Origin: Massilia sp. WG5
GTDB taxonomy: Bacteria; Pseudomonadota; Gammaproteobacteria; Burkholderiales; Burkholderiaceae_D
Reading direction: 5' to 3'
Length of the DNA stretch: 64,000 bases
NCBI RefSeq assembly: GCF_001412595.2
Contig: NZ_CP012640.2
Coordinates: 5,394,001 to 5,458,000 of the forward strand
Shown: piece after piece, positions 1 through 64,000 of the stretch
How positions within the stretch are numbered: the stretch's first letter is position 1
How the letters are laid out: each line of letters starts with the position of its first letter
The notes under the pieces: generated by a model
The model's input: the letters and a program-made list of their open reading frames with translations, nothing else
Databases searched by the model: none
What the model was told of the DNA's origin: nothing
Translations under genes and position numbers: made by a program

Positions 1-1
1 G

Positions 2-424
2 TGGGACGGCGCCCGCCGCGCACTCCTGACCATGGCCGAGATCCAGTTCGCGGCCGGCGCCGGCGCGGTCCAGGTGGCGCACGAGACGGCGCCGCGCTAC
101 ACCTCCTGGCAGCAGGCAAAGGAGGGCATCGCCGCGCTGCCTTACCGTCCCCACCTGACGCGGGTGGCCTCGGCGCACGTGATGGGCGGCTGCATGATGG
201 CCGGCGACCCGCGCGCCGGCGTGACCGGACCGGACGGGCGCTACTACGGCCTGGCCAACCTGTCGGTGCATGACGGCTCGCTGTTCCCGACCTCGATCGG
301 GGCCAATCCGCAACTGTCGATCTACGGCATCTCCGCGCGCCTGGCGAGCCGGCTGGCGCAGTCGATGACCGGGCGGCCGGCGGCGCGTCCGGTGCCGAAC
401 AGCGCCACGCCCAAGGCTGCGTGA
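2..424 (+). CDS. GMC-family oxidoreductase, C-terminal part (cut by window start)
   Basis: The reading frame is open from base 2, so the gene begins before the window. The visible 140 residues form the C-terminal end of a glucose-methanol-choline oxidoreductase, a flavin (FAD) enzyme that oxidises alcohols. The active-site histidine lies in a HVMGGC motif, and the family signature DGSLFPTSIGANPQ follows, with the paired Asn and the final FAD-contacting stretch. The stop is 7 bases before the next start, so it is probably co-transcribed with the downstream hydrolase. The substrate cannot be told from this fragment. Confidence 0.85.
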   Translation, partial: WDGARRALLTMAEIQFAAGAGAVQVAHETAPRYTSWQQAKEGIAALPYRPHLTRVASAHVMGGCMMAGDPRAGVTGPDGRYYGLANLSVHDGSLFPTSIGANPQLSIYGISARLASRLAQSMTGRPAARPVPNSATPKAA

Positions 425-431
425 GGAGGAG

Positions 432-1361
432 ATGAAAAGCGCGCGCCGCCTGCTGCGGGCGCTGCTGCTGGTGCAGCTGGCGGCGGCCCTGCTGATCGGC
501 TGGGCCGCGCTGGCCTGGCTGAAGGCGGCGCCGTGGCAGGCGGCGCTGCTCGGCATCGGCGGCGTGGTGCTGGTGCGCCTGCTCATCAACATGAACAACT
601 TCATGCTGGCCGCGCACTTCGCCAGCGCCACCCCGCGCGCCTTCCGCCTCGGCCCGCGCGCGCGCCTGCGCCTGCTGGCCGAGGAATTCCGCGCCAGCAT
701 GCTGGTCACGTCCTGGTTCGTGCCGCGCGCCAGCGCCACCACCCGCATCTACCCCGGCAGTGCACATCCGCCGGTGCTGCTGCTGCACGGCTACGGCTGC
801 AACAGCGGCTACTGGGCCCACCTGACGCGGCTGCTGGACGCGGCCCGCATCGGCCACGCGAGCGTCGACCTGGAACCGGTCGCCGGCGACATCGACGGCT
901 ACGTGCCGCTGGTCGAGCGCGCGGTCCGCGACCTGTGCGCCGCGGCCGGGGAGAAGCAGGTGGCGATCGTCGCGCACAGCATGGGCGGGCTGGTGGCGCG
1001 CGCCTGGATGCGCGTCCACGGCACGGACCGGGTGGCGCGTGTGATCACGCTCGGCACGCCGCACCACGGCACCGCGCTGGCGCGCTTCGGCCTGGGCGAG
1101 AACGCCTTCCAGATGCGGCCCGGCAGTCCCTGGCTGCGCGCGCTGGCCGCCAGCGAGGAGGCGGCCACCCGCGCCCTCGTCACCTCGCTCTACACCCACC
1201 ACGACAACATCGTGTCGCCGCAGGAATCGAGCCGCCTGGAGGGCGCGCGCAACCTGGAATTCGGCGGCATCGGCCACGTCGCCCTCGGCAGCAATCCGCG
1301 CGTGCTGGCGGCGGTCATGCAGGAACTGGCGGCACTTCCTTCCCGGACCGTGGGGTGTTAG
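432..1361 (+). CDS. Membrane-anchored alpha/beta hydrolase (lipase-like)
   Basis: This 309-residue protein starts at an ATG preceded by a strong GAGGAGGAG ribosome site. Two hydrophobic helices at about residues 7-30 and 36-58 would anchor it in the inner membrane. An alpha/beta hydrolase domain follows, with an oxyanion HGYGCNS motif and a nucleophile elbow AHSMGG, where Ser is the nucleophile. A GTPHHGT motif as in triacylglycerol lipases is present, and a late GIGHVAL supplies the catalytic His. It is likely an esterase or lipase acting on hydrophobic esters. It directly follows the GMC oxidoreductase. The real substrate is unknown. Confidence 0.85.
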   Translation: MKSARRLLRALLLVQLAAALLIGWAALAWLKAAPWQAALLGIGGVVLVRLLINMNNFMLAAHFASATPRAFRLGPRARLRLLAEEFRASMLVTSWFVPRASATTRIYPGSAHPPVLLLHGYGCNSGYWAHLTRLLDAARIGHASVDLEPVAGDIDGYVPLVERAVRDLCAAAGEKQVAIVAHSMGGLVARAWMRVHGTDRVARVITLGTPHHGTALARFGLGENAFQMRPGSPWLRALAASEEAATRALVTSLYTHHDNIVSPQESSRLEGARNLEFGGIGHVALGSNPRVLAAVMQELAALPSRTVGC

Positions 1362-1410
1362 AGTAAATACAAAAGTGGTCAATACAAAAAACACTCCTGG
1401 GAGACAGGCC

Positions 1411-2163
1411 ATGTCTGCGCGTATCCTCATCGTCGAAGACGACTCTTCCACCCGCGAGCTGATGGCCTGTCTGCTGCAGGAAGCCGGCCACGCCGTGAGC
1501 GGCGCCGGCGACGGCGCAGACGGCTTGCGCCTGGCCCTCGACGGCCGCCCCGACCTGGTGGTGTGCGACCTGTGTCTGCCCTCGCTGGACGGCCATGCGG
1601 TGGCGCGCGCCCTGCGGGCCGATCCCGGCTGCGCGCACATCCCGCTGCTGGCCGTCAGCGCGCTGGCGCGGGCGGGCGACCGCGAACGGGTGCTGGCGGC
1701 CGGCTTCGACGGCTACCTGTGCAAGCCGATCGAGCCAGCCAGCTTCGTCGCCGAGGTCGAGGCCTTCCTGCCGGCGCCGGCGCGGGCGCCGACCCTGATG
1801 GTGGTCGACGACGACGCCTTCATGCGCGAAGTGCTGGTCGACGCCCTCGAGGACGAACCGTGGCGCATCCTCAGCGCCGGCTCGGCCGAGGAGGCGCTGG
1901 CGCTGCTCGAACAGCATACGGTCGACGTGATCCTGTCCGACCAGTGCATGCCGGGGATGCAGGGAACCGAGCTGATGGCCCGCGTCAGCCGCGAGCATCC
2001 GCGCACCGTGCGCCTGATCCTGTCCGGCCTGTCCGAGCTGGAGCCGATCGAGCGCGCCTGCGCCGCCGGCCTGGTCGACCGCCGCCTTTCCAAGCCCTGG
2101 GCGGCCGGCGCGCTGCGCGAGGACCTGCGCGCCGCATTCGCCCTGCAGCGCGAACGAATTTGA
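1411..2163 (+). CDS. Response regulator with two receiver domains
   Basis: The protein is 250 residues and consists of two CheY-like receiver domains and nothing else. REC1 (about 1-120) has the acidic pair E9/D10/D11, phospho-acceptor D53 in CDLCLPSLDG and K105. REC2 (about 127-245) has VDDD, phospho-acceptor D177 in SDQCMPGMQG and a SKPW lysine. There is no DNA-binding or enzymatic output, so it probably works by protein-protein contacts or as a phosphorelay sink. The ATG at 1411 is chosen over an upstream in-frame codon at 1375 because GGGAGA lies just before it and the REC fold begins there. No partner kinase is adjacent. Confidence 0.85.
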   Translation: MSARILIVEDDSSTRELMACLLQEAGHAVSGAGDGADGLRLALDGRPDLVVCDLCLPSLDGHAVARALRADPGCAHIPLLAVSALARAGDRERVLAAGFDGYLCKPIEPASFVAEVEAFLPAPARAPTLMVVDDDAFMREVLVDALEDEPWRILSAGSAEEALALLEQHTVDVILSDQCMPGMQGTELMARVSREHPRTVRLILSGLSELEPIERACAAGLVDRRLSKPWAAGALREDLRAAFALQRERI

Positions 2164-2235
2164 GGAGGCGGGCGCCTGCCCGGTCGATATGGCCGCCGCC
2201 GGCGTCCGGTGTTATCCTTGCGGGTGAGTTCAACC

Positions 2236-2928
2236 ATGCCGTCTTCCATGCAACAAAAAGCGCCGCGCCGGACCCGCGAACGGATTCTCGAATTGTCGCT
2301 CAGGCTGTTCAACGAATTCGGCGAGCCGAACATCACGACCACCGTGATCGCCGAAGAGATGAACATCTCTCCGGGGAACCTGTATTACCACTTCCGGAAC
2401 AAGGACGACATTGTCAATTCGATCTTCGCCCAGTTCGAGACCGAGATCGGGCGCATGCTGACCGTGCCGGCCGGGCGCCGCTCGAACCTCGAGGACGTCT
2501 GGCTTTACCTGCGCATGATGTTCGAGCTGATCTGGCGCTACCGCTTCTTCTACCGCGACCTGAACGACCTGCTGTCGCGTAACCGCAAGCTGGAGCTGCA
2601 CTTCAAGGCCATCCTGGCGCACAAGATCAAGGTCGCGCGCCAGCTCTGCGAAGACCTGCGCAGCGAAGGTTCGCTGGAAGCCGGCGACAGCCAGATTGGC
2701 GCGATGGCGACCAATATGGTGGTGGTGGCGACCTACTGGCTGTCCTACGAGTACGTGCGCAACCCGCGCAAGTACAGCGAGCAGCAGGCGATCGCCGACG
2801 CCCTCGCGCGCGGCTGTTACCAGGTGCTGTCGATGCTCGGTCCCTACCTGCGCGGCGAGACCCGGGAGCTGTTCCAGCGCCTCGCCGACGACTACTTGAA
2901 GCAGTTGCCCCCCGAAGGAAAAGAATGA
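2236..2928 (+). CDS. TetR/AcrR-family transcriptional regulator
   Basis: About 230 residues. An N-terminal TetR helix-turn-helix is clear: TRERILELSLRLFNEFG, then TTTVIAEEMNISPGNLYYHF and KDDIV. The C-terminal ligand/dimer domain is helical and rich in aromatic residues. In-frame starts exist at 2209 (GTG), 2236 and 2248; 2236 or 2248 fit the HTH boundary best. The stop overlaps the ATG of the next gene by 4 bases (ATGA), so it is translationally coupled to the LOG-family hydrolase. Its target operator is not known; a TetR-like palindrome occurs at 43335-43348, but no link is shown. Confidence 0.85.
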   Translation: MPSSMQQKAPRRTRERILELSLRLFNEFGEPNITTTVIAEEMNISPGNLYYHFRNKDDIVNSIFAQFETEIGRMLTVPAGRRSNLEDVWLYLRMMFELIWRYRFFYRDLNDLLSRNRKLELHFKAILAHKIKVARQLCEDLRSEGSLEAGDSQIGAMATNMVVVATYWLSYEYVRNPRKYSEQQAIADALARGCYQVLSMLGPYLRGETRELFQRLADDYLKQLPPEGKE

Positions 2929-3491
2929 AAGCCATCGCCGTCTACTGCGGCGCCTCGCCCGGCGCCGATCCCCTTTTCGCCGAAGCCGCGCGCGGCCTGG
3001 CGCGCGTGCTGGTCGCGCGCAACATCGGCCTGGTCTACGGCGGCGGCAAGGTCGGCCTGATGGGCGTGATCGCCGACGAGGTGCTGCGCCTCGGCGGCGA
3101 AGCCACCGGCGTGATCCCGCGCGCCCTGCTGGAGCGCGAAGTCGGCCACACCGGGCTGACCCGCCAGTTCGTGGTCAAGGACATGCACGAACGGAAGGCG
3201 ATGATGTCGAACCTGGCCGACGGCTTCATCGCGATGCCGGGCGGGATGGGGACGCTGGAAGAGCTGTTCGAGATGGTGACCTGGGCCCAGCTGGGCATCC
3301 ACGCCAAGCCGATCGGCCTCCTGAGCCCGAACGGCTTCTGGGACCGCCTGGTCGCCTTCGTCGGCCACATGGTGGAGCAGGGCTTCGTACGCCCTGCGCA
3401 TGCGGAGCTGATGATGCTGGAGGCCGATCCGGATGCGCTGGTGGCGCGCCTGCAGGCGGCCGCGCCGCCGCGCGGAGAGTCTCTGGTCTGA
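2925..3491 (+). CDS. LOG-family (cytokinin riboside 5'-monophosphate phosphoribohydrolase-like) protein
   Basis: This 188-residue Rossmann-like protein carries the LOG signatures VYGGGKVGLMG near residues 38-48 and PGGMGTLEE near 105-113. The second motif holds the catalytic Glu and nucleotide-binding glycines. Family members (TIGR00730) remove the base from nucleoside 5'-monophosphates; in bacteria the role is usually nucleotide salvage or housecleaning rather than hormone production. It overlaps the upstream TetR gene by 4 bases. The next gene, on the opposite strand, ends 3 bases after it. Confidence 0.9.
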   Translation: MKAIAVYCGASPGADPLFAEAARGLARVLVARNIGLVYGGGKVGLMGVIADEVLRLGGEATGVIPRALLEREVGHTGLTRQFVVKDMHERKAMMSNLADGFIAMPGGMGTLEELFEMVTWAQLGIHAKPIGLLSPNGFWDRLVAFVGHMVEQGFVRPAHAELMMLEADPDALVARLQAAAPPRGESLV

Positions 3492-3494
3492 TGC

Positions 3495-4616
3495 CTATGC
3501 CGTGACGACGCGGTCGCGTCCCGCCGACTTGGCCTGGTACAGGGCCTTGTCGGCGCGGTTGACGGTGTCGGCCAGCGCTTCCGCGGCGCGCCGCGCCGTC
3601 AGGCCGGCCGAGAAGCTGATGCGGCGCCCGTCCAGCATGTCGGCGCCGTCCGCGCCGGCGATGCACAAGGCGCCCACCCGGCTGCGGATGCGCTCCACTA
3701 CCGTGCGCGATTCCGGCTCGCCGGTATCGGGCAGCAGCAGCAGGAATTCCTCGCCGCCCCAGCGCGCCAGCACGTCGCCCGCGCGCAGCTCGGCGCGCGC
3801 GCAGGCGGCGAAGCGGCGCAGCACCTCGTCGCCGGCGGCATGGCCGTGGCGGTCGTTGATCTGCTTGAAGAAGTCGATGTCGAGCAGGGCGATGCAGGTG
3901 GCGGTAGCGGGGGCGCCGGCCGGGGCGCGGCGCCGTTCTTCCTGCGCCAGCACCTCGTTCATGTGGCGCCGGTTGGCCAGCGCGGTCAGCTCGTCCACCG
4001 TGGCCAGGGTGCGGATCGTGTCCACCGCCTTCACCAGCTCTTCCTTCTGCGCCTTCAGGCGCGCGCGCAGCTTCGACATCTCGCCGGTCAGGAAGGTCAC
4101 GGTCAGCGAGCAGGCCGCCATGATCGTGAAGGTCACCGCTTCCACCTGCGGCGGATAGTGGAGCGGGTCGTGCGCCTGCAGCCACCACATCGTCGCCCCC
4201 ATGCCGGCCAGGCCGACGCCCGCCAGCGCCAGGGTCTGGCGCGGACGCAGGGCGAAGGTGCAGAACACGACCACCACCATCAGCGCCATCAGCGTGGAGC
4301 CGCGCAGCGGCCCGGAGATCGAATACAGCCACATGTTGCAGCTGATCGCGAACAGGCCCTGCAGCGTCGCCAGCCCGGTCGGAGCCAGGAAGCGGCCGCC
4401 GAAACGCACCAGCAGGTAGAACAGGGCGTTGCCGCCGAGGGCATACGACGCCAGGTCGAGCGCCGGGCCGCGGCCGATCAGGTTGCGCGTCGCGATCAGG
4501 ACCACCAGGACGAAGAAGATCGAATACAGGGCGGCGGTGGCGCCCCAGTAGACCGTCATCCGGCGCAGCTTGGGATCTGCGCCGAGCATGAAGCGGGACA
4601 GGCGCGACGGCGTCAT
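3495..4616 (-). CDS. Membrane diguanylate cyclase (GGDEF)
   Basis: A 373-residue protein starting at the ATG at 4616, which overlaps the stop of the upstream GGDEF-EAL gene by 4 bases. Residues 1-190 contain about six hydrophobic segments, so the sensor part is membrane-embedded. A short coiled coil (KLRARLKAQKEELVKA) then leads to a GGDEF domain with intact active motif RWGGEEF and the DIDFFKQINDRHGH metal/substrate loop. It should make cyclic di-GMP from two GTP. No RxxD inhibitory site is evident directly before the GGEEF. It forms a two-gene c-di-GMP operon with its neighbour. Confidence 0.9.
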   Translation of the reverse strand: MTPSRLSRFMLGADPKLRRMTVYWGATAALYSIFFVLVVLIATRNLIGRGPALDLASYALGGNALFYLLVRFGGRFLAPTGLATLQGLFAISCNMWLYSISGPLRGSTLMALMVVVVFCTFALRPRQTLALAGVGLAGMGATMWWLQAHDPLHYPPQVEAVTFTIMAACSLTVTFLTGEMSKLRARLKAQKEELVKAVDTIRTLATVDELTALANRRHMNEVLAQEERRRAPAGAPATATCIALLDIDFFKQINDRHGHAAGDEVLRRFAACARAELRAGDVLARWGGEEFLLLLPDTGEPESRTVVERIRSRVGALCIAGADGADMLDGRRISFSAGLTARRAAEALADTVNRADKALYQAKSAGRDRVVTA

Positions 4617-7330
4617 GCCCGCCTCCGGCTGCGCGTTTGCGCCAGCAGCATCCCGGCGATGCCTTCGGCCGGCACCGGCGGCGAGAACAGGTAGCCCTGC
4701 ATCTCGTCGCACTCGTTGGCGGCCAGGAATTCGCGCTGCTCCTCGGTCTCGACGCCTTCGGCGATCACGCGCAGGTGCAGGCGGTGGCCGAGCGAGATCA
4801 CGGCCAGCGCGATCGCCTGGTCGTCCTCGCTGGTGGCCAGGTCGCGCACGAAGGACTTGTCGATCTTGAGGGTGCTGATCGGGAAGGACTTCAGCGCCGA
4901 CAGGCTGGAATAGCCGGTGCCGAAGTCGTCGATCGACAGCGATACGCCCATCTCCTTCAGCTCGCGCATCCGCTCCACCGCCTGGTTCAGGTCGCGCATC
5001 AGCAGGCTCTCGGTGACCTCCAGCTCCAGCGCGCAGGGCGGCAGGCCGGCGTCGCGCAGGGCCGCCGCAATGCGCTCGACCAGGTGCTTTTCCTCGAACT
5101 GGCGGGCCGACACGTTGACCGACACCGTCAGCGGATCGAGGCCGGCGTCGCGCCAGAGCCGGGCCTGGCGGCAGGCGGTGCGCAGCACCCATTCGCCGAT
5201 CGCGACGATCAGGCCGGATTCCTCGGCCAGGCCGATGAAGCGCGGCGGCGGCACCATGCCGTGCTCGGGGTGGCGCCAGCGGATCAGGGCTTCGACGCCG
5301 AAGATGCGGCCGGTGCGCAGGTCGACCTTCGGCTGGTACATCAGGAAGAAGGTGCCGGCCGGGGCGTCGGCGGCCGGGGCGCCTCCCTGGGTCGAATCGA
5401 AAGCCTTGCGCAGGCCTTCCAGCAGCTTCAGCTTTTCCTCGACGCTGGCGTTCATCTCGCGGGTATAGAACTGGAAGTTGTTGCTGCCCAGGTCCTTGGC
5501 GCGGTACATCGCCGCGTCGGCGTTCATCATCAGGGTCTTCGGATCTTCGCCGTCGCGCGGGTACAGCACCACGCCCATGCTGCAGGTGACCTGCACCGCC
5601 TGGTCGCCGATCGGCACCGGCTCGGTGACGGCATGGCGGATCTTTTCCAGCGCCGGCGTGAGCGCCAGCGCGTCTTCCGGCACGTCCGGCAGCAGGATCA
5701 CGAACTCGTCGCCGCCGAGGCGGCCCAGGGTGTCGTTGCGGCGCAGGCAGGCCTGCATGCGGCGCCCGACCACCTTCAGCAGCTCGTCGCCGGCGTTGTG
5801 GCCGAGGCCGTCGTTGACCAGCTTGAAGCCGTCCAGGTCGACGAAGGCCAGCGCCAGGCGGTGGCCGTTGCGCTGGGCATTCAGCACGGCCTGGTCGAGG
5901 CGGTCGCGGATCAGGCTGCGGTTCGGCAGGCCGGTCAGCTCGTCATGGTGGGCCAGGTGGCGGATCCTTTCCTCGGCCTGCTTGCGCTCGGTGATGTCGC
6001 GCACGGTGGCGACCGCGCCGCCTTCGACCGGCACGATCTGGCGCTGCAGCCAGCGCCCGGTGGCCGGCGCGGTCGCGGCCTGCCATTCGGTTTCGAGCGG
6101 CTGGCCGAGCGTCACCACCCGCAGCAGGTCGTCGAACATGCCGTTGATGCGGTAGAAGGGCATCAGCTCGCCCATCAGGCGGCCGCGCAGCTGTTCCTTG
6201 GGGATGCCGCTGACCTGCTCGGCGCGCGAATTGGTTTCCTCGACCAGGAAGTCGATCACGTGGCCGTCGCCGTCGAACACGCTGCGCAGCACGAAGAAGG
6301 CGTCCAGGCTGGCCTCCGAGGCCGCGGCATACGTTTCCTGGGCGCGCCGTTCGCGCCGGCGCGCCTTGGTCAGCTGCCAGGACCAGGCGCTGATCATGCC
6401 GACCACGGCGAGCAGCAGGGCGCTGCCGGCGAAGGCCGCCACCAGGTAGTGGCCGCGATGCTGCTGGTACTGCGCCATCTGCTCGTTCTCGGCCAGGCCG
6501 ACCACGACCGATAGCGGGAAGCCCTGCACGCGGCGCACGCTGGCGTAGCGCGGCACGCCGTCGGGCGCCGTGAAGTGCGGATCGAGGGCGTCGCCGGCCA
6601 GGCCGCCGAATCCGAGCTGCTGGCCCCAGGACAGCCGGTCGCCGATGCGCAGCGCGCGCGCCATGCCGTCGTCGCCGATCAGGCCGATCAGTCCCAGCCC
6701 GCCTTCGCGCGAACGCTCGTAGGCGCTGGTGAAGTAGGCCGGGTCGACTTCGACGATGGCGACCCCGGCGAAGTTGCCGGCGGCATCATCGATGCGGCGC
6801 GTGAAATGCAGGTGCGGTTCGAGCTTGCCCCGGTCGCGGATGGCCTGGCTGACGAAGGGCATCGGCGTTTCGGCGTCGCGGTGCGCCGTGAAATAGGCTT
6901 CGCGGCCGACATCCTGCGGCGGCGTCGCCGGGTTGCTGGCGACGATATGGCCGTCGCGGTCGGCGATGCTCACCACGAACACCAGCGAGGGTGGCAGCAG
7001 GCTCTGGCGGCGCAGCTTGTCGAGCGCGGCGTCGGGACCGTGCTGCTCGACCGCGTACTTGAGCACTTTCAGGGTCTGGTCGATCGCGTTCAGGTTGCGC
7101 GCCATCTGCGCTTCGTAGGTGTCGACCTGCTCGCGGGTGGCGCCGCGCGCATCGGCGATGGCGGCATCGTGTTCGGCGGCGATGAAGTGAAAGGTCGCGA
7201 TCCAGATCGCGACCAGCGGCAGTAGCGCGAACAGCGGCAGCGCGAAATGGGTCTCGAGCGCGCGTCCGAGCCAGCGCGAAAGGCGCGGCGTGCGGGCGGC
7301 GGGGGCGCGATGTACGGCGTTTTCCATCAT
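4613..7330 (-). CDS. Membrane sensor GGDEF-EAL c-di-GMP enzyme
   Basis: About 905 residues from the tandem ATG codons at 7325-7330; the open frame continues upstream but that stretch looks non-coding. Order: one TM helix, a periplasmic dCache-like sensor (about 60-310), a second TM, a PAS-like domain, a GGDEF domain (VDLDGFKLVNDGLGH and RLGGDEF intact), then an EAL domain (GVEALIRW, and the DDFGTGYSSL loop). Both catalytic motifs look intact, so it could make or degrade c-di-GMP; in such fusions the EAL activity often dominates. Translationally coupled by ATGA overlap to the next cyclase gene. Confidence 0.9.
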   Translation of the reverse strand: MMENAVHRAPAARTPRLSRWLGRALETHFALPLFALLPLVAIWIATFHFIAAEHDAAIADARGATREQVDTYEAQMARNLNAIDQTLKVLKYAVEQHGPDAALDKLRRQSLLPPSLVFVVSIADRDGHIVASNPATPPQDVGREAYFTAHRDAETPMPFVSQAIRDRGKLEPHLHFTRRIDDAAGNFAGVAIVEVDPAYFTSAYERSREGGLGLIGLIGDDGMARALRIGDRLSWGQQLGFGGLAGDALDPHFTAPDGVPRYASVRRVQGFPLSVVVGLAENEQMAQYQQHRGHYLVAAFAGSALLLAVVGMISAWSWQLTKARRRERRAQETYAAASEASLDAFFVLRSVFDGDGHVIDFLVEETNSRAEQVSGIPKEQLRGRLMGELMPFYRINGMFDDLLRVVTLGQPLETEWQAATAPATGRWLQRQIVPVEGGAVATVRDITERKQAEERIRHLAHHDELTGLPNRSLIRDRLDQAVLNAQRNGHRLALAFVDLDGFKLVNDGLGHNAGDELLKVVGRRMQACLRRNDTLGRLGGDEFVILLPDVPEDALALTPALEKIRHAVTEPVPIGDQAVQVTCSMGVVLYPRDGEDPKTLMMNADAAMYRAKDLGSNNFQFYTREMNASVEEKLKLLEGLRKAFDSTQGGAPAADAPAGTFFLMYQPKVDLRTGRIFGVEALIRWRHPEHGMVPPPRFIGLAEESGLIVAIGEWVLRTACRQARLWRDAGLDPLTVSVNVSARQFEEKHLVERIAAALRDAGLPPCALELEVTESLLMRDLNQAVERMRELKEMGVSLSIDDFGTGYSSLSALKSFPISTLKIDKSFVRDLATSEDDQAIALAVISLGHRLHLRVIAEGVETEEQREFLAANECDEMQGYLFSPPVPAEGIAGMLLAQTRSRRRA

Positions 7331-7564
7331 CGCACCGGGCTCTTGCCAGTCACGCGCAGGTAAAACTCGTCGCGCAGCGGGCGGCCGAGCGGCTGGAACA
7401 GGGAAAAACGCAGGACTGGACCAGGGGTGGGTTGCAGCATCGCTTGGTTTTAGAGGATGGGCAGGCGCAGAAGCAGGGGACTCACCGCGGCGGCACTGAC
7501 TGTATACGTAGGGAAACTCAAAGTCGATAGCGAATTTTTTTTGGCCCTGGGAATAAGCTGTTTT

Positions 7565-7582
7565 CGTTGCGCAGTGGCAACG
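7565..7582. promoter_or_regulatory. Inverted repeat CGTTGC-N6-GCAACG upstream of the DUF2946 gene
   Basis: A perfect 6-bp dyad with a 6-base centre lies about 25 bases upstream of the TATAAT at 7608, in the 290-bp divergent region between the GGDEF-EAL gene and the DUF2946/TonB-receptor pair. Its place and symmetry fit an operator or activator site. No regulator can be named. Confidence 0.25.
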
Positions 7583-7607
7583 TAGCACGGACTGCCCGGC
7601 CGTGATC

Positions 7608-7613
7608 TATAAT
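7608..7613 (+). promoter_or_regulatory. Candidate -10 box (TATAAT) just before the DUF2946 start
   Basis: A perfect TATAAT ends 6 bases before the ATG at 7620. If used, transcription would start at or next to the A of the ATG, giving a leaderless or nearly leaderless message. No Shine-Dalgarno sequence is seen before this ATG. A good -35 hexamer is not obvious. Confidence 0.35.
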
Positions 7614-7619
7614 CCGGCC

Positions 7620-8033
7620 ATGCATACCCCGACACGGCTTTGGCGCATGCGCGCGCGGATCGCCTGGATCGCCTGCCTGGCCATCCTGTTGAACGCGTTC
7701 GCTCCCTTCGTGTCGCATGCGATGGAGGCCGCGGCGCCCGCCCAGGCCCTCATGGAGGTGGAAATCTGCACGGCGATGGGCATGGCGACCATGCCGGTCG
7801 CGCTGCCCGCCGACGATGGCGGCCAGTCTTCCGGCGGCAAGCTGCACAAGGCCATGAGCCACTGCGCCTGGTGTGCGGCGCACGCCGCCGCCCACGGCCT
7901 GCCGCCGCCAATGGAAGCCTCCTTCGTCCCGGCCGCCGGCCGCGATGTCTATCCCCCGCTGTACTACCATGCGTCGCGTCCCCTGTTCCCGTGGTCGCTG
8001 GCGCAGCCGCGCGCCCCGCCACACCTGTCCTGA
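7620..8033 (+). CDS. DUF2946-type exported protein, probably metal related
   Basis: A 137-residue protein with an N-terminal signal-like helix (WIACLAILLNAFAPFVSHA) and a mature part that contains the CAWC di-cysteine motif, several His and many Met residues. Small proteins of this kind sit next to TonB-dependent copper receptors in many proteobacteria, and the next gene here is such a receptor 61 bases downstream. A periplasmic role in copper (or other metal) handling is likely but inferred. The start at 7620 is chosen because the signal peptide begins there. Confidence 0.7.
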   Translation: MHTPTRLWRMRARIAWIACLAILLNAFAPFVSHAMEAAAPAQALMEVEICTAMGMATMPVALPADDGGQSSGGKLHKAMSHCAWCAAHAAAHGLPPPMEASFVPAAGRDVYPPLYYHASRPLFPWSLAQPRAPPHLS

Positions 8034-8094
8034 TCGCCGTTGCGCAGGTCCGTCATCCGGCCTGCGCCGTATCCCCATCATTACAGGAACAAGC

Positions 8095-10413
8095 ATGAAC
8101 AACCCACGCATGTTGTCGGCGCCGGTATGGGCGCCGACAGTGTTGGCGGCCGCCATGTCCGGCGCCTTCGCCCAGACCGCGCCCGCAGCCACGGCGGACG
8201 CACCCGCCGGCCAGACCCGCCAGCTCGGCACCGTGATCGTCACGGGCACCCGTCCGACCTCGCTGCCGACCCAGATCCCGACCACGATCGAGACCATCAC
8301 CGGGGAGGAAATCGCGCGCGGCGTCAACGCCAGCGATGCCGAAGACGCCCTGAAGTACATGCCCAGCCTGCTGGTGCGCAAGCGCTACATCGGCGACTAC
8401 AACCACGCGGTGCTGTCGACCCGCGCTTCCGGCACCGGCAACAGCGCGCGCTCGGCGGTCTACGCGGACGGCATCCTGCTGTCCAACTACCTCGGCAACG
8501 GCGCCAGCTTCGCGCCGCGCTGGGGCATGGTCAACCCGGAAGAGATCGAGCGCGTCGACGTGCTGTACGGACCGTTCTCGGCGGCCTACGGCGGCAACTC
8601 GGTCGGCGCCGTGGTCGACTACGTCACCCGCATGCCATCGCGCTTCGAGGCGCACGCCAGGTTCTCCACCTCCTGGCAGCCCTTCAGGCTGTACGGCACC
8701 GACGACACTTACCATGGCCGCCAGGGCAGCTTCTCGCTCGGCAACCGCGCCGGCGCCTGGTCCTGGTACCTCGGCCTCGGCCGGCTCGACAGCGACGGCC
8801 AGCCCTTGACCTTCCCGACCCGCTACCCGGGCGCCACCGCGTCGAGCGCGGGCACGCCCGTGACGGGCGCCGTGGCCGGCCAGGACCGTACCGGGCGCGA
8901 CTGGCTGCTGCTCGGCGCGGGGACGCAATACCACACCGGGCAGACGCAGATGAAGGCCAGGCTGGCCTACGATTTCTCGCCGCAGCTGCGCGCCACTTAC
9001 GTGTTCGGGCTATGGGACAACGACGCGCAGGGCCGCCCGCAATCGTATCTGCGCGACGGCGCCGGCCGGCCCGTCTACAGCGGCGCGGTGAACATCGGCG
9101 GCCGCGCCTACACGCTGGCGCCGAACGACTTCAACCAGTCGAACGAAAGCCTGCGCCACTTCATGCACGGCCTGACCCTGAAGAGCAGCACCCACGGCAC
9201 ATTCGACTGGGAAGTCGCGGCCAGCCGGTATGACTATGACCAGGACATCCTGCGCGCGCCGACCATCGCGCTGCCGGCGGCGAGCAATGGCGGCGCGGGG
9301 CGCATCGTCGACCAGCACGGCACCGGCTGGCATACCTACGCGGCCAAGGGCGTGTGGCGGCCCGAGGGCCCGGCCGGCGAGCATGTCGCCGAATTCGGCT
9401 GGCAGCGCGAAGCCTACCGGCTGCGCAGCATCGAGAACGCGACCGCCGACTGGCTGAACGGGGCGCCCGGCGTGCGCAACCAGGCCTTCAGCGGCCGCAC
9501 CGGCATCGATGCCCTGTACGCCCAGGACACCTGGAAGTTCGCGCCGCGCTGGAAGACGGTGCTGGGCCTGCGCTACGAGCGATGGGAAGCGCGCGACGGT
9601 CGGACGTCGAACGCGGCCACCACCGTCAGCCATGGCGGCCGCGATGAGAACCACGTCTCGCCGAAGGCCGCGCTGGCCTTCCAGGCAAGCGAAGACTGGC
9701 TGCTGAAGGCCTCGCTCGGACGGGCCGTGCGCATGCCGACCGTGTCCGAGCTGTACCAGGGCGGCATCAATGCGGCCGGCACCCTGATCAACAACGACCC
9801 GGGCTTGAGACCGGAAAAATCCTGGACCGGCGAGCTGACGGCCGAGCGCAAGCTCGACACGGGCCTGCTGCGCCTCACGGCCTTTGGCGAGCGCACCCAT
9901 GACGCCCTGTACTCGCAGACCAATGTGCTGGTGACGCCGAACGTCACCAACGTCCAGAACGTCGACCGCATCGACACCAGGGGGCTCGAAGCGGCCTACG
10001 CGGCCAGCGACGCCGGGCTGCGCGGGCTGGACCTGAACGCCAGCCTGACCTGGCTAGAATCGAAGATCGAGCGCAACGACAGGTTCCCGGCCAGCGTCGG
10101 CAAGTGGCAGCCGCGCATTCCGCAGTGGCGCGCCACCGGCCAGGCGACCTGGCGCGTCGACGACCGCCTGGCGGCCTCGCTGGCGGCGCGCTACAGCGGC
10201 CGCCAGTATTCGACCCTGGACAACTCGGATCCGAACGGCTTCGCCTACCAGGGGGCCAGCCGCTACTTCACGACCGACCTGCGCCTGAGCTACAGGATCG
10301 ACAGGCACTGGACGGCCGCGCTCGGGATCGACAACCTGAACAATTATAAATACTGGAATTTCCACCCTTATCCCCAGCGCACCTGGGTGGCGGAGCTGAA
10401 ATGGGATCTGTGA
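8095..10413 (+). CDS. TonB-dependent outer-membrane receptor (copper-type candidate)
   Basis: 772 residues, starting at the ATG at 8095 after a GGAACAAGC-type site. Signal peptide of about 26 residues ending in AFAQ, a plug domain (TVIVTGTRPTSLP, then GEEIARGVNASDAEDAL, ending in VLYGPFSAAYGGNSVG), and a 22-strand-type barrel with the usual C-terminal aromatic motif (TWVAELKWDL). The plug begins with a TonB-box-like TVIVTG. Receptors paired with a DUF2946 protein are usually predicted to import copper or a chelated metal; the ligand is not shown by the sequence. It converges on the GGDEF gene, 29 bases away. Confidence 0.85.
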   Translation: MNNPRMLSAPVWAPTVLAAAMSGAFAQTAPAATADAPAGQTRQLGTVIVTGTRPTSLPTQIPTTIETITGEEIARGVNASDAEDALKYMPSLLVRKRYIGDYNHAVLSTRASGTGNSARSAVYADGILLSNYLGNGASFAPRWGMVNPEEIERVDVLYGPFSAAYGGNSVGAVVDYVTRMPSRFEAHARFSTSWQPFRLYGTDDTYHGRQGSFSLGNRAGAWSWYLGLGRLDSDGQPLTFPTRYPGATASSAGTPVTGAVAGQDRTGRDWLLLGAGTQYHTGQTQMKARLAYDFSPQLRATYVFGLWDNDAQGRPQSYLRDGAGRPVYSGAVNIGGRAYTLAPNDFNQSNESLRHFMHGLTLKSSTHGTFDWEVAASRYDYDQDILRAPTIALPAASNGGAGRIVDQHGTGWHTYAAKGVWRPEGPAGEHVAEFGWQREAYRLRSIENATADWLNGAPGVRNQAFSGRTGIDALYAQDTWKFAPRWKTVLGLRYERWEARDGRTSNAATTVSHGGRDENHVSPKAALAFQASEDWLLKASLGRAVRMPTVSELYQGGINAAGTLINNDPGLRPEKSWTGELTAERKLDTGLLRLTAFGERTHDALYSQTNVLVTPNVTNVQNVDRIDTRGLEAAYAASDAGLRGLDLNASLTWLESKIERNDRFPASVGKWQPRIPQWRATGQATWRVDDRLAASLAARYSGRQYSTLDNSDPNGFAYQGASRYFTTDLRLSYRIDRHWTAALGIDNLNNYKYWNFHPYPQRTWVAELKWDL

Positions 10414-10442
10414 GCCCGCGCCTGGCCACCGCCTGACTTGCG

Positions 10443-13139
<2,697 letters not shown>

Positions 13140-13401
13140 GGCCACTCCGGCAGTCGAGGCGGGAAACGGCAGGGTCAGGGCCGGGGTCGGTCGTCGGCGC
13201 CGGGGGCGGGGGCAGCCGATGGACACATCCTACCATGCGTTCTGCATGGAAACTATTTCCCCGTGGATACTCTTCCAGGACTGTTGCGCCAGCGCCTTGA
13301 CAGTTCATTATCCACCCCGGCGGGATACGGCTTTGGTCGCATTGTGCGGCTGCGCAAAGCTGGCGAACATGAGGCCAAAGTCAATGATTGCGAGGTCATC
13401 C

Positions 13402-15780
13402 ATGGATGCCGGAACCCAGATCGCGCGCAGCGCGGACATCGGCACGAAAGTCAGCCTGTTGCTGCGCAGGCGGGGCGAGACAGCGGTCACGCAATTCAAG
13501 GAGCGGGTGACGGGGGTGCTGGACGGGGACGCCGAGCCCGGCCACGGCAAGGTCCCGGCGCTGCTGGCCACGGCGGCGAATCCCTGGAATGCCTGGAACT
13601 ACTCGGTCGATGCGGCGCAGCGCGCGATCCTGTTCTGGGACACGCTGCGCCGGCGCGGCAACGAGTTCGTCGAAAGCGCCGTGCACGGCCTGCAGCCGGC
13701 GCTGCACTTCGATTCCGAGACGGTGCTCGACGGACGCGGTTTCGAACGACCCGTCAATTACGCGCTGTTGCGGATCGAGCCGCCCGAAGGCGTGACGGTC
13801 GACGCGAAGCGGCGGCCCTATCTGATCATCGACCCGCGCGCCGGCCACGGCCCCGGCATCGGCGGCTTCAAGGACGACTCGCAGGTGGGGGTGGCGCTGC
13901 GCGCCGGGCATCCGGTGTATTTCGTGATCTTCTTCCGCGATCCCGAGCCCGGCCAGACCATGCTGGACGTGTGCGCGGCGGAACAGCGCTTCGTGCGCAA
14001 GGTGCGCGAACTGCATCCGGACAGCCCGAAGCCCGCCATCATCGGCAACTGCCAGGGCGGCTGGGCCGCCATGATGCTCAGCTCCTCCTCGCCGGAAGAC
14101 ACCGGCCCGATCGTGATCAACGGCGCGCCCATGTCCTACTGGGGCGGTGCCTGGAGCGAAGGGGAGGGCGACAACCCGATGCGCTACAGCGGCGGCCTGC
14201 TCGGCGGCACCTGGCTGTCGTCGATGACGGCGGACCTCGGCAACGGCAAGTTCGACGGCGCCTGGCTGGTGCACAACTTCGAGCGCCTGAACCCCGCCAA
14301 TTCGCTGTGGGGCAAGTATTACAACCTCTACGCCAACATCGATACGGAGCCGGCGCGCTTCCTCGAGTTCGAGCGCTGGTGGGGCGGCTTCTACCTGATG
14401 AACCGCGAAGAGATCGAATGGATCACGCAGAATCTCTTCGTCGGCAACAAGCTGTGGAGCGGCGACGTCAAGTCGGCCAGCGGCCAGGCCTTCGACCTGC
14501 GCGACATCCGCTCGCCGATCATCCTGTTCGCCTCGATGGGCGACAACATCACCCCGCCGCAGCAGGCCTTCAACTGGGTGGCCGACCTGTACGGCAGCAC
14601 CGAGGAGATCAAGGCGCGCGGCCAGGTGATCGTCGGCCTGGTGCACCAGGATATCGGCCACCTCGGCATCTTCGTCTCGGGCAAGGTGGCGAAGAAGGAG
14701 CATGCCCAGATCGTCTCGGTGCTGCAGACCATCGAGCGCCTGCCGCCCGGGCTGTACGCGATGGATATCAACCGGAAGCCCGGCGCGGACACCCAGCCGG
14801 AATACGAAGTGGAGTTCCGCGAACGCCAGCTCGAGGACGTGGTGCAGCGGCTCAACCGCTTCGAGCGCGAGGACGAGAAGCCCTTCGAAGCGGTCGAGAC
14901 GATCTCGGCGTTCAACCAGCGCGCCTACGAACTGTTCGCCCGGCCGCTGGTGCAGGCGATGTCGAACGAATTCACGGCGGAGATGCTGCGCCGCTTCCAT
15001 CCCTTGCGGATGCAGCACTGGATGCTGTCGGACCTGAACCCGTGGCTGGCCTGGCTGCGGCCGGCCGCCGATGCCGTGCGCGCGCAGCGCCGCGGCGTCG
15101 AACCCGACCACCCGCTGCGCGGGCTGGAGCACATCGGCGCCGAGATCCTGAGCGCCACGCTCGACCTCTACCGCGGACTGCGCGACGCCGGCACCGAAGC
15201 CGCCTTCTTCGGCGTGTACGCGAACATGTACAACGTCTACCTGGCCGGCCGCCAGCAACCCGAACTGCCGGCGCCGCCCGAGCCGCGCGACCTGCCTTTC
15301 GTGAAGGAGGCGCTGGCGTCGATTGCCGAAGGCGGCTACCCGGAAGCGGTGGCCCGCATCGGCTACCTGCTGATGCGCAAGGACGAACCCTTGCCGCTGG
15401 CCCGCCTGCAGACCACGGACGAGCTGGCGCACGACTACGCGGCGCTGCTGCCCCAGGTCGCGCCGGACCAGTTCCGCCGCATCCGCGGCGAACAGGAGAT
15501 CATCGCGCGCTACGAGCCGGAACAGGCGATCGCCACGCTGGCGCAGTTGCTGGCCGATCCCGGCGACCGCGTGAAACTGCTGACCCTCCTCGACAAGCTG
15601 ATGGCGGACCAGCGGGTGCAGGCGGCGCAGCCGACCGGGCAGCAGCTGGACATGCTGGGCCGCATTCGCGGCGTGCTGGCGCCGCGGCAGCCCAGCGAGC
15701 GCCGTCACACGCCCGCGGCCACGCGTCCCAGCGGCGAGCGCCGCCGCCTTGCGGCAGGGGCGCAGGCCGTGACCAGGTAA
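13402..15780 (+). CDS. DUF3141 protein, PhaC-like alpha/beta hydrolase
   Basis: 792 residues, first gene of an eleven-gene operon. The ATG at 13402 has GAGG seven bases upstream; earlier in-frame ATGs exist at 13369 and 13384. The fold resembles polyhydroxyalkanoate synthase: a GNCQGG lipase-like box with Cys217 as nucleophile, Asp381 in ASMGDNITPP, and His420 in DIGHLGIF complete a Cys-Asp-His triad. The C-terminal 350 residues are helical and specific to the DUF3141 family. Such proteins co-occur with pta, ackA and fabI in Betaproteobacteria. An acyl-transfer reaction on a hydroxyacyl-CoA is likely; the true product is unknown. Confidence 0.85.
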   Translation: MDAGTQIARSADIGTKVSLLLRRRGETAVTQFKERVTGVLDGDAEPGHGKVPALLATAANPWNAWNYSVDAAQRAILFWDTLRRRGNEFVESAVHGLQPALHFDSETVLDGRGFERPVNYALLRIEPPEGVTVDAKRRPYLIIDPRAGHGPGIGGFKDDSQVGVALRAGHPVYFVIFFRDPEPGQTMLDVCAAEQRFVRKVRELHPDSPKPAIIGNCQGGWAAMMLSSSSPEDTGPIVINGAPMSYWGGAWSEGEGDNPMRYSGGLLGGTWLSSMTADLGNGKFDGAWLVHNFERLNPANSLWGKYYNLYANIDTEPARFLEFERWWGGFYLMNREEIEWITQNLFVGNKLWSGDVKSASGQAFDLRDIRSPIILFASMGDNITPPQQAFNWVADLYGSTEEIKARGQVIVGLVHQDIGHLGIFVSGKVAKKEHAQIVSVLQTIERLPPGLYAMDINRKPGADTQPEYEVEFRERQLEDVVQRLNRFEREDEKPFEAVETISAFNQRAYELFARPLVQAMSNEFTAEMLRRFHPLRMQHWMLSDLNPWLAWLRPAADAVRAQRRGVEPDHPLRGLEHIGAEILSATLDLYRGLRDAGTEAAFFGVYANMYNVYLAGRQQPELPAPPEPRDLPFVKEALASIAEGGYPEAVARIGYLLMRKDEPLPLARLQTTDELAHDYAALLPQVAPDQFRRIRGEQEIIARYEPEQAIATLAQLLADPGDRVKLLTLLDKLMADQRVQAAQPTGQQLDMLGRIRGVLAPRQPSERRHTPAATRPSGERRRLAAGAQAVTR

Positions 15781-15799
15781 GACAGACCGGGAGAGCAGC

Positions 15800-16735
15800 A
15801 TGGAAAACAAGCACGAGAAGTACCAGCGCCTGATCGATTACTGCCGCGCGCTGCCGCCGCTGCCGACCGCCGTCGTGCATCCTTGCGACCAGAGTTCGCT
15901 GGCGGGCGCGGCCGAAGCGGCGCAATTGGGCCTGATCGCGCCGATCCTGTGCGGCCCGGCCGAGCGCATCCGCGCGGTGGCGCAGCAGTACGGTATCCCG
16001 ATCGGCGATTACCCGATCGTCGACGCGCCCTACAGCGAGGCCGCGGCCGAGGCGGCGGTCAGGCTGGTCCGCGAAGGCAAGGCCGAAGCCCTGATGAAGG
16101 GCAGCCTGCATACCGACGAACTGATGGGCGCCGTGGTCAGGCGCGATGCCGGCCTGCGCACCGGGCGCCGCGTCAGCCATTGCTTCGTGATGGCGGTGCC
16201 GGACCATGAGGATCCGCTGATCATCACCGACGCCGCGGTGAACATCGCCCCGACGCTCGAGGAAAAGCGCGACATCCTGCAGAACGCGATCGACCTCGCG
16301 CATGCCATGCTGTTCAAGGAGGTGCGGGTCGCGATCCTGTCGGCGATGGAGAACGTCAATCCCAAGGTGCCGTCGACGATCGAAGCGGCGGCCCTGTGCA
16401 AGATGGTCGACCGCAAGCAGGTGACCGGCGCGCTGGTCGACGGCCCGCTGGCCCTGGACAACGCGATCGACCCGGAAGCCGCCCGGATCAAGGGCATCGA
16501 ATCGCCGGTGGCCGGGCGCGCCAACGTGCTGCTGGTGCCGGACCTGGAAGCGGGGAACATGCTGGCCAAGAGCCTGTCCTTCCTGGCCGGGGCCGACGCG
16601 GCCGGCATCGTGCTGGGCGCGCGCGTGCCGATCATCCTGACCAGCCGCGCCGATTCGGTCATGACCCGGCAGGCCTCCTGTGCGGTGGCGGTGCTGGTGG
16701 CCAAGGCGCGGCGCGAGCAGCAGCCGATCGGGTGA
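15800..16735 (+). CDS. pta: Phosphate acetyl/butyryltransferase
   Basis: 311 residues, start 19 bases after the DUF3141 stop, with GGGAGAGC upstream. It is the short, single-domain PTA_PTB type: ALMKGSLHTDELM, VAILSAMENVNPKVPSTIEA and GALVDGPLALDNAI are family signatures. It interconverts acetyl-CoA (or a short acyl-CoA) and acyl phosphate in the cytoplasm. Many homologues in similar operons carry an N-terminal MaoC enoyl-CoA hydratase domain; this one lacks it. With the next gene it forms a route to ATP by substrate-level phosphorylation. Confidence 0.92.
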   Translation: MENKHEKYQRLIDYCRALPPLPTAVVHPCDQSSLAGAAEAAQLGLIAPILCGPAERIRAVAQQYGIPIGDYPIVDAPYSEAAAEAAVRLVREGKAEALMKGSLHTDELMGAVVRRDAGLRTGRRVSHCFVMAVPDHEDPLIITDAAVNIAPTLEEKRDILQNAIDLAHAMLFKEVRVAILSAMENVNPKVPSTIEAAALCKMVDRKQVTGALVDGPLALDNAIDPEAARIKGIESPVAGRANVLLVPDLEAGNMLAKSLSFLAGADAAGIVLGARVPIILTSRADSVMTRQASCAVAVLVAKARREQQPIG

Positions 16736-16739
16736 TGCC

Positions 16740-17945
16740 ATGGCCGACCTGATCCTGGTGCTGAACGCCGGCTCCTCGAGCCTGAAGTTCCGCGCCTATG
16801 ATGCAAAGATGAACGGCGGCGGCAGCGCGCCCCAGCCGCTCCTGCGCGGCCAGATCGAGGGCCTGTATACCGAGCCGCACTTCTCGGTGTCCAACGCGGC
16901 CGGCGACCGCCGCGACCAACACAGCTGGACGCCGGGCACCCAGCTGGGACATGAGGGCGCGATCGGCTACATCGGCGACTTCCTGCGCAGCCACCGCGAA
17001 GGCCACCGCCTGGTCGCGGTCGGCCACAGGGTGGTGCATGGCGGGCTGCGCTTCACCCGGCCGACCCCGATCACCCCCGAGGTGGTCGACGAGCTGGCGG
17101 CCCTGGTGCCGCTGGCGCCGCTGCACCAGCCGCACAACCTGGCGCCGATCCGCGTGCTGGCGCGGCAGCGGCCGGACGTGCCGCAGGTGGCCTGCTTCGA
17201 CACCGCCTTCCATCACACCCAGCCGGAAGAGGCGGCCGCCTTCGCGCTGCCGCTCGAAATCACCGCGCGCGGCGTGCGCCGCTATGGTTTCCATGGCCTG
17301 TCCTACGAGTACGTCGCCAGCCGCCTGCCGGACCTGGCGCCGGCGGCGGCGCAGGGCCGCACCGTCGTCGCCCACCTGGGCAATGGCGCCAGCATGTGCG
17401 CGCTGCGCGCCGGGCGCAGCATCGCCAGCACGATGGGCTTCACCGCCGTCGACGGGCTGGTGATGGGCACCCGCTGCGGCAGCGTCGACGCCGGCGTGAT
17501 CCTGTACCTCATGGACGAACTGAAGATGGACACCCGCGCGGTCGAGGACCTGATCTACAAGCGCTCCGGCCTGCTGGGCGTGTCCGGCATCTCGAGCGAC
17601 ATGCGGACCCTGCTGGCTAGCGACGATCCGCGCGCCCGCTTCGCCGTCGAGCTGTTCACCTACCGCATCGGGCGCGAGCTCGGTTCGCTGGCGGCGGCCC
17701 TGGGCGGTCTCGATGCGTTGGTGTTCACCGGCGGCATCGGCGAGCGCGCCGCATCGATCCGCGATCGGGTCTGCCGCCAGGCGGCCTGGCTCGGCGTCGG
17801 GCTCGACCCGGCCGCCAACGAGGCGAACGGGCCGCGCATCGGCAGCGACGGCAGCCGGGTCCAGGCCTGGGTGATCCCGACCGATGAAGAGCAGATGATC
17901 GCGCGGCATACCTTCGCCACCGTGCTGCAGGGAGGCCGATCGTGA
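16740..17945 (+). CDS. ackA: Acetate/propionate kinase
   Basis: 401 residues. Start ATG at 16740, 4 bases after the pta stop. Acetate kinase signatures are all present: LNAGSSSLKF near the N-terminus, GHRVVHGG, FDTAFH, RRYGFHGLSYEYV, HLGNGASM, GTRCGSVDAG and FTGGIGER. It transfers phosphate from acetyl phosphate (or propionyl phosphate) to ADP. Its stop overlaps the GTG start of the following CoA-transferase subunit by 4 bases, so the two are translationally coupled. Confidence 0.95.
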   Translation: MADLILVLNAGSSSLKFRAYDAKMNGGGSAPQPLLRGQIEGLYTEPHFSVSNAAGDRRDQHSWTPGTQLGHEGAIGYIGDFLRSHREGHRLVAVGHRVVHGGLRFTRPTPITPEVVDELAALVPLAPLHQPHNLAPIRVLARQRPDVPQVACFDTAFHHTQPEEAAAFALPLEITARGVRRYGFHGLSYEYVASRLPDLAPAAAQGRTVVAHLGNGASMCALRAGRSIASTMGFTAVDGLVMGTRCGSVDAGVILYLMDELKMDTRAVEDLIYKRSGLLGVSGISSDMRTLLASDDPRARFAVELFTYRIGRELGSLAAALGGLDALVFTGGIGERAASIRDRVCRQAAWLGVGLDPAANEANGPRIGSDGSRVQAWVIPTDEEQMIARHTFATVLQGGRS

Positions 17946-18586
17946 AAACCGTGTCCCTGGACAAGGCGGTCGAACTGATCCCCGATGGCGCCAGCGTCAT
18001 GGTCGGCGGCTTCATGGGCGTGGGCACGCCCGAGCGCGTGATGGACGAGCTGGTGCGCCAGGGCCGGCGCGGACTGACCGTGATCGCCAACGACACCGCG
18101 CGCCCCGGCCGCGGGATCGGCAAGCTGATCTCGGGCGGGGTGGCCAGCCGCGCCATCGTCAGCCACATCGGCCTGAACCCGGAAACCCAGAAGAAGATGA
18201 TCGCCGGCGAACTCGAGGTCGAACTGGTGCCGCAGGGGACGCTGATCGAGCGCATCCGCGCCGGCGGCTTCGGCCTGGGGGGCGTGCTGACCCCGACCGG
18301 GGTCGGCACCCTGGTCGAGGAGGGCAAGCGCAAGCTCGACATCGACGGCGCCCAGTACCTGGTCGAGCCGGCCTTGAGAGCCGATTTCGCCCTGGTCGAA
18401 TCCTTCCTGGCCGACTACTACGGCAACCTGACCTATGCGCTCACGGCGCGCAACTTCAATCCGGTGATCGCGATGGCGGCGCGCACCCTGATCGTCGACG
18501 CCTGCCACATCGTGCCGGTCGGGATGATCCCGCCCGACCAGGTGGTGACGCCGGCGGTGCTGGTCGACTACGTGGTCGCCCACTAG
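17942..18586 (+). CDS. atoD: Acetate CoA-transferase subunit alpha (AtoD-like)
   Basis: 214 residues from a GTG start that overlaps the ackA stop (GTGA). It matches the alpha subunit of family I 3-oxoacid/acetate CoA-transferases: MVGGFMGVGTPERVMDEL, LTVIANDTA, SHIGLNPETQ, LVPQGTLIERIRAGG, GLGGVLTPTGVGT and NFNPVIAMAA. It binds CoA and works only with the beta subunit encoded next. Together they move CoA between acetyl-CoA or acetoacetyl-CoA and a free acid. Its place between ackA and fabI is unusual. Confidence 0.9.
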   Translation: MKTVSLDKAVELIPDGASVMVGGFMGVGTPERVMDELVRQGRRGLTVIANDTARPGRGIGKLISGGVASRAIVSHIGLNPETQKKMIAGELEVELVPQGTLIERIRAGGFGLGGVLTPTGVGTLVEEGKRKLDIDGAQYLVEPALRADFALVESFLADYYGNLTYALTARNFNPVIAMAARTLIVDACHIVPVGMIPPDQVVTPAVLVDYVVAH

Positions 18587-18595
18587 GAAACCATC

Positions 18596-19264
18596 ATGGA
18601 TCCGCAAACCCTGATCGCCAGGCGCATCGCGCAGGAACTCAAGCCGGGCATGCTGGTGAACCTCGGCGTCGGCATTCCGACCCTGGTCGCCAACTACGTC
18701 CCGGCCGGCATGCGCATCTATTTCCAGTCCGAGAACGGCCTGATCGGCACCGGCCCGATCCCCGAGGAGGGGATGACCGAAGCCCTGCTGACCGACGCCG
18801 CCGGCCAGCCGGTCAGCGCCCTGCCGGGCGCCTGCACCTTCGATACCGCGATGTCCTTCGGCCTGATCCGCGGCGGCCACCTGGACGTGACCGTGCTCGG
18901 CGGCCTGCAGGTCGACCAGCGCGGCCTGCTGGCCAACTGGACGATCCCCGGCAAGATGGTGCCCGGCATGGGCGGCGCGATGGACCTGGTCACCGGCGCC
19001 AGGCGCGTGATCGTGGCCATGCAGCATACCGCCAAGGGCGCCTCGAAGATCGTCAAGGAATGCACGCTGCCGCTGACCTCGATCCGGCCGGTCGACCTGG
19101 TGGTGACCGAAATGGCCGTGATCGCGTTCGAGAACGGCGCGGCGCTGTTGCGCGAGACCGCCCCCGGGGTATCGGTGCAGCAGGTACTGGACGCCACCGG
19201 CGCCGCGCTCGTGATTCCCGGCGAAGTCCCGCAAATGCCAATTGACGAAGGAGCGAACACATGA
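18596..19264 (+). CDS. atoA: Acetate CoA-transferase subunit beta (AtoA-like)
   Basis: 222 residues, 9 bases after the alpha subunit. It carries the catalytic glutamate at position 46 in the QSENGLIG motif; this residue forms the gamma-glutamyl-CoA thioester. Other family marks are LGVGIPTLVANYV, GGHLDVTVLGGLQVD and the late TRAxxCTLPLTSIRPVDLVVTEMAV-type region. It partners the preceding alpha subunit. Its stop overlaps the fabI ATG by 4 bases, so both CoA-transferase genes are truly inside the operon and not a separate unit. Confidence 0.9.
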   Translation: MDPQTLIARRIAQELKPGMLVNLGVGIPTLVANYVPAGMRIYFQSENGLIGTGPIPEEGMTEALLTDAAGQPVSALPGACTFDTAMSFGLIRGGHLDVTVLGGLQVDQRGLLANWTIPGKMVPGMGGAMDLVTGARRVIVAMQHTAKGASKIVKECTLPLTSIRPVDLVVTEMAVIAFENGAALLRETAPGVSVQQVLDATGAALVIPGEVPQMPIDEGANT

Positions 19265-20043
19265 CTATCGACATCCCGCGTCCGATCCTGAAGGGCGCGA
19301 AGGCACTGGTGACCGGTATCGCCAACGAGCATTCGATCGCCTGGGGCTGCGCCAAGGCCTTCCGCGAGATGGGCGCCGAGCTGGCCATCACCTACCTCAA
19401 CGACAAGGCGCGCGCCTATGTCGAGCCGCTCGCCAGGGAGCTGGACGCGCCCGTGTTCATGCCGCTCGACGTGGGCAGGCCGGAACAGGTCGAGGCCCTG
19501 TTCGAGCGGATCGGCAAGGAGTGGGGCGCACTCGACATCCTGGTGCACTCGATGGCCTTCGCCCCCAAGCAAGACCTGCAGGGCGGGTTGCTGAACTGCT
19601 CAGCGGAGGGCTTCGCGCAGGCGATGGACATCTCCTGCCACTCCTTCATCCGGCTCGCGCGCGCCGGCGCGCCGCTGATGAAAAATGGCGGCACCATGTT
19701 CACGATGTCCTACTACGGCGCCAACAAGGTCGTCCCCAACTACAACGTGATGGGGCCGGTGAAGGCGGCGCTGGAGGCGAGCGCGCGCTACCTCGCCTAC
19801 GAGCTCGGTCCACAGCACATCCGCGTGCATGCGATCTCGCCGGGGCCGCTGCTGACCCGGGCCGGCGCCGGCCTGAAGGACTTCGACCGCATGCTGGCCG
19901 AGGCGGCCCAGCGCGCGCCGCTCGGCGAGCTGGTGGACATCATGGACGTCGGCTATACCTGCGCCTTCCTGGCCACGCCGCTGGCGCGCCGGCTGTCCGG
20001 CGAGACGCTGTATATCGACGGCGGCGTCAACATCATGGCATAG
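19261..20043 (+). CDS. fabI: Enoyl-ACP reductase (FabI type)
   Basis: 260 residues of a short-chain dehydrogenase fold. The FabI active-site pattern Y-x6-K is at Tyr161 and Lys168 (NYNVMGPVKAAL), with Tyr151 in the preceding SYYGA. The cofactor loop is GIANEHSIAWG. It reduces the trans-2 double bond of acyl-ACP in the last step of fatty-acid elongation, or an enoyl-CoA in this context. Operons with DUF3141, pta and ackA often end with such a reductase, probably a second copy besides the housekeeping FabI. Coupled by a 4-base overlap to atoA. Confidence 0.92.
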   Translation: MTIDIPRPILKGAKALVTGIANEHSIAWGCAKAFREMGAELAITYLNDKARAYVEPLARELDAPVFMPLDVGRPEQVEALFERIGKEWGALDILVHSMAFAPKQDLQGGLLNCSAEGFAQAMDISCHSFIRLARAGAPLMKNGGTMFTMSYYGANKVVPNYNVMGPVKAALEASARYLAYELGPQHIRVHAISPGPLLTRAGAGLKDFDRMLAEAAQRAPLGELVDIMDVGYTCAFLATPLARRLSGETLYIDGGVNIMA

Positions 20044-20056
20044 GAGGAGCATCACC

Positions 20057-20329
20057 ATGGCCAGTCTGTTGATCGGCAATGTGGACAGCAGCGCCTCGGA
20101 CCAGGACATCCGCGACCTGCTGGCGCGCTACGGCTTTCCGCCCTGCGACTCGATCGAGCACATGCCCGGCGACGGCAGCCGGCCGGCGGTGCTGCTGCGC
20201 TACGGCGGCGCGCCGGCGGAGGCGCTGCGCAGCCTGCAGCCGCGCCTGCAGGACCTGTTCTGGAAGAACCGCAAGATCCAGGTGTCGGTGGTGGACCAGC
20301 GCTACGACGAGGGAGCGGCCCAGGGATGA
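20057..20329 (+). CDS. Small RRM-like (RNA-recognition-motif fold) protein
   Basis: 90 residues with a GGAGG-type site upstream. The predicted order is beta-alpha-beta-beta-alpha-beta. Strand 1 SLLIGNVD matches the RNP2 pattern of RRM proteins, helix 1 SDQDIRDLLARYG is typical, and strand 3 is RPAVLLRYG where RNP1 should be. RNP1 lacks the usual aromatic pair, so RNA binding may be weak or altered. It overlaps the next gene by 4 bases. RNA binding is inferred from fold resemblance only; a protein-protein role is possible. Confidence 0.65.
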   Translation: MASLLIGNVDSSASDQDIRDLLARYGFPPCDSIEHMPGDGSRPAVLLRYGGAPAEALRSLQPRLQDLFWKNRKIQVSVVDQRYDEGAAQG

Positions 20330-21387
20330 ACGTTGCGATGAAGCTGGCGCAGCTGCTGAACCGGTGGCGGCCGGGCAGGGATACGAACGGCGGGGATCCG
20401 GCCGGCGAACCGGACCGGGTCCGCGTCGCCGAGGCGGTCGAACGCATCATCGCGCTCAGCCCGCACCTGCGCATGGCGCGCCGCTACGAAGCCCGGCTGG
20501 CGCCGGCGGTCACGACCACGCTGCGCTACGTGGGCGGCATCGTCGCCGCGATCCCGCCGGCGCGCGAGGCGAGCGCCGCCGCCTGGTCGCTCGACCCCTA
20601 CATCCACGCCTTCTTCGGCAGCGCCGACGAGGTCGCGCCGGTGCTGTCGCGCTCACGCGACCTGCGTACCTTCTTCGAGCAGAACCCGGGGCAGCGCGAA
20701 GCCTGGGCCGTGCTCGGGATGGCGATGCTCGAAAAGCGCGTGCTCGGCACGACGCTGGAAGGGGAGACCATGCGCCGCGAGGAGATCCAGGAAACGATCG
20801 GCTTCAGCGACCACCAGGTGCGCATGTGCGGGCGCACCGAACCGGAGCTGCGCGAAGAGATCGTGCGCCGCCTGGTCGTGCAGCTCGGGCTGCAGGGCAT
20901 CGCGCGCTATGCAGCGCAGCAGACCCGGCGCGGCCTGCTCGAGAGCGAACGGGCGCTGCTGCATACGCGCCTGCAGCTGCTGGAGCGCAAGGGCATCGGG
21001 ATGGGCGCGATAATCGGCGGCGACGCGCAGGCGGCCGGCACCGAGGAACTGGCGCGGCTGCAGGAAGCGATCAACGAGAACGAGAGCGCGATCGAGCGGC
21101 TGGGGCTGCGTTCGGAGGCGCTGGACCGCGAGCTGGCCGAGGTGTGCGCGGTGCTGGCCGATCCGGCCGCCCACCTGTTCGTGCATACCCGCCGCTGCGT
21201 GCTGAACAGGATGAACGTGGTGCAGCCGCCGGACAGCCGGGCGGCCGGCGACGAGGTGGTGTTCGAGGTGGCCCGGGTCCCGACCGTGCCGCCGGAGGCG
21301 CGCGCCTTCACGCTGGTGCGATTCGCGCGCGCCGACCTGTGCTCGGCCACCGCCCTGCTGGACGATGCGGCGCGCTTGTTGGGTTAG
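20326..21387 (+). CDS. Unknown 353-residue protein of the energy operon
   Basis: I do not recognise this family. The protein is mostly helical, without signal peptide or clear membrane segment. Residues about 35-190 have regularly spaced helices (RVAEAVERIIALSPHLRMA, then SLDPYIHAFFGSADEV). Residues about 200-285 look like a coiled-coil hairpin (LLESERALLHTRLQLLERK, then LARLQEAINENESAIERL). The end is a beta-rich segment (EVVFEVARVPTVPPEARAFTLVRFARADL). It lies directly upstream of the orphan atpG with a 9-base gap and overlaps the RRM-like gene, so a function tied to either RNA or the F1 stalk is possible but not shown. Confidence 0.7.
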   Translation: MNVAMKLAQLLNRWRPGRDTNGGDPAGEPDRVRVAEAVERIIALSPHLRMARRYEARLAPAVTTTLRYVGGIVAAIPPAREASAAAWSLDPYIHAFFGSADEVAPVLSRSRDLRTFFEQNPGQREAWAVLGMAMLEKRVLGTTLEGETMRREEIQETIGFSDHQVRMCGRTEPELREEIVRRLVVQLGLQGIARYAAQQTRRGLLESERALLHTRLQLLERKGIGMGAIIGGDAQAAGTEELARLQEAINENESAIERLGLRSEALDRELAEVCAVLADPAAHLFVHTRRCVLNRMNVVQPPDSRAAGDEVVFEVARVPTVPPEARAFTLVRFARADLCSATALLDDAARLLG

Positions 21388-21396
21388 GAGGACATC

Positions 21397-22263
21397 ATGG
21401 CCGGCTTCAAGGAAATTCGTACCAAGATCAAAAGCGTCGAGAGCACGCGCAAGATCACCAAGGCGATGGAAATGGTGGCGGTATCGAAGATGCGCAAGGC
21501 GCAGGACAGGATGCGCGCCTCGCGCCCCTACGCCGAGCGGGTGCGCAATATCGCGGGCCACCTGGCGGAAGCCAACCCGGACTACACCCACCCCTTCCTG
21601 GTCCGGCATGAAGCCCTGCGGCGCGCGGGCCTGATCGTGGTCACTACCGACAAGGGCCTGTGCGGCGGCATGAACGTCAACGTGCTGCGCCTGGTGACCA
21701 ACCGCATGCGCCAGTACGCGGACCAGCGCGTCGCGGTGGACGTGGTGGCGGTGGGCGGCAAGGGCTTCGGCTTCCTCAACCGCTTCGGCGCGCACGTCGT
21801 CTCGCAGGTGGTGCAGCTGGGCGACGTGCCGCACCTGGAGCGCCTGATCGGGCCGGTCAAGGTACTGACCGACGCCTACCAGCAGGGCGAGCTCGACGAG
21901 ATCAGGATGTGCTATACCCGCTTCGTCAACACCATGGCCCAGGAGCCGGCGGAGGAAGTCCTGATCCCGATGGGGAGCGAAGCGCTGCGCCCGGACAGTG
22001 CGCTGCGCCTGGACTACATCACCGAACCGGACGCCCAGACCGTCATCGACGAGCTGGTCGGGCACTATGTCGAGGCGCTGATCTACCGCGCCGTGGCCGA
22101 GAACATGGCCTCCGAACAGGCGGCGCGGCGGATGGCCATGAAGGCCGCCACCGACAATGCCGGCAATGTGATCGGCGAGCTGACGCTCAAGTACAACAAG
22201 TCGCGCCAGGCCTCGATCACGCAGGAGATCACCGAGATCGTCTCCGGCGCGGCCGCCGTTTGA
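21397..22263 (+). CDS. atpG: F1 ATP synthase gamma subunit, orphan copy
   Basis: 288 residues, full length, with a strong AGGAGGACATC ribosome site. The N-terminal rotor helix ([32 protein letters not shown]) and the C-terminal helix ([19 protein letters not shown], ending EIVSGAAAV) are intact, as is the conserved [10 protein letters not shown]. It should form the central shaft of F1. No alpha, beta, delta, a, b or c subunit gene lies in this window, so the main atp operon must be elsewhere and this is probably a second copy. Product and integrity are clear; its role as an alternative rotor is inference. Confidence 0.95.
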
Positions 22264-22279
22264 ACATCGCGAGGATGAA

Positions 22280-22708
22280 ATGGCAGACGTGAAGACATTG
22301 AAGGTCGAGGTGGTCTCGCCCGAGGAAGAGATCTTTTCGGGCCTGGCCGAGTTCGTGGCGCTGCCGGGCGAGGTCGGCGAGCTCGGGATCTTTCCGCAGC
22401 ATACGCCGCTGCTGACGCGGATCCGGCCCGGCGCGGTGCGCATCAAGCTGGCCGGGCGCAACGAGGAAGAACTGGTGTTCGTCGCCGGCGGCATCGTCGA
22501 CGTGCACCCGGATGCGGTGACCGTGCTGGCCGATACCGCGATCCGTGGCCGCGACCTGGACGAGGCCAGGGCCATCGACGCCAGGAAGCGTGCCCAGGAA
22601 GCGCTGGCCAACAGCACCGCCCAGTTCGACCATGCCAAGGCCCAGGCCGAGCTGGCGGTGGCGATCGCGCAGTTGCAGGCCATCACCCGCCTGCGCGAAC
22701 GGAAGTAG
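22280..22708 (+). CDS. atpC: F1 ATP synthase epsilon subunit, orphan copy
   Basis: 142 residues, 16 bases after atpG, exactly where beta (atpD) would sit in a normal atp operon. The N-terminal beta-sandwich ([39 protein letters not shown]) and the C-terminal two-helix domain ([35 protein letters not shown]) are both complete. The C-terminal helices of bacterial epsilon can insert into F1 and block ATP hydrolysis, so this copy keeps the inhibitory part. With atpG it would supply a complete gamma-epsilon stalk. Confidence 0.94.
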
Positions 22709-22745
22709 GGTGCGCCACTTTACGTTCATCCAGGGGAGGTACGAA

Positions 22746-23108
22746 ATGATCACCGTCGTCGGCATCTTCGACAAGTTCGGGCCGGCGCAGAGCGCCAAGA
22801 ATGAATTGCTGGTCGCCGGTTTCTCGTGGCGGCAGGTGCAGCTCAATCCCGACCACGAGCTTGCGCCCAGGACGCATGCGCCGAACCCGCAGCCGGGCGA
22901 CCAGTCGGTCCAGACCACCATGGGCAACCTGGTGCGCGGCCTGTTCGGGGTCGGCGTCCGCAGCGCGCACGGCGACCTGTTCGGCGCGCCGGTGCGGCAT
23001 GGCGACTATGCGCTGATGGTCGACAGCGACAGCGAGCAGCAGCGCGTCCAGGCGGAGGACATCATGCGGCGCCATCAGCCGGTCGAGCTGAACCGCCACG
23101 AGACCTGA
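22746..23108 (+). CDS. Small stress-type protein of unknown function
   Basis: 120 residues with a good GGGGAGG site 7 bases before the ATG. The N-terminal part (ITVVGIFDKFGPAQSAKNELLVAGF) resembles the first beta-alpha unit of general-stress proteins that sense or bind something through a ferredoxin-like fold. A Gly-rich stretch (MGNLVRGLFGVGVRS) follows and then a second strand and helix (DYALMVDSDSEQQRVQAEDIMRR). It is the last gene of the operon, 37 bases after atpC. The resemblance is weak and no enzymatic motif is visible. Confidence 0.55.
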   Translation: MITVVGIFDKFGPAQSAKNELLVAGFSWRQVQLNPDHELAPRTHAPNPQPGDQSVQTTMGNLVRGLFGVGVRSAHGDLFGAPVRHGDYALMVDSDSEQQRVQAEDIMRRHQPVELNRHET

Positions 23109-23234
23109 GCGCGAGGTACGACCAAAGGCCAATTCCTGCACTGCTCCGTTTGGATTTAACTTGGTGTCAACTTCGGCTGCGCATATGTGGACTCCGTTCG
23201 TGCGGCCCAACACCGATGAGAGAGGGGTGCCCCC

Positions 23235-24422
23235 ATGAATCGTCCGTTTCTGCCGCTCGCGCTTGGCGCCTCGATGACCTGCCTGAGCGCCGGACTGGCC
23301 GGCTGCTCGCGCGAAGTCCAGGCGCCGCCCGCCCAGCCCCTGCAGGTCACGGCGGTCAGCATGACGCCGCACGACACGCCGGTGTCCTTCGAATTCGTGG
23401 CCCAGACCCAGAGTTCGCGCGAGGTCGAGATCCGGGCGCGGGTCGACGGCTTCCTCGACAAGCGGCTCTACACCGAAGGCACGATGGTGCGCGCCGGACA
23501 GCCGCTGTTCCAGATGGACCCGAAACCCTTCGAGGCGGCGCTGCAGTCGGCACAGGGCCAGCTGGAACAGCAGCGCGCCCGGCTCGAGGTGGCGGAAGCG
23601 AACCTGCGCCGGGTGCGCCCGCTGGCGGCCCGGAATGCCGTCAGCAAGAAAGAGCTGGACGACGCGATCGGCATGGAACGCTCGTCGCGCGCGGCGGTGC
23701 TGGCCGCCGAAGGGCAGGTGCGCACCGCGCGCCTGAATCTCGGCTATACGACGATCGCCTCGCCGCTGCTGGGGCTGACGAGCTTCGCCAAGAAGCAGGA
23801 AGGCAGTTACCTGACGGTCGGCGAGCAGGGCCTGCTGACCACCGTGTCCCAGGTCGATCCGATCTGGGTCAACTTCAGTATCTCGGAAAACGAGCTGCTC
23901 AGCTACCGCGACCAGATCGCCAAGGGCCGCCTGAAGTTTCCGCAGAATCAGAATTTCGAGGTCGAAGTCGTCCCGGCCGACGGCACGGTATTTCCGAAGC
24001 GCGGCCACATCAACTTCGCCGCACCGTCCTTCGACGCCGGCACCGGCACCTTCCTGGTGCGCACCGAACTGCCGAACCCGGAAGGCAAGCTGCGCCCGGG
24101 CCAGTTCGTGCGCGCCCGGGTATTCGGCGCGACCCGGCCGGCGGCCATGCAACTGCCGCAGCGCGCGGTGCAGCAGGGCTCGAAGGGACATTACGTCTGG
24201 GTGATCGGGAATGACGGCAAGGCCAGGCAGCGCGTCGTCGAGGTGGGCGACTGGATCGGCGACGACTGGTTCATCAGCGACGGCCTGAAGCCGGGCGAGC
24301 GCGTGGTGGTCGACGGCGCCGGCCGGGTCACGCCCACCGCGCCGCTGCGGGTCGCCGCGCTGACGCCGCAGCCGGCGCTGGCGCAGGCCGGCACGGCCGC
24401 GCGGGCGGAGGCGCGGCCATGA
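23235..24422 (+). CDS. RND efflux periplasmic adaptor lipoprotein
   Basis: 395 residues. The N-terminus is a lipoprotein signal (LSAGLAGCSREV, lipobox before the Cys), then the membrane-fusion protein arrangement: barrel-sandwich start (EIRARVDGFLDKRLYTEGTMVRAGQPLFQMD, written here in parts), an alpha hairpin (about 100-150), a lipoyl half and a beta-barrel/membrane-proximal end (GLKPGERVVVDGAGRV). It connects the inner-membrane pump to the outer-membrane channel. It overlaps the pump gene by 4 bases. The 126 bases upstream hold a TTGGTGTCAA dyad-like sequence but no regulator gene is adjacent. Confidence 0.92.
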   Translation: MNRPFLPLALGASMTCLSAGLAGCSREVQAPPAQPLQVTAVSMTPHDTPVSFEFVAQTQSSREVEIRARVDGFLDKRLYTEGTMVRAGQPLFQMDPKPFEAALQSAQGQLEQQRARLEVAEANLRRVRPLAARNAVSKKELDDAIGMERSSRAAVLAAEGQVRTARLNLGYTTIASPLLGLTSFAKKQEGSYLTVGEQGLLTTVSQVDPIWVNFSISENELLSYRDQIAKGRLKFPQNQNFEVEVVPADGTVFPKRGHINFAAPSFDAGTGTFLVRTELPNPEGKLRPGQFVRARVFGATRPAAMQLPQRAVQQGSKGHYVWVIGNDGKARQRVVEVGDWIGDDWFISDGLKPGERVVVDGAGRVTPTAPLRVAALTPQPALAQAGTAARAEARP

Positions 24423-27400
24423 ATATTTCGCGCTTCTGCATCGACCATCCGATCTTTGCCTCGGTGATCTCGATCGTCATCACGCTGGCCGGCGCGGTGG
24501 CGATGTTCAAGTCGCCGGTCGCGCAGTACCCCGACATTACACCGCCGCAGATCACGGTCAGCGCCACCTATCCGGGCGCCGACGCCAACGTGGTGGCCAA
24601 CAACGTGGCCGCGCCGATCGAGCAGCAGGTCAACGGTGCCGACAACATGATCTACATGAACTCGTCGAGTTCGTCGACCGGCAACATGACCCTGAACGTG
24701 TTCTTCGAGATCGGCACCGATCCGCAGCTGGCGCAGGTCGACGTGCAGAACCGCGTCAACCTGGCGCTGCCGCAACTGCCGTCGGCGGTCACGGCCCAGG
24801 GCGTGCAGGTGCAGAAGAAGTCCTCGGCCTTCATGATGGTGATCGCGGTGTATTCGCCGAGCGAGCGCTACGACCCGGTGTATGTGGCCAACTACACCAA
24901 TATCTACATCCTGGACGCGCTCAAGCGCATCCCCGGCGCCAACCAGACCAGCATCTTCGGCACGCCCGACTACGCCATGCGGATCTGGCTCAAGCCCGAC
25001 CGCATGGCGCAGCTGGGCGTGACCGCCAGCGAGGTCCAGCAGGCGGTGGCGGCGCAGAACCAGCAGTACGCGGTCGGGCGCCTCGGGCAGTCGCCGACCG
25101 GCAAGGCGGTCGAGCAGTCCTTCCCGGTCACCACCGCCGGCCGCATGACCGAGGCGTCCGAGTTCGACAACATCATCATCCGCGCGGCCAGCGGCGGCGC
25201 CGCCATCGTGCGCCTGAAGGATATCGGCCGCGCCGAGCTGGGGCAGAAGGACTACTCGATCCGCGGCACCTACCAGGGCCGGCCGGCGACCATGCTGGCG
25301 GTGTACCAGCAGCCGGGCGCGAATGCGCTGGACGTGTCCAACCAGGTCAAGGCGACGCTGGCGCAGATGCAGAAGGAGTTCCCGGAAGGGATCGAATACA
25401 AGATCGTGATGGACACCACCAACTTCACGCGGGCCTCGATTTCGGACGTGGTGAAGACCTTCTTCGAGGCGGTGGTGCTGGTGGTGCTGGTGGTCTACCT
25501 GTTCCTGCAGAGCCTGCGCGCGACCCTGATCCCGGTGCTGGCGGTGCCGGTGTCGATCGTCGGTACTTTCATCGGCATGCAGGCGCTCGGCTTCTCGATC
25601 AATATGCTGACCCTGTTCGGCATGGTGCTGGCGATCGGCATCGTGGTCGACGACGCCATCGTGGTGATCGAAAACGTCGAACGCAACATGACCGTGCACC
25701 ACCTGCCGCCGAAGGAAGCGGCCAAGCGTGCGATGGACGAGGTGGCCGGTCCCGTGGTCGCGATCGTGCTGGTGCTGTGTGCGGTGTTTGTGCCGGTCGC
25801 CTTTCTCGGCGGGATCACGGGGCAGCTGTACAAGCAGTTCGCGATCACCATCGCGATCTCGGTGGTGATTTCCGGGATCGTCGCGCTCACGCTGTCGCCG
25901 GCGCTGGCGGCGATCCTGCTGAAACCCGTGCATGGCAAGAAGAACCGCTTCTTCCGCTGGTTCGAACGGAGCTTCGAACGGATGACGGCCAGCTACGGGC
26001 GCGCCGTGGCGCTCACGATCAAGCGCGCCGGGATCGCGCTGCTGCTGTTCGCCGGCATGATCGGGCTGTCGGTGTTCATGCTGAACCGGGTGCCGAAGGC
26101 CTTCCTGCCGCCCGAAGACCAGGGCTACCTGCTGGGCGCGGTCATCATGCCCGATGCCGCGAGCCTGGACCGCACGGGCGCGGTCGGCAAGCGCGTCACC
26201 GATTACTTCACCAGGAACCCGGCGGTCGAAGGGGTGGCCGTGATCGACGGCTACAGCCTGCTGGACAACCAGAACAAGAACAATGCGGGCACCTTCTTCG
26301 TCGGCTTCAAGGACTTCGATGAGCGCTACAGCGGCGACAACATCCGCACGCAGAACGCGCGCGCCGTGCTGCAGGACGCCGGCGCGAAGCTGGGCGGCGA
26401 TGCGCGCGGGATGGTCGTGCCGGTCAATCCGCCGTCGATCCCGGGGCTGGGCACGACCGGCGGCCTCGAAGTCTGGATCCAGAGCAAGGGCGACAAGAAC
26501 GTGCAGCAGCTCGGCGCCGCCGTCGGCGAGTACATGGCGAAGCTGAAGAATGCGCCGGAGATCGGACGCGCCACCGCCACCTTCAACGCCAGCAGCCAGC
26601 AGCTGCTGGTCGACGTCGACCGCGACAAGGCCGAGACGCTCGGGGTGCCGGTCGAGGATGTCTACGGCACGCTGCAGACCATGTTCGGCTCGCTCTACAT
26701 TTCGCAGTTCATCAAGTCGAGCCGGCTGTGGCAGGTGATCCTGCAGGCCGAACCGGAGTACCGCCTGCGGCCGGAGGACCTGGAACGGCTGTATGTGCGC
26801 AGCCGCGACAAGGCGATGGTGCCGCTGTCGGCCGTTGTCACCAGCAAGTACGTGACCGGGCCAGACCTGATGACGCGCTTTAACAACTTCCCGGCGGTGA
26901 AGGTGACGGCGACGACGGCGCCCGGCTACAGCTCCGGCCAGGCGATCGCGGCCCTGCAACGGGTCGGCGCCGAGGTCCTCCCTTCCGACTTCGGCCTGGC
27001 CTGGAGCGGCGAAGCCTTCGAGGAGCAGAAGGCCGGCGCCGCGTCGGCATCGGTGTTCGTGTTCGGCCTGGTGATGGTGTTCCTGATCCTGGCGGCGCAA
27101 TACGAGAAGTGGTCGCTGCCTTTCGGCGTGCTGCTGGCGGTGCCCTTCGCCCTGTTCGGCGCGCTGCTGGCGGTGACGATGCGCAAGCTGTCGAACGATA
27201 TCTATTTCCAGATCGGCCTGACCATGCTGGTGGCGCTGGCGGCGAAGAATGCGATCCTGATCTTCGAATTCGCGGTGCTCAACCGCGAGCAGGGCGCATC
27301 CTTCCGCGACGCGGCCCTGACCGCGGCGCGCGAGCGCCTGCGCCCGATCGTCATGACCTCGGTCGCCTTCATCCTCGGCTGCGTGCCGCTGGCGTTGGCC

Positions 27401-27646
27401 AAGGGCGCATCGGCCAACAGCCGGATCTCGATCGGCACCGGGGTGATCGGCGGGATGCTGGCGGCCACCGTCATCGCCGTGTTCTGGATTCCGATGTTCT
27501 ACTACGTGATCGAAACGCTGGCCGAGCGCATGGGACGCCGCAAGGCGAAGGCGGCGCCGCCGCCGGAAGTGGCCGGCCCGCAGCTGCCGGGCGGCGGAGC
27601 CGGCGCCGGCCACGTGCCGCATGCGCCGCGCCCGCCGGGAGAATAA
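24419..27646 (+). CDS. RND multidrug efflux pump, inner-membrane subunit (HAE-1 type)
   Basis: 1075 residues, the usual length for AcrB/MexB/MexF proteins. It has twelve predicted membrane helices, the first right at the start (HPIFASVISIVITLAGAVA). The proton-relay aspartates are seen in GIVVDDAIVVIENVERN of TM4, and the periplasmic porter and docking domains lie between TM1-2 and TM7-8. It exports hydrophobic compounds using the proton gradient. The C-terminal tail is Pro/Gly-rich. It sits between the adaptor and the outer-membrane factor, so the tripartite system is complete. Confidence 0.95.
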   Translation: MNISRFCIDHPIFASVISIVITLAGAVAMFKSPVAQYPDITPPQITVSATYPGADANVVANNVAAPIEQQVNGADNMIYMNSSSSSTGNMTLNVFFEIGTDPQLAQVDVQNRVNLALPQLPSAVTAQGVQVQKKSSAFMMVIAVYSPSERYDPVYVANYTNIYILDALKRIPGANQTSIFGTPDYAMRIWLKPDRMAQLGVTASEVQQAVAAQNQQYAVGRLGQSPTGKAVEQSFPVTTAGRMTEASEFDNIIIRAASGGAAIVRLKDIGRAELGQKDYSIRGTYQGRPATMLAVYQQPGANALDVSNQVKATLAQMQKEFPEGIEYKIVMDTTNFTRASISDVVKTFFEAVVLVVLVVYLFLQSLRATLIPVLAVPVSIVGTFIGMQALGFSINMLTLFGMVLAIGIVVDDAIVVIENVERNMTVHHLPPKEAAKRAMDEVAGPVVAIVLVLCAVFVPVAFLGGITGQLYKQFAITIAISVVISGIVALTLSPALAAILLKPVHGKKNRFFRWFERSFERMTASYGRAVALTIKRAGIALLLFAGMIGLSVFMLNRVPKAFLPPEDQGYLLGAVIMPDAASLDRTGAVGKRVTDYFTRNPAVEGVAVIDGYSLLDNQNKNNAGTFFVGFKDFDERYSGDNIRTQNARAVLQDAGAKLGGDARGMVVPVNPPSIPGLGTTGGLEVWIQSKGDKNVQQLGAAVGEYMAKLKNAPEIGRATATFNASSQQLLVDVDRDKAETLGVPVEDVYGTLQTMFGSLYISQFIKSSRLWQVILQAEPEYRLRPEDLERLYVRSRDKAMVPLSAVVTSKYVTGPDLMTRFNNFPAVKVTATTAPGYSSGQAIAALQRVGAEVLPSDFGLAWSGEAFEEQKAGAASASVFVFGLVMVFLILAAQYEKWSLPFGVLLAVPFALFGALLAVTMRKLSNDIYFQIGLTMLVALAAKNAILIFEFAVLNREQGASFRDAALTAARERLRPIVMTSVAFILGCVPLALAKGASANSRISIGTGVIGGMLAATVIAVFWIPMFYYVIETLAERMGRRKAKAAPPPEVAGPQLPGGGAGAGHVPHAPRPPGE

Positions 27647-27649
27647 AAA

Positions 27650-29071
27650 ATGTCGAATCCGCGAAGATGGCTGCTGCTCGGCGCCGGCCTACTAGCCGGC
27701 TGCGCGGTCGGCCCCGACTACAAGCGCCCCGCGGTCGATGCGCCGCAGGCCTTCCGCTTCCACGACAAGGAGGCGGGCGCGATCGCCAACACCGCCTGGT
27801 GGCGCCAGTTCCAGGATCCGGTCCTGGACCAGCTGATCGCCGAGGCGCTGCGCGAGAACAAGGACGTCAAGATCGCGGCCGCCCGCATCGACCTGTTCCT
27901 CGGCCAGTACGCCAGCACCCGTTCGCTGCTGCTGCCGCAGGTGGGCGCGAACCTGAACGGCAGCCGCGGGCGCGTGCCGGCGGGCACGGCCGGCAGCGTG
28001 ATCGCGCCGGTCCAGGACCAGTACGAAGCCTCGCTGTCGGCCAACTGGGAGCTGGACCTGTTCGGCCGGCGCCGGCGCGAGACCGAGGCCGCGCGCGCCC
28101 AGGTGCTGGCCAGCGAGGAGGGCCGCCGCGCCACCGTGCTGACCCTGGTGTCCTCGGTGGCCTCGTCCTACATCACGCTGCGCGAGCTGGAGCGCGAGCT
28201 GCAGATCGCGAAGGACACGGCCACCAGCCGGGAAAATTCCTTCAAGCTGTTCACGGACAGGTTCGAGGGCGGCACCGTGTCGGAGCTGGAACTGGCCCAG
28301 ACCCAGTCCCTGTACGAGGCCTCGCTGGTCGAGATCCCGCGCCTGGAAGCCCTGATCGGCCAGCAGGAAGACGCCTTGTCGATCCTGCTCGGCCGGAACC
28401 CGGGGCCGATCCGCGCCAGCCACCCGCTGGCGGGGCTGGCGCTGCCGCCGGTGCCGGCCGGCCTCCCGTCCGAACTGCTGGAGCGCCGGCCCGACCTGCG
28501 CCAGGCGGAGCAGCAGCTGGTCGCCGCGAATGCCCTGATCGGGGCGGCGCGCGCCCAGTACTTCCCGACGATTTCGCTGACCGGCCTGCTCGGCTACATC
28601 AGCAAGGATTTCTCCCAGCTGTTCCAGGGCTCCACCAAGGTCTGGTCCTATGGCGTGGCGGCGTCGATGCCGATCTTCACCGGCGGCGGCATCGCCGGCC
28701 AGGTCCAGCAGGCCGAGGCCCAGCAGCAGGAAGCGCTGCTGAACTACCAGAAGGCGATCCAGGTGTCGTTCCAGGAAGTGTCGGATGCGCTGGTGAGCCA
28801 TGCGAAGTCGCGCGACCAGCTGGGCTTCCTGGACCGCGAAGTGCGCACGCTGCGCAACTACCTCGAGCTGGCGCGCCTGCGCTACGACGAGGGCTACACC
28901 AGCTATATCGAGGTGCTCGACGCCGAACGCAGCCTGTTCGCGGCCGAGGTGGCCTACACCCAGACCCAGTCGCAGGTCTACACCTCGCTGGTGAACCTGT
29001 ACAAGGCGATGGGCGGCGGCTGGGTGCTCGAGGCGGAAGGCATGACGGCAGCGCCGGTCGCGGCCCGTTAG
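27650..29071 (+). CDS. Outer-membrane efflux lipoprotein (NodT/OprM type)
   Basis: 473 residues, 3 bases after the pump gene. Lipobox LLAGCAVGPDY, then the family sequence AWWRQFQDPVLDQLI. Two tandem repeats of helices and strands (about 60-260 and 270-460) build the TolC-like channel; LLERRPDLRQAEQQL and RYDEGYTSYIEVLDAERSL are signatures of the second repeat. It is the exit duct for the RND pump. The last residues (AAPVAAR) are poorly conserved. Confidence 0.94.
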   Translation: MSNPRRWLLLGAGLLAGCAVGPDYKRPAVDAPQAFRFHDKEAGAIANTAWWRQFQDPVLDQLIAEALRENKDVKIAAARIDLFLGQYASTRSLLLPQVGANLNGSRGRVPAGTAGSVIAPVQDQYEASLSANWELDLFGRRRRETEAARAQVLASEEGRRATVLTLVSSVASSYITLRELERELQIAKDTATSRENSFKLFTDRFEGGTVSELELAQTQSLYEASLVEIPRLEALIGQQEDALSILLGRNPGPIRASHPLAGLALPPVPAGLPSELLERRPDLRQAEQQLVAANALIGAARAQYFPTISLTGLLGYISKDFSQLFQGSTKVWSYGVAASMPIFTGGGIAGQVQQAEAQQQEALLNYQKAIQVSFQEVSDALVSHAKSRDQLGFLDREVRTLRNYLELARLRYDEGYTSYIEVLDAERSLFAAEVAYTQTQSQVYTSLVNLYKAMGGGWVLEAEGMTAAPVAAR

Positions 29072-29084
29072 CGGGGAAAAGCAC

Positions 29085-31433
29085 ATGAGACCGAAAGCAT
29101 TGTTGGTGCTGGCGCTGGCCGCTCAGCCGCTCTTGCCGGCGCTGGCGGACGACCCCGGCTGGCCGCGCGAGCTCACGGCGGAGCGCGCGAAACTGGTGTT
29201 CTACGAACCGCAGGTGGACGCCTGGAAGAACTATCGCGAGCTCGACTTCCGGCTCGCCTTCGAGCTGTCGCCGGCGAACGGCAAGCCGGCGGTCGGCATC
29301 GGCGAAATCCACGCCCGCACCGATGTGGATGTCGACAAGCGGCAGGCGGTGATCCGCGACCTGCGGGTGACGGAGACCAGGTTTCCCTCGGCGCCGCCGG
29401 ATGAGCAGCGGCGCCTGGATGCGCTGTTCCGCAAGTTCGTCACGAACCGCGGCGACATCCCGATCTCGCTCGACCGCCTGGTCGCGCTCGCCGACAAGCC
29501 GCAGGCCGCGCCGCGGGGCGTGGCGGTGCGCAACGACCCGCCCACGATCTTCGTCAGCTACCAGCCCTCGATGCTGTTGCAGACCGACGGCAAGCCGGTC
29601 AGCGCCGCCACCGGCAGGGGCGGGGTGGAATTCATCGTCAACGCCAACTGGCCGGTGCTGCGCGCGCCTGGCGAGAACCGCTACTACCTGTTCAACGACG
29701 CCACGTGGCTGAGCGGCGCGCGGCTGGAGGGACCGTGGACGCCGGCCGGACCGCTGCCCGGCGCGATCAGCCGGGTGCTGGACGATCCGCAATGGGCCGA
29801 CCTGAAGAAGGCCGCGGCGTCGAGCGCAGGCGCCCGCAAGGCGCCGTCGACCCCGGCCGTGTTCTTCAGCAGTACGCCGGCCGAGGTCATCGTCTTCGAC
29901 GGCAAGCCGGTGTACGCGCCGATCCCGGGCACCGAACTGGTCTACGCGAAGAACACCGACGCCGACCTGTTCGTCGACCAGCGCAGCAAGAGCTATTACT
30001 TCCTGGCGGCCGGGCGCTGGTTCCGCGCCGCCAGCCTGGACGGCCCGTGGACCTTCGCCTCCGCCGAGCTGCCGCCGGACTTCGCCCGCATCCCGCCCGA
30101 CAGCCCGGCCTCGCGCGTGCTGGTGTCGGTACCCGGTACCGAGGCCGCCAAGGATGCGGTGCTGCTGGCCCAGGTGCCGACCCGCGTCACGCTCGACCCG
30201 AAGCAGGCTGCCGCGATGGTGGACGTGTCGTATGACGGCCAGCCCGAGTTCAAGCCGATCGAAGGCACCCAGCTTTCCTACGCGGTGAACACGCCGGACC
30301 GGGTGATCAAGGTGGACCGGCAGTACTACCTGTGCGAGAACGGGGTCTGGTTCTATTCCAGCGCGCCGACCGGCCCCTGGACCACGGCGCCCTCGGTGCC
30401 GAGCCAGATCTACACGATTCCGCCCAGCTCCCCGGTCTATAACGTCACCTACGTGACCCAGACCACGGCGCCCAACGGCTACGTCGACGCCAGCTACACG
30501 GCCGGCTATTTCGGCACCTTCGTGATGGGCATGGCGGTCGGCGCCATCATCGCGGACGGCTCCGGCTACTGGTATCCGCCGTACTATCACTACCCGGCGT
30601 ATGGCGGCTACCCGGTGTACCGGCCGTATGCGGCCACCTACGGCGTCGGCTCCTTCTACAACCCCTATACCGGGGCCTACGGGGCCTCGCGCGGCGTCTA
30701 CGGGCCTTACCGCGGCACCACCGGCAGCGCCAGCTACAACCCCTATACCGGCACCTATGCGCGCGCCGGCTCGGCCTACGGCCCCTACGGCAGCCGGGCG
30801 GCGGCCGGCGCCTACAACCCCTATACCAGGGCCTCGGCGCGCGCCGGCGCCGTCGCCGGACCCGGCGGCAGCGCCGCCTTCGCCGGCGGGCGCAACCCCG
30901 CGACCGGCAACGCGGCCGCCACCCGCCAGGCCAGCAGCGTGTACGGCAGCTGGGGCAGTTCGGTAGTGCAGCGCGGCGGCGTCACCACGGCGACGCGGCA
31001 TGCCACCACCGCCAGCGGCTCGGTCGGCGCCGCGCGTTCCTCCACGGGCGCGGGAGTGGTGGCCGGCACCGGCGCGCGCGGCAGCGGCGGCGTGGCCCGG
31101 AGCGCGGGCGGCGACCTGTACGCCGGCCGCGACGGCAACGTCTACCGGCGCAGCGAAGGCAGCTGGCAGCGCTACGACAACGGCGGCTGGAGCAATACCG
31201 CGGCGCAGCCGCGCGAATCGGCGCGCTCGTCGGCCGCTGCGCAAGCGCGTGCGACGGCGCGGCCGGCGGCGCAGACCTCCTCGCTGCCGCAGAACCTGAA
31301 CCGCGACTTCCAGGACCGCCAGCGCGGCGCGATGCAGAGCCAGCGCTTTTCGAACTTCAGCAGCAGCGGGAGCCCTGGCGGGCGCGGCAGCGGGTTCGGC
31401 GGACGGGGCGGCGGCGGCCGGCGCGGTCGCTAG
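29085..31433 (+). CDS. Exported protein with GPW repeats and 26-residue tandem repeats
   Basis: 782 residues with a signal peptide ending near PALA. I do not recognise a named family with certainty. Three modules contain an 'assumed structural' W-x-GPW motif (EGPWTPAG, DGPWTFAS, TGPWTTAP), each preceded by YYLF/YYFLA/YYLCENGVW. A hydrophobic Gly/Ala segment (GYFGTFVMGMAVGAIIADG) follows, then Tyr/Pro-rich sequence and four tandem 26-residue units starting YNPYTG. The tail is rich in Ala/Ser/Arg and ends in [11 protein letters not shown]. It begins 13 bases after the RND channel gene, so it is probably co-transcribed. Its stop overlaps that of the opposing MFS gene by 4 bases. Confidence 0.75.
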   Translation: MRPKALLVLALAAQPLLPALADDPGWPRELTAERAKLVFYEPQVDAWKNYRELDFRLAFELSPANGKPAVGIGEIHARTDVDVDKRQAVIRDLRVTETRFPSAPPDEQRRLDALFRKFVTNRGDIPISLDRLVALADKPQAAPRGVAVRNDPPTIFVSYQPSMLLQTDGKPVSAATGRGGVEFIVNANWPVLRAPGENRYYLFNDATWLSGARLEGPWTPAGPLPGAISRVLDDPQWADLKKAAASSAGARKAPSTPAVFFSSTPAEVIVFDGKPVYAPIPGTELVYAKNTDADLFVDQRSKSYYFLAAGRWFRAASLDGPWTFASAELPPDFARIPPDSPASRVLVSVPGTEAAKDAVLLAQVPTRVTLDPKQAAAMVDVSYDGQPEFKPIEGTQLSYAVNTPDRVIKVDRQYYLCENGVWFYSSAPTGPWTTAPSVPSQIYTIPPSSPVYNVTYVTQTTAPNGYVDASYTAGYFGTFVMGMAVGAIIADGSGYWYPPYYHYPAYGGYPVYRPYAATYGVGSFYNPYTGAYGASRGVYGPYRGTTGSASYNPYTGTYARAGSAYGPYGSRAAAGAYNPYTRASARAGAVAGPGGSAAFAGGRNPATGNAAATRQASSVYGSWGSSVVQRGGVTTATRHATTASGSVGAARSSTGAGVVAGTGARGSGGVARSAGGDLYAGRDGNVYRRSEGSWQRYDNGGWSNTAAQPRESARSSAAAQARATARPAAQTSSLPQNLNRDFQDRQRGAMQSQRFSNFSSSGSPGGRGSGFGGRGGGGRRGR
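30657..30968 (+). repeat. Tandem 78-bp coding repeat (26 residues), about four units
   Basis: The 15-base core TACAACCCCTATACC occurs at 30657, 30735 and 30813, exactly 78 bases apart. The encoded units start YNPYTGAYGASRG, YNPYTGTYARAGS and YNPYTRASARAG, and a fourth degenerate unit starts RNPATGNAAATRQ. Conserved YGPY or GP positions recur in the middle of each unit. The constant spacing shows duplication inside the gene, not a CRISPR array. Confidence 0.85.
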
Positions 31434-32812
31434 GCGGCGTTGTCGGTGACGACCGGTTCGACGATGGTGAACAGGATCAGCAGGCAGACGAGCGCGCTGC
31501 AGCCCATGTAGGTGAAGACGGCCGCCCAGCTGTAGGCGTCGAGCAGCATCCCCACGGCCAGCGGCGCGCAGGCGCCGCCAACCTGGCCGACGGCGTTGAT
31601 GATGCCGAACGAAACGGGATAGACGCTCTTGTCGGCCAGCCCCATCGGATAAACGGCATAGCCGCCGAAGCCCATGCTGGCCATCAGCCCTGCCAGGAAC
31701 AGCATGAAGCCCAGGTAGAAGGAGTTATCCGGCGCATAGACCAGCGCCAGCATCGTGAAGATGGTGCCGAAGGCGCTCAGCATCATCAATGGCTTGCGGC
31801 GCTTGCCCAGCATCCGGTCGGACAGCAGGCCCCCCAGCAGGTTGCCGATCACCGCACCCAGGAAGGGCGCCGAGGCGATGAAGCCCATCTTGATGGAGGC
31901 ATAGCCTTTCACCGTGACCAGGTAGGTCGGGATCCACGACATGAAGATGTTCGTAATGCCGATCATGCAGCCGTAGCCGATGGCGGCGCCCACGATGTTC
32001 CAGGAGCTGAAGACTTGGCGCAGCGTGCGCAGTTGCGGCACGTTCCTGGTCCGGATCAGCTTGTCGAGCCACGCAAGCTCGTAGGTGCGCCGCAGCGGCG
32101 ACGCTTCCGCTTCCGCGACCGCCACGCCCGCTTCGCTGCGGATATAGTCGCATTCCGTCTTCGAGCAGTACTTGCTCTCTTCCGGCGTATTGCTGACGGT
32201 GAAAATCCAGAGCACGGACAGCAGCACCCCCGGGATGGCGAACACGTAGAAGATCTCGCGCCAGCCCCACAGCTCGATCACGAGCACGCACAGCGAGGGC
32301 ACGATCAGGGGGCCGAGCTTCGACGCCGTCAGCCACAGGCCGGTTGCCGTGCCCTTTTCCCGCGCCGGAAACCAACGGTTGATAATATTGGTGCAGCCGA
32401 TGCCCAGTGGGCCCTCGGAGATGCCCAGGCCCACGCGGAACAGCTTCAGCAGGAAGACCGAGGAGGTGGTCCCCATCAAGCCCGTGAAAACGGAGGTGAG
32501 GATCATGAACACCGGGAACAGCCTGCCCGTCAGCCTGGCGCTCAGGCGCTTGTACAGCAGGCCGGTCGGAATCTGCACGATGCCATAAGCAAACGAAAAC
32601 AGGCTGATGATCATGCCGGCTTCGGTATTGCTGATGCCGTACTCTTTCTTCATGTAGGGCAGGGCGATGCCCAGGTTGGCGCGGTCGGCGCAGGCAATGG
32701 CCCAGATCACGAAGATCAGTCCCATGACCACCCAGCGGAAACTGCCCGTTTTGGCAGGCACCGCAGCCGCTGCCTTGCCCATATCGTCACGAACGGTTTT
32801 GACCTGATTCAT
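31430..32812 (-). CDS. MFS transporter of the anion:cation symporter (sugar-acid) type
   Basis: 460 residues from the ATG at 32812; the frame stays open upstream but that part is not transporter-like. Twelve hydrophobic segments in two halves of six. The loop after TM2-3 and the motif WAIACADRANLGIALPYMKKEYGIS (given in part) are typical of ACS-family carriers for sugar acids and other organic anions. A central cytoplasmic loop (about 200-250) is charged. It lies 98 bases downstream of the 2-hydroxyacid dehydrogenase on the same strand, which suggests uptake of a keto or hydroxy acid that the enzyme then reduces or oxidises. Confidence 0.88.
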   Translation of the reverse strand: MNQVKTVRDDMGKAAAAVPAKTGSFRWVVMGLIFVIWAIACADRANLGIALPYMKKEYGISNTEAGMIISLFSFAYGIVQIPTGLLYKRLSARLTGRLFPVFMILTSVFTGLMGTTSSVFLLKLFRVGLGISEGPLGIGCTNIINRWFPAREKGTATGLWLTASKLGPLIVPSLCVLVIELWGWREIFYVFAIPGVLLSVLWIFTVSNTPEESKYCSKTECDYIRSEAGVAVAEAEASPLRRTYELAWLDKLIRTRNVPQLRTLRQVFSSWNIVGAAIGYGCMIGITNIFMSWIPTYLVTVKGYASIKMGFIASAPFLGAVIGNLLGGLLSDRMLGKRRKPLMMLSAFGTIFTMLALVYAPDNSFYLGFMLFLAGLMASMGFGGYAVYPMGLADKSVYPVSFGIINAVGQVGGACAPLAVGMLLDAYSWAAVFTYMGCSALVCLLILFTIVEPVVTDNAA

Positions 32813-32910
32813 TGGTGTATTCCTTATTATGTGTTTAGAGCGCAGCCTGTCTCCTGCCGCGCTTGTTGCTGCTTTTTCTGGAACCCGAATCTGCTGCCCG
32901 CAAACCGCGT

Positions 32911-33864
32911 TCAGGTGGTGAGGCTCATTTCCGGACGTTGCCCGGCCAGCGCCTGCGCCAGGCTGGCCAGCACCATCTCGCCCATCGCGGTACGGGTCTC
33001 GATCGTGGCGCTGGCGCGGTGGGCCTGCAGCACCACGTTGTCCATGCCACGCAGCGGTGCCGGCACATGCGGTTCGTCGACGAACACGTCCAGGCCGGCC
33101 CCGGCGATCCGGCCTTCCTGCAAGGCGGCGACCAGGTCCGGCTCGTTGACCAGCCTGCCGCGTGCGATATTCACCAGGAAGCCGTCCTTGCCGAGCGCAT
33201 CGAGCACGCTCGCATCGATGATGCCTTCGGCCTTGTCGGCCGCGGCGGCCAGCACCAGCGCGTCGCTGTCGCGGGCCAGGGCCACCGGGTCGGCAAAGAA
33301 GGGGTAGGGCAGGTCGTCCATCGCCTGCAGGTCGGTGTAGGCGATCGGGCAGCCGAACGCGGCGGCGCGCTGCGCGACGGCGCGGCCGACGCGACCCATG
33401 CCGACGATGCCGACGCGCATGCCGCTGAAACGGCGCGACAGCGGAATCGCGCCCGGATGCGGATTCTTTGCCCACAGGCCCTCGCGCACGATGCGGTCGC
33501 CGGCGGCGATGCCGCGGCAGGTCGAAATCAGGAGACCGATGGCCAGGTCGGCGACATCCTCGGTCAGGGCGCCGAAGGTGGCCGTCACGGCAATGCCGCG
33601 CCGGCGGGCGTAGGCCAGATCGACGGCGTCGGTCCCTACGCCGTTGATCGCCACCACCTGCAGATTGGGCAGCTGCGCCATCAGCTCGTTGCTGATGCCC
33701 GTATGGCCCCCGGAGATGACGCCGCGGATCGAGGCGCCGATCTCGCGGATGAAGGTCTGCTTGTCTTCCTGTTCGAACAGCCGGTGCACCGTGTAGAGCT
33801 GGTTCAGGCGTTCGCTGATCGAAGGAATCAGGATGGGATTCAGTTGCAAAATTCCGGGCTTCAT
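32911..33864 (-). CDS. D-isomer-specific 2-hydroxyacid dehydrogenase (GhrB/2-ketogluconate reductase-like)
   Basis: 317 residues from the ATG at 33864. A NAD(P)-binding Rossmann core is marked by VGIVGMGRVGRAVAQRAAAFG. The catalytic Arg is in NIARGRLVNE, the Glu in GAGLDVFVDEP and the His in LQAHRAS, so the Arg-Glu-His triad is complete. Such enzymes reduce glyoxylate, hydroxypyruvate or 2-keto sugar acids. Together with the MFS gene and the divergent LysR gene it makes a small catabolic module. Substrate remains open. Confidence 0.9.
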   Translation of the reverse strand: MKPGILQLNPILIPSISERLNQLYTVHRLFEQEDKQTFIREIGASIRGVISGGHTGISNELMAQLPNLQVVAINGVGTDAVDLAYARRRGIAVTATFGALTEDVADLAIGLLISTCRGIAAGDRIVREGLWAKNPHPGAIPLSRRFSGMRVGIVGMGRVGRAVAQRAAAFGCPIAYTDLQAMDDLPYPFFADPVALARDSDALVLAAAADKAEGIIDASVLDALGKDGFLVNIARGRLVNEPDLVAALQEGRIAGAGLDVFVDEPHVPAPLRGMDNVVLQAHRASATIETRTAMGEMVLASLAQALAGQRPEMSLTT

Positions 33865-33994
33865 AATGTGTCCTTGGTTACCGCCAGCAAGGGCGTGGGA
33901 ATCGTCGACGCAGGCCAGCGCTGGGCGCTCGAAGAGAGCTCGACTTCGGAACGATGATAGAAGCGTATGGTGATGCCAGTCCAATCCGGATCGG

Positions 33995-34016
33995 CAATTA
34001 TGTGATACCTTAATTG
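33995..34016. promoter_or_regulatory. Likely LysR operator, CAATTA-N10-TAATTG
   Basis: A perfect 6-bp dyad with a 10-base centre lies in the 223-bp region between the dehydrogenase start and the LysR start, 71 bases before the LysR ATG. It matches the general T-N11-A symmetry of LysR-type binding boxes. A further TCCAAT at 33980 and ATTGGA at 34013 form a wider dyad around it. It would serve both divergent promoters. Confidence 0.5.
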
Positions 34017-34087
34017 GATTACAACCGAGGTGGCCGGGAAGCTGCGACGGCGAAACCGGATAGCCGTAAGCTCAGGTCGATCACTAA

Positions 34088-34981
34088 ATGTTCGATTTAA
34101 AACAATTGCGCTGTTTTGTCACGGTCGCAACCGAACTGAACTTTCGGCGCGCGGCCGAACGCCTGCACATGACGCAGCCGCCGCTGACGCGGCAAATCCA
34201 GCTGCTCGAGCACGAACTCGGTGTGCAATTGCTTGAGCGCACGAAGCATTCGGTGAGCCCGACCGCCGCCGGCAAGGTCTTCCTGGTCGACGCCACCCGC
34301 CTGCTGAACCTGGCCGAGCAGGCCGCCACCACGGTGCGGCGGGTCAGCAAGGGAGAGACCGGCCGCGTACGCGTCGGCTTCACCGGCGCCGCCGGCTATG
34401 AGATCGTGCCGCGCCTGCTGGCGGCGGCGAAGCGGGCCCTGCCGGATATCGACGTCGTCGTGCACGAGCTCGTATCGGCGGCACAGGTCGATGCCTTCGC
34501 GGCCGATACGATCGACCTCGGCATCATGCGTCCGCTGAGCGCAAGACAGAAGCTGGATTCTTTCCTGATCGACGTCGAGCCGCTGGTCGTCGTGCTGCCG
34601 GCAGCGCATGCACTGGCCGGCCACGACAGCATCGACCTCGCCGCCCTCGATCGCCAGCCATTCATCATGCACTCGCCCCATGACGGCAAATATTTCCATG
34701 AACGGACGATGAGTTTGTTCTGGTCCGCGAAAGTGATGCCCGAGTTTGTCCAGTACATCGACCAGACGCCAACCATCATTTCCATGGTCCGGGCCGGCCT
34801 GGGCGCGGCCATCGTCCCGGCATCCGCGCAGCGCTTCAAGTTCGACAATGTGGTATTCCGGCCGATCCGGCGCCACGAGGTGGTCGCCGAAATGATCATG
34901 GCGTGGCGTCCGGACCAATGCATCCCCGCGGTATCCGCGCTCAGGACGATGGCTCAGGCGCATTTCTCGATCCCGCAGTAA
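34088..34981 (+). CDS. LysR-family transcriptional regulator
   Basis: 297 residues. The N-terminal winged helix is classic: DLKQLRCFVTVATELNFRRAAERLHMTQPPL (given in part), TRQIQLLEHELGVQLLER. The effector domain starts near 92 (GRVRVGFTGAAGYEIVPRLL). It is divergent from the 2-hydroxyacid dehydrogenase/MFS genes, so it probably controls them in response to a sugar acid or related molecule. No strong Shine-Dalgarno sequence is seen before the ATG, and the intergenic dyad at 33995-34016 is a likely binding site. Confidence 0.92.
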   Translation: MFDLKQLRCFVTVATELNFRRAAERLHMTQPPLTRQIQLLEHELGVQLLERTKHSVSPTAAGKVFLVDATRLLNLAEQAATTVRRVSKGETGRVRVGFTGAAGYEIVPRLLAAAKRALPDIDVVVHELVSAAQVDAFAADTIDLGIMRPLSARQKLDSFLIDVEPLVVVLPAAHALAGHDSIDLAALDRQPFIMHSPHDGKYFHERTMSLFWSAKVMPEFVQYIDQTPTIISMVRAGLGAAIVPASAQRFKFDNVVFRPIRRHEVVAEMIMAWRPDQCIPAVSALRTMAQAHFSIPQ

Positions 34982-35009
34982 GCCCTCGGGCTCGCTCGAT
35001 CATCGGTCC

Positions 35010-35477
35010 TCAGTTCATCGTGTAGCCCCGGCCGCTCATGCAGGCGGACCAGGCGCGGTAATAGCTGTCGATCTGCTGGGCCTGTCCCTGCTGCGCGGAC
35101 TCGTTGCGGGCGGCCTGGTTCTGGCGCGCACGGTGGCCGCCGGCCATGGTGCCCGCCACCGCACCGACGCCCGCGCCCTTGCCGGTATCGCCGGCGATCG
35201 CGCCGATCGCGGCCCCGCCCAGCGCACCGCGCGCCGCGCCGCGCATGCGCTCGCCGCCGCCCACCGCCGGTCCGGTTTCCTGCGGCGGCGTGGATGCCGC
35301 GGCCGCCGGGTCGACCCCCGTCTTGTTCCTGGCCCAGACATGGCATTCGCCGTCGTCCTTGTCCTGCTTCGCCTGGCTCTGACCCTTGGCCGGGTAGGCG
35401 ATCGGACGCTGCTGGGCCGCGCCCACGGAGAGTGCCGCCAGCATCGCGCCGAGGGCGATGGTTTTCATGGTACGCAT
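35010..35477 (-). CDS. Exported glycine-zipper protein
   Basis: 155 residues. The ATG at 35477 has AGGGAGGT five bases upstream and is chosen over the one at 35468. Signal peptide (TIALGAMLAALSVGAAQ) is followed by a Cys-containing segment and a glycine-zipper run (GGAAIGAIAGDTGKGAGVG, AVAGTMAGG). It ends in a YYRAWSACMSGRGYTMN motif, seen at the end of many small envelope proteins annotated YMGG-like or glycine zipper. Likely periplasmic or outer-membrane associated. Function not known. Confidence 0.8.
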   Translation of the reverse strand: MRTMKTIALGAMLAALSVGAAQQRPIAYPAKGQSQAKQDKDDGECHVWARNKTGVDPAAAASTPPQETGPAVGGGERMRGAARGALGGAAIGAIAGDTGKGAGVGAVAGTMAGGHRARQNQAARNESAQQGQAQQIDSYYRAWSACMSGRGYTMN

Positions 35478-35682
35478 TGCCGACCTCCCTGATCGTGGGG
35501 CGTGCGCCGACGGACGGCGCCTCACCAATACTCTGGGACGGTACGGGCGCGCCGGCTATTGTCCTTTGGTCCCACGAATTTGCAAGTTGCGGGGCCGATT
35601 GATATGGCTCAGCCGGACCGGAAGCTGAATCGTGCGAGCGGCGAGCGGCCATTACATTAGCGCTGTCGATCAAGCTCACCCG

Positions 35683-37897
35683 ATGAAACCGATGTCACCA
35701 CTCCGAGGTCCGCTGGCGCTCTTGTTTGCGCTCTTGCTCGCCGCCGCATCTGCCGCAGCGCCTGCGCAGCCCGCTTCGCCCGCGCCGGCAAGCCGTCCCC
35801 GCATCGGCCTGGTGCTGGGCGGCGGCGGCGCGCGCGGCACCGCCCACATCGGCGTGCTCGAGGTGCTGGAACGCCTGCGCGTGCCGGTCGATTGCGTGGC
35901 CGGCACCAGCATGGGGGCGCTGATTGCCGGGGCCTGGGCCAGCGGCGTCGGCCCCGCCGCCATGCGCCAGCGCCTGGCCGGGGTCGACTGGCGCGACCTG
36001 TTCGACGACAATCCCTCGCACGCGGAAACGAATTACCGCGAGCGCCTGCTGTCGCAAAGCTATTACCCGGGCCTGGAATTCGGCGTCACCAACGACGGCA
36101 TCCGCGCGGCCCACGGCGTGGTCGGCGGACAGAAGATCAAGCTGTTCTTCAACACCCTGGTCGGCGCCGACCGCGGCGCGCGCGCGATCGAAGACCTGCC
36201 GCTGCCGCTGGCCATCGTGGCGACCGACATCGGCACCGGCGAGAAGCTCGTGTTCCGCCGCGGCGAACTGTCGGCCGCGATGCGGGCCAGCATGTCGGTG
36301 CCGGCGCTGCTGGCGCCGGTACCTTACCGGGGCCGCTTCCTGGTCGATGGCGGGCTGGTCGACAACTTGCCGGTCGACGAGGTCATCGCCGCCTGCCATC
36401 CCGATGTCGTGATCGCGGTCGACGTCGGCTCGCCGCTCGCGAAACCGGAAGACGTGACGACCCTGCGCGCGATCACCGGCCAGACCATCGGCGTGCTGAC
36501 CGAGCAGAACGCCGAGCGCTCGCGCGCCATGCTCAAGCCCGGCGACATCTACATCAAGCCCGCGCTGGCGGGCGTCACGGCGGCCGATTTCAACGAATTC
36601 CGCGCCGGCGCCGAAAGCGGGCGCCAGGCCGCCGAGGCGCAGGCGGCGGCGCTGGCGCGCTATTCGCTGCCGCCGGACCGGTACGCGGCCTGGGCGGACA
36701 GGCTGAGGACGCCGTCGTCGCCGAATCCGCGCGTGGACGAGGTGCGGATCAGCGGCCTGAAGCGGGTCAATCCGGCATTCGTCATGCGCCATATCCGCAT
36801 CCGTCCCGGCCAGCGCTTCGATCCGCTCCGGCTCCAGCGCGACCTGGCGCGGATCTACGGCGACGGCGACGTCGAGAACGTCGACTACCGGCTGGAGGAG
36901 GAGGGGGGGGCGCACCATCCTGCGCATCCTCGTCACCGAGAAAAGCTGGGGGCCGGACTACATCCGCTCGGGCGTCTTCATCGAGGCCGACGACAAGGAG
37001 ACCGAGTTCGCCTTCCGCGCCGCCTATCACCGCAAATGGCTGAACTCGCTCGGCGCCGAATGGCTGTCCGGCTTCCAGGTGGGCGAGCGCTCGGACCTGT
37101 ACACCGAGTTCTACCAGCCGCTGGAGGCGCGCCAGCGGTGGTTCGTCGAGCCGGCGCTCGGCATCAGCCGCGAGCGCCTCAACCTCTACCAGAACGACCA
37201 CCGGATCGCCGAGTACCTGGTCCGGCAGAAGCGGGCCTTCGTCAATCTCGGCGCGAATGTCGGCGTGCTCGGCGCGCTGCGCCTCGGCTGGCTGGTCCGC
37301 AAGCTCGATACCTCGGTCGAAACGGGCGCGCCCACGCTGCCGACCGGCGAGGCCACGCTGAAGGGCTGGCAGGCACTGCTCGAGTTCGACCAGTTCGACC
37401 AGCCCTTCTTTCCCACCACCGGCTGGTACGGCAACATCGCCTGGTTCGATCCCAAGGACAGGGATTACACCCGGCTGAGCGCCGACCTGCGCGCCGCCAG
37501 GTCGTGGGGACCCTATGTGATCAACGGACGCTTTAGCTACCTGGGCTCGCCGAAAGGGCGGCTGCCGCTCGGCGACGCCGGCGCCCTCGGCGGTTTCCTG
37601 CGCCTGTCCGGTTTTACGCGCGACCAGATCCTGGCCGGCGACATCCGCTTCGCCAGCGTCCGCGGCGAGCGGGTGATCGGACGCATGCCGCTGGGCCTGC
37701 GCGGCGACCTGCGGCTCGGCGCGTCGCTGGAGACGGGCAGGGTGCGCGACCGCTTCACCGAGACCGGCCTGGAGGGCTGGCAACAGGCCGGCGCCGTCTA
37801 CCTCGGCGGCGAAACCCCGCTCGGCCCGCTCTACCTGGGCGCCGGCTATGCAAAGGGCGGGCATCGCAGTCTCTACCTGTTCCTGGGCCTTCCGTAA
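35683..37897 (+). pseudogene. PlpD-like patatin phospholipase with POTRA and beta-barrel, frameshifted in a G8 tract
   Basis: The first part (about 408 codons, to base 36902) encodes a signal peptide, a patatin domain with GGGGARG oxyanion loop, Ser76 in GTSMG and Asp222 in the DGGLVDN motif, and a POTRA-like segment (VDEVRISGLKRVNPAFVMRHIRIR, given in part). At 36903-36910 eight G follow each other, and the frame changes: the second part, in the +2 frame, reads RTILRILVTEKSWGPDYIRSG and then a 16-strand-type Omp85 barrel ending in FLGLP at 37897. Seven G would join both parts into one protein of about 737 residues, as in type Vd autotransporters. It may be a sequencing error, a true mutation or a phase-variable site. 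Confidence 0.85.
36903..36910 (+). repeat. Eight-base G homopolymer at the frameshift
   Basis: A run of eight G sits between the patatin/POTRA half and the barrel half of the PlpD-like gene. Loss of one G restores the single long reading frame. Such tracts slip both in replication and in sequencing. Confidence 0.9.
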
Positions 37898-37995
37898 TCA
37901 AGCTTGCCCTTGGTCTTAGGTCCAATTTGCATCGGTGCTGGCCCCCACGACAATGTTCCGCGTGTGCCAAGACGCCGGTGGACGAGGGGAGGCCC

Positions 37996-39195
37996 GTGAA
38001 ATTCGATCGACTGATGGAACAGCTGACCGGCGTGCTGGCGCTGGTGGTGCTGGTAGGCGGGGCCCTGATCGTGGTCGCGCCCTTCGTGACCGCCCTGTTG
38101 TGGGGGGCGATCCTCGCCTTTTCGACCTATCGCCCCTACCTGCGGCTGGCCGGCGCGCTCGGCGGGCGGCGCGCGATCGCGGCGGTGCTGATCATGCTGG
38201 CGATCCTGGTCCTGCTGATCGGACCGGTCGTGTACGCGGGCACCGCCTTCGCAACCCGGGTGCCCGAGCTGGTCCTCGCCGTGCAGGCCAGGCTGGGTTC
38301 CGGCATGCCGACCTTGCCGAACTGGGTCATCCAGCTGCCGCTGGTCGGGCCGCGCCTGGAAGACGCCTGGGAAGCGGTCGCCACACGCAATCCGGAGGTG
38401 TTGGTGCGGATCCGGCAACTGGCCGCGCCCTTCTTCGGCGCAGTGCTCGGCGCCGCGCTGTCGGTGGTGCAGGGCATCGGACTGCTGATCCTGTCGGTGC
38501 TGTTCGCGGCCTTCTTCTACCTGAGCGGCGAGAGCCTCGGCGGCGCCCTGCAGGGTGCGATGCGGCGCATCGCCGGCACCCAGGCGCCGGTGCTGCTGGC
38601 CCTGATCGGCGGCACCGTCAAGGGCGTGGTCTACGGCATCCTCGGCACCTCGCTGGCCCAGGCGGTGCTGTGCGCGGTCGGGTACTGGATCGCCGGCCTG
38701 CCTTCGCCGGTGCTGCTCGGTCTGCTCACCTTCTTCCTCGCGGTGATCCCGGGCGGCCCCCTGCTGGTCATCATCCCGGGCGCCATCTGGCTGGTGCAGC
38801 AGGGCGCAGGCGGATGGGCGGTGTTCCTGGTCGTGTGGACGCTGGCGGTCGGCCTGTCGATCGACAATGTGCTCAAGCCCATCATCATCGGCAGGAGCAG
38901 CCATGTGCCCTTCATCCTGATCATGCTCGGCGTGCTGGGCGGGGCGGCGGCCTTCGGCCTGCTCGGGGTGTTCGTCGGGCCGACCCTGCTCGCCGTGGCG
39001 CACGCGGTGCTGCGCGACTGGGTCAGCGTGAAGAGCGGCATGCCGTCCGCGGCGATGCCGGGCCCGGCCCCGCCCTCCACGGTGGCCGGCGGCACGCCCC
39101 AGCGCCCTGGCGCCGATCCGGGACCGGCGCTGCGCATCCAGCCGCCGCCGGACGCCGGGTCTTCGCCCGGCCGCAAGACGACTCCCCCTGGCTGA
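37996..39195 (+). CDS. AI-2E/PerM-family membrane transporter
   Basis: 399 residues from a GTG start with GGGGAGG just upstream; the ATG at 38014 is an alternative. About eight membrane helices are visible, among them LTGVLALVVLVGGALIVVAPFVTALLWGA (in part), VLLGLLTFFLAVIPGGPLLVI and VFLVVWTLAVGLSIDNVLKPIIIG. The last motif, D-N-x-L-KP, is the hallmark of the family. The members are permease-like proteins of unclear substrate; the AI-2 export label applies to few of them. The C-terminal 50 residues are Pro-rich and soluble. It converges with the SYLF lipoprotein gene, 4 bases apart. Confidence 0.85.
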   Translation: MKFDRLMEQLTGVLALVVLVGGALIVVAPFVTALLWGAILAFSTYRPYLRLAGALGGRRAIAAVLIMLAILVLLIGPVVYAGTAFATRVPELVLAVQARLGSGMPTLPNWVIQLPLVGPRLEDAWEAVATRNPEVLVRIRQLAAPFFGAVLGAALSVVQGIGLLILSVLFAAFFYLSGESLGGALQGAMRRIAGTQAPVLLALIGGTVKGVVYGILGTSLAQAVLCAVGYWIAGLPSPVLLGLLTFFLAVIPGGPLLVIIPGAIWLVQQGAGGWAVFLVVWTLAVGLSIDNVLKPIIIGRSSHVPFILIMLGVLGGAAAFGLLGVFVGPTLLAVAHAVLRDWVSVKSGMPSAAMPGPAPPSTVAGGTPQRPGADPGPALRIQPPPDAGSSPGRKTTPPG

Positions 39196-39199
39196 GCGC

Positions 39200-39895
39200 C
39201 TAGCGCCCGGCGCCCGCGGCCGTGCGCGCCAGCTCGTGGGCGAGCGCTTCGCCGCTCGCATTGTTCGCCGAGTGCTTGACCAGGATGTCGACCGGCGTGA
39301 CCTGGCGGCCGTAGAACGCCTGGTTGGCCTTGTCGTCGATCGAGACCACGGTGCCGCTCATGTTCAGGCCGGCATACAGGCCCTTGGTACGCACGAACAC
39401 CACCATGTCGGCGGTGATCGGGGCCCCGGTGCCGGCGCCGACCGGACCGGCGGCCACGCTGACGTCGCCGCCCAGCTTGAAGCCGGAGGACAGGAAGGAG
39501 TTCATCGCCTTTTCGGTCATCACCAGCGCGACCATCTCGGCGGACTCGGCGCCGATCTGCAGGCCGATGCTGCCGGTGCCGAGCTTGTAGAAGGCGGGGC
39601 CGGTCCAGCCCGGGCCGCCCGTCGAGCGCGCCTGCAGGACGGCATTGCCGCCGGAGCCGCCGACGATGAAGCCGGCCTGCAGGATGCGCGGACTGACCAG
39701 GATGGCCTTGGCGCGCGGCAGGTTCTGGTGCAGCCAGCCCATGTCCGGGTCCTGCGCGAAGCGCTTGAGCGTGGCTTGCGAGGCGTCGGCGGTGGAACGC
39801 GCCTCGTCGGGCGTGCCGGTGGACGCGCAGCCGCCGAGCATCAGGCCCAGGCAGGTAAGGAGCAGGCCGGCCGGGCGGGCAGTCGTTGTCAGCAT
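39200..39895 (-). CDS. SYLF-domain (DUF500) lipoprotein
   Basis: 231 residues, ATG at 39895 preceded by AGGAGG seven bases away. Signal and lipobox LMLGGCAS, then the SYLF/YSC84 fold: LPRAKAILVSPRILQAGFIVGGSGG, GPAFYKLGTGSIGLQIGAESAEMV and GPVGAGT. SYLF domains bind lipids. Bacterial forms are outer-membrane or periplasmic lipoproteins of unknown exact role. It is a single-gene unit. Confidence 0.88.
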   Translation of the reverse strand: MLTTTARPAGLLLTCLGLMLGGCASTGTPDEARSTADASQATLKRFAQDPDMGWLHQNLPRAKAILVSPRILQAGFIVGGSGGNAVLQARSTGGPGWTGPAFYKLGTGSIGLQIGAESAEMVALVMTEKAMNSFLSSGFKLGGDVSVAAGPVGAGTGAPITADMVVFVRTKGLYAGLNMSGTVVSIDDKANQAFYGRQVTPVDILVKHSANNASGEALAHELARTAAGAGR

Positions 39896-40147
39896 GGTGA
39901 ACCTCCTGGGCAAGAAAGGGATCGGTGCCGGCCGGGGCGTGCGCCGACGGCCGCGCTGTCAGTCTTCAGTCTATAGAACTTGAACGCCGGCCCCCATTGG
40001 CCTTTCGGGGTACACGATCTCGGGCCTTGTAGTGCCATCAACGTGCATAGTCTTTGTGAAATCTCAAATCGCCCCGATGTCCCGGTCATCGCGACGACGA
40101 CCCAGCCTAGAATGGCCCGATGATGACGTCCCGCGAGGAGCTATCGT

Positions 40148-41002
40148 ATGGCGCTCGGTTCGATCCCGACCAGGGCACGGATTCGCTGGGTGCGCTTGCG
40201 GGGCAGGCGCCGCGGCCGTCTGGTCATGGTCCAGGGCATCGCTTCCGGGCGCCGCCGCGAGCGCGAATTGCGGGTGCAGCGGGAGCAGTTGATCCACCTG
40301 GCGCGGGTCGGCCTGCTGGGCGAACTGAATGCCGCGCTGGTGCACGAACTGAACCAGCCGCTGGCCGCGATCCTGGCCAACGCCCAGGCCGGCCGGCGCC
40401 GCCTCAGGGGCCAGGCCGCCGCGCCGGGACGGCTGGACGACGTCTTCGGCGACATTGTCGAGGCGAGCCAGCGCGCCATCAGCGTCATCCAGCGCATGCG
40501 CGCGCTGTTCCTGCGGCGCGACACCCAGCGCCTGCCGGTCGACCTGAATGCGGTGGCGCGCGAGGCCCTGGCGCTGGCGCGCTCCAGCCTGGCCGCGCAT
40601 GGGGTGCGGCTGGCGCTGGCGCTCGATCCGCACACGGTGCCGCTGCGCGGCGATGCCATCCAGTTGCAGCAGGTGCTGCTGAACCTGATCCTCAACGCCT
40701 GCGACGCGATGGATGCCAACCCGCCCGGCGCGCGCCGGCTGGCCGTCGCCACCGCCGCGGGACCGGGGGCACAGGCCAGCCTGACGGTCACCGACAACGG
40801 TTCCGGCATCGCACACGGGCTGCTGGAACGCATCTTCGATTCCTTTTTCACGACAAAACAGCAAGGCCTCGGCGTCGGCCTGTCGGTCTCGCGCGAGATC
40901 GTGGCGGCGCATGGCGGCCGCATCGAAGCCATCAACCGGGCCGAGGGCGGCGCGGTGTTCCGTATCACGCTGCCGATGTGTGGGGAGACGCAACATGAAT
41001 GA
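40148..41002 (+). CDS. FixL-like histidine kinase without sensor domain
   Basis: 284 residues, GAGGAG site before the ATG. The H-box is ALVHELNQPLAAI with His66, the N-box NLILNACDAM, the G1-box DNGSGI, and a final GLGVGLSVSREIV. This matches the FixL/NtrB-like HisKA-HATPase core. The first 45 residues are basic (RGRRRGRLVMVQGIASGRRRERELR) and look like the stump of a PAS-type linker; no PAS, haem or membrane domain is seen. It may rely on another sensor, or have lost one. Its stop overlaps the regulator gene by 8 bases. Confidence 0.88.
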   Translation: MALGSIPTRARIRWVRLRGRRRGRLVMVQGIASGRRRERELRVQREQLIHLARVGLLGELNAALVHELNQPLAAILANAQAGRRRLRGQAAAPGRLDDVFGDIVEASQRAISVIQRMRALFLRRDTQRLPVDLNAVAREALALARSSLAAHGVRLALALDPHTVPLRGDAIQLQQVLLNLILNACDAMDANPPGARRLAVATAAGPGAQASLTVTDNGSGIAHGLLERIFDSFFTTKQQGLGVGLSVSREIVAAHGGRIEAINRAEGGAVFRITLPMCGETQHE

Positions 41003-41654
41003 GCAAGCGATGGTGTACCTGATCGACGACGAACCCTGCCTGCTGCGCGCGCTGCAGCGGCTCCTGGAAGCGGAAGGCCTTATGGTGCAGGCTTTTCCCT
41101 CGGCCGAGGAGTTCCTGCGCGCGCACGACCCGGGCAGGACCGGCTGCGTGGTCGCCGACCTGTGCCTGCCCGGCCTGGACGGGCTGACGCTGCAGCGGAC
41201 CCTGTGCGCGCTCGGGAACGTGCGTGCGGTCGTGCTGATGACGGCGTATGGCGACATCGCCACCAGCGTGCATGCGATGAAGGCCGGGGCGGTCGACTTC
41301 CTGGTCAAGCCCTTCGATGACGAAAGCTTCCTGGCGGCGGTGCGCAGCGCGCTGGCCAAGGACGAATACGACCGGAAGGTGCTGCAGGAGCTGCAGATGG
41401 TGCGCGGGCGCCTGGCCTCGCTGACGCCGCGCGAGCATGAGGTGCTCGACCACGTGGTGACGGGCCGCCTGAACAAGCAGATCGCCGCCGATCTCGGGAT
41501 CACCGAAAAGACCATCAAGGTGCACCGGGCGCGGGCGATGGAGAAGATGGGCGTCAGCACGCTGGCCGAACTGGTGCGCAAGACGCTCGAGGTCCAACTG
41601 GGGACGGTAATCGATGGCCGGGGCGTCGACCGCGGAGATCCTCCTGCCCATTGA
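40995..41654 (+). CDS. FixJ/NarL-type response regulator
   Basis: 219 residues. Receiver domain 1-125 with D11/D12 and phospho-acceptor Asp55 in ADLCLPGLDG, then the Lys in FLVKPFDD. A LuxR-type helix-turn-helix follows (LTPREHEVLDHVVTGRLNKQIAADLGITEKTIKVHRARAMEKM, given in part). It overlaps the kinase gene by 8 bases, so kinase and regulator are a coupled pair. FixJ-type pairs often respond to oxygen or redox, but the kinase here has no visible sensor, so the signal is unknown. Confidence 0.92.
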   Translation: MNEQAMVYLIDDEPCLLRALQRLLEAEGLMVQAFPSAEEFLRAHDPGRTGCVVADLCLPGLDGLTLQRTLCALGNVRAVVLMTAYGDIATSVHAMKAGAVDFLVKPFDDESFLAAVRSALAKDEYDRKVLQELQMVRGRLASLTPREHEVLDHVVTGRLNKQIAADLGITEKTIKVHRARAMEKMGVSTLAELVRKTLEVQLGTVIDGRGVDRGDPPAH

Positions 41655-41746
41655 GTGGGGGGCGGTGAGGATGCGCACTCCGGCACAGGATGCGTTCTGG
41701 CGGAGTGCGCAACGGGTGAGGGAGCCGGCAGCGAGTCGCCGGTATT

Positions 41747-41769
41747 GGAATGATGGCGGCCATCATTCC
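41747..41769. other. 10-bp perfect hairpin between convergent genes
   Basis: GGAATGATGG and CCATCATTCC pair exactly around a 3-base loop (CGG). It lies between the ends of the FixJ-like gene and the KGG-protein gene. No T-run follows on either side, so it is not a standard terminator. Confidence 0.5.
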
Positions 41770-41808
41770 TGGTCAGGTAAGGAGCCTGGCGAAGCCGCGT
41801 TCCTTATC

Positions 41809-42141
41809 TTATTCCGGCTTGCCGCCCTGGCGGTTGCCCCCCTTGGCGGCAGCCGCGGCGCGGTTGGCCGATTGCCGGCTTTCCCCGCCTTTGCGACCGA
41901 TGTCTGCCATGTGGGCGCGGTTGCGGCTGACCACTTCCCCGCCTTTCTGGCCTGCGCGGCGCGCTTCCTCCGAATCGAATTCGTGCGCCGTTCCCTTCTG
42001 GTGGGCGGCCTGGCCGCCCTTGCTGGCGATTTGACGCTGCTGGTTCTGGTCCATCGCAGCGAAACCGCGCTTGGCAGGCTGGCTTTTCTGCTCGTTGCCG
42101 CCCGAGCTCGCGCTCTTGCCGCCTTCCTTGCTTGTCGCCAT
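41809..42141 (-). CDS. KGG-repeat stress protein
   Basis: 110 residues, AAGGAG site seven bases before the ATG at 42141. It is very hydrophilic and contains the repeated K-G-G motif (ASKGGQAAH, AGQKGGEVVS, IGRKGGESR, AAKGGNRQGG) and the family core FAAMDQNQQRQIASKGG. Members such as YciG and fungal Con-10 accumulate in stationary phase and on drying or oxidative stress, and are thought to be disordered. No signal peptide. The start is set by the Shine-Dalgarno. Confidence 0.9.
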   Translation of the reverse strand: MATSKEGGKSASSGGNEQKSQPAKRGFAAMDQNQQRQIASKGGQAAHQKGTAHEFDSEEARRAGQKGGEVVSRNRAHMADIGRKGGESRQSANRAAAAAKGGNRQGGKPE

Positions 42142-42286
42142 ATCGATCTCCTTGTGCCTGTCGGTGAACAATCAAACCCGAGAGCGTCATGGATGCGCTC
42201 GTGCGATTAGAGACGCAGGGGATGCGATAGTTCCGGCTGACGTGAAACTCGATTGCGCTGGCCGCCCGCGCGGCGCGGCCCACCGC

Positions 42287-43315
42287 TCAGTCGTCGGCGA
42301 TTTTCAGCACCAGCTTGCCGAAGTTCTTCCCTTCGAACAGCATCAGCAGCGCGGCAGGGAAGTTCTCGAAACCCTCGACCACGTGCTCGCGGTGCTTGAT
42401 GCTGCCCTCGCGCAGCCACTGCGCCAGTCGCGCCACGCCTTCCGGATAGCGGTGTGCGAAATCGAACACCACCATGCCCTCCATGCGCGCACGGTTCACC
42501 AGCAGGGACAGGTAGTTGGCCGGGCCGGCTACCTTCGTCGTGTTGTTGTACTGCGAGATCGCGCCGCAGATCACGATGCGCGCCTTCATGTTGATGCGGG
42601 TGAGGACGGCGTCCAGGATCTCGCCGCCGACGTTGTCGAAATAGACGTCGACGCCGTCCGGGCAGTGCTGCTTCAGGCCCGGCCCGATGGGGCCTTCCTT
42701 GTAGTCGATGCAGGCGTCGAAGCCGAATTCCTCGACCACGAAGCGGCATTTGTCGGCGCCGCCCGCGATGCCCACCACGCGGCAGCCAAGGTGTTTGGCG
42801 ATCTGGCCGACCGTCGCCCCGACCGCGCCGGCGGCGGCCGACACCAGCACCGTCTCGCCGGCCTTCGGCTGGCCGATGTCGAGCAGGCCGAAATACGCGG
42901 TCATGCCCGGCATGCCGAGTACGTTCAGCCAGGCGGGCAGGGGCGCCAGCGCCGGGTCGATCTTCACCAGGCCGCCCTTGTCGTCGGCCGGACCGGTCCA
43001 GAAGCGCTGCACGCCGAAGGCGCCGCTGACGTGCTCGCCCACGGCAAAGCGCTTTGATCTCGATTCCACCACCCGGCCGACCGCGCCGGCGCGCATCGTC
43101 TCGCCGATCGCCACCGGACGGATATACGACTTCCCTTCGTTCATCCAGCCGCGCATGGCGGGGTCGAGCGACAGGTACAGCAGCTTCACGCGCACCTGGC
43201 CTTCCTCCAGCGGCGCAAGCGGTTCCTCGGCGAGCTGCCAGTTGTCCTTCGTCGGCAGGCCGACGGGGCGGGAAGCGAGGCGGAATTGCTGGTTGGTCTG
43301 GACGGCGTCGGTCAT
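42287..43315 (-). CDS. NADP-dependent medium-chain oxidoreductase (YncB/curcumin-reductase-like)
   Basis: 342 residues. The MDR cofactor motif AAAGAVGATVGQIAKHLG binds NADP, and GWMNEGKSYIRPV, FDNVGGEILDAVL and NNTTKVAGPANYLSLL are typical of leukotriene B4 12-hydroxydehydrogenase/YncB enzymes. They reduce the double bond of alpha,beta-unsaturated ketones and aldehydes. No zinc ligands are present, as usual for this branch. A perfect 14-bp palindrome at 43335-43348, right before the start, suggests repression by a TetR-type regulator. Confidence 0.92.
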   Translation of the reverse strand: MTDAVQTNQQFRLASRPVGLPTKDNWQLAEEPLAPLEEGQVRVKLLYLSLDPAMRGWMNEGKSYIRPVAIGETMRAGAVGRVVESRSKRFAVGEHVSGAFGVQRFWTGPADDKGGLVKIDPALAPLPAWLNVLGMPGMTAYFGLLDIGQPKAGETVLVSAAAGAVGATVGQIAKHLGCRVVGIAGGADKCRFVVEEFGFDACIDYKEGPIGPGLKQHCPDGVDVYFDNVGGEILDAVLTRINMKARIVICGAISQYNNTTKVAGPANYLSLLVNRARMEGMVVFDFAHRYPEGVARLAQWLREGSIKHREHVVEGFENFPAALLMLFEGKNFGKLVLKIADD

Positions 43316-43334
43316 GGCATTCCTTTCATAAAAG

Positions 43335-43348
43335 TGAACGATCGTTCA
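43335..43348. promoter_or_regulatory. Perfect 14-bp palindrome TGAACGATCGTTCA, TetR-type operator
   Basis: The palindrome lies 20 bases upstream of the YncB-like start codon. Its GAACG...CGTTC arms are like those bound by many TetR/AcrR repressors. No TetR gene is adjacent; the only one in the window is at 2236-2928. Induction by electrophiles would fit the enzyme. Confidence 0.6.
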
Positions 43349-43448
43349 ACTATAGCGGAAGGCGGAAAAGCTGTTGCGGACGTGCTGAAGATGCAAGGCG
43401 TGCGACAATGCCCATGGCATCCTCATCCATTCATCATCGGCGATTCCC

Positions 43449-44318
43449 ATGACGCACCCCGAATACATCCTGACCCTGTCCTGCCTGGACCAGCGCGGCA
43501 TCGTCCTGCGCGTTTCCGGCTTCCTGGCCGAGCACGGCTGCAACATCATCGACTCCGACCAGTTCGGCGACGCGGAATCGAAGCTGTTCTTCATGCGCAT
43601 CCACTTTGCGCTGGAAGAGCCGAACGTGTCGGACGCCACCCTGCGCGCCGGCTTCGACGTCCTCTGCGCCCACCTGGGCGCGTCCGGCCAGCTGCACGAC
43701 GCGGCGCGCAAGCCGCGCGTGCTGATCATGGTCTCGAAGATCGGCCACTGCCTGAACGACCTGCTGTTCCGCTACCGCAGCGGCCTGCTGCCGGTGGAAA
43801 TTCCGGCCATCGTTTCGAACCACATGGAGTTCTACCAGCTCGCGGCCAGTTACAATATCCCCTTTCACCACTTGCCGCTCGAAGCCGGCGCCAGCGACGC
43901 CGACAAGCTGGCGCAGGAAAGCCGCATCATCGAGCTGCTGGACCGGCACCAGATCGACCTGGTCGTGCTGGCGCGCTACATGCAGATCCTGTCGCCGGGA
44001 TTGTGCGAGGCCTTGAAGGGCAGGGCGATCAATATTCACCACTCCTTCCTGCCGAGCTTCAAGGGCGCGCGTCCGTATGCCCAGGCGCACCGGCGCGGCG
44101 TCAAGCTGATCGGCGCCACCGCCCACTTCGTCACCGGCGACCTGGACGAAGGCCCGATCATCGAGCAGGACGTCGAGCGGGTCGACCACGCCATGGGCGT
44201 CGAGGCGCTGACGGCGATCGGACGCGACGTCGAAAGCGTGGTGCTGGCGCGCGCGGTCAAGTGGTTCGTGGAACACCGCATCCTGCTGAACGGCGACAAG
44301 ACCGTCGTGTTCAGCTGA
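43449..44318 (+). CDS. purU: Formyltetrahydrofolate deformylase
   Basis: 289 residues. An ACT domain (1-85, LSCLDQRGIVLRVSGFLAEHGCNI) is followed by a formyl-transferase fold with SNHMEFYQLA, the active-site INIHHSFLPSFKGA (His) and TAHFVTGDLDEGPII (Asp). It hydrolyses 10-formyl-THF to THF and formate and balances one-carbon pools. The Shine-Dalgarno is weak. It is followed by yaeQ, 32 bases downstream, so both may be one transcript. Confidence 0.95.
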   Translation: MTHPEYILTLSCLDQRGIVLRVSGFLAEHGCNIIDSDQFGDAESKLFFMRIHFALEEPNVSDATLRAGFDVLCAHLGASGQLHDAARKPRVLIMVSKIGHCLNDLLFRYRSGLLPVEIPAIVSNHMEFYQLAASYNIPFHHLPLEAGASDADKLAQESRIIELLDRHQIDLVVLARYMQILSPGLCEALKGRAINIHHSFLPSFKGARPYAQAHRRGVKLIGATAHFVTGDLDEGPIIEQDVERVDHAMGVEALTAIGRDVESVVLARAVKWFVEHRILLNGDKTVVFS

Positions 44319-44350
44319 AGCACCGGACAATCAGAAAGCAGAAGAACCAG

Positions 44351-44899
44351 ATGGCCCTGAAAGCAACGATCTACAAGGCAGACCTGAACATCGCGGACAT
44401 GGACCGCAATTACTACCAGGAGCACGCGCTCACCATCGCGCGCCATCCTTCCGAAACCGACGAGCGCTTGATGATCCGCCTGCTCGCCTTCGCCCTGCAC
44501 GCCGACGAGGCGCTGGCCTTCGGCAAGGACCTGTTCGACGTCGAGGAGCCGGCCCTGTGGCTGAAGGACCTGACCGGGGCCATCGACACCTGGATCGAGG
44601 TCGGCCAGCCCGACGAACGCCGCCTGATGAAGGCCAGCGGCCGTTCCGAGCACGTGGTGGTCTACAGCTACAGCGCGGTCAGCCACATCTGGTTCAAGCA
44701 GATCGCCAAGCAGATCGACCGCGCCCGCAACATCACGATCGTGAACGTCGCGGCCGAGTCCAGCGCCGCGCTCGAACGCATGTGCAAGCGCAACATGCAG
44801 ATCCAGTGCACGATCCAGGACGGCCAGGTCTGGCTGACCGACGGCACGGACACGGTGCAGGTCGAACGCGAGACGCTGCTGGCCGAACGCTCGTATTAA
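44351..44899 (+). CDS. yaeQ: YaeQ-family protein
   Basis: 182 residues. Family signatures are the start ALKATIYKADLNIADMDR, the HPSETDERLMIRLLAFAL motif, then EVGQPDERRLMKASGR and VYSYS. YaeQ has a PD-(D/E)XK nuclease-like fold; the Asp/Glu/Gln residues here fit that. Its biological role is not settled. It lies between purU and the copper chaperone gene, with 32- and 15-base gaps. Confidence 0.93.
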   Translation: MALKATIYKADLNIADMDRNYYQEHALTIARHPSETDERLMIRLLAFALHADEALAFGKDLFDVEEPALWLKDLTGAIDTWIEVGQPDERRLMKASGRSEHVVVYSYSAVSHIWFKQIAKQIDRARNITIVNVAAESSAALERMCKRNMQIQCTIQDGQVWLTDGTDTVQVERETLLAERSY

Positions 44900-44914
44900 C
44901 CAGAAGGGGGAATC

Positions 44915-45355
44915 ATGAACCGTCATCTTCTCGCGCTGGCGCTGGCCGGCCTCGTTGCCGTCCCGGCGCTGGCCCAGGTCAGCGTCAGCGATCCGTGGAT
45001 CCGCGCCACCGTGCCCCAGGCAAAGGTGGCCGGCGCCTTCATGCAGCTGAAGTCCGCGAAGCCGGCGAAACTGGTCGACGTGAAGAGCCCGGTCGCCGGC
45101 CGGGTCGAACTGCACCAGATGGCGATGGAAGGCCAGACCATGCGCATGCGCGCCGTCGACGCCATCGACCTGCCTGCCGGCCAGACCGTCAACCTGGCCT
45201 CGGGCGGCTATCACGTGATGCTGTTCGAACTGAAGCACCAGCTGAAGGAGGGCGAGCAGGTGCCGCTGACCCTGGTGGTGCAGGACGCCGACGGCAAGCG
45301 CGAGAACGTCGCGCTGACGGTCCCGGTCAAGCCGCTGACCTACACCGCGCGGTAG
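44915..45355 (+). CDS. Periplasmic copper chaperone PCu(A)C
   Basis: 146 residues. Signal peptide (HLLALALAGLVAVPALAQ) and a cupredoxin-like core with the Cu(I) motif H-M-x10-M-x21-H-x-M seen as ELHQMAMEG, MRMRAVD and GGYHVMLF. These proteins pass copper to the CuA/CuB site of cytochrome oxidase with Sco. It may be co-transcribed with purU-yaeQ. The stop codon TAG lies at the edge of a GGGTGGGC hairpin. Confidence 0.92.
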   Translation: MNRHLLALALAGLVAVPALAQVSVSDPWIRATVPQAKVAGAFMQLKSAKPAKLVDVKSPVAGRVELHQMAMEGQTMRMRAVDAIDLPAGQTVNLASGGYHVMLFELKHQLKEGEQVPLTLVVQDADGKRENVALTVPVKPLTYTAR

Positions 45356-45377
45356 GGTGGGCACGCCGAGCCCACCC
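45355..45377. repeat. REP-like hairpin GGGTGGGC-N7-GCCCACCC
   Basis: 8-bp arms pair perfectly around a 7-base loop in the 27 bases between the convergent PCu(A)C and DUF2807 genes. Short GGGTGGGC...GCCCAC elements are known as dispersed repeats in many proteobacterial genomes. It also can stop transcription from both sides. Confidence 0.45.
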
Positions 45378-45382
45378 GACGC

Positions 45383-46162
45383 TCAGCGCGGGGCGGCGCC
45401 CAGGCGCTTGGCGTTGCCGGAGCCGACCACCGACTTGCTGACCTGCGGATCGCCGTAGTAATTGACGTCGCCGGAGCCGGCCACCGTCATGCTCAGGCTG
45501 TCGCGTACCCACAGGGTCGCGTCGCCCGAGCCGGCCACCGTCACGCTGGCCTTCTCCAGGCGCACGCGCGCCATGTCGACGGTGCCCGAGCCGCCGATCG
45601 AGGCCGACAGGCTGCGCGCCGCGCCTTCCTCTACCTTCAGGTCGCCGCTGCCGCCCAGGTTCACGCTGATCGATTCGCCCTCGGCCTTGCGCACCTTGAT
45701 GTTGCCGGAACCGCCGACATCGAACTTCAGGCGCGAACCGGCGACGCGGTCGGCATCGATGCTGCCGGAGCCGGCCAGCGCCAGGCGGTCCACTTCGCGC
45801 GCCTGCACCACGATCTTCAGGGTCCGGGTCTTGATGTTGACCTTGTTCTTGTTGCGGATCTTCAGGGTGCCGTCCTCGACCACGGTCTCGATCAGCGGCA
45901 GCAGGTTGTCGTCGGTCTCGATGGTGAGGCCTTCGCTGTTGCCGGTGCGGATCTCGACCTGGCCCGGCAGCGAGAAGGCCACGCCGTTGAAGTGGCCGAC
46001 CTCGCGCGCCTGGCGCTTGATGTTGCCGTTGCCCTGCACCTGTTCGCTGCGGCCGACGCTCCAGTCGAAGGCCATGGCCGGGGCCGTCATGGCCGCGGCC
46101 GCGCAGGCGAGGGTGCAGGCGGCCAGCAGGCGGCGGCGCGGGTTCGGGGTCGTCGTGCTCAT
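45383..46162 (-). CDS. Exported DUF2807 (head GIN-domain) protein
   Basis: 259 residues, AAGGAG site before the ATG at 46162. The signal peptide (AACTLACAAAAMTAPAMA) is Ala-rich. The mature part is a beta-helix of repeated units with the G-S-G turn: LALAGSGSIDA, FDVGGSGNIKV, VNLGGSGDLKV, ASIGGSGTVDM, VTVAGSGDATL, MTVAGSGDVNY and KSVVGSGNAKR, seven turns about 18-21 residues apart. This is typical of the auto-adhesin/DUF2807 family. It is periplasmic or surface located. Function unknown. Confidence 0.88.
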   Translation of the reverse strand: MSTTTPNPRRRLLAACTLACAAAAMTAPAMAFDWSVGRSEQVQGNGNIKRQAREVGHFNGVAFSLPGQVEIRTGNSEGLTIETDDNLLPLIETVVEDGTLKIRNKNKVNIKTRTLKIVVQAREVDRLALAGSGSIDADRVAGSRLKFDVGGSGNIKVRKAEGESISVNLGGSGDLKVEEGAARSLSASIGGSGTVDMARVRLEKASVTVAGSGDATLWVRDSLSMTVAGSGDVNYYGDPQVSKSVVGSGNAKRLGAAPR

Positions 46163-46372
46163 GGTGCGTTCTCCTTGATTCTTGTTGTCGATGATCGATG
46201 AGTGCATTGTAGGCAGGCCGGCCCGGGCGTGCGGGGGCTTTGCGACGAACTGCAGGGGCGGCGCGCCAGAATGCAGATAGGCGGAGCGGTCGGCGCTGCA
46301 GCGCTGAGATGTTGCAAGTTTTTCACAAGAAAAAATATCTTTCCAAGTGGAACTTTAGAGCGCCGCTGGTTT

Positions 46373-46378
46373 TATAAT
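46373..46378 (+). promoter_or_regulatory. Candidate -10 box (TATAAT) for the PilT-like gene
   Basis: A perfect TATAAT lies 40 bases before the ATG at 46419 in an AT-rich stretch (46318-46400) that is rare in this DNA. A matching -35 is not obvious; AACTTTA at 46351 is the nearest. Confidence 0.45.
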
Positions 46379-46418
46379 TAATGCATCGCAAGTTTCCACT
46401 TTTATCATCGATCGCCCG

Positions 46419-47540
46419 ATGGAATACCACCAGTCCTCGCAGATTCCCACCCTCTCGTATATCGAAAACGAAGACCATCCGGTGTTCGGCACCCTGGTCG
46501 AGCAGATCCTGCACCTGCTGAACTCGAAGCTGGTGTTTTCGGACATCATCATTCACCAGAACAGCCCGCTGATGCTGCGCCAGCCGAAGGGCCTGGTGGC
46601 GGTGACGGATTCGCCGATCACGAAGGAGGAACTGGAAGAGTTCTTCGACGTCATCGAACCGAACTGGTCCGAGCGCATCCAGGAACGCGCGTTCGACCGT
46701 TCGATCGACCTGCACACGGCGCGGATCCGCGCCAACTGTTTCAGCTTCCAGGGCAAGAAGCGCCTGGGCTGCGTGATCCGCCGCTTCCCCAAGGAGCCGC
46801 TGGCGCTCGACAGCCTCGGCCTCCATCCGGACGAGCAGGAATTCGCGCGCATGACCAGCGGCCTGGTATTGATCATCGGCGACACCTGCCAGGGCAAGTC
46901 GACCACCATCGCCTCGATCCTGGACGAGATCAACCGCCAGCGCTCGGGCCACATCATCACCATCGAAGACCCGGTCGAGACCCTGATCCCCCAGCGCAAG
47001 TGCATCATCACCCAGCGCGAAGTGGGCGTCGACGGCGACGTCGACAGCTATTACCTCGGCGCGCTGGATGCGCTGCGCGAGCGTCCGGACGTGATCGTGA
47101 TCGGCGAGATCCGCGACGCCCAGACTGCCCAGGAAGCGCTGGCGCTGGCCGAATCGGGCCCGCTGGTGCTGGCGTCCCTGCATGCGCGTTCGACCGAGCT
47201 GGGCCTGCAGAAGATGCTGCGCCTGCTGGGGAATTCGGAAGCCCAGGGCCAGGCCCTGGCGCATGCCCTGCGCGGCGTGCTGTGCCAGGCCCTGCTGCCG
47301 TCGAAGCAGGGCAACCGCTACCACCTCGCCACCGAATGCCTGAGCATCAGCCCGGCGGTGGCCGGCATGATCGAGCAGGGCGACCTGGGCGCCATCCGCG
47401 CGCACATGAACGCCGGCCGCGAACCGGGCTGCCATACGATGAACAGCGTGCTGGAAGGGCTGCTGGCCTCGCACAAGGTCGGCGTCGACGATGCGCGCGC
47501 GGCGACCACCGACCGGATCGGCTTCGCGGAGATGGTGTAA
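46419..47540 (+). CDS. PilT/PilU-like type IV pilus ATPase, orphan
   Basis: 373 residues. The N-terminal domain has the PilT mark SDIIIHQNSPLMLR. The core has a P-loop at 154-162 (GDTCQGKST, in place of the usual GPTGSGKST), an Asp box TIEDPVE, a Walker B region DVIVIGEIRDAQTA and a His box PLVLASLH. It should be a hexameric motor for pilus retraction or a related secretion system. No other pilus gene is in the window. The late C-terminus (GCHTMNSVLEGLLASHKVG) resembles PilU. A clear terminator follows at 47577-47612. Confidence 0.88.
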   Translation: MEYHQSSQIPTLSYIENEDHPVFGTLVEQILHLLNSKLVFSDIIIHQNSPLMLRQPKGLVAVTDSPITKEELEEFFDVIEPNWSERIQERAFDRSIDLHTARIRANCFSFQGKKRLGCVIRRFPKEPLALDSLGLHPDEQEFARMTSGLVLIIGDTCQGKSTTIASILDEINRQRSGHIITIEDPVETLIPQRKCIITQREVGVDGDVDSYYLGALDALRERPDVIVIGEIRDAQTAQEALALAESGPLVLASLHARSTELGLQKMLRLLGNSEAQGQALAHALRGVLCQALLPSKQGNRYHLATECLSISPAVAGMIEQGDLGAIRAHMNAGREPGCHTMNSVLEGLLASHKVGVDDARAATTDRIGFAEMV

Positions 47541-47576
47541 CTGCTCCAAGGAAAGCCGGCGCCGGGAGGCGCCGAT

Positions 47577-47612
47577 AAAAAAATCGCCGGCATCTGCCGG
47601 CGATTTTCTTTT
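47577..47612. terminator. Rho-independent terminator (bidirectional)
   Basis: A 13-bp perfect stem (AAAATCGCCGGCA with TGCCGGCGATTTT) and a two-base tip, flanked by A7 on one side and T-rich sequence on the other. It separates the convergent PilT-like gene and PEP-CTERM gene and can serve both. Confidence 0.92.
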
Positions 47613-47645
47613 GGACGCGCAGTTCTTGCGCGCCGTAGTTGCCGA

Positions 47646-48500
47646 TTACTTGCGCGAGCGGCGGCGCAGTGCAGCGCCCATGCCGACCAGCGCCAGGCCC
47701 ATCAGCGACAGTGCGCCCGGTTCCGGCAGGGCGTAGGTCTGGCCGGCGCCGGAAGTGACCTGCGCGCCCAGGATGCCCGCACCGCCATTCCAGTTAGCAT
47801 TGTTCGAATAGACGTTGTCGATGCGAAGATCGGCATTGCCGGTACCGGTCGTGAACCAGTTCGCGTTCAATTGCTCGCTCCACAGGCCTTCCTGGGTCAT
47901 GTCAACCGACAGATAGGAGCTGGCGAAACCCTTGAAGCCTTTTTGGGTGGTCGGCACCGAGCTGCCTACGACAGTGTTCTTGTCGTTGGAGTCATCCATG
48001 CCGGTATCGAAATACAGGTGGGCGAGGAGAACGCTATCGGTGGTAAAGCCGTTCGCGCAGCTGTAACCGCAACGAACGCCGGCCACAGGCATGCTTTTAT
48101 CGATGGCGGTTGCAGCCACTTTGCTCGTGTCGCGCCAGTACAGGTCAAGGTAGCCGCTCGTTGCAGGAAACGCATTGCTGTCCGAAACGCCGCCTTTTTC
48201 GATCCCATAGAACATGCCGGTGATCTGGCCGCCAACCTGGTTCGTGAAGAAGGCGCTGTTGAGCGTGTTCTGGTCAATGGAATCGTTCGGCGTGCCTACT
48301 TTGCCGGCCGCCATGGTGTTCACAACGAACACGCCCCAGTTGATTTCGCTGCTGCCATAGGTGTGAGCACCACCGACGGCAATTTGTTCCTGGCCGACGA
48401 ACTGCAGGTAAATCGGGCCAGCCGGCAATACCGGCGCCGGTGCGGCGGAAGCGCCGAAGCTGGCGAAGGCGGTTGCCAAGGTAATAAGAATTTTTTTCAT
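47646..48500 (-). CDS. PEP-CTERM exported protein
   Basis: 284 residues from the ATG at 48500. The signal peptide is KKILITLATAFASFGASA. The C-terminal sorting signal is LPEPGALSLMGLALVGMGAALRRRSRK in order: PEP motif, hydrophobic helix, Arg-rich tail (given in part). The exosortase system cleaves there. The mature part is Asn/Ser/Gly-rich with two Cys (GVRCGYSC). Codon and base use is lower in GC than the surrounding genes. Such proteins occur in biofilm- and exopolysaccharide-forming bacteria. No exosortase gene is in the window. Confidence 0.9.
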   Translation of the reverse strand: MKKILITLATAFASFGASAAPAPVLPAGPIYLQFVGQEQIAVGGAHTYGSSEINWGVFVVNTMAAGKVGTPNDSIDQNTLNSAFFTNQVGGQITGMFYGIEKGGVSDSNAFPATSGYLDLYWRDTSKVAATAIDKSMPVAGVRCGYSCANGFTTDSVLLAHLYFDTGMDDSNDKNTVVGSSVPTTQKGFKGFASSYLSVDMTQEGLWSEQLNANWFTTGTGNADLRIDNVYSNNANWNGGAGILGAQVTSGAGQTYALPEPGALSLMGLALVGMGAALRRRSRK

Positions 48501-48681
48501 GGTGTGGCTGTTAGTTAATATCAAGAACCCAAGCTAGACTATGAGCAAGTTTTATGCCAGAAGAATGTGAGTTGGCGTAAGTGTCTGTATTTGCAGTCTT
48601 TTTCCTTATTTTTGAGTAACTGCGCTCTCCGTTTCCAGCAATACACTTGCACAAGTGTAAAAATTCCCGACAGTATTATTC

Positions 48682-49947
48682 TTAGTCCAGCGGCACCGCA
48701 CGCAAGCCATTGACCTCTGCCGGCGTCACCATCCGCGCCGCATTGCCCCAGCTGGCGCGGACATAGCTGAGCACCGCCGCTACCTCGGCGTCGTTCAGCA
48801 CCGGACTGTAGGGCGGCATGCCGTAGGGGCGGGGATTGCCCGCGGTGGCCGGCGCGAAACCGCCGTTCAGGACGATGCGGATCGCATTCACCGCTTCCGG
48901 CTGCTGCAGGGTCCGGTTGCCGGCCAGCGGCGGCCAGGCCGGGCCGCCATCCTTGTCGGCGGCGCCGCGCCCGTCCTTGCCGTGGCAGTCGGCGCAGTGC
49001 TGGCCATACAGCCGTTCGCCGAGCTTCATCAGGGCTTCCGGCGGCGCCTCCGCCGGCGCGCGCCCGGCGCCATCGGTGGGCAGGGATGTCAAATACACCG
49101 ACATCGCGCCGACGTCGCCCTCCGACAGGTACTGCAGGCTTTGCCCGACCACCTCCGCCATCGGCCCGAACACCGCGCCCTGCGGCGAGACGCCGGTGTG
49201 CAGCAGCTGCGCAAGATGCGGGTCCTGCGATGCCAGCGAAGGCGCGTACCAGCCCAGCACCGGAATCAGGCCGCCGTGCAGTCCCTGGCCGCTCGCCCCG
49301 AGGCCGTTGCGCGGACTGTGGCAGGCGCTGCAGTGGCCAAGGCCCTCGACCAGGTAAGCGCCGCGGTTCCAGTCCGCGCCGCGCGCCGGCGCCTGGCTGT
49401 AGACGCCCGGCTTGAAATACAGCAGGCGCCAGGCCGCCAGCGCCGCCTGGCTGTCGTAGGGGAAGCGCAGCTGGTGCGGCTGGCGTGGCTGGCGCGCCGG
49501 CGGCAGGCTGCGCAGCCAGGCGAACAGGGCGTCGGCGTCCTCGCGCGTCACCTTCGTGTAATTCGGATAGGGGAAGGCAGGGTAGAGCAGGCGGCCGTCC
49601 TTGCCGACGCCGTTGTGCAGGGCGTTCCAGAAATCGTCGGCGGTCCAGGCGCCGAGGCCGGTTTCATGGTCCGGCGTGAGGTTCGGCGCCACCACCCGGC
49701 CGAAAGGCGTGTCGACCGCGCGTCCGCCGGCGTAGGCGATGCCGCCGCGCGCCGTATGGCAGGCGGCGCAATCGCCGGCGCGCGCGAGGTAGGCGCCGCG
49801 CGCGATGTTCTGCGCGCTCGGCGCCCAGGCCTGCGGCGAGCGGGAGGGGATGAATTCGGCGCGCGGCCAGGCCAGCAGCACGGCGGTCAGGGCGAGGACG
49901 AGCAGGGCCCCGAGCGCCATCAGGACGCGACGCGGGACGGGCGTCAT
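48682..49947 (-). CDS. Tri-haem cytochrome c (alcohol/gluconate dehydrogenase-subunit type)
   Basis: 421 residues. After an N-terminal helix (ALGALLVLALTAVLLAW) three cytochrome c domains follow, each with CxxCH: CAACH near 60, CSACH near 205 and CADCH near 325. NLTPDHETGLGAWTADDFWNALHNG is typical of the cytochrome subunit of membrane alcohol or gluconate dehydrogenases (given in part). The flavo- or quinoprotein subunit is not in the window. Its start overlaps the stop of the upstream cytochrome gene by 4 bases. Confidence 0.9.
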   Translation of the reverse strand: MTPVPRRVLMALGALLVLALTAVLLAWPRAEFIPSRSPQAWAPSAQNIARGAYLARAGDCAACHTARGGIAYAGGRAVDTPFGRVVAPNLTPDHETGLGAWTADDFWNALHNGVGKDGRLLYPAFPYPNYTKVTREDADALFAWLRSLPPARQPRQPHQLRFPYDSQAALAAWRLLYFKPGVYSQAPARGADWNRGAYLVEGLGHCSACHSPRNGLGASGQGLHGGLIPVLGWYAPSLASQDPHLAQLLHTGVSPQGAVFGPMAEVVGQSLQYLSEGDVGAMSVYLTSLPTDGAGRAPAEAPPEALMKLGERLYGQHCADCHGKDGRGAADKDGGPAWPPLAGNRTLQQPEAVNAIRIVLNGGFAPATAGNPRPYGMPPYSPVLNDAEVAAVLSYVRASWGNAARMVTPAEVNGLRAVPLD

Positions 49948-50684
49948 GGCCGCTGCTCCGGTGCGCTGCCGCAAGCCAGCGGCAGGGGCCGCGCGACGGC
50001 TTGCGCCGGGGCGGCGCCGGCCGGCAGCGGTTCGCTGGCGAGCCAGGCGGACACTGCCGACACGTCGGCCAGGCTGAGGCGTGAGGCGATGGTTCCCATG
50101 CAGTCGGGCGCGAGCGCATGCCGGCTGCCGTTGCGCCAGGCGCCGAACTGGGCGTTGATGTAGTCGCGCGGCAGGCCGACCAGGCCGGGGATGGCCGGCA
50201 GCGCGCCGCCCAGGCGCTCGCCGTGGCAGGCGATGCAGGCCGGCACGTTCAGGGCCTTGTCGCCATGCAGGACCAGCTGGCGCCCGCGCTCCAGCTCGGC
50301 GGCCGGCAGGGCCGCGCGGTCGAGCACGGGCGCCGGCAGGTGCTGGGCCGAAAAATAGTCCGCGATCTCGTGCAGGTAATCGTCCGACAGGTGCTGCACC
50401 ATCCAGGTCATCAGCGGATACTGGCGCCGGCCGTCACGGAAATTGATCAGCTGGTTGTAGAGATAGCCTGCCGGTTTGCCGGCGATGCGCGGGAAATACT
50501 GGCGCTCGCTGCCGGGCTTGAGGGCGGCAGGGGGCGCCGAAGCGCTGCCGTGGCAGGCGATGCAGGGGGCCAGGCGCGCTTCCAGGCTGCCGGGAACGCG
50601 CTGCGGCTGGGTCGGCTGGGCCGCGGCGCAGGTGAGCCATGCCCAGCCGCAGAGGACACCCAGGGAAGAGGATATGCTTCGCAT
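49944..50684 (-). CDS. Di-haem cytochrome c
   Basis: 246 residues from the ATG at 50684; upstream in-frame starts at 50696 and 50702 are possible but lie before the signal peptide (SLGVLCGWAWLTCAAAQ). Two haem sites CIACH, near 46 and 153. The second part (NAQFGAWRNGSRHALAPDCMGTIASRLSLADVSA, in part) matches class I cytochromes of the c4/c553 kind. It is translationally coupled to the tri-haem cytochrome and would pass electrons between dehydrogenase and terminal oxidase. Confidence 0.88.
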   Translation of the reverse strand: MRSISSSLGVLCGWAWLTCAAAQPTQPQRVPGSLEARLAPCIACHGSASAPPAALKPGSERQYFPRIAGKPAGYLYNQLINFRDGRRQYPLMTWMVQHLSDDYLHEIADYFSAQHLPAPVLDRAALPAAELERGRQLVLHGDKALNVPACIACHGERLGGALPAIPGLVGLPRDYINAQFGAWRNGSRHALAPDCMGTIASRLSLADVSAVSAWLASEPLPAGAAPAQAVARPLPLACGSAPEQRP

Positions 50685-50745
50685 GATGGATTCCATCTCC
50701 ACATCATACCCTGCCTGGCCGACAATATTTTTATTTGGGCAAGAT

Positions 50746-51147
50746 TCAGCGGGCCGCGGGCGGCGCCGCCTGCTGGAAGGTGCGCAGATAGGCTTGCAGG
50801 GCCTTGATCTCGTTGTCGTCGCCGAGGCCCCAGAAGCGCATCTTCGTGCCCGGCACCAGCTTGCCGGGATCGCGCAGGAAGGCGGCCAGGGTGCGCTCGT
50901 CCCAGACGATGCCGGAGGCTTTCATGGCCTCCGAATAGGCGAAGTCGGGCGTGGAGCCGGCGCGGCGCCCGAACAGGCCGTTCAGCTGCGGGCCGAAACT
51001 TGCGCGGGCGTTGACGCCCACCTGGTGGCAGGAGGCGCATTGCTTGAACACGCGTTCGCCGGTGGCGGCATCGGTGCCGGAAGGGGTGCAGCCTGGGAGG
51101 ACCAGCAGGGAGCCGGGCAGGAGGATGGACAGGAAAAAACGCTTCAT
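50746..51147 (-). CDS. Mono-haem cytochrome c lipoprotein
   Basis: 133 residues. The lipobox LLVLPGC gives a lipid anchor. One CASCH haem site and the Met ligand in PGTKMRF are seen, with the usual FKQC...LNGLFGRRAG sequence of class I cytochrome c2/c550. It is 61 bases upstream of the di-haem gene on the same strand and completes a three-cytochrome cluster. Confidence 0.9.
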   Translation of the reverse strand: MKRFFLSILLPGSLLVLPGCTPSGTDAATGERVFKQCASCHQVGVNARASFGPQLNGLFGRRAGSTPDFAYSEAMKASGIVWDERTLAAFLRDPGKLVPGTKMRFWGLGDDNEIKALQAYLRTFQQAAPPAAR

Positions 51148-51173
51148 GCCGCCATTATAGGCGGCCGGTGCAT

Positions 51174-51869
51174 TCAGGCCGATGGCTGGGCCAGGGCCCT
51201 GGACTGGGCGGCGGCGCGTGCGGCAAGCCGGGCGGCATTGGCGGCGGCGGCCGGGAAGTGCTGGTGCCAGTGGCGGTAGATGCGCAGGGCCACGTGGGCG
51301 TCGTCGGCCGCGTACTGGATCTGCTGTTCGGACAGGCGCGGCAGCGCCCAGTTGGTGGTCGTGATGCGGCGCGATTTCTGCAGGCGCTGGCCGAAGAAGC
51401 GCGCCACGGCCGTCTTCGCGCCCCAGGCATTGCGTTCGCGCCTCTCGACATCGCGCAGGGCGGTGGCGAGGTCGATCACGTTGCGGGTCTCGATGCCGAG
51501 CTTGGCGCGCAGGCGGCGCAGGTCGTCGCCGAGGCCGAAGCCGACCTTCACGATCGTCGGCGCTTCGAGCACCGCACGCAATACCTCGACCAGGTGCGCC
51601 GCGCCGGGCGCAGCGGCCGCGCCGGCGCCGACCTGGAACAGATAGGCGTGGCTGTCGGTGGCGAGCTGCACCAGATGCGGCCCGGTCGACACTTCGCCTT
51701 TCTGGAACGTCGGCTTCGACTCGGTGTCGAAGCCGATGCTGTCCGCCGCCAGCAGCGCCGCGAGGGCGCTGTCGGCATCCGCACCGGAACGCACCAGGCG
51801 CACGTCGGACAGGGCGATGCCGTGGTAAGGCGGCAGGGTTTCCTCGGCGACTGGTGCGGTCTCGCTCAT
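51174..51869 (-). CDS. DEDD-type 3'-5' exonuclease (RNase D-like)
   Basis: 231 residues. The ExoI motif is FDTES with Asp48 and Glu50, ExoII is in KVGFGLGDDLRRL and ExoIII is QYAADDAHVAL, so the acidic residues and Tyr for two metal ions are present. It has no HRDC domain, so it is a short form compared with RNase D. The substrate may be RNA or DNA. It sits between the cytochrome cluster and the ProQ gene with gaps of 26 and 18 bases. Confidence 0.9.
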   Translation of the reverse strand: MSETAPVAEETLPPYHGIALSDVRLVRSGADADSALAALLAADSIGFDTESKPTFQKGEVSTGPHLVQLATDSHAYLFQVGAGAAAAPGAAHLVEVLRAVLEAPTIVKVGFGLGDDLRRLRAKLGIETRNVIDLATALRDVERRERNAWGAKTAVARFFGQRLQKSRRITTTNWALPRLSEQQIQYAADDAHVALRIYRHWHQHFPAAAANAARLAARAAAQSRALAQPSA

Positions 51870-51887
51870 ATGATCAGTATCGGCTGC

Positions 51888-52457
51888 TCACTTGCGCGAA
51901 AACTTGGAGGCGAGCTGTTCCAGCTTCTCCTGGCGCTTGCGGTCGGCCTCGAGTTGGGCGGCGGCGTCGCGCTCGGCTTTCTTCCGCTCGGCTTCTTTTT
52001 TGAAGCGCTGCTGCAACAATTCCTTGGCGTGCTGGCGATGGGTGTCGGTCACTTCGGCGCCCGGCTTGCCGTCCAGGTCGTAGCGGACGGTGGCTTTTTC
52101 CATGGCGCGCAGATAACGCATCGAACCCGTATGGATGCCCAGCGCGGCGCGCATCAGCTTGCGGTTCAGGCTCGGCATGCGCGATAGCAATTGCTTATCG
52201 ACACCGATCTCGAGCGGCAGGCAGTTGCGGAAGGCCACAAACTGCTGCTGCAGCTGCTTGAGCAGGGCGCGCGGCGATTCCGCGGCCGGCGTGCCGGCAG
52301 CCGGAGCGCCTGCAGCCTCCGCGGTGTCATCGGCGGACGCCGGCACAGCGTGGTCGCCGCCCGGGGTAGCCGCGGGTTCCGGCGTGGCGTTGGCGGCGTT
52401 GGTTTCGTTGGCCTCGGAGGATTCGGCGACAGAACTAATCGTATTCATTGACTTCAT
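51888..52457 (-). CDS. ProQ/FinO-domain RNA chaperone
   Basis: About 189 residues; ATG at 52457 or 52448 are both possible, neither with a strong Shine-Dalgarno. A 60-residue Ala/Pro/Glu-rich low-complexity start is followed by the ProQ/FinO core: VAFRNCLPLEIGVDKQLLSRMP, then ALGIHTGSMRYLRAM and ATVRYDLDGKPGAEVTDTHRQHA (in part). A very basic coiled coil closes it (RFKKEAERKKAERDAAAQLEADRKRQEKLEQLASKF, in part). Such proteins bind small RNAs and structured mRNA ends. A probable small RNA lies about 280 bases away on the other strand. Confidence 0.85.
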   Translation of the reverse strand: MKSMNTISSVAESSEANETNAANATPEPAATPGGDHAVPASADDTAEAAGAPAAGTPAAESPRALLKQLQQQFVAFRNCLPLEIGVDKQLLSRMPSLNRKLMRAALGIHTGSMRYLRAMEKATVRYDLDGKPGAEVTDTHRQHAKELLQQRFKKEAERKKAERDAAAQLEADRKRQEKLEQLASKFSRK

Positions 52458-52737
52458 GGTAAGAACAGGAAGCGGAAGGATAGCATGCAAGACGGCTCGT
52501 GTGCCGCTGAGCTGTGTAAGGGTTCGTCGTCCGCGCCGGTCGACCGTGATTTCCTTGGTGTGCGGCGGGCGCGGCGGCAAGAAATCGTGTATGATCCGCC
52601 CCTTTCCTTGCGTAGGGCTTGCGCCGACGCAGACCGGCCAGGGGGTCGGAGAACGCAGCGCCACTATGCGGATTCGTTATATCCCTTATCGGATATTTCA
52701 ATTATCGCTAGATGTTTCCGTGGTGCATAATATGCCT
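52458..52737. other. Non-coding stretch upstream of proQ-like gene
   Basis: About 280 bases between the ProQ-like start and the candidate small RNA. No convincing gene is seen. It must hold the ProQ promoter on the minus strand. A TGCATAATATG sequence at 52724-52734 is the likely -10 region of the small RNA. Confidence 0.5.
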
Positions 52738-52797
52738 GTCTCCTCTATTTCTCTCTTGGGAAAATAGCTCAAGCCCGTTCCTTGACGGGCTTTTTTT
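52738..52797 (+). ncRNA. Candidate small RNA of about 60 nt
   Basis: A -10-like CATAAT (52726-52731) is followed, about 7 bases later, by a CU-rich start (CTGTCTCCTCT). Then CTATTT (52745-52750) and AAATAG (52762-52767) pair around a CTCTCTTGGGA loop, and a perfect terminator (AAGCCCGT, loop TCCTTG, ACGGGCTT, T7) closes at 52797. Two hairpins, a C/U-rich single-stranded part able to pair with Shine-Dalgarno sequences (CUCCU), and a T-tract are typical of trans-acting sRNAs. No open reading frame covers it. The start point is inferred. Confidence 0.5.
52771..52797 (+). terminator. Rho-independent terminator
   Basis: AAGCCCGT (52771-52778) pairs with ACGGGCTT (52785-52792) over a six-base loop and T7 follows. 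There is no coding sequence right upstream on the + strand, so it ends a small RNA or attenuates transcription into rpoD. Confidence 0.9.
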
Positions 52798-53050
52798 CGT
52801 TCCGACATGCTAATCCGCGATTTCAACCAGATTCCGAGCTGCTCCTGCCACCCGTCCGCGCGTCCCGATGCCGCCTCTCCAGGCCGCCTCGACCGTCTCC
52901 CGGCAGGCGCAGTCGTTTGTGCTTGATTTCCGGCCCTTCTGCCCTTAGTTAGGGCCATCCCGTTATTCCTTGCCCGCAGGTCCGCAAGCGGACCAGGTGG
53001 CTTATTGACTTCGCAGGCGCGCATCCCGCCTCGACTGGAGAATGCTTATT
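52798..53050 (+). promoter_or_regulatory. Leader region of rpoD with hairpin
   Basis: About 250 bases lie between the small-RNA terminator and the rpoD ATG. A perfect 7-bp hairpin (GGTCCGC at 52980-52986 with GCGGACC at 52989-52995, AA between) is seen about 55 bases before the start. GGAG lies 10 bases before the ATG at 53051. The promoter itself is not clear. Confidence 0.4.
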
Positions 53051-55795
53051 ATGAAAAACACCGCCAAGACATTGACACTGACAGCGAAGAAGGCGCCGGC
53101 GAAGAGCACGGCGCAGCTGTCGGTGCCGAAAACCGCGACCTCCTACTTCCTCGAAACGGAAGCGGCGGCCAAGGTGACGGTGGTGAAGACGCGTTCCCGC
53201 CTGGCTTCGCTGAAAGCGGTCCAGGCCGAGCAAGCCGCCGCGGCCGATACCGCCGCGCACGCCCAGGTCGCGCAACTTCAGCCGGAGCAGTTCGATGAGG
53301 CCGTCGCCGCGGGCGAGGCCGCCGCGGAAGTGGTGGCCGACAGCGTGCACGAGGCCGCGCCGGCGCTCGACGCCGCCCCGGTCGCCGATGCGGCCCCGAT
53401 GATCACCCCGGTCGCCGCGGTCGCCACCGACGAAGCCGATCCGATGCCGATGCCGACCGCGCCCGCAGCGCCGCCGGTGATCGTGCGCAAGCGCACCTCG
53501 AAGCTGGCCGCCCTGAAAGCCGCCGCCGAGACCGCCATTGAAACCCCGGCCCCTGCCGCCGCGCCGGCGCCGGCCGCCATGGTCGAGGAAGCCCCGCGCG
53601 TGGTCCGCACCCGCACCCGCCGCATCGGCGACGCCACCGGCACCCCCCGCACCCTCACGCCGGCCGCGACCAGCGGCGTCAGCACCACCACCGACGCCGC
53701 CGTGCTGGCCTCGATCGACACCTCGGGCTACACCCTGCCGGGCGTGAAGGTGCCGGGCCGCCGCGGCCGCAAGCCGAGCGAATTCATGCCGGAGAACGAC
53801 GAGATCGCCGCGCTGAACGCGGTCGAGCGCGCCGAAATGAAGGCCGCATCGAAGCTGCGCGAGCGCAAGGCCAAGGGTGTCCCCGGCATGCTGGGCGCCG
53901 AGCAGGGCTTCTCGGGCGAGGAACTGGAAAAGCGCCGCACCCAACTGAAGAACCTGATCAATATGGGCAAGGAGCGCGGCTACCTGACCCATGCCGAGAT
54001 CAACGACCACCTGCCGGAAAACATCATCGATCCGGAAGCGATCGAAGGCATCATCGCGACCTTCAACGACATGGGCATCGCCGTCTACGAGCGCGCCCCG
54101 GAAGCGGAAATGATGCTGCTGTCGGACGCGGTCGTGACCCCGACCAGCGAAGACGAAGTCGAAGCCGCCGCCGCGACCGCGCTGTCGACCGTCGATTCCG
54201 ACTTCGGCCGCACCACCGATCCGGTCCGCATGTACATGCGCGAAATGGGCGCCGTGTCGCTGCTGACCCGCGAAGGCGAGATCGCGATCGCCAAGCGCAT
54301 CGAAGAAGGCCTGAAGGACATGGTGCAGGCGATTTCCGCCTGCCCGGTGACGATCTCCGAAATCATCGCGCTGTCGCACAAGATCGCCAGCGACGAGCTG
54401 AAGATCGATGACGTGGTCGACGGCCTGATGAGCCCGGACGAGGGCGGCGCCGCGCCGGTGGCGACTGCTGCTGCCGCCGCCTCCCCGGACGACGAGGAAG
54501 AGGAAGAGATCGAGGACGAGGAAGAGGAAGAAGGCGGTGCCGGCGGCAGCGCCGCCGCCGGCTACTCGGCCGAGCAGCTGGCCGCGCTGAAGAAGACCGC
54601 GCTGGAAAAGTTCGCCATCATCGAGAAGCAGTTCGACAAGATGGGTCATGCCTTCAAGACCCACGGCTACGGCTCGCTGCAGTACGTCGCGGCCCAGGAT
54701 GTGATCTCGACCCAGCTGCTGGGCATCCGCTTCACCGCCAAGATCGTCGAAAAGCTGTGCGACACCCTGCGCGGCCAGATGGACGAAGTGCGTTCGATCG
54801 AGCGCGCCGTGCTGGACATCTGCGTGAACCGCTGCGGCATGCCGCGCGCCCACTTCATCAAGGTTTTCCCGGGCAACGAGACGGACCTCGAATGGGTGCA
54901 GCGCGAAGTCGACTGCGCGTATCCGTACAGCGCGGTGCTGTCGCGTAACGCCCCGGCGATCATGGAACTGCAGCGCCGCATGATCGACCTGCAGGCGCGC
55001 GTGGCGCTGCCGCTGGCCGATCTCCGCAAGATCAACAAGCAGATGGCGGCCGGCGAGAAGCGCGCCCGCACCGCGAAGCGCGAAATGACGGTGGCCAACC
55101 TGCGCCTGGTGATCTCGATCGCGAAGAAGTACATCAACCGCGGCCTGCAGTTCCTCGACCTGATCCAGGAAGGCAATATCGGCCTGCTGAAGGCGGTCGA
55201 CAAGTTCGAATACCGCCGCGGTTATAAGTTCTCGACCTACGCGACCTGGTGGATCCGCCAGGCGATCACCCGCTCGATCGCCGACATGGCCCGCACCATC
55301 CGCGTGCCGGTGCACATGATCGAGACGATCAACAAGATGAACCGCATCTCGCGCCAGATCATGCAGGAAACCGGCACCGAGCCGGACATGGCGACCCTGG
55401 CGGCCAAGATGGAGATGCCGGAATCGAAGGTGCGCGAGATCATGAAGATCGCGAAAGAGCCGATTTCGATGGAAACCCCGATGGGCGAGGACGGCGATTC
55501 GCAGCTGGGCGACTTCATCGAGGACAACGCCACCCTGGCGCCGCTGGAAGCCGCGATGCACGCCTCGATGCGCGGCGTGATCAAGGAAGTGCTGGACTCG
55601 CTGACCCCGCGCGAAGCCAAGGTCCTGCGCATGCGCTACGGCGTCGAGATGTCGAACGACCACACGCTGGAAGAAGTGGGCAAGCAGTTCGACGTCACCC
55701 GCGAACGTATCCGCCAGATCGAAGCCAAGGCGATGAGCAAGCTGCGCCAGCCCTCGCGTTCGGACAAGCTGAAAACTTTCCTGCAGAATCAGTAA
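53051..55795 (+). CDS. rpoD: RNA polymerase primary sigma factor (sigma-70), long N-terminus
   Basis: 914 residues. The ATG at 53051 has GGAG ten bases upstream; the one at 53042 is too close. Residues 1-290 are an Ala/Pro/Val-rich, low-complexity extension with basic patches ([34 protein letters not shown]). Region 1.1 starts near 295 ([19 protein letters not shown]), then [15 protein letters not shown] (1.2), an acidic Glu/Asp run near 480-500, region 2 ([31 protein letters not shown]), region 3 and region 4 ([16 protein letters not shown]). It directs core polymerase to housekeeping promoters. No dnaG or rpsU gene is near. A strong terminator follows. Confidence 0.94.
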
Positions 55796-55816
55796 GCGTC
55801 AGGCGCTATCAATACT

Positions 55817-55857
55817 AAAAAATCCCCGAGCCAGCAATGGCCGGGGATTTTTTTTGC
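55817..55857. terminator. Rho-independent terminator after rpoD
   Basis: AATCCCCG pairs with CGGGGATT, with an inner GCC/GGC stem and AGCAAT tip, and T8 after it. The A6 on the left side makes it work in both directions. Confidence 0.93.
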
Positions 55858-55945
55858 GAGATGGGTGTGGTTCCGCACAGAATTGTCGTGCCTGGATCGA
55901 AGGGCTCGGCGATACTGGTGTTTCCGATTCCCCTGTAGATGAAAC

Positions 55946-56758
55946 ATGACGAGAAAGCGCATTCTTCCCCTGGCCGCGGCCGTCCTTTGCACGCTTGCCG
56001 CCGCAGGCGCCCACGCCGGCGATGAGGAGCCGATTTCCCCCGACCGTCCCGGCGTCGCCGAAACCGGCGAGGTGGTCGGCAAGGGCCGGGTCCAGCTCGA
56101 AACCAGCGTCCAATGGGAGCGCCAGCGCGACGACGCGCTGCACACCCGGACCCTGAGCACGCCGACGCTGCTGCGCATCGGCCTGGGCGAGCGCACCGAG
56201 CTGCGCGTCGAGACCGATGGCCGCAACGTGATCCACGCCAGCGATCCCGCCACCGGCGAGCGCAGTACCGTGGCCGGCTATGCCGACACCTCGCTCGGCC
56301 TCAAGTGGCATGTCGCCGACCAGCAGGGCACCGGCTTCGGCACGCCCTCGCTGGGCGTGCTGCTGCAGGCCGACCTGCCGAGCGGCAGCCGCGAACTGCG
56401 CGGGAAGGGCGTGCGTCCCTCGCTGAGCCTGCCGGCCGAGTGGGAGCTGCCCGGCGGCTATTCCCTCGGCGTGATGCCGGGCCTGGGCGTCGACAGCGAC
56501 GACCAGGACAAGCGCTACGGCTACGGGCTCCTGGCTGCCGAGCTGGGCAAGAAATTCAGCGAGCGCCTGGGCGGCTTCGTCGAGCTGGCCGCGCCGCAGA
56601 TCGCCGGCGCCAGCCACGGCGGCATCCAGGCCATCGTCGATGCCGGCTTCACCTGGCTGGTGAACAAGGATTGCCAGCTCGATGTGGCGGTGGTGCATGG
56701 CCTGAACCGCCGCAGCCCGGACCTGGGCCTGGCCTTCGGCATCTCGCTGCGGAGGTAA
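55946..56758 (+). CDS. Exported outer-membrane beta-barrel-like protein (MetA/phenol-type 'transporter')
   Basis: 270 residues. The signal peptide (LPLAAAVLCTLAAAGAHAG) is followed by ISPDRPGVAETGEVVGKGRVQLETSVQWE (in part), which is the common start of proteins annotated as putative MetA-pathway of phenol degradation or 'transporter'. Alternating hydrophobic strands (GYADTSLGLKWHV, GTPSLGVLLQADLP, YSLGVMPGLGVDSD, GFTWLVNKDCQLDVAVVHGLN) fit a small outer-membrane barrel. Substrate unknown. The ribosome site is weak. Confidence 0.75.
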   Translation: MTRKRILPLAAAVLCTLAAAGAHAGDEEPISPDRPGVAETGEVVGKGRVQLETSVQWERQRDDALHTRTLSTPTLLRIGLGERTELRVETDGRNVIHASDPATGERSTVAGYADTSLGLKWHVADQQGTGFGTPSLGVLLQADLPSGSRELRGKGVRPSLSLPAEWELPGGYSLGVMPGLGVDSDDQDKRYGYGLLAAELGKKFSERLGGFVELAAPQIAGASHGGIQAIVDAGFTWLVNKDCQLDVAVVHGLNRRSPDLGLAFGISLRR

Positions 56759-56819
56759 TTGCTTTTTTGCAATCTTGCATGTTAGGATATTTTTAACTTA
56801 ACCTCCGAGCAGGCAAGAT

Positions 56820-57557
56820 ATGGCAGAGCTGGAAGTCGCCAAGCACGGCAAGAACGTCATCCACCTGATGACGAAAAAGGAACACACGGTCTCGCACCGG
56901 CTTCGCGAGATCGCCATCGAGATCGCGATCATCGTGTTCGCGGTCAGCATGAGCATCTGGCTGCACGGGCTCAGCGAGCACCATCACCAGCAGAAGGAGG
57001 TGCGCAGCTTCCTGGTCGGCCTGAAGAGCGACCTGGCGGCCGACGTCCAGCAGCTCAACAACATCAAGGAAGGCTACCGGGGTTTCGACGCCAATTACGC
57101 CTACCTCGCCAGCCTCGACCCCGGCAAGCAGCCGGACTGGACGAAGTTCAAGGCCGCGTACGACATGCTCGAAGCGAACTGGTTCTTCCTCCCGACCCGG
57201 AGCCGTTACGACGGCTTCCTGATGAGCGGCCGGCTGGCCAATATCGAAGACGAGAAGCTGCTGACCGCGATCCTGTCCCTGTACCAGATGCACCTGCCGC
57301 AGATACAGACCTCGGAAGGCGGCTGGTCGAACCGCCAGCACAAGCTGCGCGACTATCGCGACGACAAGCTCGACACCGACGACGACCTGTCGCATTTCCG
57401 CTGGGTGACGTCGCCGAAAGCCAGGCGCCTGCTGGCGCAGATGCAGTCCAGTCCACAACTGTACGAGCGCTACCAGAACTACATCGACCAGAGCCGGCAG
57501 ATCATCAAGGCGATCGACGCCGCCTATCCGGACCAGGCGGGCAAGAAAGCGGACTGA
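56820..57557 (+). CDS. Single-pass membrane protein of unknown function (DUF6090-like)
   Basis: 245 residues. After a short cytoplasmic start with basic residues, one TM helix is seen at about 38-55 (IAIEIAIIVFAVSMSIWL). The remainder, rich in charged and aromatic residues (RSFLVGLKSDLAADVQQLNNI, WFFLPTRSRYDGFLMSG, IEDEKLLTAILSLYQMHLP), is predicted periplasmic and helical. It resembles family members that have one TM helix and a periplasmic helical domain. No motif gives a function. The AT-rich 60 bases upstream hold TTAGGATATTTTTAA-like promoter sequence. Confidence 0.65.
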   Translation: MAELEVAKHGKNVIHLMTKKEHTVSHRLREIAIEIAIIVFAVSMSIWLHGLSEHHHQQKEVRSFLVGLKSDLAADVQQLNNIKEGYRGFDANYAYLASLDPGKQPDWTKFKAAYDMLEANWFFLPTRSRYDGFLMSGRLANIEDEKLLTAILSLYQMHLPQIQTSEGGWSNRQHKLRDYRDDKLDTDDDLSHFRWVTSPKARRLLAQMQSSPQLYERYQNYIDQSRQIIKAIDAAYPDQAGKKAD

Positions 57558-57672
57558 GCGGCCGCCTCCACGTCAGCTGCGCGTCCGGACAGGGATGAGC
57601 GACACGGGTGAACCTCAAGGTCCCCGCCTTGTCCAAGTTTCTTGTCGAGTAGCGCCAGCCCCGGAGGTGGCC

Positions 57673-59175
57673 TTGCAAACCTTACGCTATGCCGGCCCGT
57701 GCCTGGCCCTGGCGCTGGCGGCATCCTGCGGTGGCTCCGATCCGCCGCCGGATGCCTTGCTGGGCCAGGTCAGCGTCGCCAGCCAGGCACCGGGGCCGAC
57801 GCCCTTCATCGTCCATGTCGGCCTCGTGATCGAGCGTCCCGATCTCGTGCGTTCGGTGTCGTACACGATCGCACCCAAGCCCGGCACGGTATCGCGGCCG
57901 GTGTCGGTGAGCTACGGCAGCGCCTACCTGGCCCGGCGCCAATTGCTCGACATGGCCGGCAAGCGCCTGGACCTGCCGGTGTTCGGCCTGTACGCGGCTT
58001 ACCCGAACCAGGTGGCCGTGCGCATCGGCTTTGCCGACGGATCGACGCGCCTGGAAAGCCTGCTCATCAACACGGCGTCCTACGACGCGCTGCCGTACTA
58101 CAACGCGCCCGACGTCAGGACCCCGCGCCAGCCCGGCATCGCGCTGGGCTTCGATTTCATGCTTCTCAAGAACATCCTGGTCACGCCGGTCGTCATCGAC
58201 ACGGACGGGAATCTGCGTTGGGTCGGCAGCGGGGTCACCGATGCCGTGGCCTCGGCCTTCGACGGCGGGCGCTTCCTGGCCGGCGACGGCAAGTCGCCGA
58301 CGCTCTACCGGATCGAACTGGACGGCACGGTCAGCAGCGTCGGCCTGTCCGACCCCAGCTTCGCCGACTTCCACCACGACCTGGCGCCCGGCAAGACCGG
58401 CCTGCTGGCGGAAGTGGACAGGCGGATCGACGGCGTGCTGTATCCGGGCACGGTGCTGGCCGAAATCGACGCCGACGGGCGCGTGCTCAAGCAATGGGAC
58501 TTGTCGGCGATCTTTCGCGCGGCGATGCTGGCGGGCGGCGACGACCCGTCCGGCCTGGTGCGCGACCAGGCCGACTGGTTCCACATGAACTCGGCCATCC
58601 ATGACCGGGCCGACGACGCGCTGCTGGTCTCGAGCCGCGAAAACTTCGTGGTCAAGCTCGACTACGAGAGCGGACGCATCCGCTGGCTGCTGGGCGACCC
58701 GGAAAAATACTGGTACCAGGCGTATCCGTCGCTGCGCGCGCTGGCCTTGAAGCTCAGCTCGGGCAAGCCGCCGGTCGGCCAGCACGCGCTGTCGATCGCA
58801 CCGGATGGCACGCTCATGCTCTTCAATAACGGGACCGCCAGCATGAACCAGCCGCCCGGCGCCCCGGCCGGCAGCAATCCGGGCTTCAGTGCGGTATCCA
58901 GATATGCCATCGACGAGGCCGCGGGCACGGCCGCCGAAGTCTGGACGTACGAGCACGGCCGCGATACCTGGGCCGACGTCTGCTCGAGCGCCTACCAGGT
59001 GAGGGAAGGCGGCAGCCTGATCGACTACGCCAGCGCGTACGGGCGTACGCGCGCCAGGCTGGTCGGGCTCGACGCGAACGGCAGGCTGGCGTTCGACTAC
59101 GAGTACCCGACCATGCGTTGCGACACGATCTTCAACGCGGCGCCGATCGATTTCGGCGCACTGGTGCTGGACTAG
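57673..59175 (+). CDS. Arylsulfotransferase (ASST)-like lipoprotein
   Basis: About 500 residues from a TTG start with GGAGG five bases before; an upstream ATG at 57595 is in frame but precedes the signal sequence. The lipobox LALALAASCGGSD gives a lipid-anchored, periplasmic protein. The six-bladed propeller of ASST is suggested by DTDGNLRWVG, DGTVSSVGL, ADGRVLKQWD, NFVVKLDYESGRIRWLLG and GQHALSIAPDGTLMLFNNG. The likely catalytic His is in WFHMNSAIH. ASSTs move sulfate between phenols, without PAPS. No Dsb partner gene is adjacent. Confidence 0.85.
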   Translation: MQTLRYAGPCLALALAASCGGSDPPPDALLGQVSVASQAPGPTPFIVHVGLVIERPDLVRSVSYTIAPKPGTVSRPVSVSYGSAYLARRQLLDMAGKRLDLPVFGLYAAYPNQVAVRIGFADGSTRLESLLINTASYDALPYYNAPDVRTPRQPGIALGFDFMLLKNILVTPVVIDTDGNLRWVGSGVTDAVASAFDGGRFLAGDGKSPTLYRIELDGTVSSVGLSDPSFADFHHDLAPGKTGLLAEVDRRIDGVLYPGTVLAEIDADGRVLKQWDLSAIFRAAMLAGGDDPSGLVRDQADWFHMNSAIHDRADDALLVSSRENFVVKLDYESGRIRWLLGDPEKYWYQAYPSLRALALKLSSGKPPVGQHALSIAPDGTLMLFNNGTASMNQPPGAPAGSNPGFSAVSRYAIDEAAGTAAEVWTYEHGRDTWADVCSSAYQVREGGSLIDYASAYGRTRARLVGLDANGRLAFDYEYPTMRCDTIFNAAPIDFGALVLD

Positions 59176-59179
59176 CTTG

Positions 59180-62014
59180 TCAGCCGGTGTTGCGCAAGCC
59201 CGCCGCCACGCCGTTGATCGACAGGTGAATCCCCCGATGCACGCGCACGTCGATCTGCTCCGGATCCTGCGACAGCGCCCGGTGCCGTTCGATCAGCTCG
59301 ACCTGGAGGTGATTCAGCGGATCCAGGTAGGCGAAGCGGTTCTGGATCGAACGCGCCAGCAGCGGGTTCGCCGCCAGGCGCTCGGCCTTGCCGGTGACCT
59401 GCTCCAGGCAGCGCAGGGTTTCGCCGTACTCGGCCGCGATGCGCTTGAAGATGCGTTCGCGCAGCTCCGCGTCCGGCACCAGTTCGGCGTAACGGCGCGC
59501 GATCGGCAGGTCGGTCTTGGCCAGCACCATGTCCATGTTCGACAGCAGGGTGGCGAAGAAGGGCCACTGCTCGAACATCTCCTTCAGCAGCACCAGGCGT
59601 TGATCCCGGTCGCCGCCCGTTTCCCCATCCTTCAGCCAGCCCGAGACCGCCGCGCCGAAGCCGTACCAGCCCGGCAGCAGCAGGCGGCACTGGCCCCAGG
59701 AGAAGCCCCAGGGAATCGCGCGCAGGTCTTCGATGCGGCGGGTTGACTTGCGCGAGGCCGGGCGCGAGCCGAGGTTCAGCTCGGCGATCTCGGCGATCGG
59801 CGTGGCGGCGAAGAAGTAGTCGGTAAAGCCCGGGGTCTCGTACACCAGGTTGCGATAGGCTTTATAGGCGCGCTCGGACAGTTCGGCCATCACCTTCTCG
59901 TAGCCGGCCAGGCGCGCGACCTGGGCCGGATCGACGCCGTGCGGCATCAGGCCCGCTTCGAGCGTGGCCGCCACCAGCAGTTCGAGGTTGCGGCGCCCGA
60001 TCTCCGGGTTCGAGAACTTCGAGGAGATGATCTCGCCCTGTTCGGTCAGGCGGATCTGGCCGTTCACGGTGCCCGGCGGCTGGGCCAGGATCGCGTCGTA
60101 GCTGGGGCCGCCGCCGCGGCCGACCGTGCCGCCGCGGCCGTGGAACAGGCGCAGCTTGACGCCGGCCTCGCCGAACACCTTCACCAGCTTCAGCTCGGCC
60201 TGGTACAGCTCCCAGTTCGAGGTCAGGAAGCCGCCGTCCTTGTTCGAGTCCGAATAGCCCAGCATGACTTCCTGCAGGCTGCCCTGGCGTTCGATCAGGG
60301 CCTTCACGACCGGGATCGCCATCCACTCGCCCATGATGTCGCCGGCGCGCTGCAGGTCGGGGATGGTCTCGAACAGCGGGATCACCATCACGTCGCACTG
60401 CTGTTCCTTGCCGGTCGAGCGCAGCAGGCCGGTTTCCTTCTGCAGCAGCAGGACTTCCAGCAGGTCGGAGACGGTCTCGGTGTGCGAGATGATGTAGTTG
60501 CGGATCGCGCGCTTGCCGTAGCGCTTGCGGATCTCGCGCGCCGTGCGCAGGATCTGCAGCTCCGATTTGGTCTCGTCCGAATAGTCCTGGTAGGGCGAGT
60601 ACAGCAGGCGCGGCTGGGCGATCTCGGCCAGCAGCAGTTTGACCTTGGCCGCCTCGTCGAGTTTCGCGTAGTCGGCTTCGACCGAGGCGGCGGCGAACAG
60701 TTCGGCCAGCACGCGCTCGTGGACGTCCGAGCTCTGGCGCATGTCGAGCGAGGCCAGGTGGAAGCCGAAGATGCCGGCGGCGCGCAGCAGGCCGGCCAGG
60801 CGCGGCTTGACCAGGATCGCGCCGTGGTTGGCGTTCAGGGAATCGACCAGCACCTGCAGCTCGGCCTGGAACTCGGCCGCATCCGCATAGGCTTCGGCGT
60901 GACCGACTTCCTTGCGCAGCGGGTTGGTGGCGCCCAGTTCGCGCGCGGTCGCGGCCAGGCGCGCGTAGATGCCGATCAGGGCGCGCCGGTAGGGCTCGTC
61001 GGCGCGGTGCGGCGAGGTGTCGGGCGAGGCCGCCGCCAGCGCGTCGAGTGCGGCGCTGGCCTGCACCAGCAGGGTCGAGGTCGACAGTTCGGCGCCCAGT
61101 GCGTGCACCTCGTCGAGGTAGTAGTCGAAGATGGTGGTGGCGTGGCGCACCAGGGCGCGCTGCATGGTGCCGGCGTTGACGTTCGGGTTGCCGTCGCGGT
61201 CGCCGCCGATCCAGCTGCCCATCTGCAGGTAGACGGCATCGTCCAGCTTTGCCTGCAGCTCTTCCTCGATGTCGTCGTACACGGCCGGCAGTTCGCGCAG
61301 GAAAGTCGTGCGGTAGTAGGACAGGGCGTTTTCGATCTCGTCGGCCACGGTCAGCTTCTCGTAGCGCAGCATGCGGGTCTGCCACAGCGTCGCCACGCGC
61401 GCCTGCAGCAGCATCATGTTGTGCGCGCGCTCCTTCGGCGTCAGCGGCAGGTCGCGCTCGGCCAGCAGGCGTGCGATGTCGTGCTCGGCGTCCAGGATGG
61501 ACTTGCGCTGGACCTCGGTCGGGTGGGCGGTCAGCACCGGCGAAATCAGGGCTTCGCGGAGAAAACGCTCGATCTGTCCGCGCTCGACACCGGCTTCCTG
61601 CAGGCGCGTGAGGGCGTAGGCCACGCTGGACGGCTGCGGCGTCGAGCCGGCGAGCTGGTGGGCGCGGCGGCGGCGCACATGATGCTGGTCTTCGGCGATG
61701 TTGGCCAGGTGCGAGAAATAGGAAAACGCGCGGACCACCGAGTTGGTCTCTTCGCGCGAGAGTTTCTTCAGCAGGCCCGTGAGCTCTTCGCCGGCCTGCG
61801 GGTCGTCCTCGCGACGGAAACGCACCGCGGTCTGGCGGATGGTCTCGACCACGTCGAACACGGCCTCGCCCTCCTGGTTGCGCAGCACGTCGCCCAGCAG
61901 GCGGCCGAGCAGGCGGATGTCTTCTTTCAGCGGCGCGTCCTTGTCGCCGGGCGCGGGCGCCGGGTCCGCGACTTGCGGATCGGCTTGGTGATCGGGGTTT
62001 GCAGCTTTGTTCAT
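59180..62014 (-). CDS. ppc: Phosphoenolpyruvate carboxylase
   Basis: 944 residues. Both active-site signatures are present: [13 protein letters not shown] near 160-172, holding the catalytic His, and [19 protein letters not shown] near 625-645. The C-terminal end is [21 protein letters not shown]. It makes oxaloacetate from PEP and bicarbonate to refill the TCA cycle. The N-terminal 30 residues are Pro/Ala-rich and variable. It is divergent from hemC, an arrangement common in Betaproteobacteria, and its end is 4 bases from the arylsulfotransferase-like gene. Confidence 0.96.
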
Positions 62015-62102
62015 GTTCGGGCACAGGTTGATTTAACGGGAGTACAACGGGGCACACGGGGACAAACTGCCATGGCGCTTGCCACGGTCCTGCAAGGGGC
62101 CG

Positions 62103-62111
62103 CATGCTAGA
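62103..62111 (+). promoter_or_regulatory. Extended -10 box TGCTAGAAT for hemC
   Basis: TGC followed by TAGAAT matches an extended -10 promoter element in the 153-base region between the divergent ppc and hemC genes. A -35 box is not clear. The start of transcription would be near 62118. Confidence 0.45.
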
Positions 62112-62167
62112 ATTTGTGGTTACAGGCATGCCGCCCACCGGCGTCGGCCGATCCAGGCACAACGACA

Positions 62168-63175
62168 GTGAAAGAAATCGTCTTGAACACTACTGACACG
62201 ACTCAGCGCGGGCCGACGCGGCTTATTATCGCATCGCGCGAGAGCAGGCTGGCCATGTGGCAGGCCACGTACGTACGCGACCGGCTCGCGGCATTATATC
62301 CGCATTGCCAGGTCGATATTCTCGGAATGACCACCCGCGGCGACCAGATCCTCGACCGCACCCTGTCCAAGGTCGGCGGCAAGGGCCTGTTCGTGAAGGA
62401 GCTCGAAGTCGCGATGGCCGAGGGCCGCGCCGACCTCGCCGTGCACTCGCTCAAGGACGTGCCGATGGAGCTGCCGGAAGGCTTCGAGCTGGCCGCCGTG
62501 CTCGAGCGCGAAGACCCGCGCGACGCCTTCGTCTCCAGCCAGTACGCCAGCCTGGCCGAGCTGCCGCCCGGCAGCGTGGTCGGCACCAGCAGCCTGCGCC
62601 GCCAGGCCCTGGTGGCGGCGCGCTATCCGCAGCTGGTGATCAAGCCGCTGCGCGGCAACCTCGACACCCGCCTGGGCAAGCTGGACCGCGGCGACTATGC
62701 CGCCATCATCCTGGCCGCCGCCGGCCTCAAGCGCCTTGGACTGGAAAACCGCATCCGCGCCTTCCTGCCGATCGAGGAAAGCCTGCCGGCCGCCGGCCAG
62801 GGCGCGATGGCGATCGAGATCCTGGCAGGAGGTGAGGGCGGCAATGAGCGCCGCGACGGCCTCGACCTGCGCGCGCTGCTGGCGCCGCTGAACCACGAGG
62901 ACACGTCCCGCGCCGTCGCCGCCGAGCGCAAGGTCTCGCGCGTGTTCGGGGCCAGCTGCCAGATCCCGCTGGCCGCCCATGCCATCGTCGAGGGCGGCGC
63001 ACTGCACCTGCGCGCCATGGTCGCCACCCCGGATGGCCGCCGCAGCGCCTTTGCCGAAGGCAGCGGCCCGGCCGACGCCCCGGAGCTGCTCGGCGAAACC
63101 GTCTCGGGACGCCTGCGCGAACAGGACGCCGACGCCATCCTGGCCGAGTGCAAGGCCGAGTCGGCTGCGCCCTGA
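62168..63175 (+). CDS. hemC: Porphobilinogen deaminase (hydroxymethylbilane synthase)
   Basis: About 335 residues from a GTG at 62168; a TTG at 62183 is another possible start, neither with a strong ribosome site. Signatures: [57 protein letters not shown] and the cofactor Cys in [12 protein letters not shown]. It joins four porphobilinogen molecules to the linear tetrapyrrole in haem synthesis. The TGA stop overlaps the hemD ATG. Confidence 0.95.
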
Positions 63176-63957
63176 TGACGGCGGCGGTCGTCATCACCCG
63201 ACCCCGCCAGCAGGCCGAGCCGCTGGCGCGCGCCGTGGCGGCCCTCGGCCGCACGCCGGTGCTGCTGCCCTTGCTGGAGATCTCGCCGCTGCCGGCCGAC
63301 AGCGAAGCGGGCGCCGCGCTGCGGCGGGTGTTGAGCGATCTGGCCTCGTATGCGCTGGTGGCCTTCGTGTCGCCGAATGCGATCGAGGCCGCGTTTGCCC
63401 ATATCGCGCGCTGGCCCGCCGGCGTCGACATCGCCGTGGTGGGCGAGGGCAGCCGCGCGGCGCTGTCGCAGCACGGCATCGGCGAGGGCGTGCGCATCCA
63501 TTGTCCGAAGGATCCCGCCCACAGCGATTCCGAACACCTGCTGCAGGCGCTCGACCTGCAACAGCTGGCCGGACGCCGGGTCCTGGTGGTGCGCGGCGAC
63601 GGCGGGCGCGAGCTGATGCCGGACGCGCTGCGCGGCGCCGGCGCCCTGGTGGACACGGTGACGGCCTACCGCCGCGCGGTGCCGGCCCTGAACCCGGCAC
63701 TCGCCGGGCAACTGGCCGGCTTGCTGGCGCGGCCGAACGACTGGATAATCACGAGCTCGGAAGCGCTGCGCGGCCTGGTATCCCTGGTGGAAGGGCTGGC
63801 CGGCCCCGACGAATTGCAGTACCGCCTGCGGCAGCAGCACCTGATCGTGCCGCATGCGCGCATCCATGAAACGGCGCGCGCGCTCGGCTTCACCCGGCTG
63901 ACGCTGAGCGGTTCCGGCGACGAGCGTCTCCTTGCCGCGTTACAATCACAAGCATGA
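63175..63957 (+). CDS. hemD: Uroporphyrinogen-III synthase
   Basis: 260 residues. The ATG at 63175 overlaps the hemC stop by one base (TGATG). The protein has the two-domain HemD fold: VVITRPRQQAEPLARAV at the start, VAFVSPNAIEAAF, RRVLVVRGDGGRELMPDAL, and WIITSSEALRGL. It closes and rearranges hydroxymethylbilane to uroporphyrinogen III. Sequence identity is low in this family, so context with hemC and hemX supports the call. The stop overlaps the next gene by 4 bases. Confidence 0.93.
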   Translation: MTAAVVITRPRQQAEPLARAVAALGRTPVLLPLLEISPLPADSEAGAALRRVLSDLASYALVAFVSPNAIEAAFAHIARWPAGVDIAVVGEGSRAALSQHGIGEGVRIHCPKDPAHSDSEHLLQALDLQQLAGRRVLVVRGDGGRELMPDALRGAGALVDTVTAYRRAVPALNPALAGQLAGLLARPNDWIITSSEALRGLVSLVEGLAGPDELQYRLRQQHLIVPHARIHETARALGFTRLTLSGSGDERLLAALQSQA

Positions 63958-64000
63958 ACGAATTGCCCAACAATCCAGAAAATCCGAGCAAGGGCGGCCA
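63954..64000 (+). CDS. Start of next hem-operon gene, probably hemX (cut by window end)
   Basis: An ATG overlaps the hemD stop (ATGA) and 15 codons are visible (NELPNNPENPSKGG). The Asn/Pro-rich start fits the cytosolic N-terminus of HemX-type proteins, which usually follow hemCD in Betaproteobacteria. Identification rests on position. Confidence 0.5.
   Translation, partial: MNELPNNPENPSKGG

Follow-up and report, generated by a model that had tools for sequence, protein, structure and literature searches.

Why should a bacterium keep a second pair of genes for the gamma and epsilon subunits of the F1-ATPase, placed among enzymes of acetate and CoA metabolism and apart from its other atp genes, and what could this pair do there? 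The question is raised by gamma2 and epsilon2, found in the window (the whole 64-kb stretch of DNA analysed here) within the following run of genes.

13399..15780, + strand: DUF3141 protein (conserved part; the listed open reading frame starts at 12814)
15800..16735, + strand: phosphate acetyltransferase (pta), from profile matches
16737..17945, + strand: acetate/propionate kinase (ackA), from profile matches
17942..18586, + strand: CoA-transferase subunit A, from profile matches
18596..19264, + strand: CoA-transferase subunit B, from profile matches
19261..20043, + strand: FabI-type enoyl-ACP reductase, from profile matches
20057..20329, + strand: small protein of 90 aa without Pfam match (RRM-like by eye only)
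20326..21387, + strand: H353, a protein of 353 aa without Pfam match, directly 5' of gamma2
21397..22263, + strand: gamma2, F1 gamma paralogue, 288 aa, full-length, with M243R/V244M (Pfam/NCBIfam profiles, alignment)
22280..22708, + strand: epsilon2, F1 epsilon paralogue, 142 aa, full-length, retaining the C-terminal helical domain and the DLDEARA motif
22746..23108, + strand: protein of 120 aa without Pfam match, 3' of epsilon2

The gamma2-epsilon2 pair and its genome

The earlier note had described gamma (288 aa) and epsilon (142 aa) genes of full length, 16 bases apart and each with a ribosome site, and this is confirmed by the open reading frames, motifs and profile scores. Both frames start with ATG, preceded at a distance of 5 bases by AGGAGG (gamma2) and GAGG (epsilon2). 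Gamma2 scores 330 bits against PF00231 over residues 5-288, 330 bits against TIGR01146 (cut-off 194) and 427 against NF004144 (cut-off 372); its place in the F1 gamma family is given by the full-length match above the PF00231 and TIGR01146 cut-offs together with the presence of R268 and Q269 (residues are numbered as in E. coli gamma without Met1). Epsilon2 belongs to the F1 epsilon family by its N-terminal sandwich (PF02823, 94.5 bits) and its C-terminal helical domain (PF00401, 42.3 bits; cut-off 24.6), the latter bearing out that the terminal helices are complete, and it reaches 134 bits against TIGR01216 (cut-off 67). When the 64-kb window was searched by tblastn with nine proteins encoded by the main atp operon of this genome, gamma and epsilon alone were matched, in agreement with the claim that alpha, beta, delta and Fo genes are missing there; the alpha, beta, delta, a, b and c genes of a complete second F1Fo operon are not found beside the pair in the window. 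The description as a rotor-only set holds for the window and fails as a general rule, because the corresponding set of genome G097 includes an extra stator b subunit. The gene for it (PF00430, 70 bits; L131 9553-10020) lies directly after the orphan epsilon, and beyond it the contig ends in a TTTGCC tandem repeat.

The genome (6.2 Mb in three contigs, 100% complete) has its main operon, atpB-E-F-H-A-G-D-C, on the same contig (C1:3.45 Mb), 2 Mb from the pair, with beta between gamma and epsilon, as had been said of a normal atp operon. The main gamma, which groups with Massilia gammas in the tree described below and so marks the organism as Massilia-like (Oxalobacteraceae), is 66% identical to gamma2, and the main epsilon is 68% identical to epsilon2, making the pair a paralogue and not the only atpG/atpC of the genome. 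Five ATPases are found in the genome by PF00006, namely alpha, beta, FliI (by NCBIfam) and, identified by eye from the translations, Rho and a further FliI/SctN-like ATPase. The search returned no F-type alpha or beta beyond the housekeeping ones, and the pair therefore has no private alpha/beta set. Compared to housekeeping F1 gamma and epsilon (TIGR01146, TIGR01216; E. coli chains, e.g., 5t4o and 3oaa), gamma2 and epsilon2 are alike in being full-length, in passing the cut-offs and in keeping the beta-contact residues as well as the epsilon C-terminal domain. They are unlike them in having no adjoining alpha, beta, delta or Fo genes and in lying in an acetate/CoA island, and gamma2 is further set apart by M243R/V244M and by the loss, in the window lineage, of W203, Y207 and R221.

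Other known systems resemble the pair in part. The N-ATPase, an alternate F1Fo ATPase of Burkholderia, likewise represents extra atp genes in the same bacterial order, but as excerpted in PMC5376962 it is a whole operon, and the pair was rejected as an N-ATPase on its scores (gamma2, 85.3 bits against the TIGR03323 cut-off of 282.35; epsilon2, 25.5 against the TIGR03166 cut-off of 100.1). The F1-like Type 2 and Type 3 ATPases of Mycoplasma are likewise incomplete collections of F1-type subunits encoded apart from the main operon, but according to the excerpted text (PMC3369863) alpha- and beta-like subunits of their own come with them, as do membrane proteins, whereas here only the shaft is doubled. 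A further candidate for comparison is the low-oxygen-activated (lxa) locus of Burkholderia (PMC3759415, in excerpt), for which gene content and induction by low oxygen would be the marks. Titles and abstract openings found in the open-licence literature do not describe an orphan bacterial gamma-epsilon pair; PMC4463540, with "second copy" and "orphan" in its text, was considered as a prior description and in its excerpt concerns other genes. In a plasmid search, all 61 records were below 60% identity.

The acetate/CoA island and neighbouring genes

The pair had been placed in an operon of acetate/CoA enzymes, and the run upstream of it does consist of DUF3141, pta, ackA, CoA-transferase A/B and FabI. 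Intergenic spacings from pta through epsilon2 are -4 to +16 bases, which would be compatible with one transcript. A sigma-70-like promoter was not recognised before the island, a sigma-70/terminator scan of the window gave nothing useful, and no FNR-like site lies between the upstream gene and DUF3141; the idea that the pair serves under oxygen limitation or when energy is scarce thus derives from the neighbouring enzymes. The FNR-like box has the pattern TTGAT-N4-ATCAA, and the scan for it allowed up to 2 mismatches and was compared with shuffled sequence. The window as a whole has 16 matches, all with 2 mismatches, against 5.8 expected (0/100 shuffles reach 16). One-mismatch sites occur in other loci, e.g., at 9159 in L204 just before ackA, and an exact site is present in L205 (5083), away from the pair.

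The gene for the 120-aa protein after epsilon was missed in the earlier note. It is present in 6/10 loci of the first clade of orphan pairs (see below) and trails epsilon even at loci in which the pair is not part of the island. All ten PDB sequences matched by its profile are designed TIM barrels, and we ascribe these matches to chance or composition. At the level of fold, the protein resembles PII and other ferredoxin-like proteins. One could imagine that the pair no longer takes part in ATP synthesis and serves a different complex, e.g., together with the 120-aa protein as a sensor of energy state, a reading we consider improbable. On the 5' side, the 90-aa protein was found in 5/6 other first-clade loci with the island beside the pair, G154 being the one in which it was not found. 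The H353 family occurs in 47/399 genomes of the order, and none of the 18 order-wide loci examined (L141-L169) has gamma or epsilon beside H353; two of the 18 lie within a pta-ackA-fabI island. Among 392 family genomes H353 is found in seven, all of which (7/7) have a second epsilon. The predicted structure of H353 has a mean pLDDT of 46. Behind the cassette and on the same strand, the window has a membrane-fusion, RND pump and outer-membrane set (23235-29071, named by eye), and G193, G145 and G168 likewise have the fusion gene after the cassette or island; in G154 the distance is ~6 kb.

Recurrence, selection and origin of orphan pairs

Related genomes carry the same pair. Orphan pairs are present at 18 loci, 10 of them in a first clade (nine in the Massilia-like genus) and eight in a second clade (three other families). 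Gamma and epsilon occur together in 18/18 of these loci and are adjacent in 17; in G476 a distance of 3.5 kb lies between them, which includes, on the other strand, sensor and response-regulator genes (by eye). Homologues of alpha, beta, delta, a and c are absent from the window (64 kb) and from the 17 fetched orphan loci (9.8-20 kb each). Of the best 80 loci in the gamma scan, beta adjoins gamma in 78; in the remaining two (L057, L097) the contig breaks off after alpha and gamma. The genus gamma search gave two gammas in 8/62 genomes and the pair in 9/62 when G193 is counted, in which the main gamma was not seen and the sole gamma found is 91% identical to gamma2 of the window, with the gene order unchanged. 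Of 145 family genomes, G000 (the window's genome) and G097 alone have two full gammas, G071 having two part-matches on different contigs. Two gamma matches are present in 20 of 399 order genomes. Thirteen of the 20 were examined (own genome included), of which nine have an orphan pair (G000, G234, G278, G319, G448, G505, G323, G451, G476) and four a second operon or part thereof (G230, G274, G321, G537); this count of surroundings leaves aside G292, G356, G390, G393, G419, G534 and G560.

In seven first-clade loci (window, G193, G154, G149, G161, G196, G097) the pair is directly preceded by the island of DUF3141, pta, ackA, CoA-transferase, fabI, small protein and H353; the contig of G193 is cut in ackA and has its DUF3141 counterpart on another contig, and in G161 both CoA-transferase genes are broken (L138 8667-8903), with gamma-epsilon intact. 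The pair stands outside the island in G195, G145 and G168, and in the latter two the island is on another contig, without the pair. In G168 the RND fusion gene follows H353 within ~110 bases 3', whereas in the window these two genes are separated by gamma, epsilon and the 120-aa gene, so that the cassette appears to come or go as one unit. Co-occurrence with DUF3141, considered already in the earlier note, is borne out in the genus: DUF3141 is present in 8/62 genomes, and the pair in 8/8 carriers as opposed to 1/54 others (Fisher p 2.7e-9, kinship ignored), G195 being the sole genus genome with the pair but without DUF3141. The DUF3141 genes of G154 and G161 have an in-frame stop, while gamma-epsilon is intact. 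Separately, an orphan epsilon alone, 53-55% identical to epsilon2 of the window, is found in genus g28 (read in G028, L235 1489-1905; G061, L236 1414-1908; G117, L237 1492-1908); two epsilons are present in 14/15 g28 genomes, and seven g28 genomes have one gamma each at E<=1e-20. In G766 (L233 1492-1917) and G681 (L234) the second epsilon is less than 2 kb from the other.

The patchy occurrence, in 9/62 genus genomes and outside the genus only in G097 of 145 family genomes, would suit an old duplicate or transferred fragment that is carried along without function, and so would the faster change relative to the main copy: for the same genome pairs, dN of the orphan gamma is higher than that of the main gamma in 7/8 with one tie, and dN/dS is higher in 6/7 computable pairs (lower in G145-G168). 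What makes lack of function quite improbable, in our view, is the state of the genes themselves. Neither stop nor truncation was found in gamma or epsilon of the 18 orphan loci, contrary to the earlier concern that homologues might always carry inactivating changes, and the pair is whole in G161 despite the broken CoA-transferase genes alongside. Orphan gamma dN/dS is well below 1, at 0.02-0.31 in the nine computable of ten comparisons (dS was not computable for G323-G451), with values of 0.16 for G000-G193 (gamma, dN 0.067/dS 0.411; epsilon, dN 0.065/dS 0.324), 0.08 for G149-G161, 0.22 for G145-G195 and 0.31 for G000-G154. The trees of gamma and epsilon, moreover, give the same two orphan groups. 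Judged by dN/dS, the pair is under purifying selection that is looser than on the housekeeping copy. The cassette of gamma and epsilon genes, apart from the atp operon, is real; it recurs, and it is maintained by selection.

The gamma tree comprised 106 gammas, that is, 18 orphans, 20 fetched main gammas including E. coli, and 68 other housekeeping gammas from the best 80 loci (12 were dropped by a start-motif and length filter); the main gammas of G193 and G448 stand outside it. The orphans form two clades of 10 and 8 rows, each supported at 100/99. In the epsilon tree (38 paired loci) the first clade again comes out together (99/97), while the second-clade epsilons, eight in number, fall on the far side of the branch holding all mains (80/95). 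A single origin of the 18 orphan gammas costs 37 log units and is not rejected (p-AU 0.079); from the trees, two origins of the pairs are thus favoured, not proven. This result has bearing on whether the pair is the remnant of a complete second ATP-synthase operon, in which alpha, beta and Fo were lost and the shaft survived accidentally. Some genomes of the order (G274, G230, G537) do have a complete second operon, and a single origin, as said, is not rejected. No other remnant is present in the 18 orphan loci, however, except b in G097, and the loss would have to be exact because beta separates gamma and epsilon in the normal operon. The comparison of G168 with the window (H353 to RND fusion gene) likewise has the cassette moving as a unit, and we consider a remnant highly improbable.

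The second clade is associated in 2/8 loci (L204 and L205, from G323 and G451 in genus g122) with a row of phosphoketolase, ackA, gamma and epsilon; the acetate kinase of L204 is below the TIGR00016 cut-off (245.7 compared to 293.4 bits) and far above that of Pfam. Acetate kinase acts on acetyl phosphate, which is a product of phosphoketolase as well as of Pta, so that the settings of the two clades share one reaction. The acetate link is not general, because in the other 6/8 second-clade loci no ackA is present in the stretch (that of L209 has only 1.7 kb upstream). In the three second-clade epsilons tested (L197, L201, L204), the PF02823 domain is present and PF00401 was not reported at E<=0.001.

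Shaft residues and a proposed alternative rotor

Across 88 housekeeping gammas 85 columns are invariant, and M243R together with V244M are the only ones of these altered in all ten first-clade gammas, with none of the 88 having either replacement. Both positions adjoin R242 in the C-terminal shaft helix. The second-clade gammas keep M243 in 8/8 and V244 in 6/8, and are changed at T16, Q35, H64 and L86 in all eight. Among 150 highly conserved columns gamma2 departs at 23, compared to a median of 1 and a maximum of 11 for housekeeping gammas (leave-one-out), E. coli with 25 excepted. Gamma M23K is an uncoupling mutant, and a likeness of M243R to it is a lead only, by analogy. M23, R242, R268, Q269, T273 and E275 are kept in 18/18 orphan gammas; R268 and Q269 are described in the excerpted text of PMC9447477 as a tether to the beta catch loop, mutation of which lowers ATPase activity. 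On its sequence, epsilon2 of the window looks ordinary, and stronger inhibition is therefore not read from it.

The gammas of the window and G193 have lost W203, Y207 and R221, each of which is invariant in 88/88 housekeeping gammas. The region is what we take to be the gamma foot that docks on the c-ring, and its loss would favour a non-productive complex and counts against a rotor swap. Gamma2-epsilon2 could then be a titrant or poison, taking alpha/beta dimers without being able to dock on Fo, to give soluble or idle F1 and fewer working ATP synthases; that the pair is unaccompanied by Fo or delta genes in 17/18 loci is consistent with this. We nonetheless regard it as unlikely, for the other eight first-clade gammas keep W203 and R221 (Y207 is kept in 7/10), the second clade keeps all three residues in 8/8, E208 is kept in 18/18, and the extra b subunit in G097 is without evident use in a soluble F1.

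The pair may instead be understood as an alternative rotor module that is incorporated into the housekeeping F1 while the cell derives its ATP from acetyl phosphate, a reading to which we assign a probability of roughly one half. Support comes from intact and selected genes, recurrence, co-occurrence with DUF3141 (also in G145 and G168, with island and pair on different contigs), the phosphoketolase-ackA setting of L204 and L205, the absence of other F-type alpha/beta, catch-loop contacts that are kept and the fixed M243R/V244M. The reading draws on Acetobacterium woodii, for which the excerpted text of PMC8904574 has gamma alone aggregating, atpG and atpC cloned together giving soluble gamma-epsilon, and this gamma-epsilon accepting alpha-beta dimers to form alpha3beta3-gamma-epsilon. 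Alpha3beta3-gamma was also isolated without epsilon (PMC8904574, same excerpt), so that epsilon is not strictly needed for assembly. Still, the A. woodii assembly suggests a gamma-epsilon gene pair as the natural unit for a change of rotor in new F1, and with the R268/Q269 tether intact, the pair is taken as an alternative rotor for the housekeeping enzyme. To proceed in this way, gamma2 and epsilon2 would form a gamma-epsilon sub-complex on which housekeeping alpha-beta dimers would assemble; on expression of the island, with which the pair would be co-expressed, part of the newly built F1 would carry the alternative shaft. Such F1 may show weaker ATP hydrolysis or altered coupling, and weaker hydrolysis would spare the ATP made by acetate kinase at low proton-motive force. 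The acetate setting favours less wasteful hydrolysis as the effect, and limiting such hydrolysis is a role proposed, and still debated, for epsilon (PMC5990651, in excerpt). There is a likeness to ATPC2, the second chloroplast gamma gene of Arabidopsis, which when expressed in place of the main gamma results in an ATP synthase with different regulation (PMC5522872). Unlike the pair, ATPC2 as excerpted there is gamma alone, eukaryotic, lacking redox control, and without epsilon partner or operon.

Extended to both clades, the proposal becomes tentative: at least two lineages might keep a conditional rotor cassette, with gamma and epsilon co-translated and in some cases tied to acetyl-phosphate metabolism, which would alter the gearing or brake of F1, the working change being M243R beside R242 in the first lineage and decay of the epsilon C-terminal-domain signature in the second.

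Lastly, each bacterial cell is commonly assumed to have a single, invariable ATP synthase, with epsilon position or bound ADP as the means of regulation. If the rotor reading is true, some bacteria would regulate their ATP synthase by swapping the rotor itself, and the making of ATP by acetate kinase would be concretely linked to how the ATPase is controlled. The orphan gammas provide natural variants (M243R/V244M, W203/Y207/R221) for the question of how residues of the shaft set coupling and hydrolysis.
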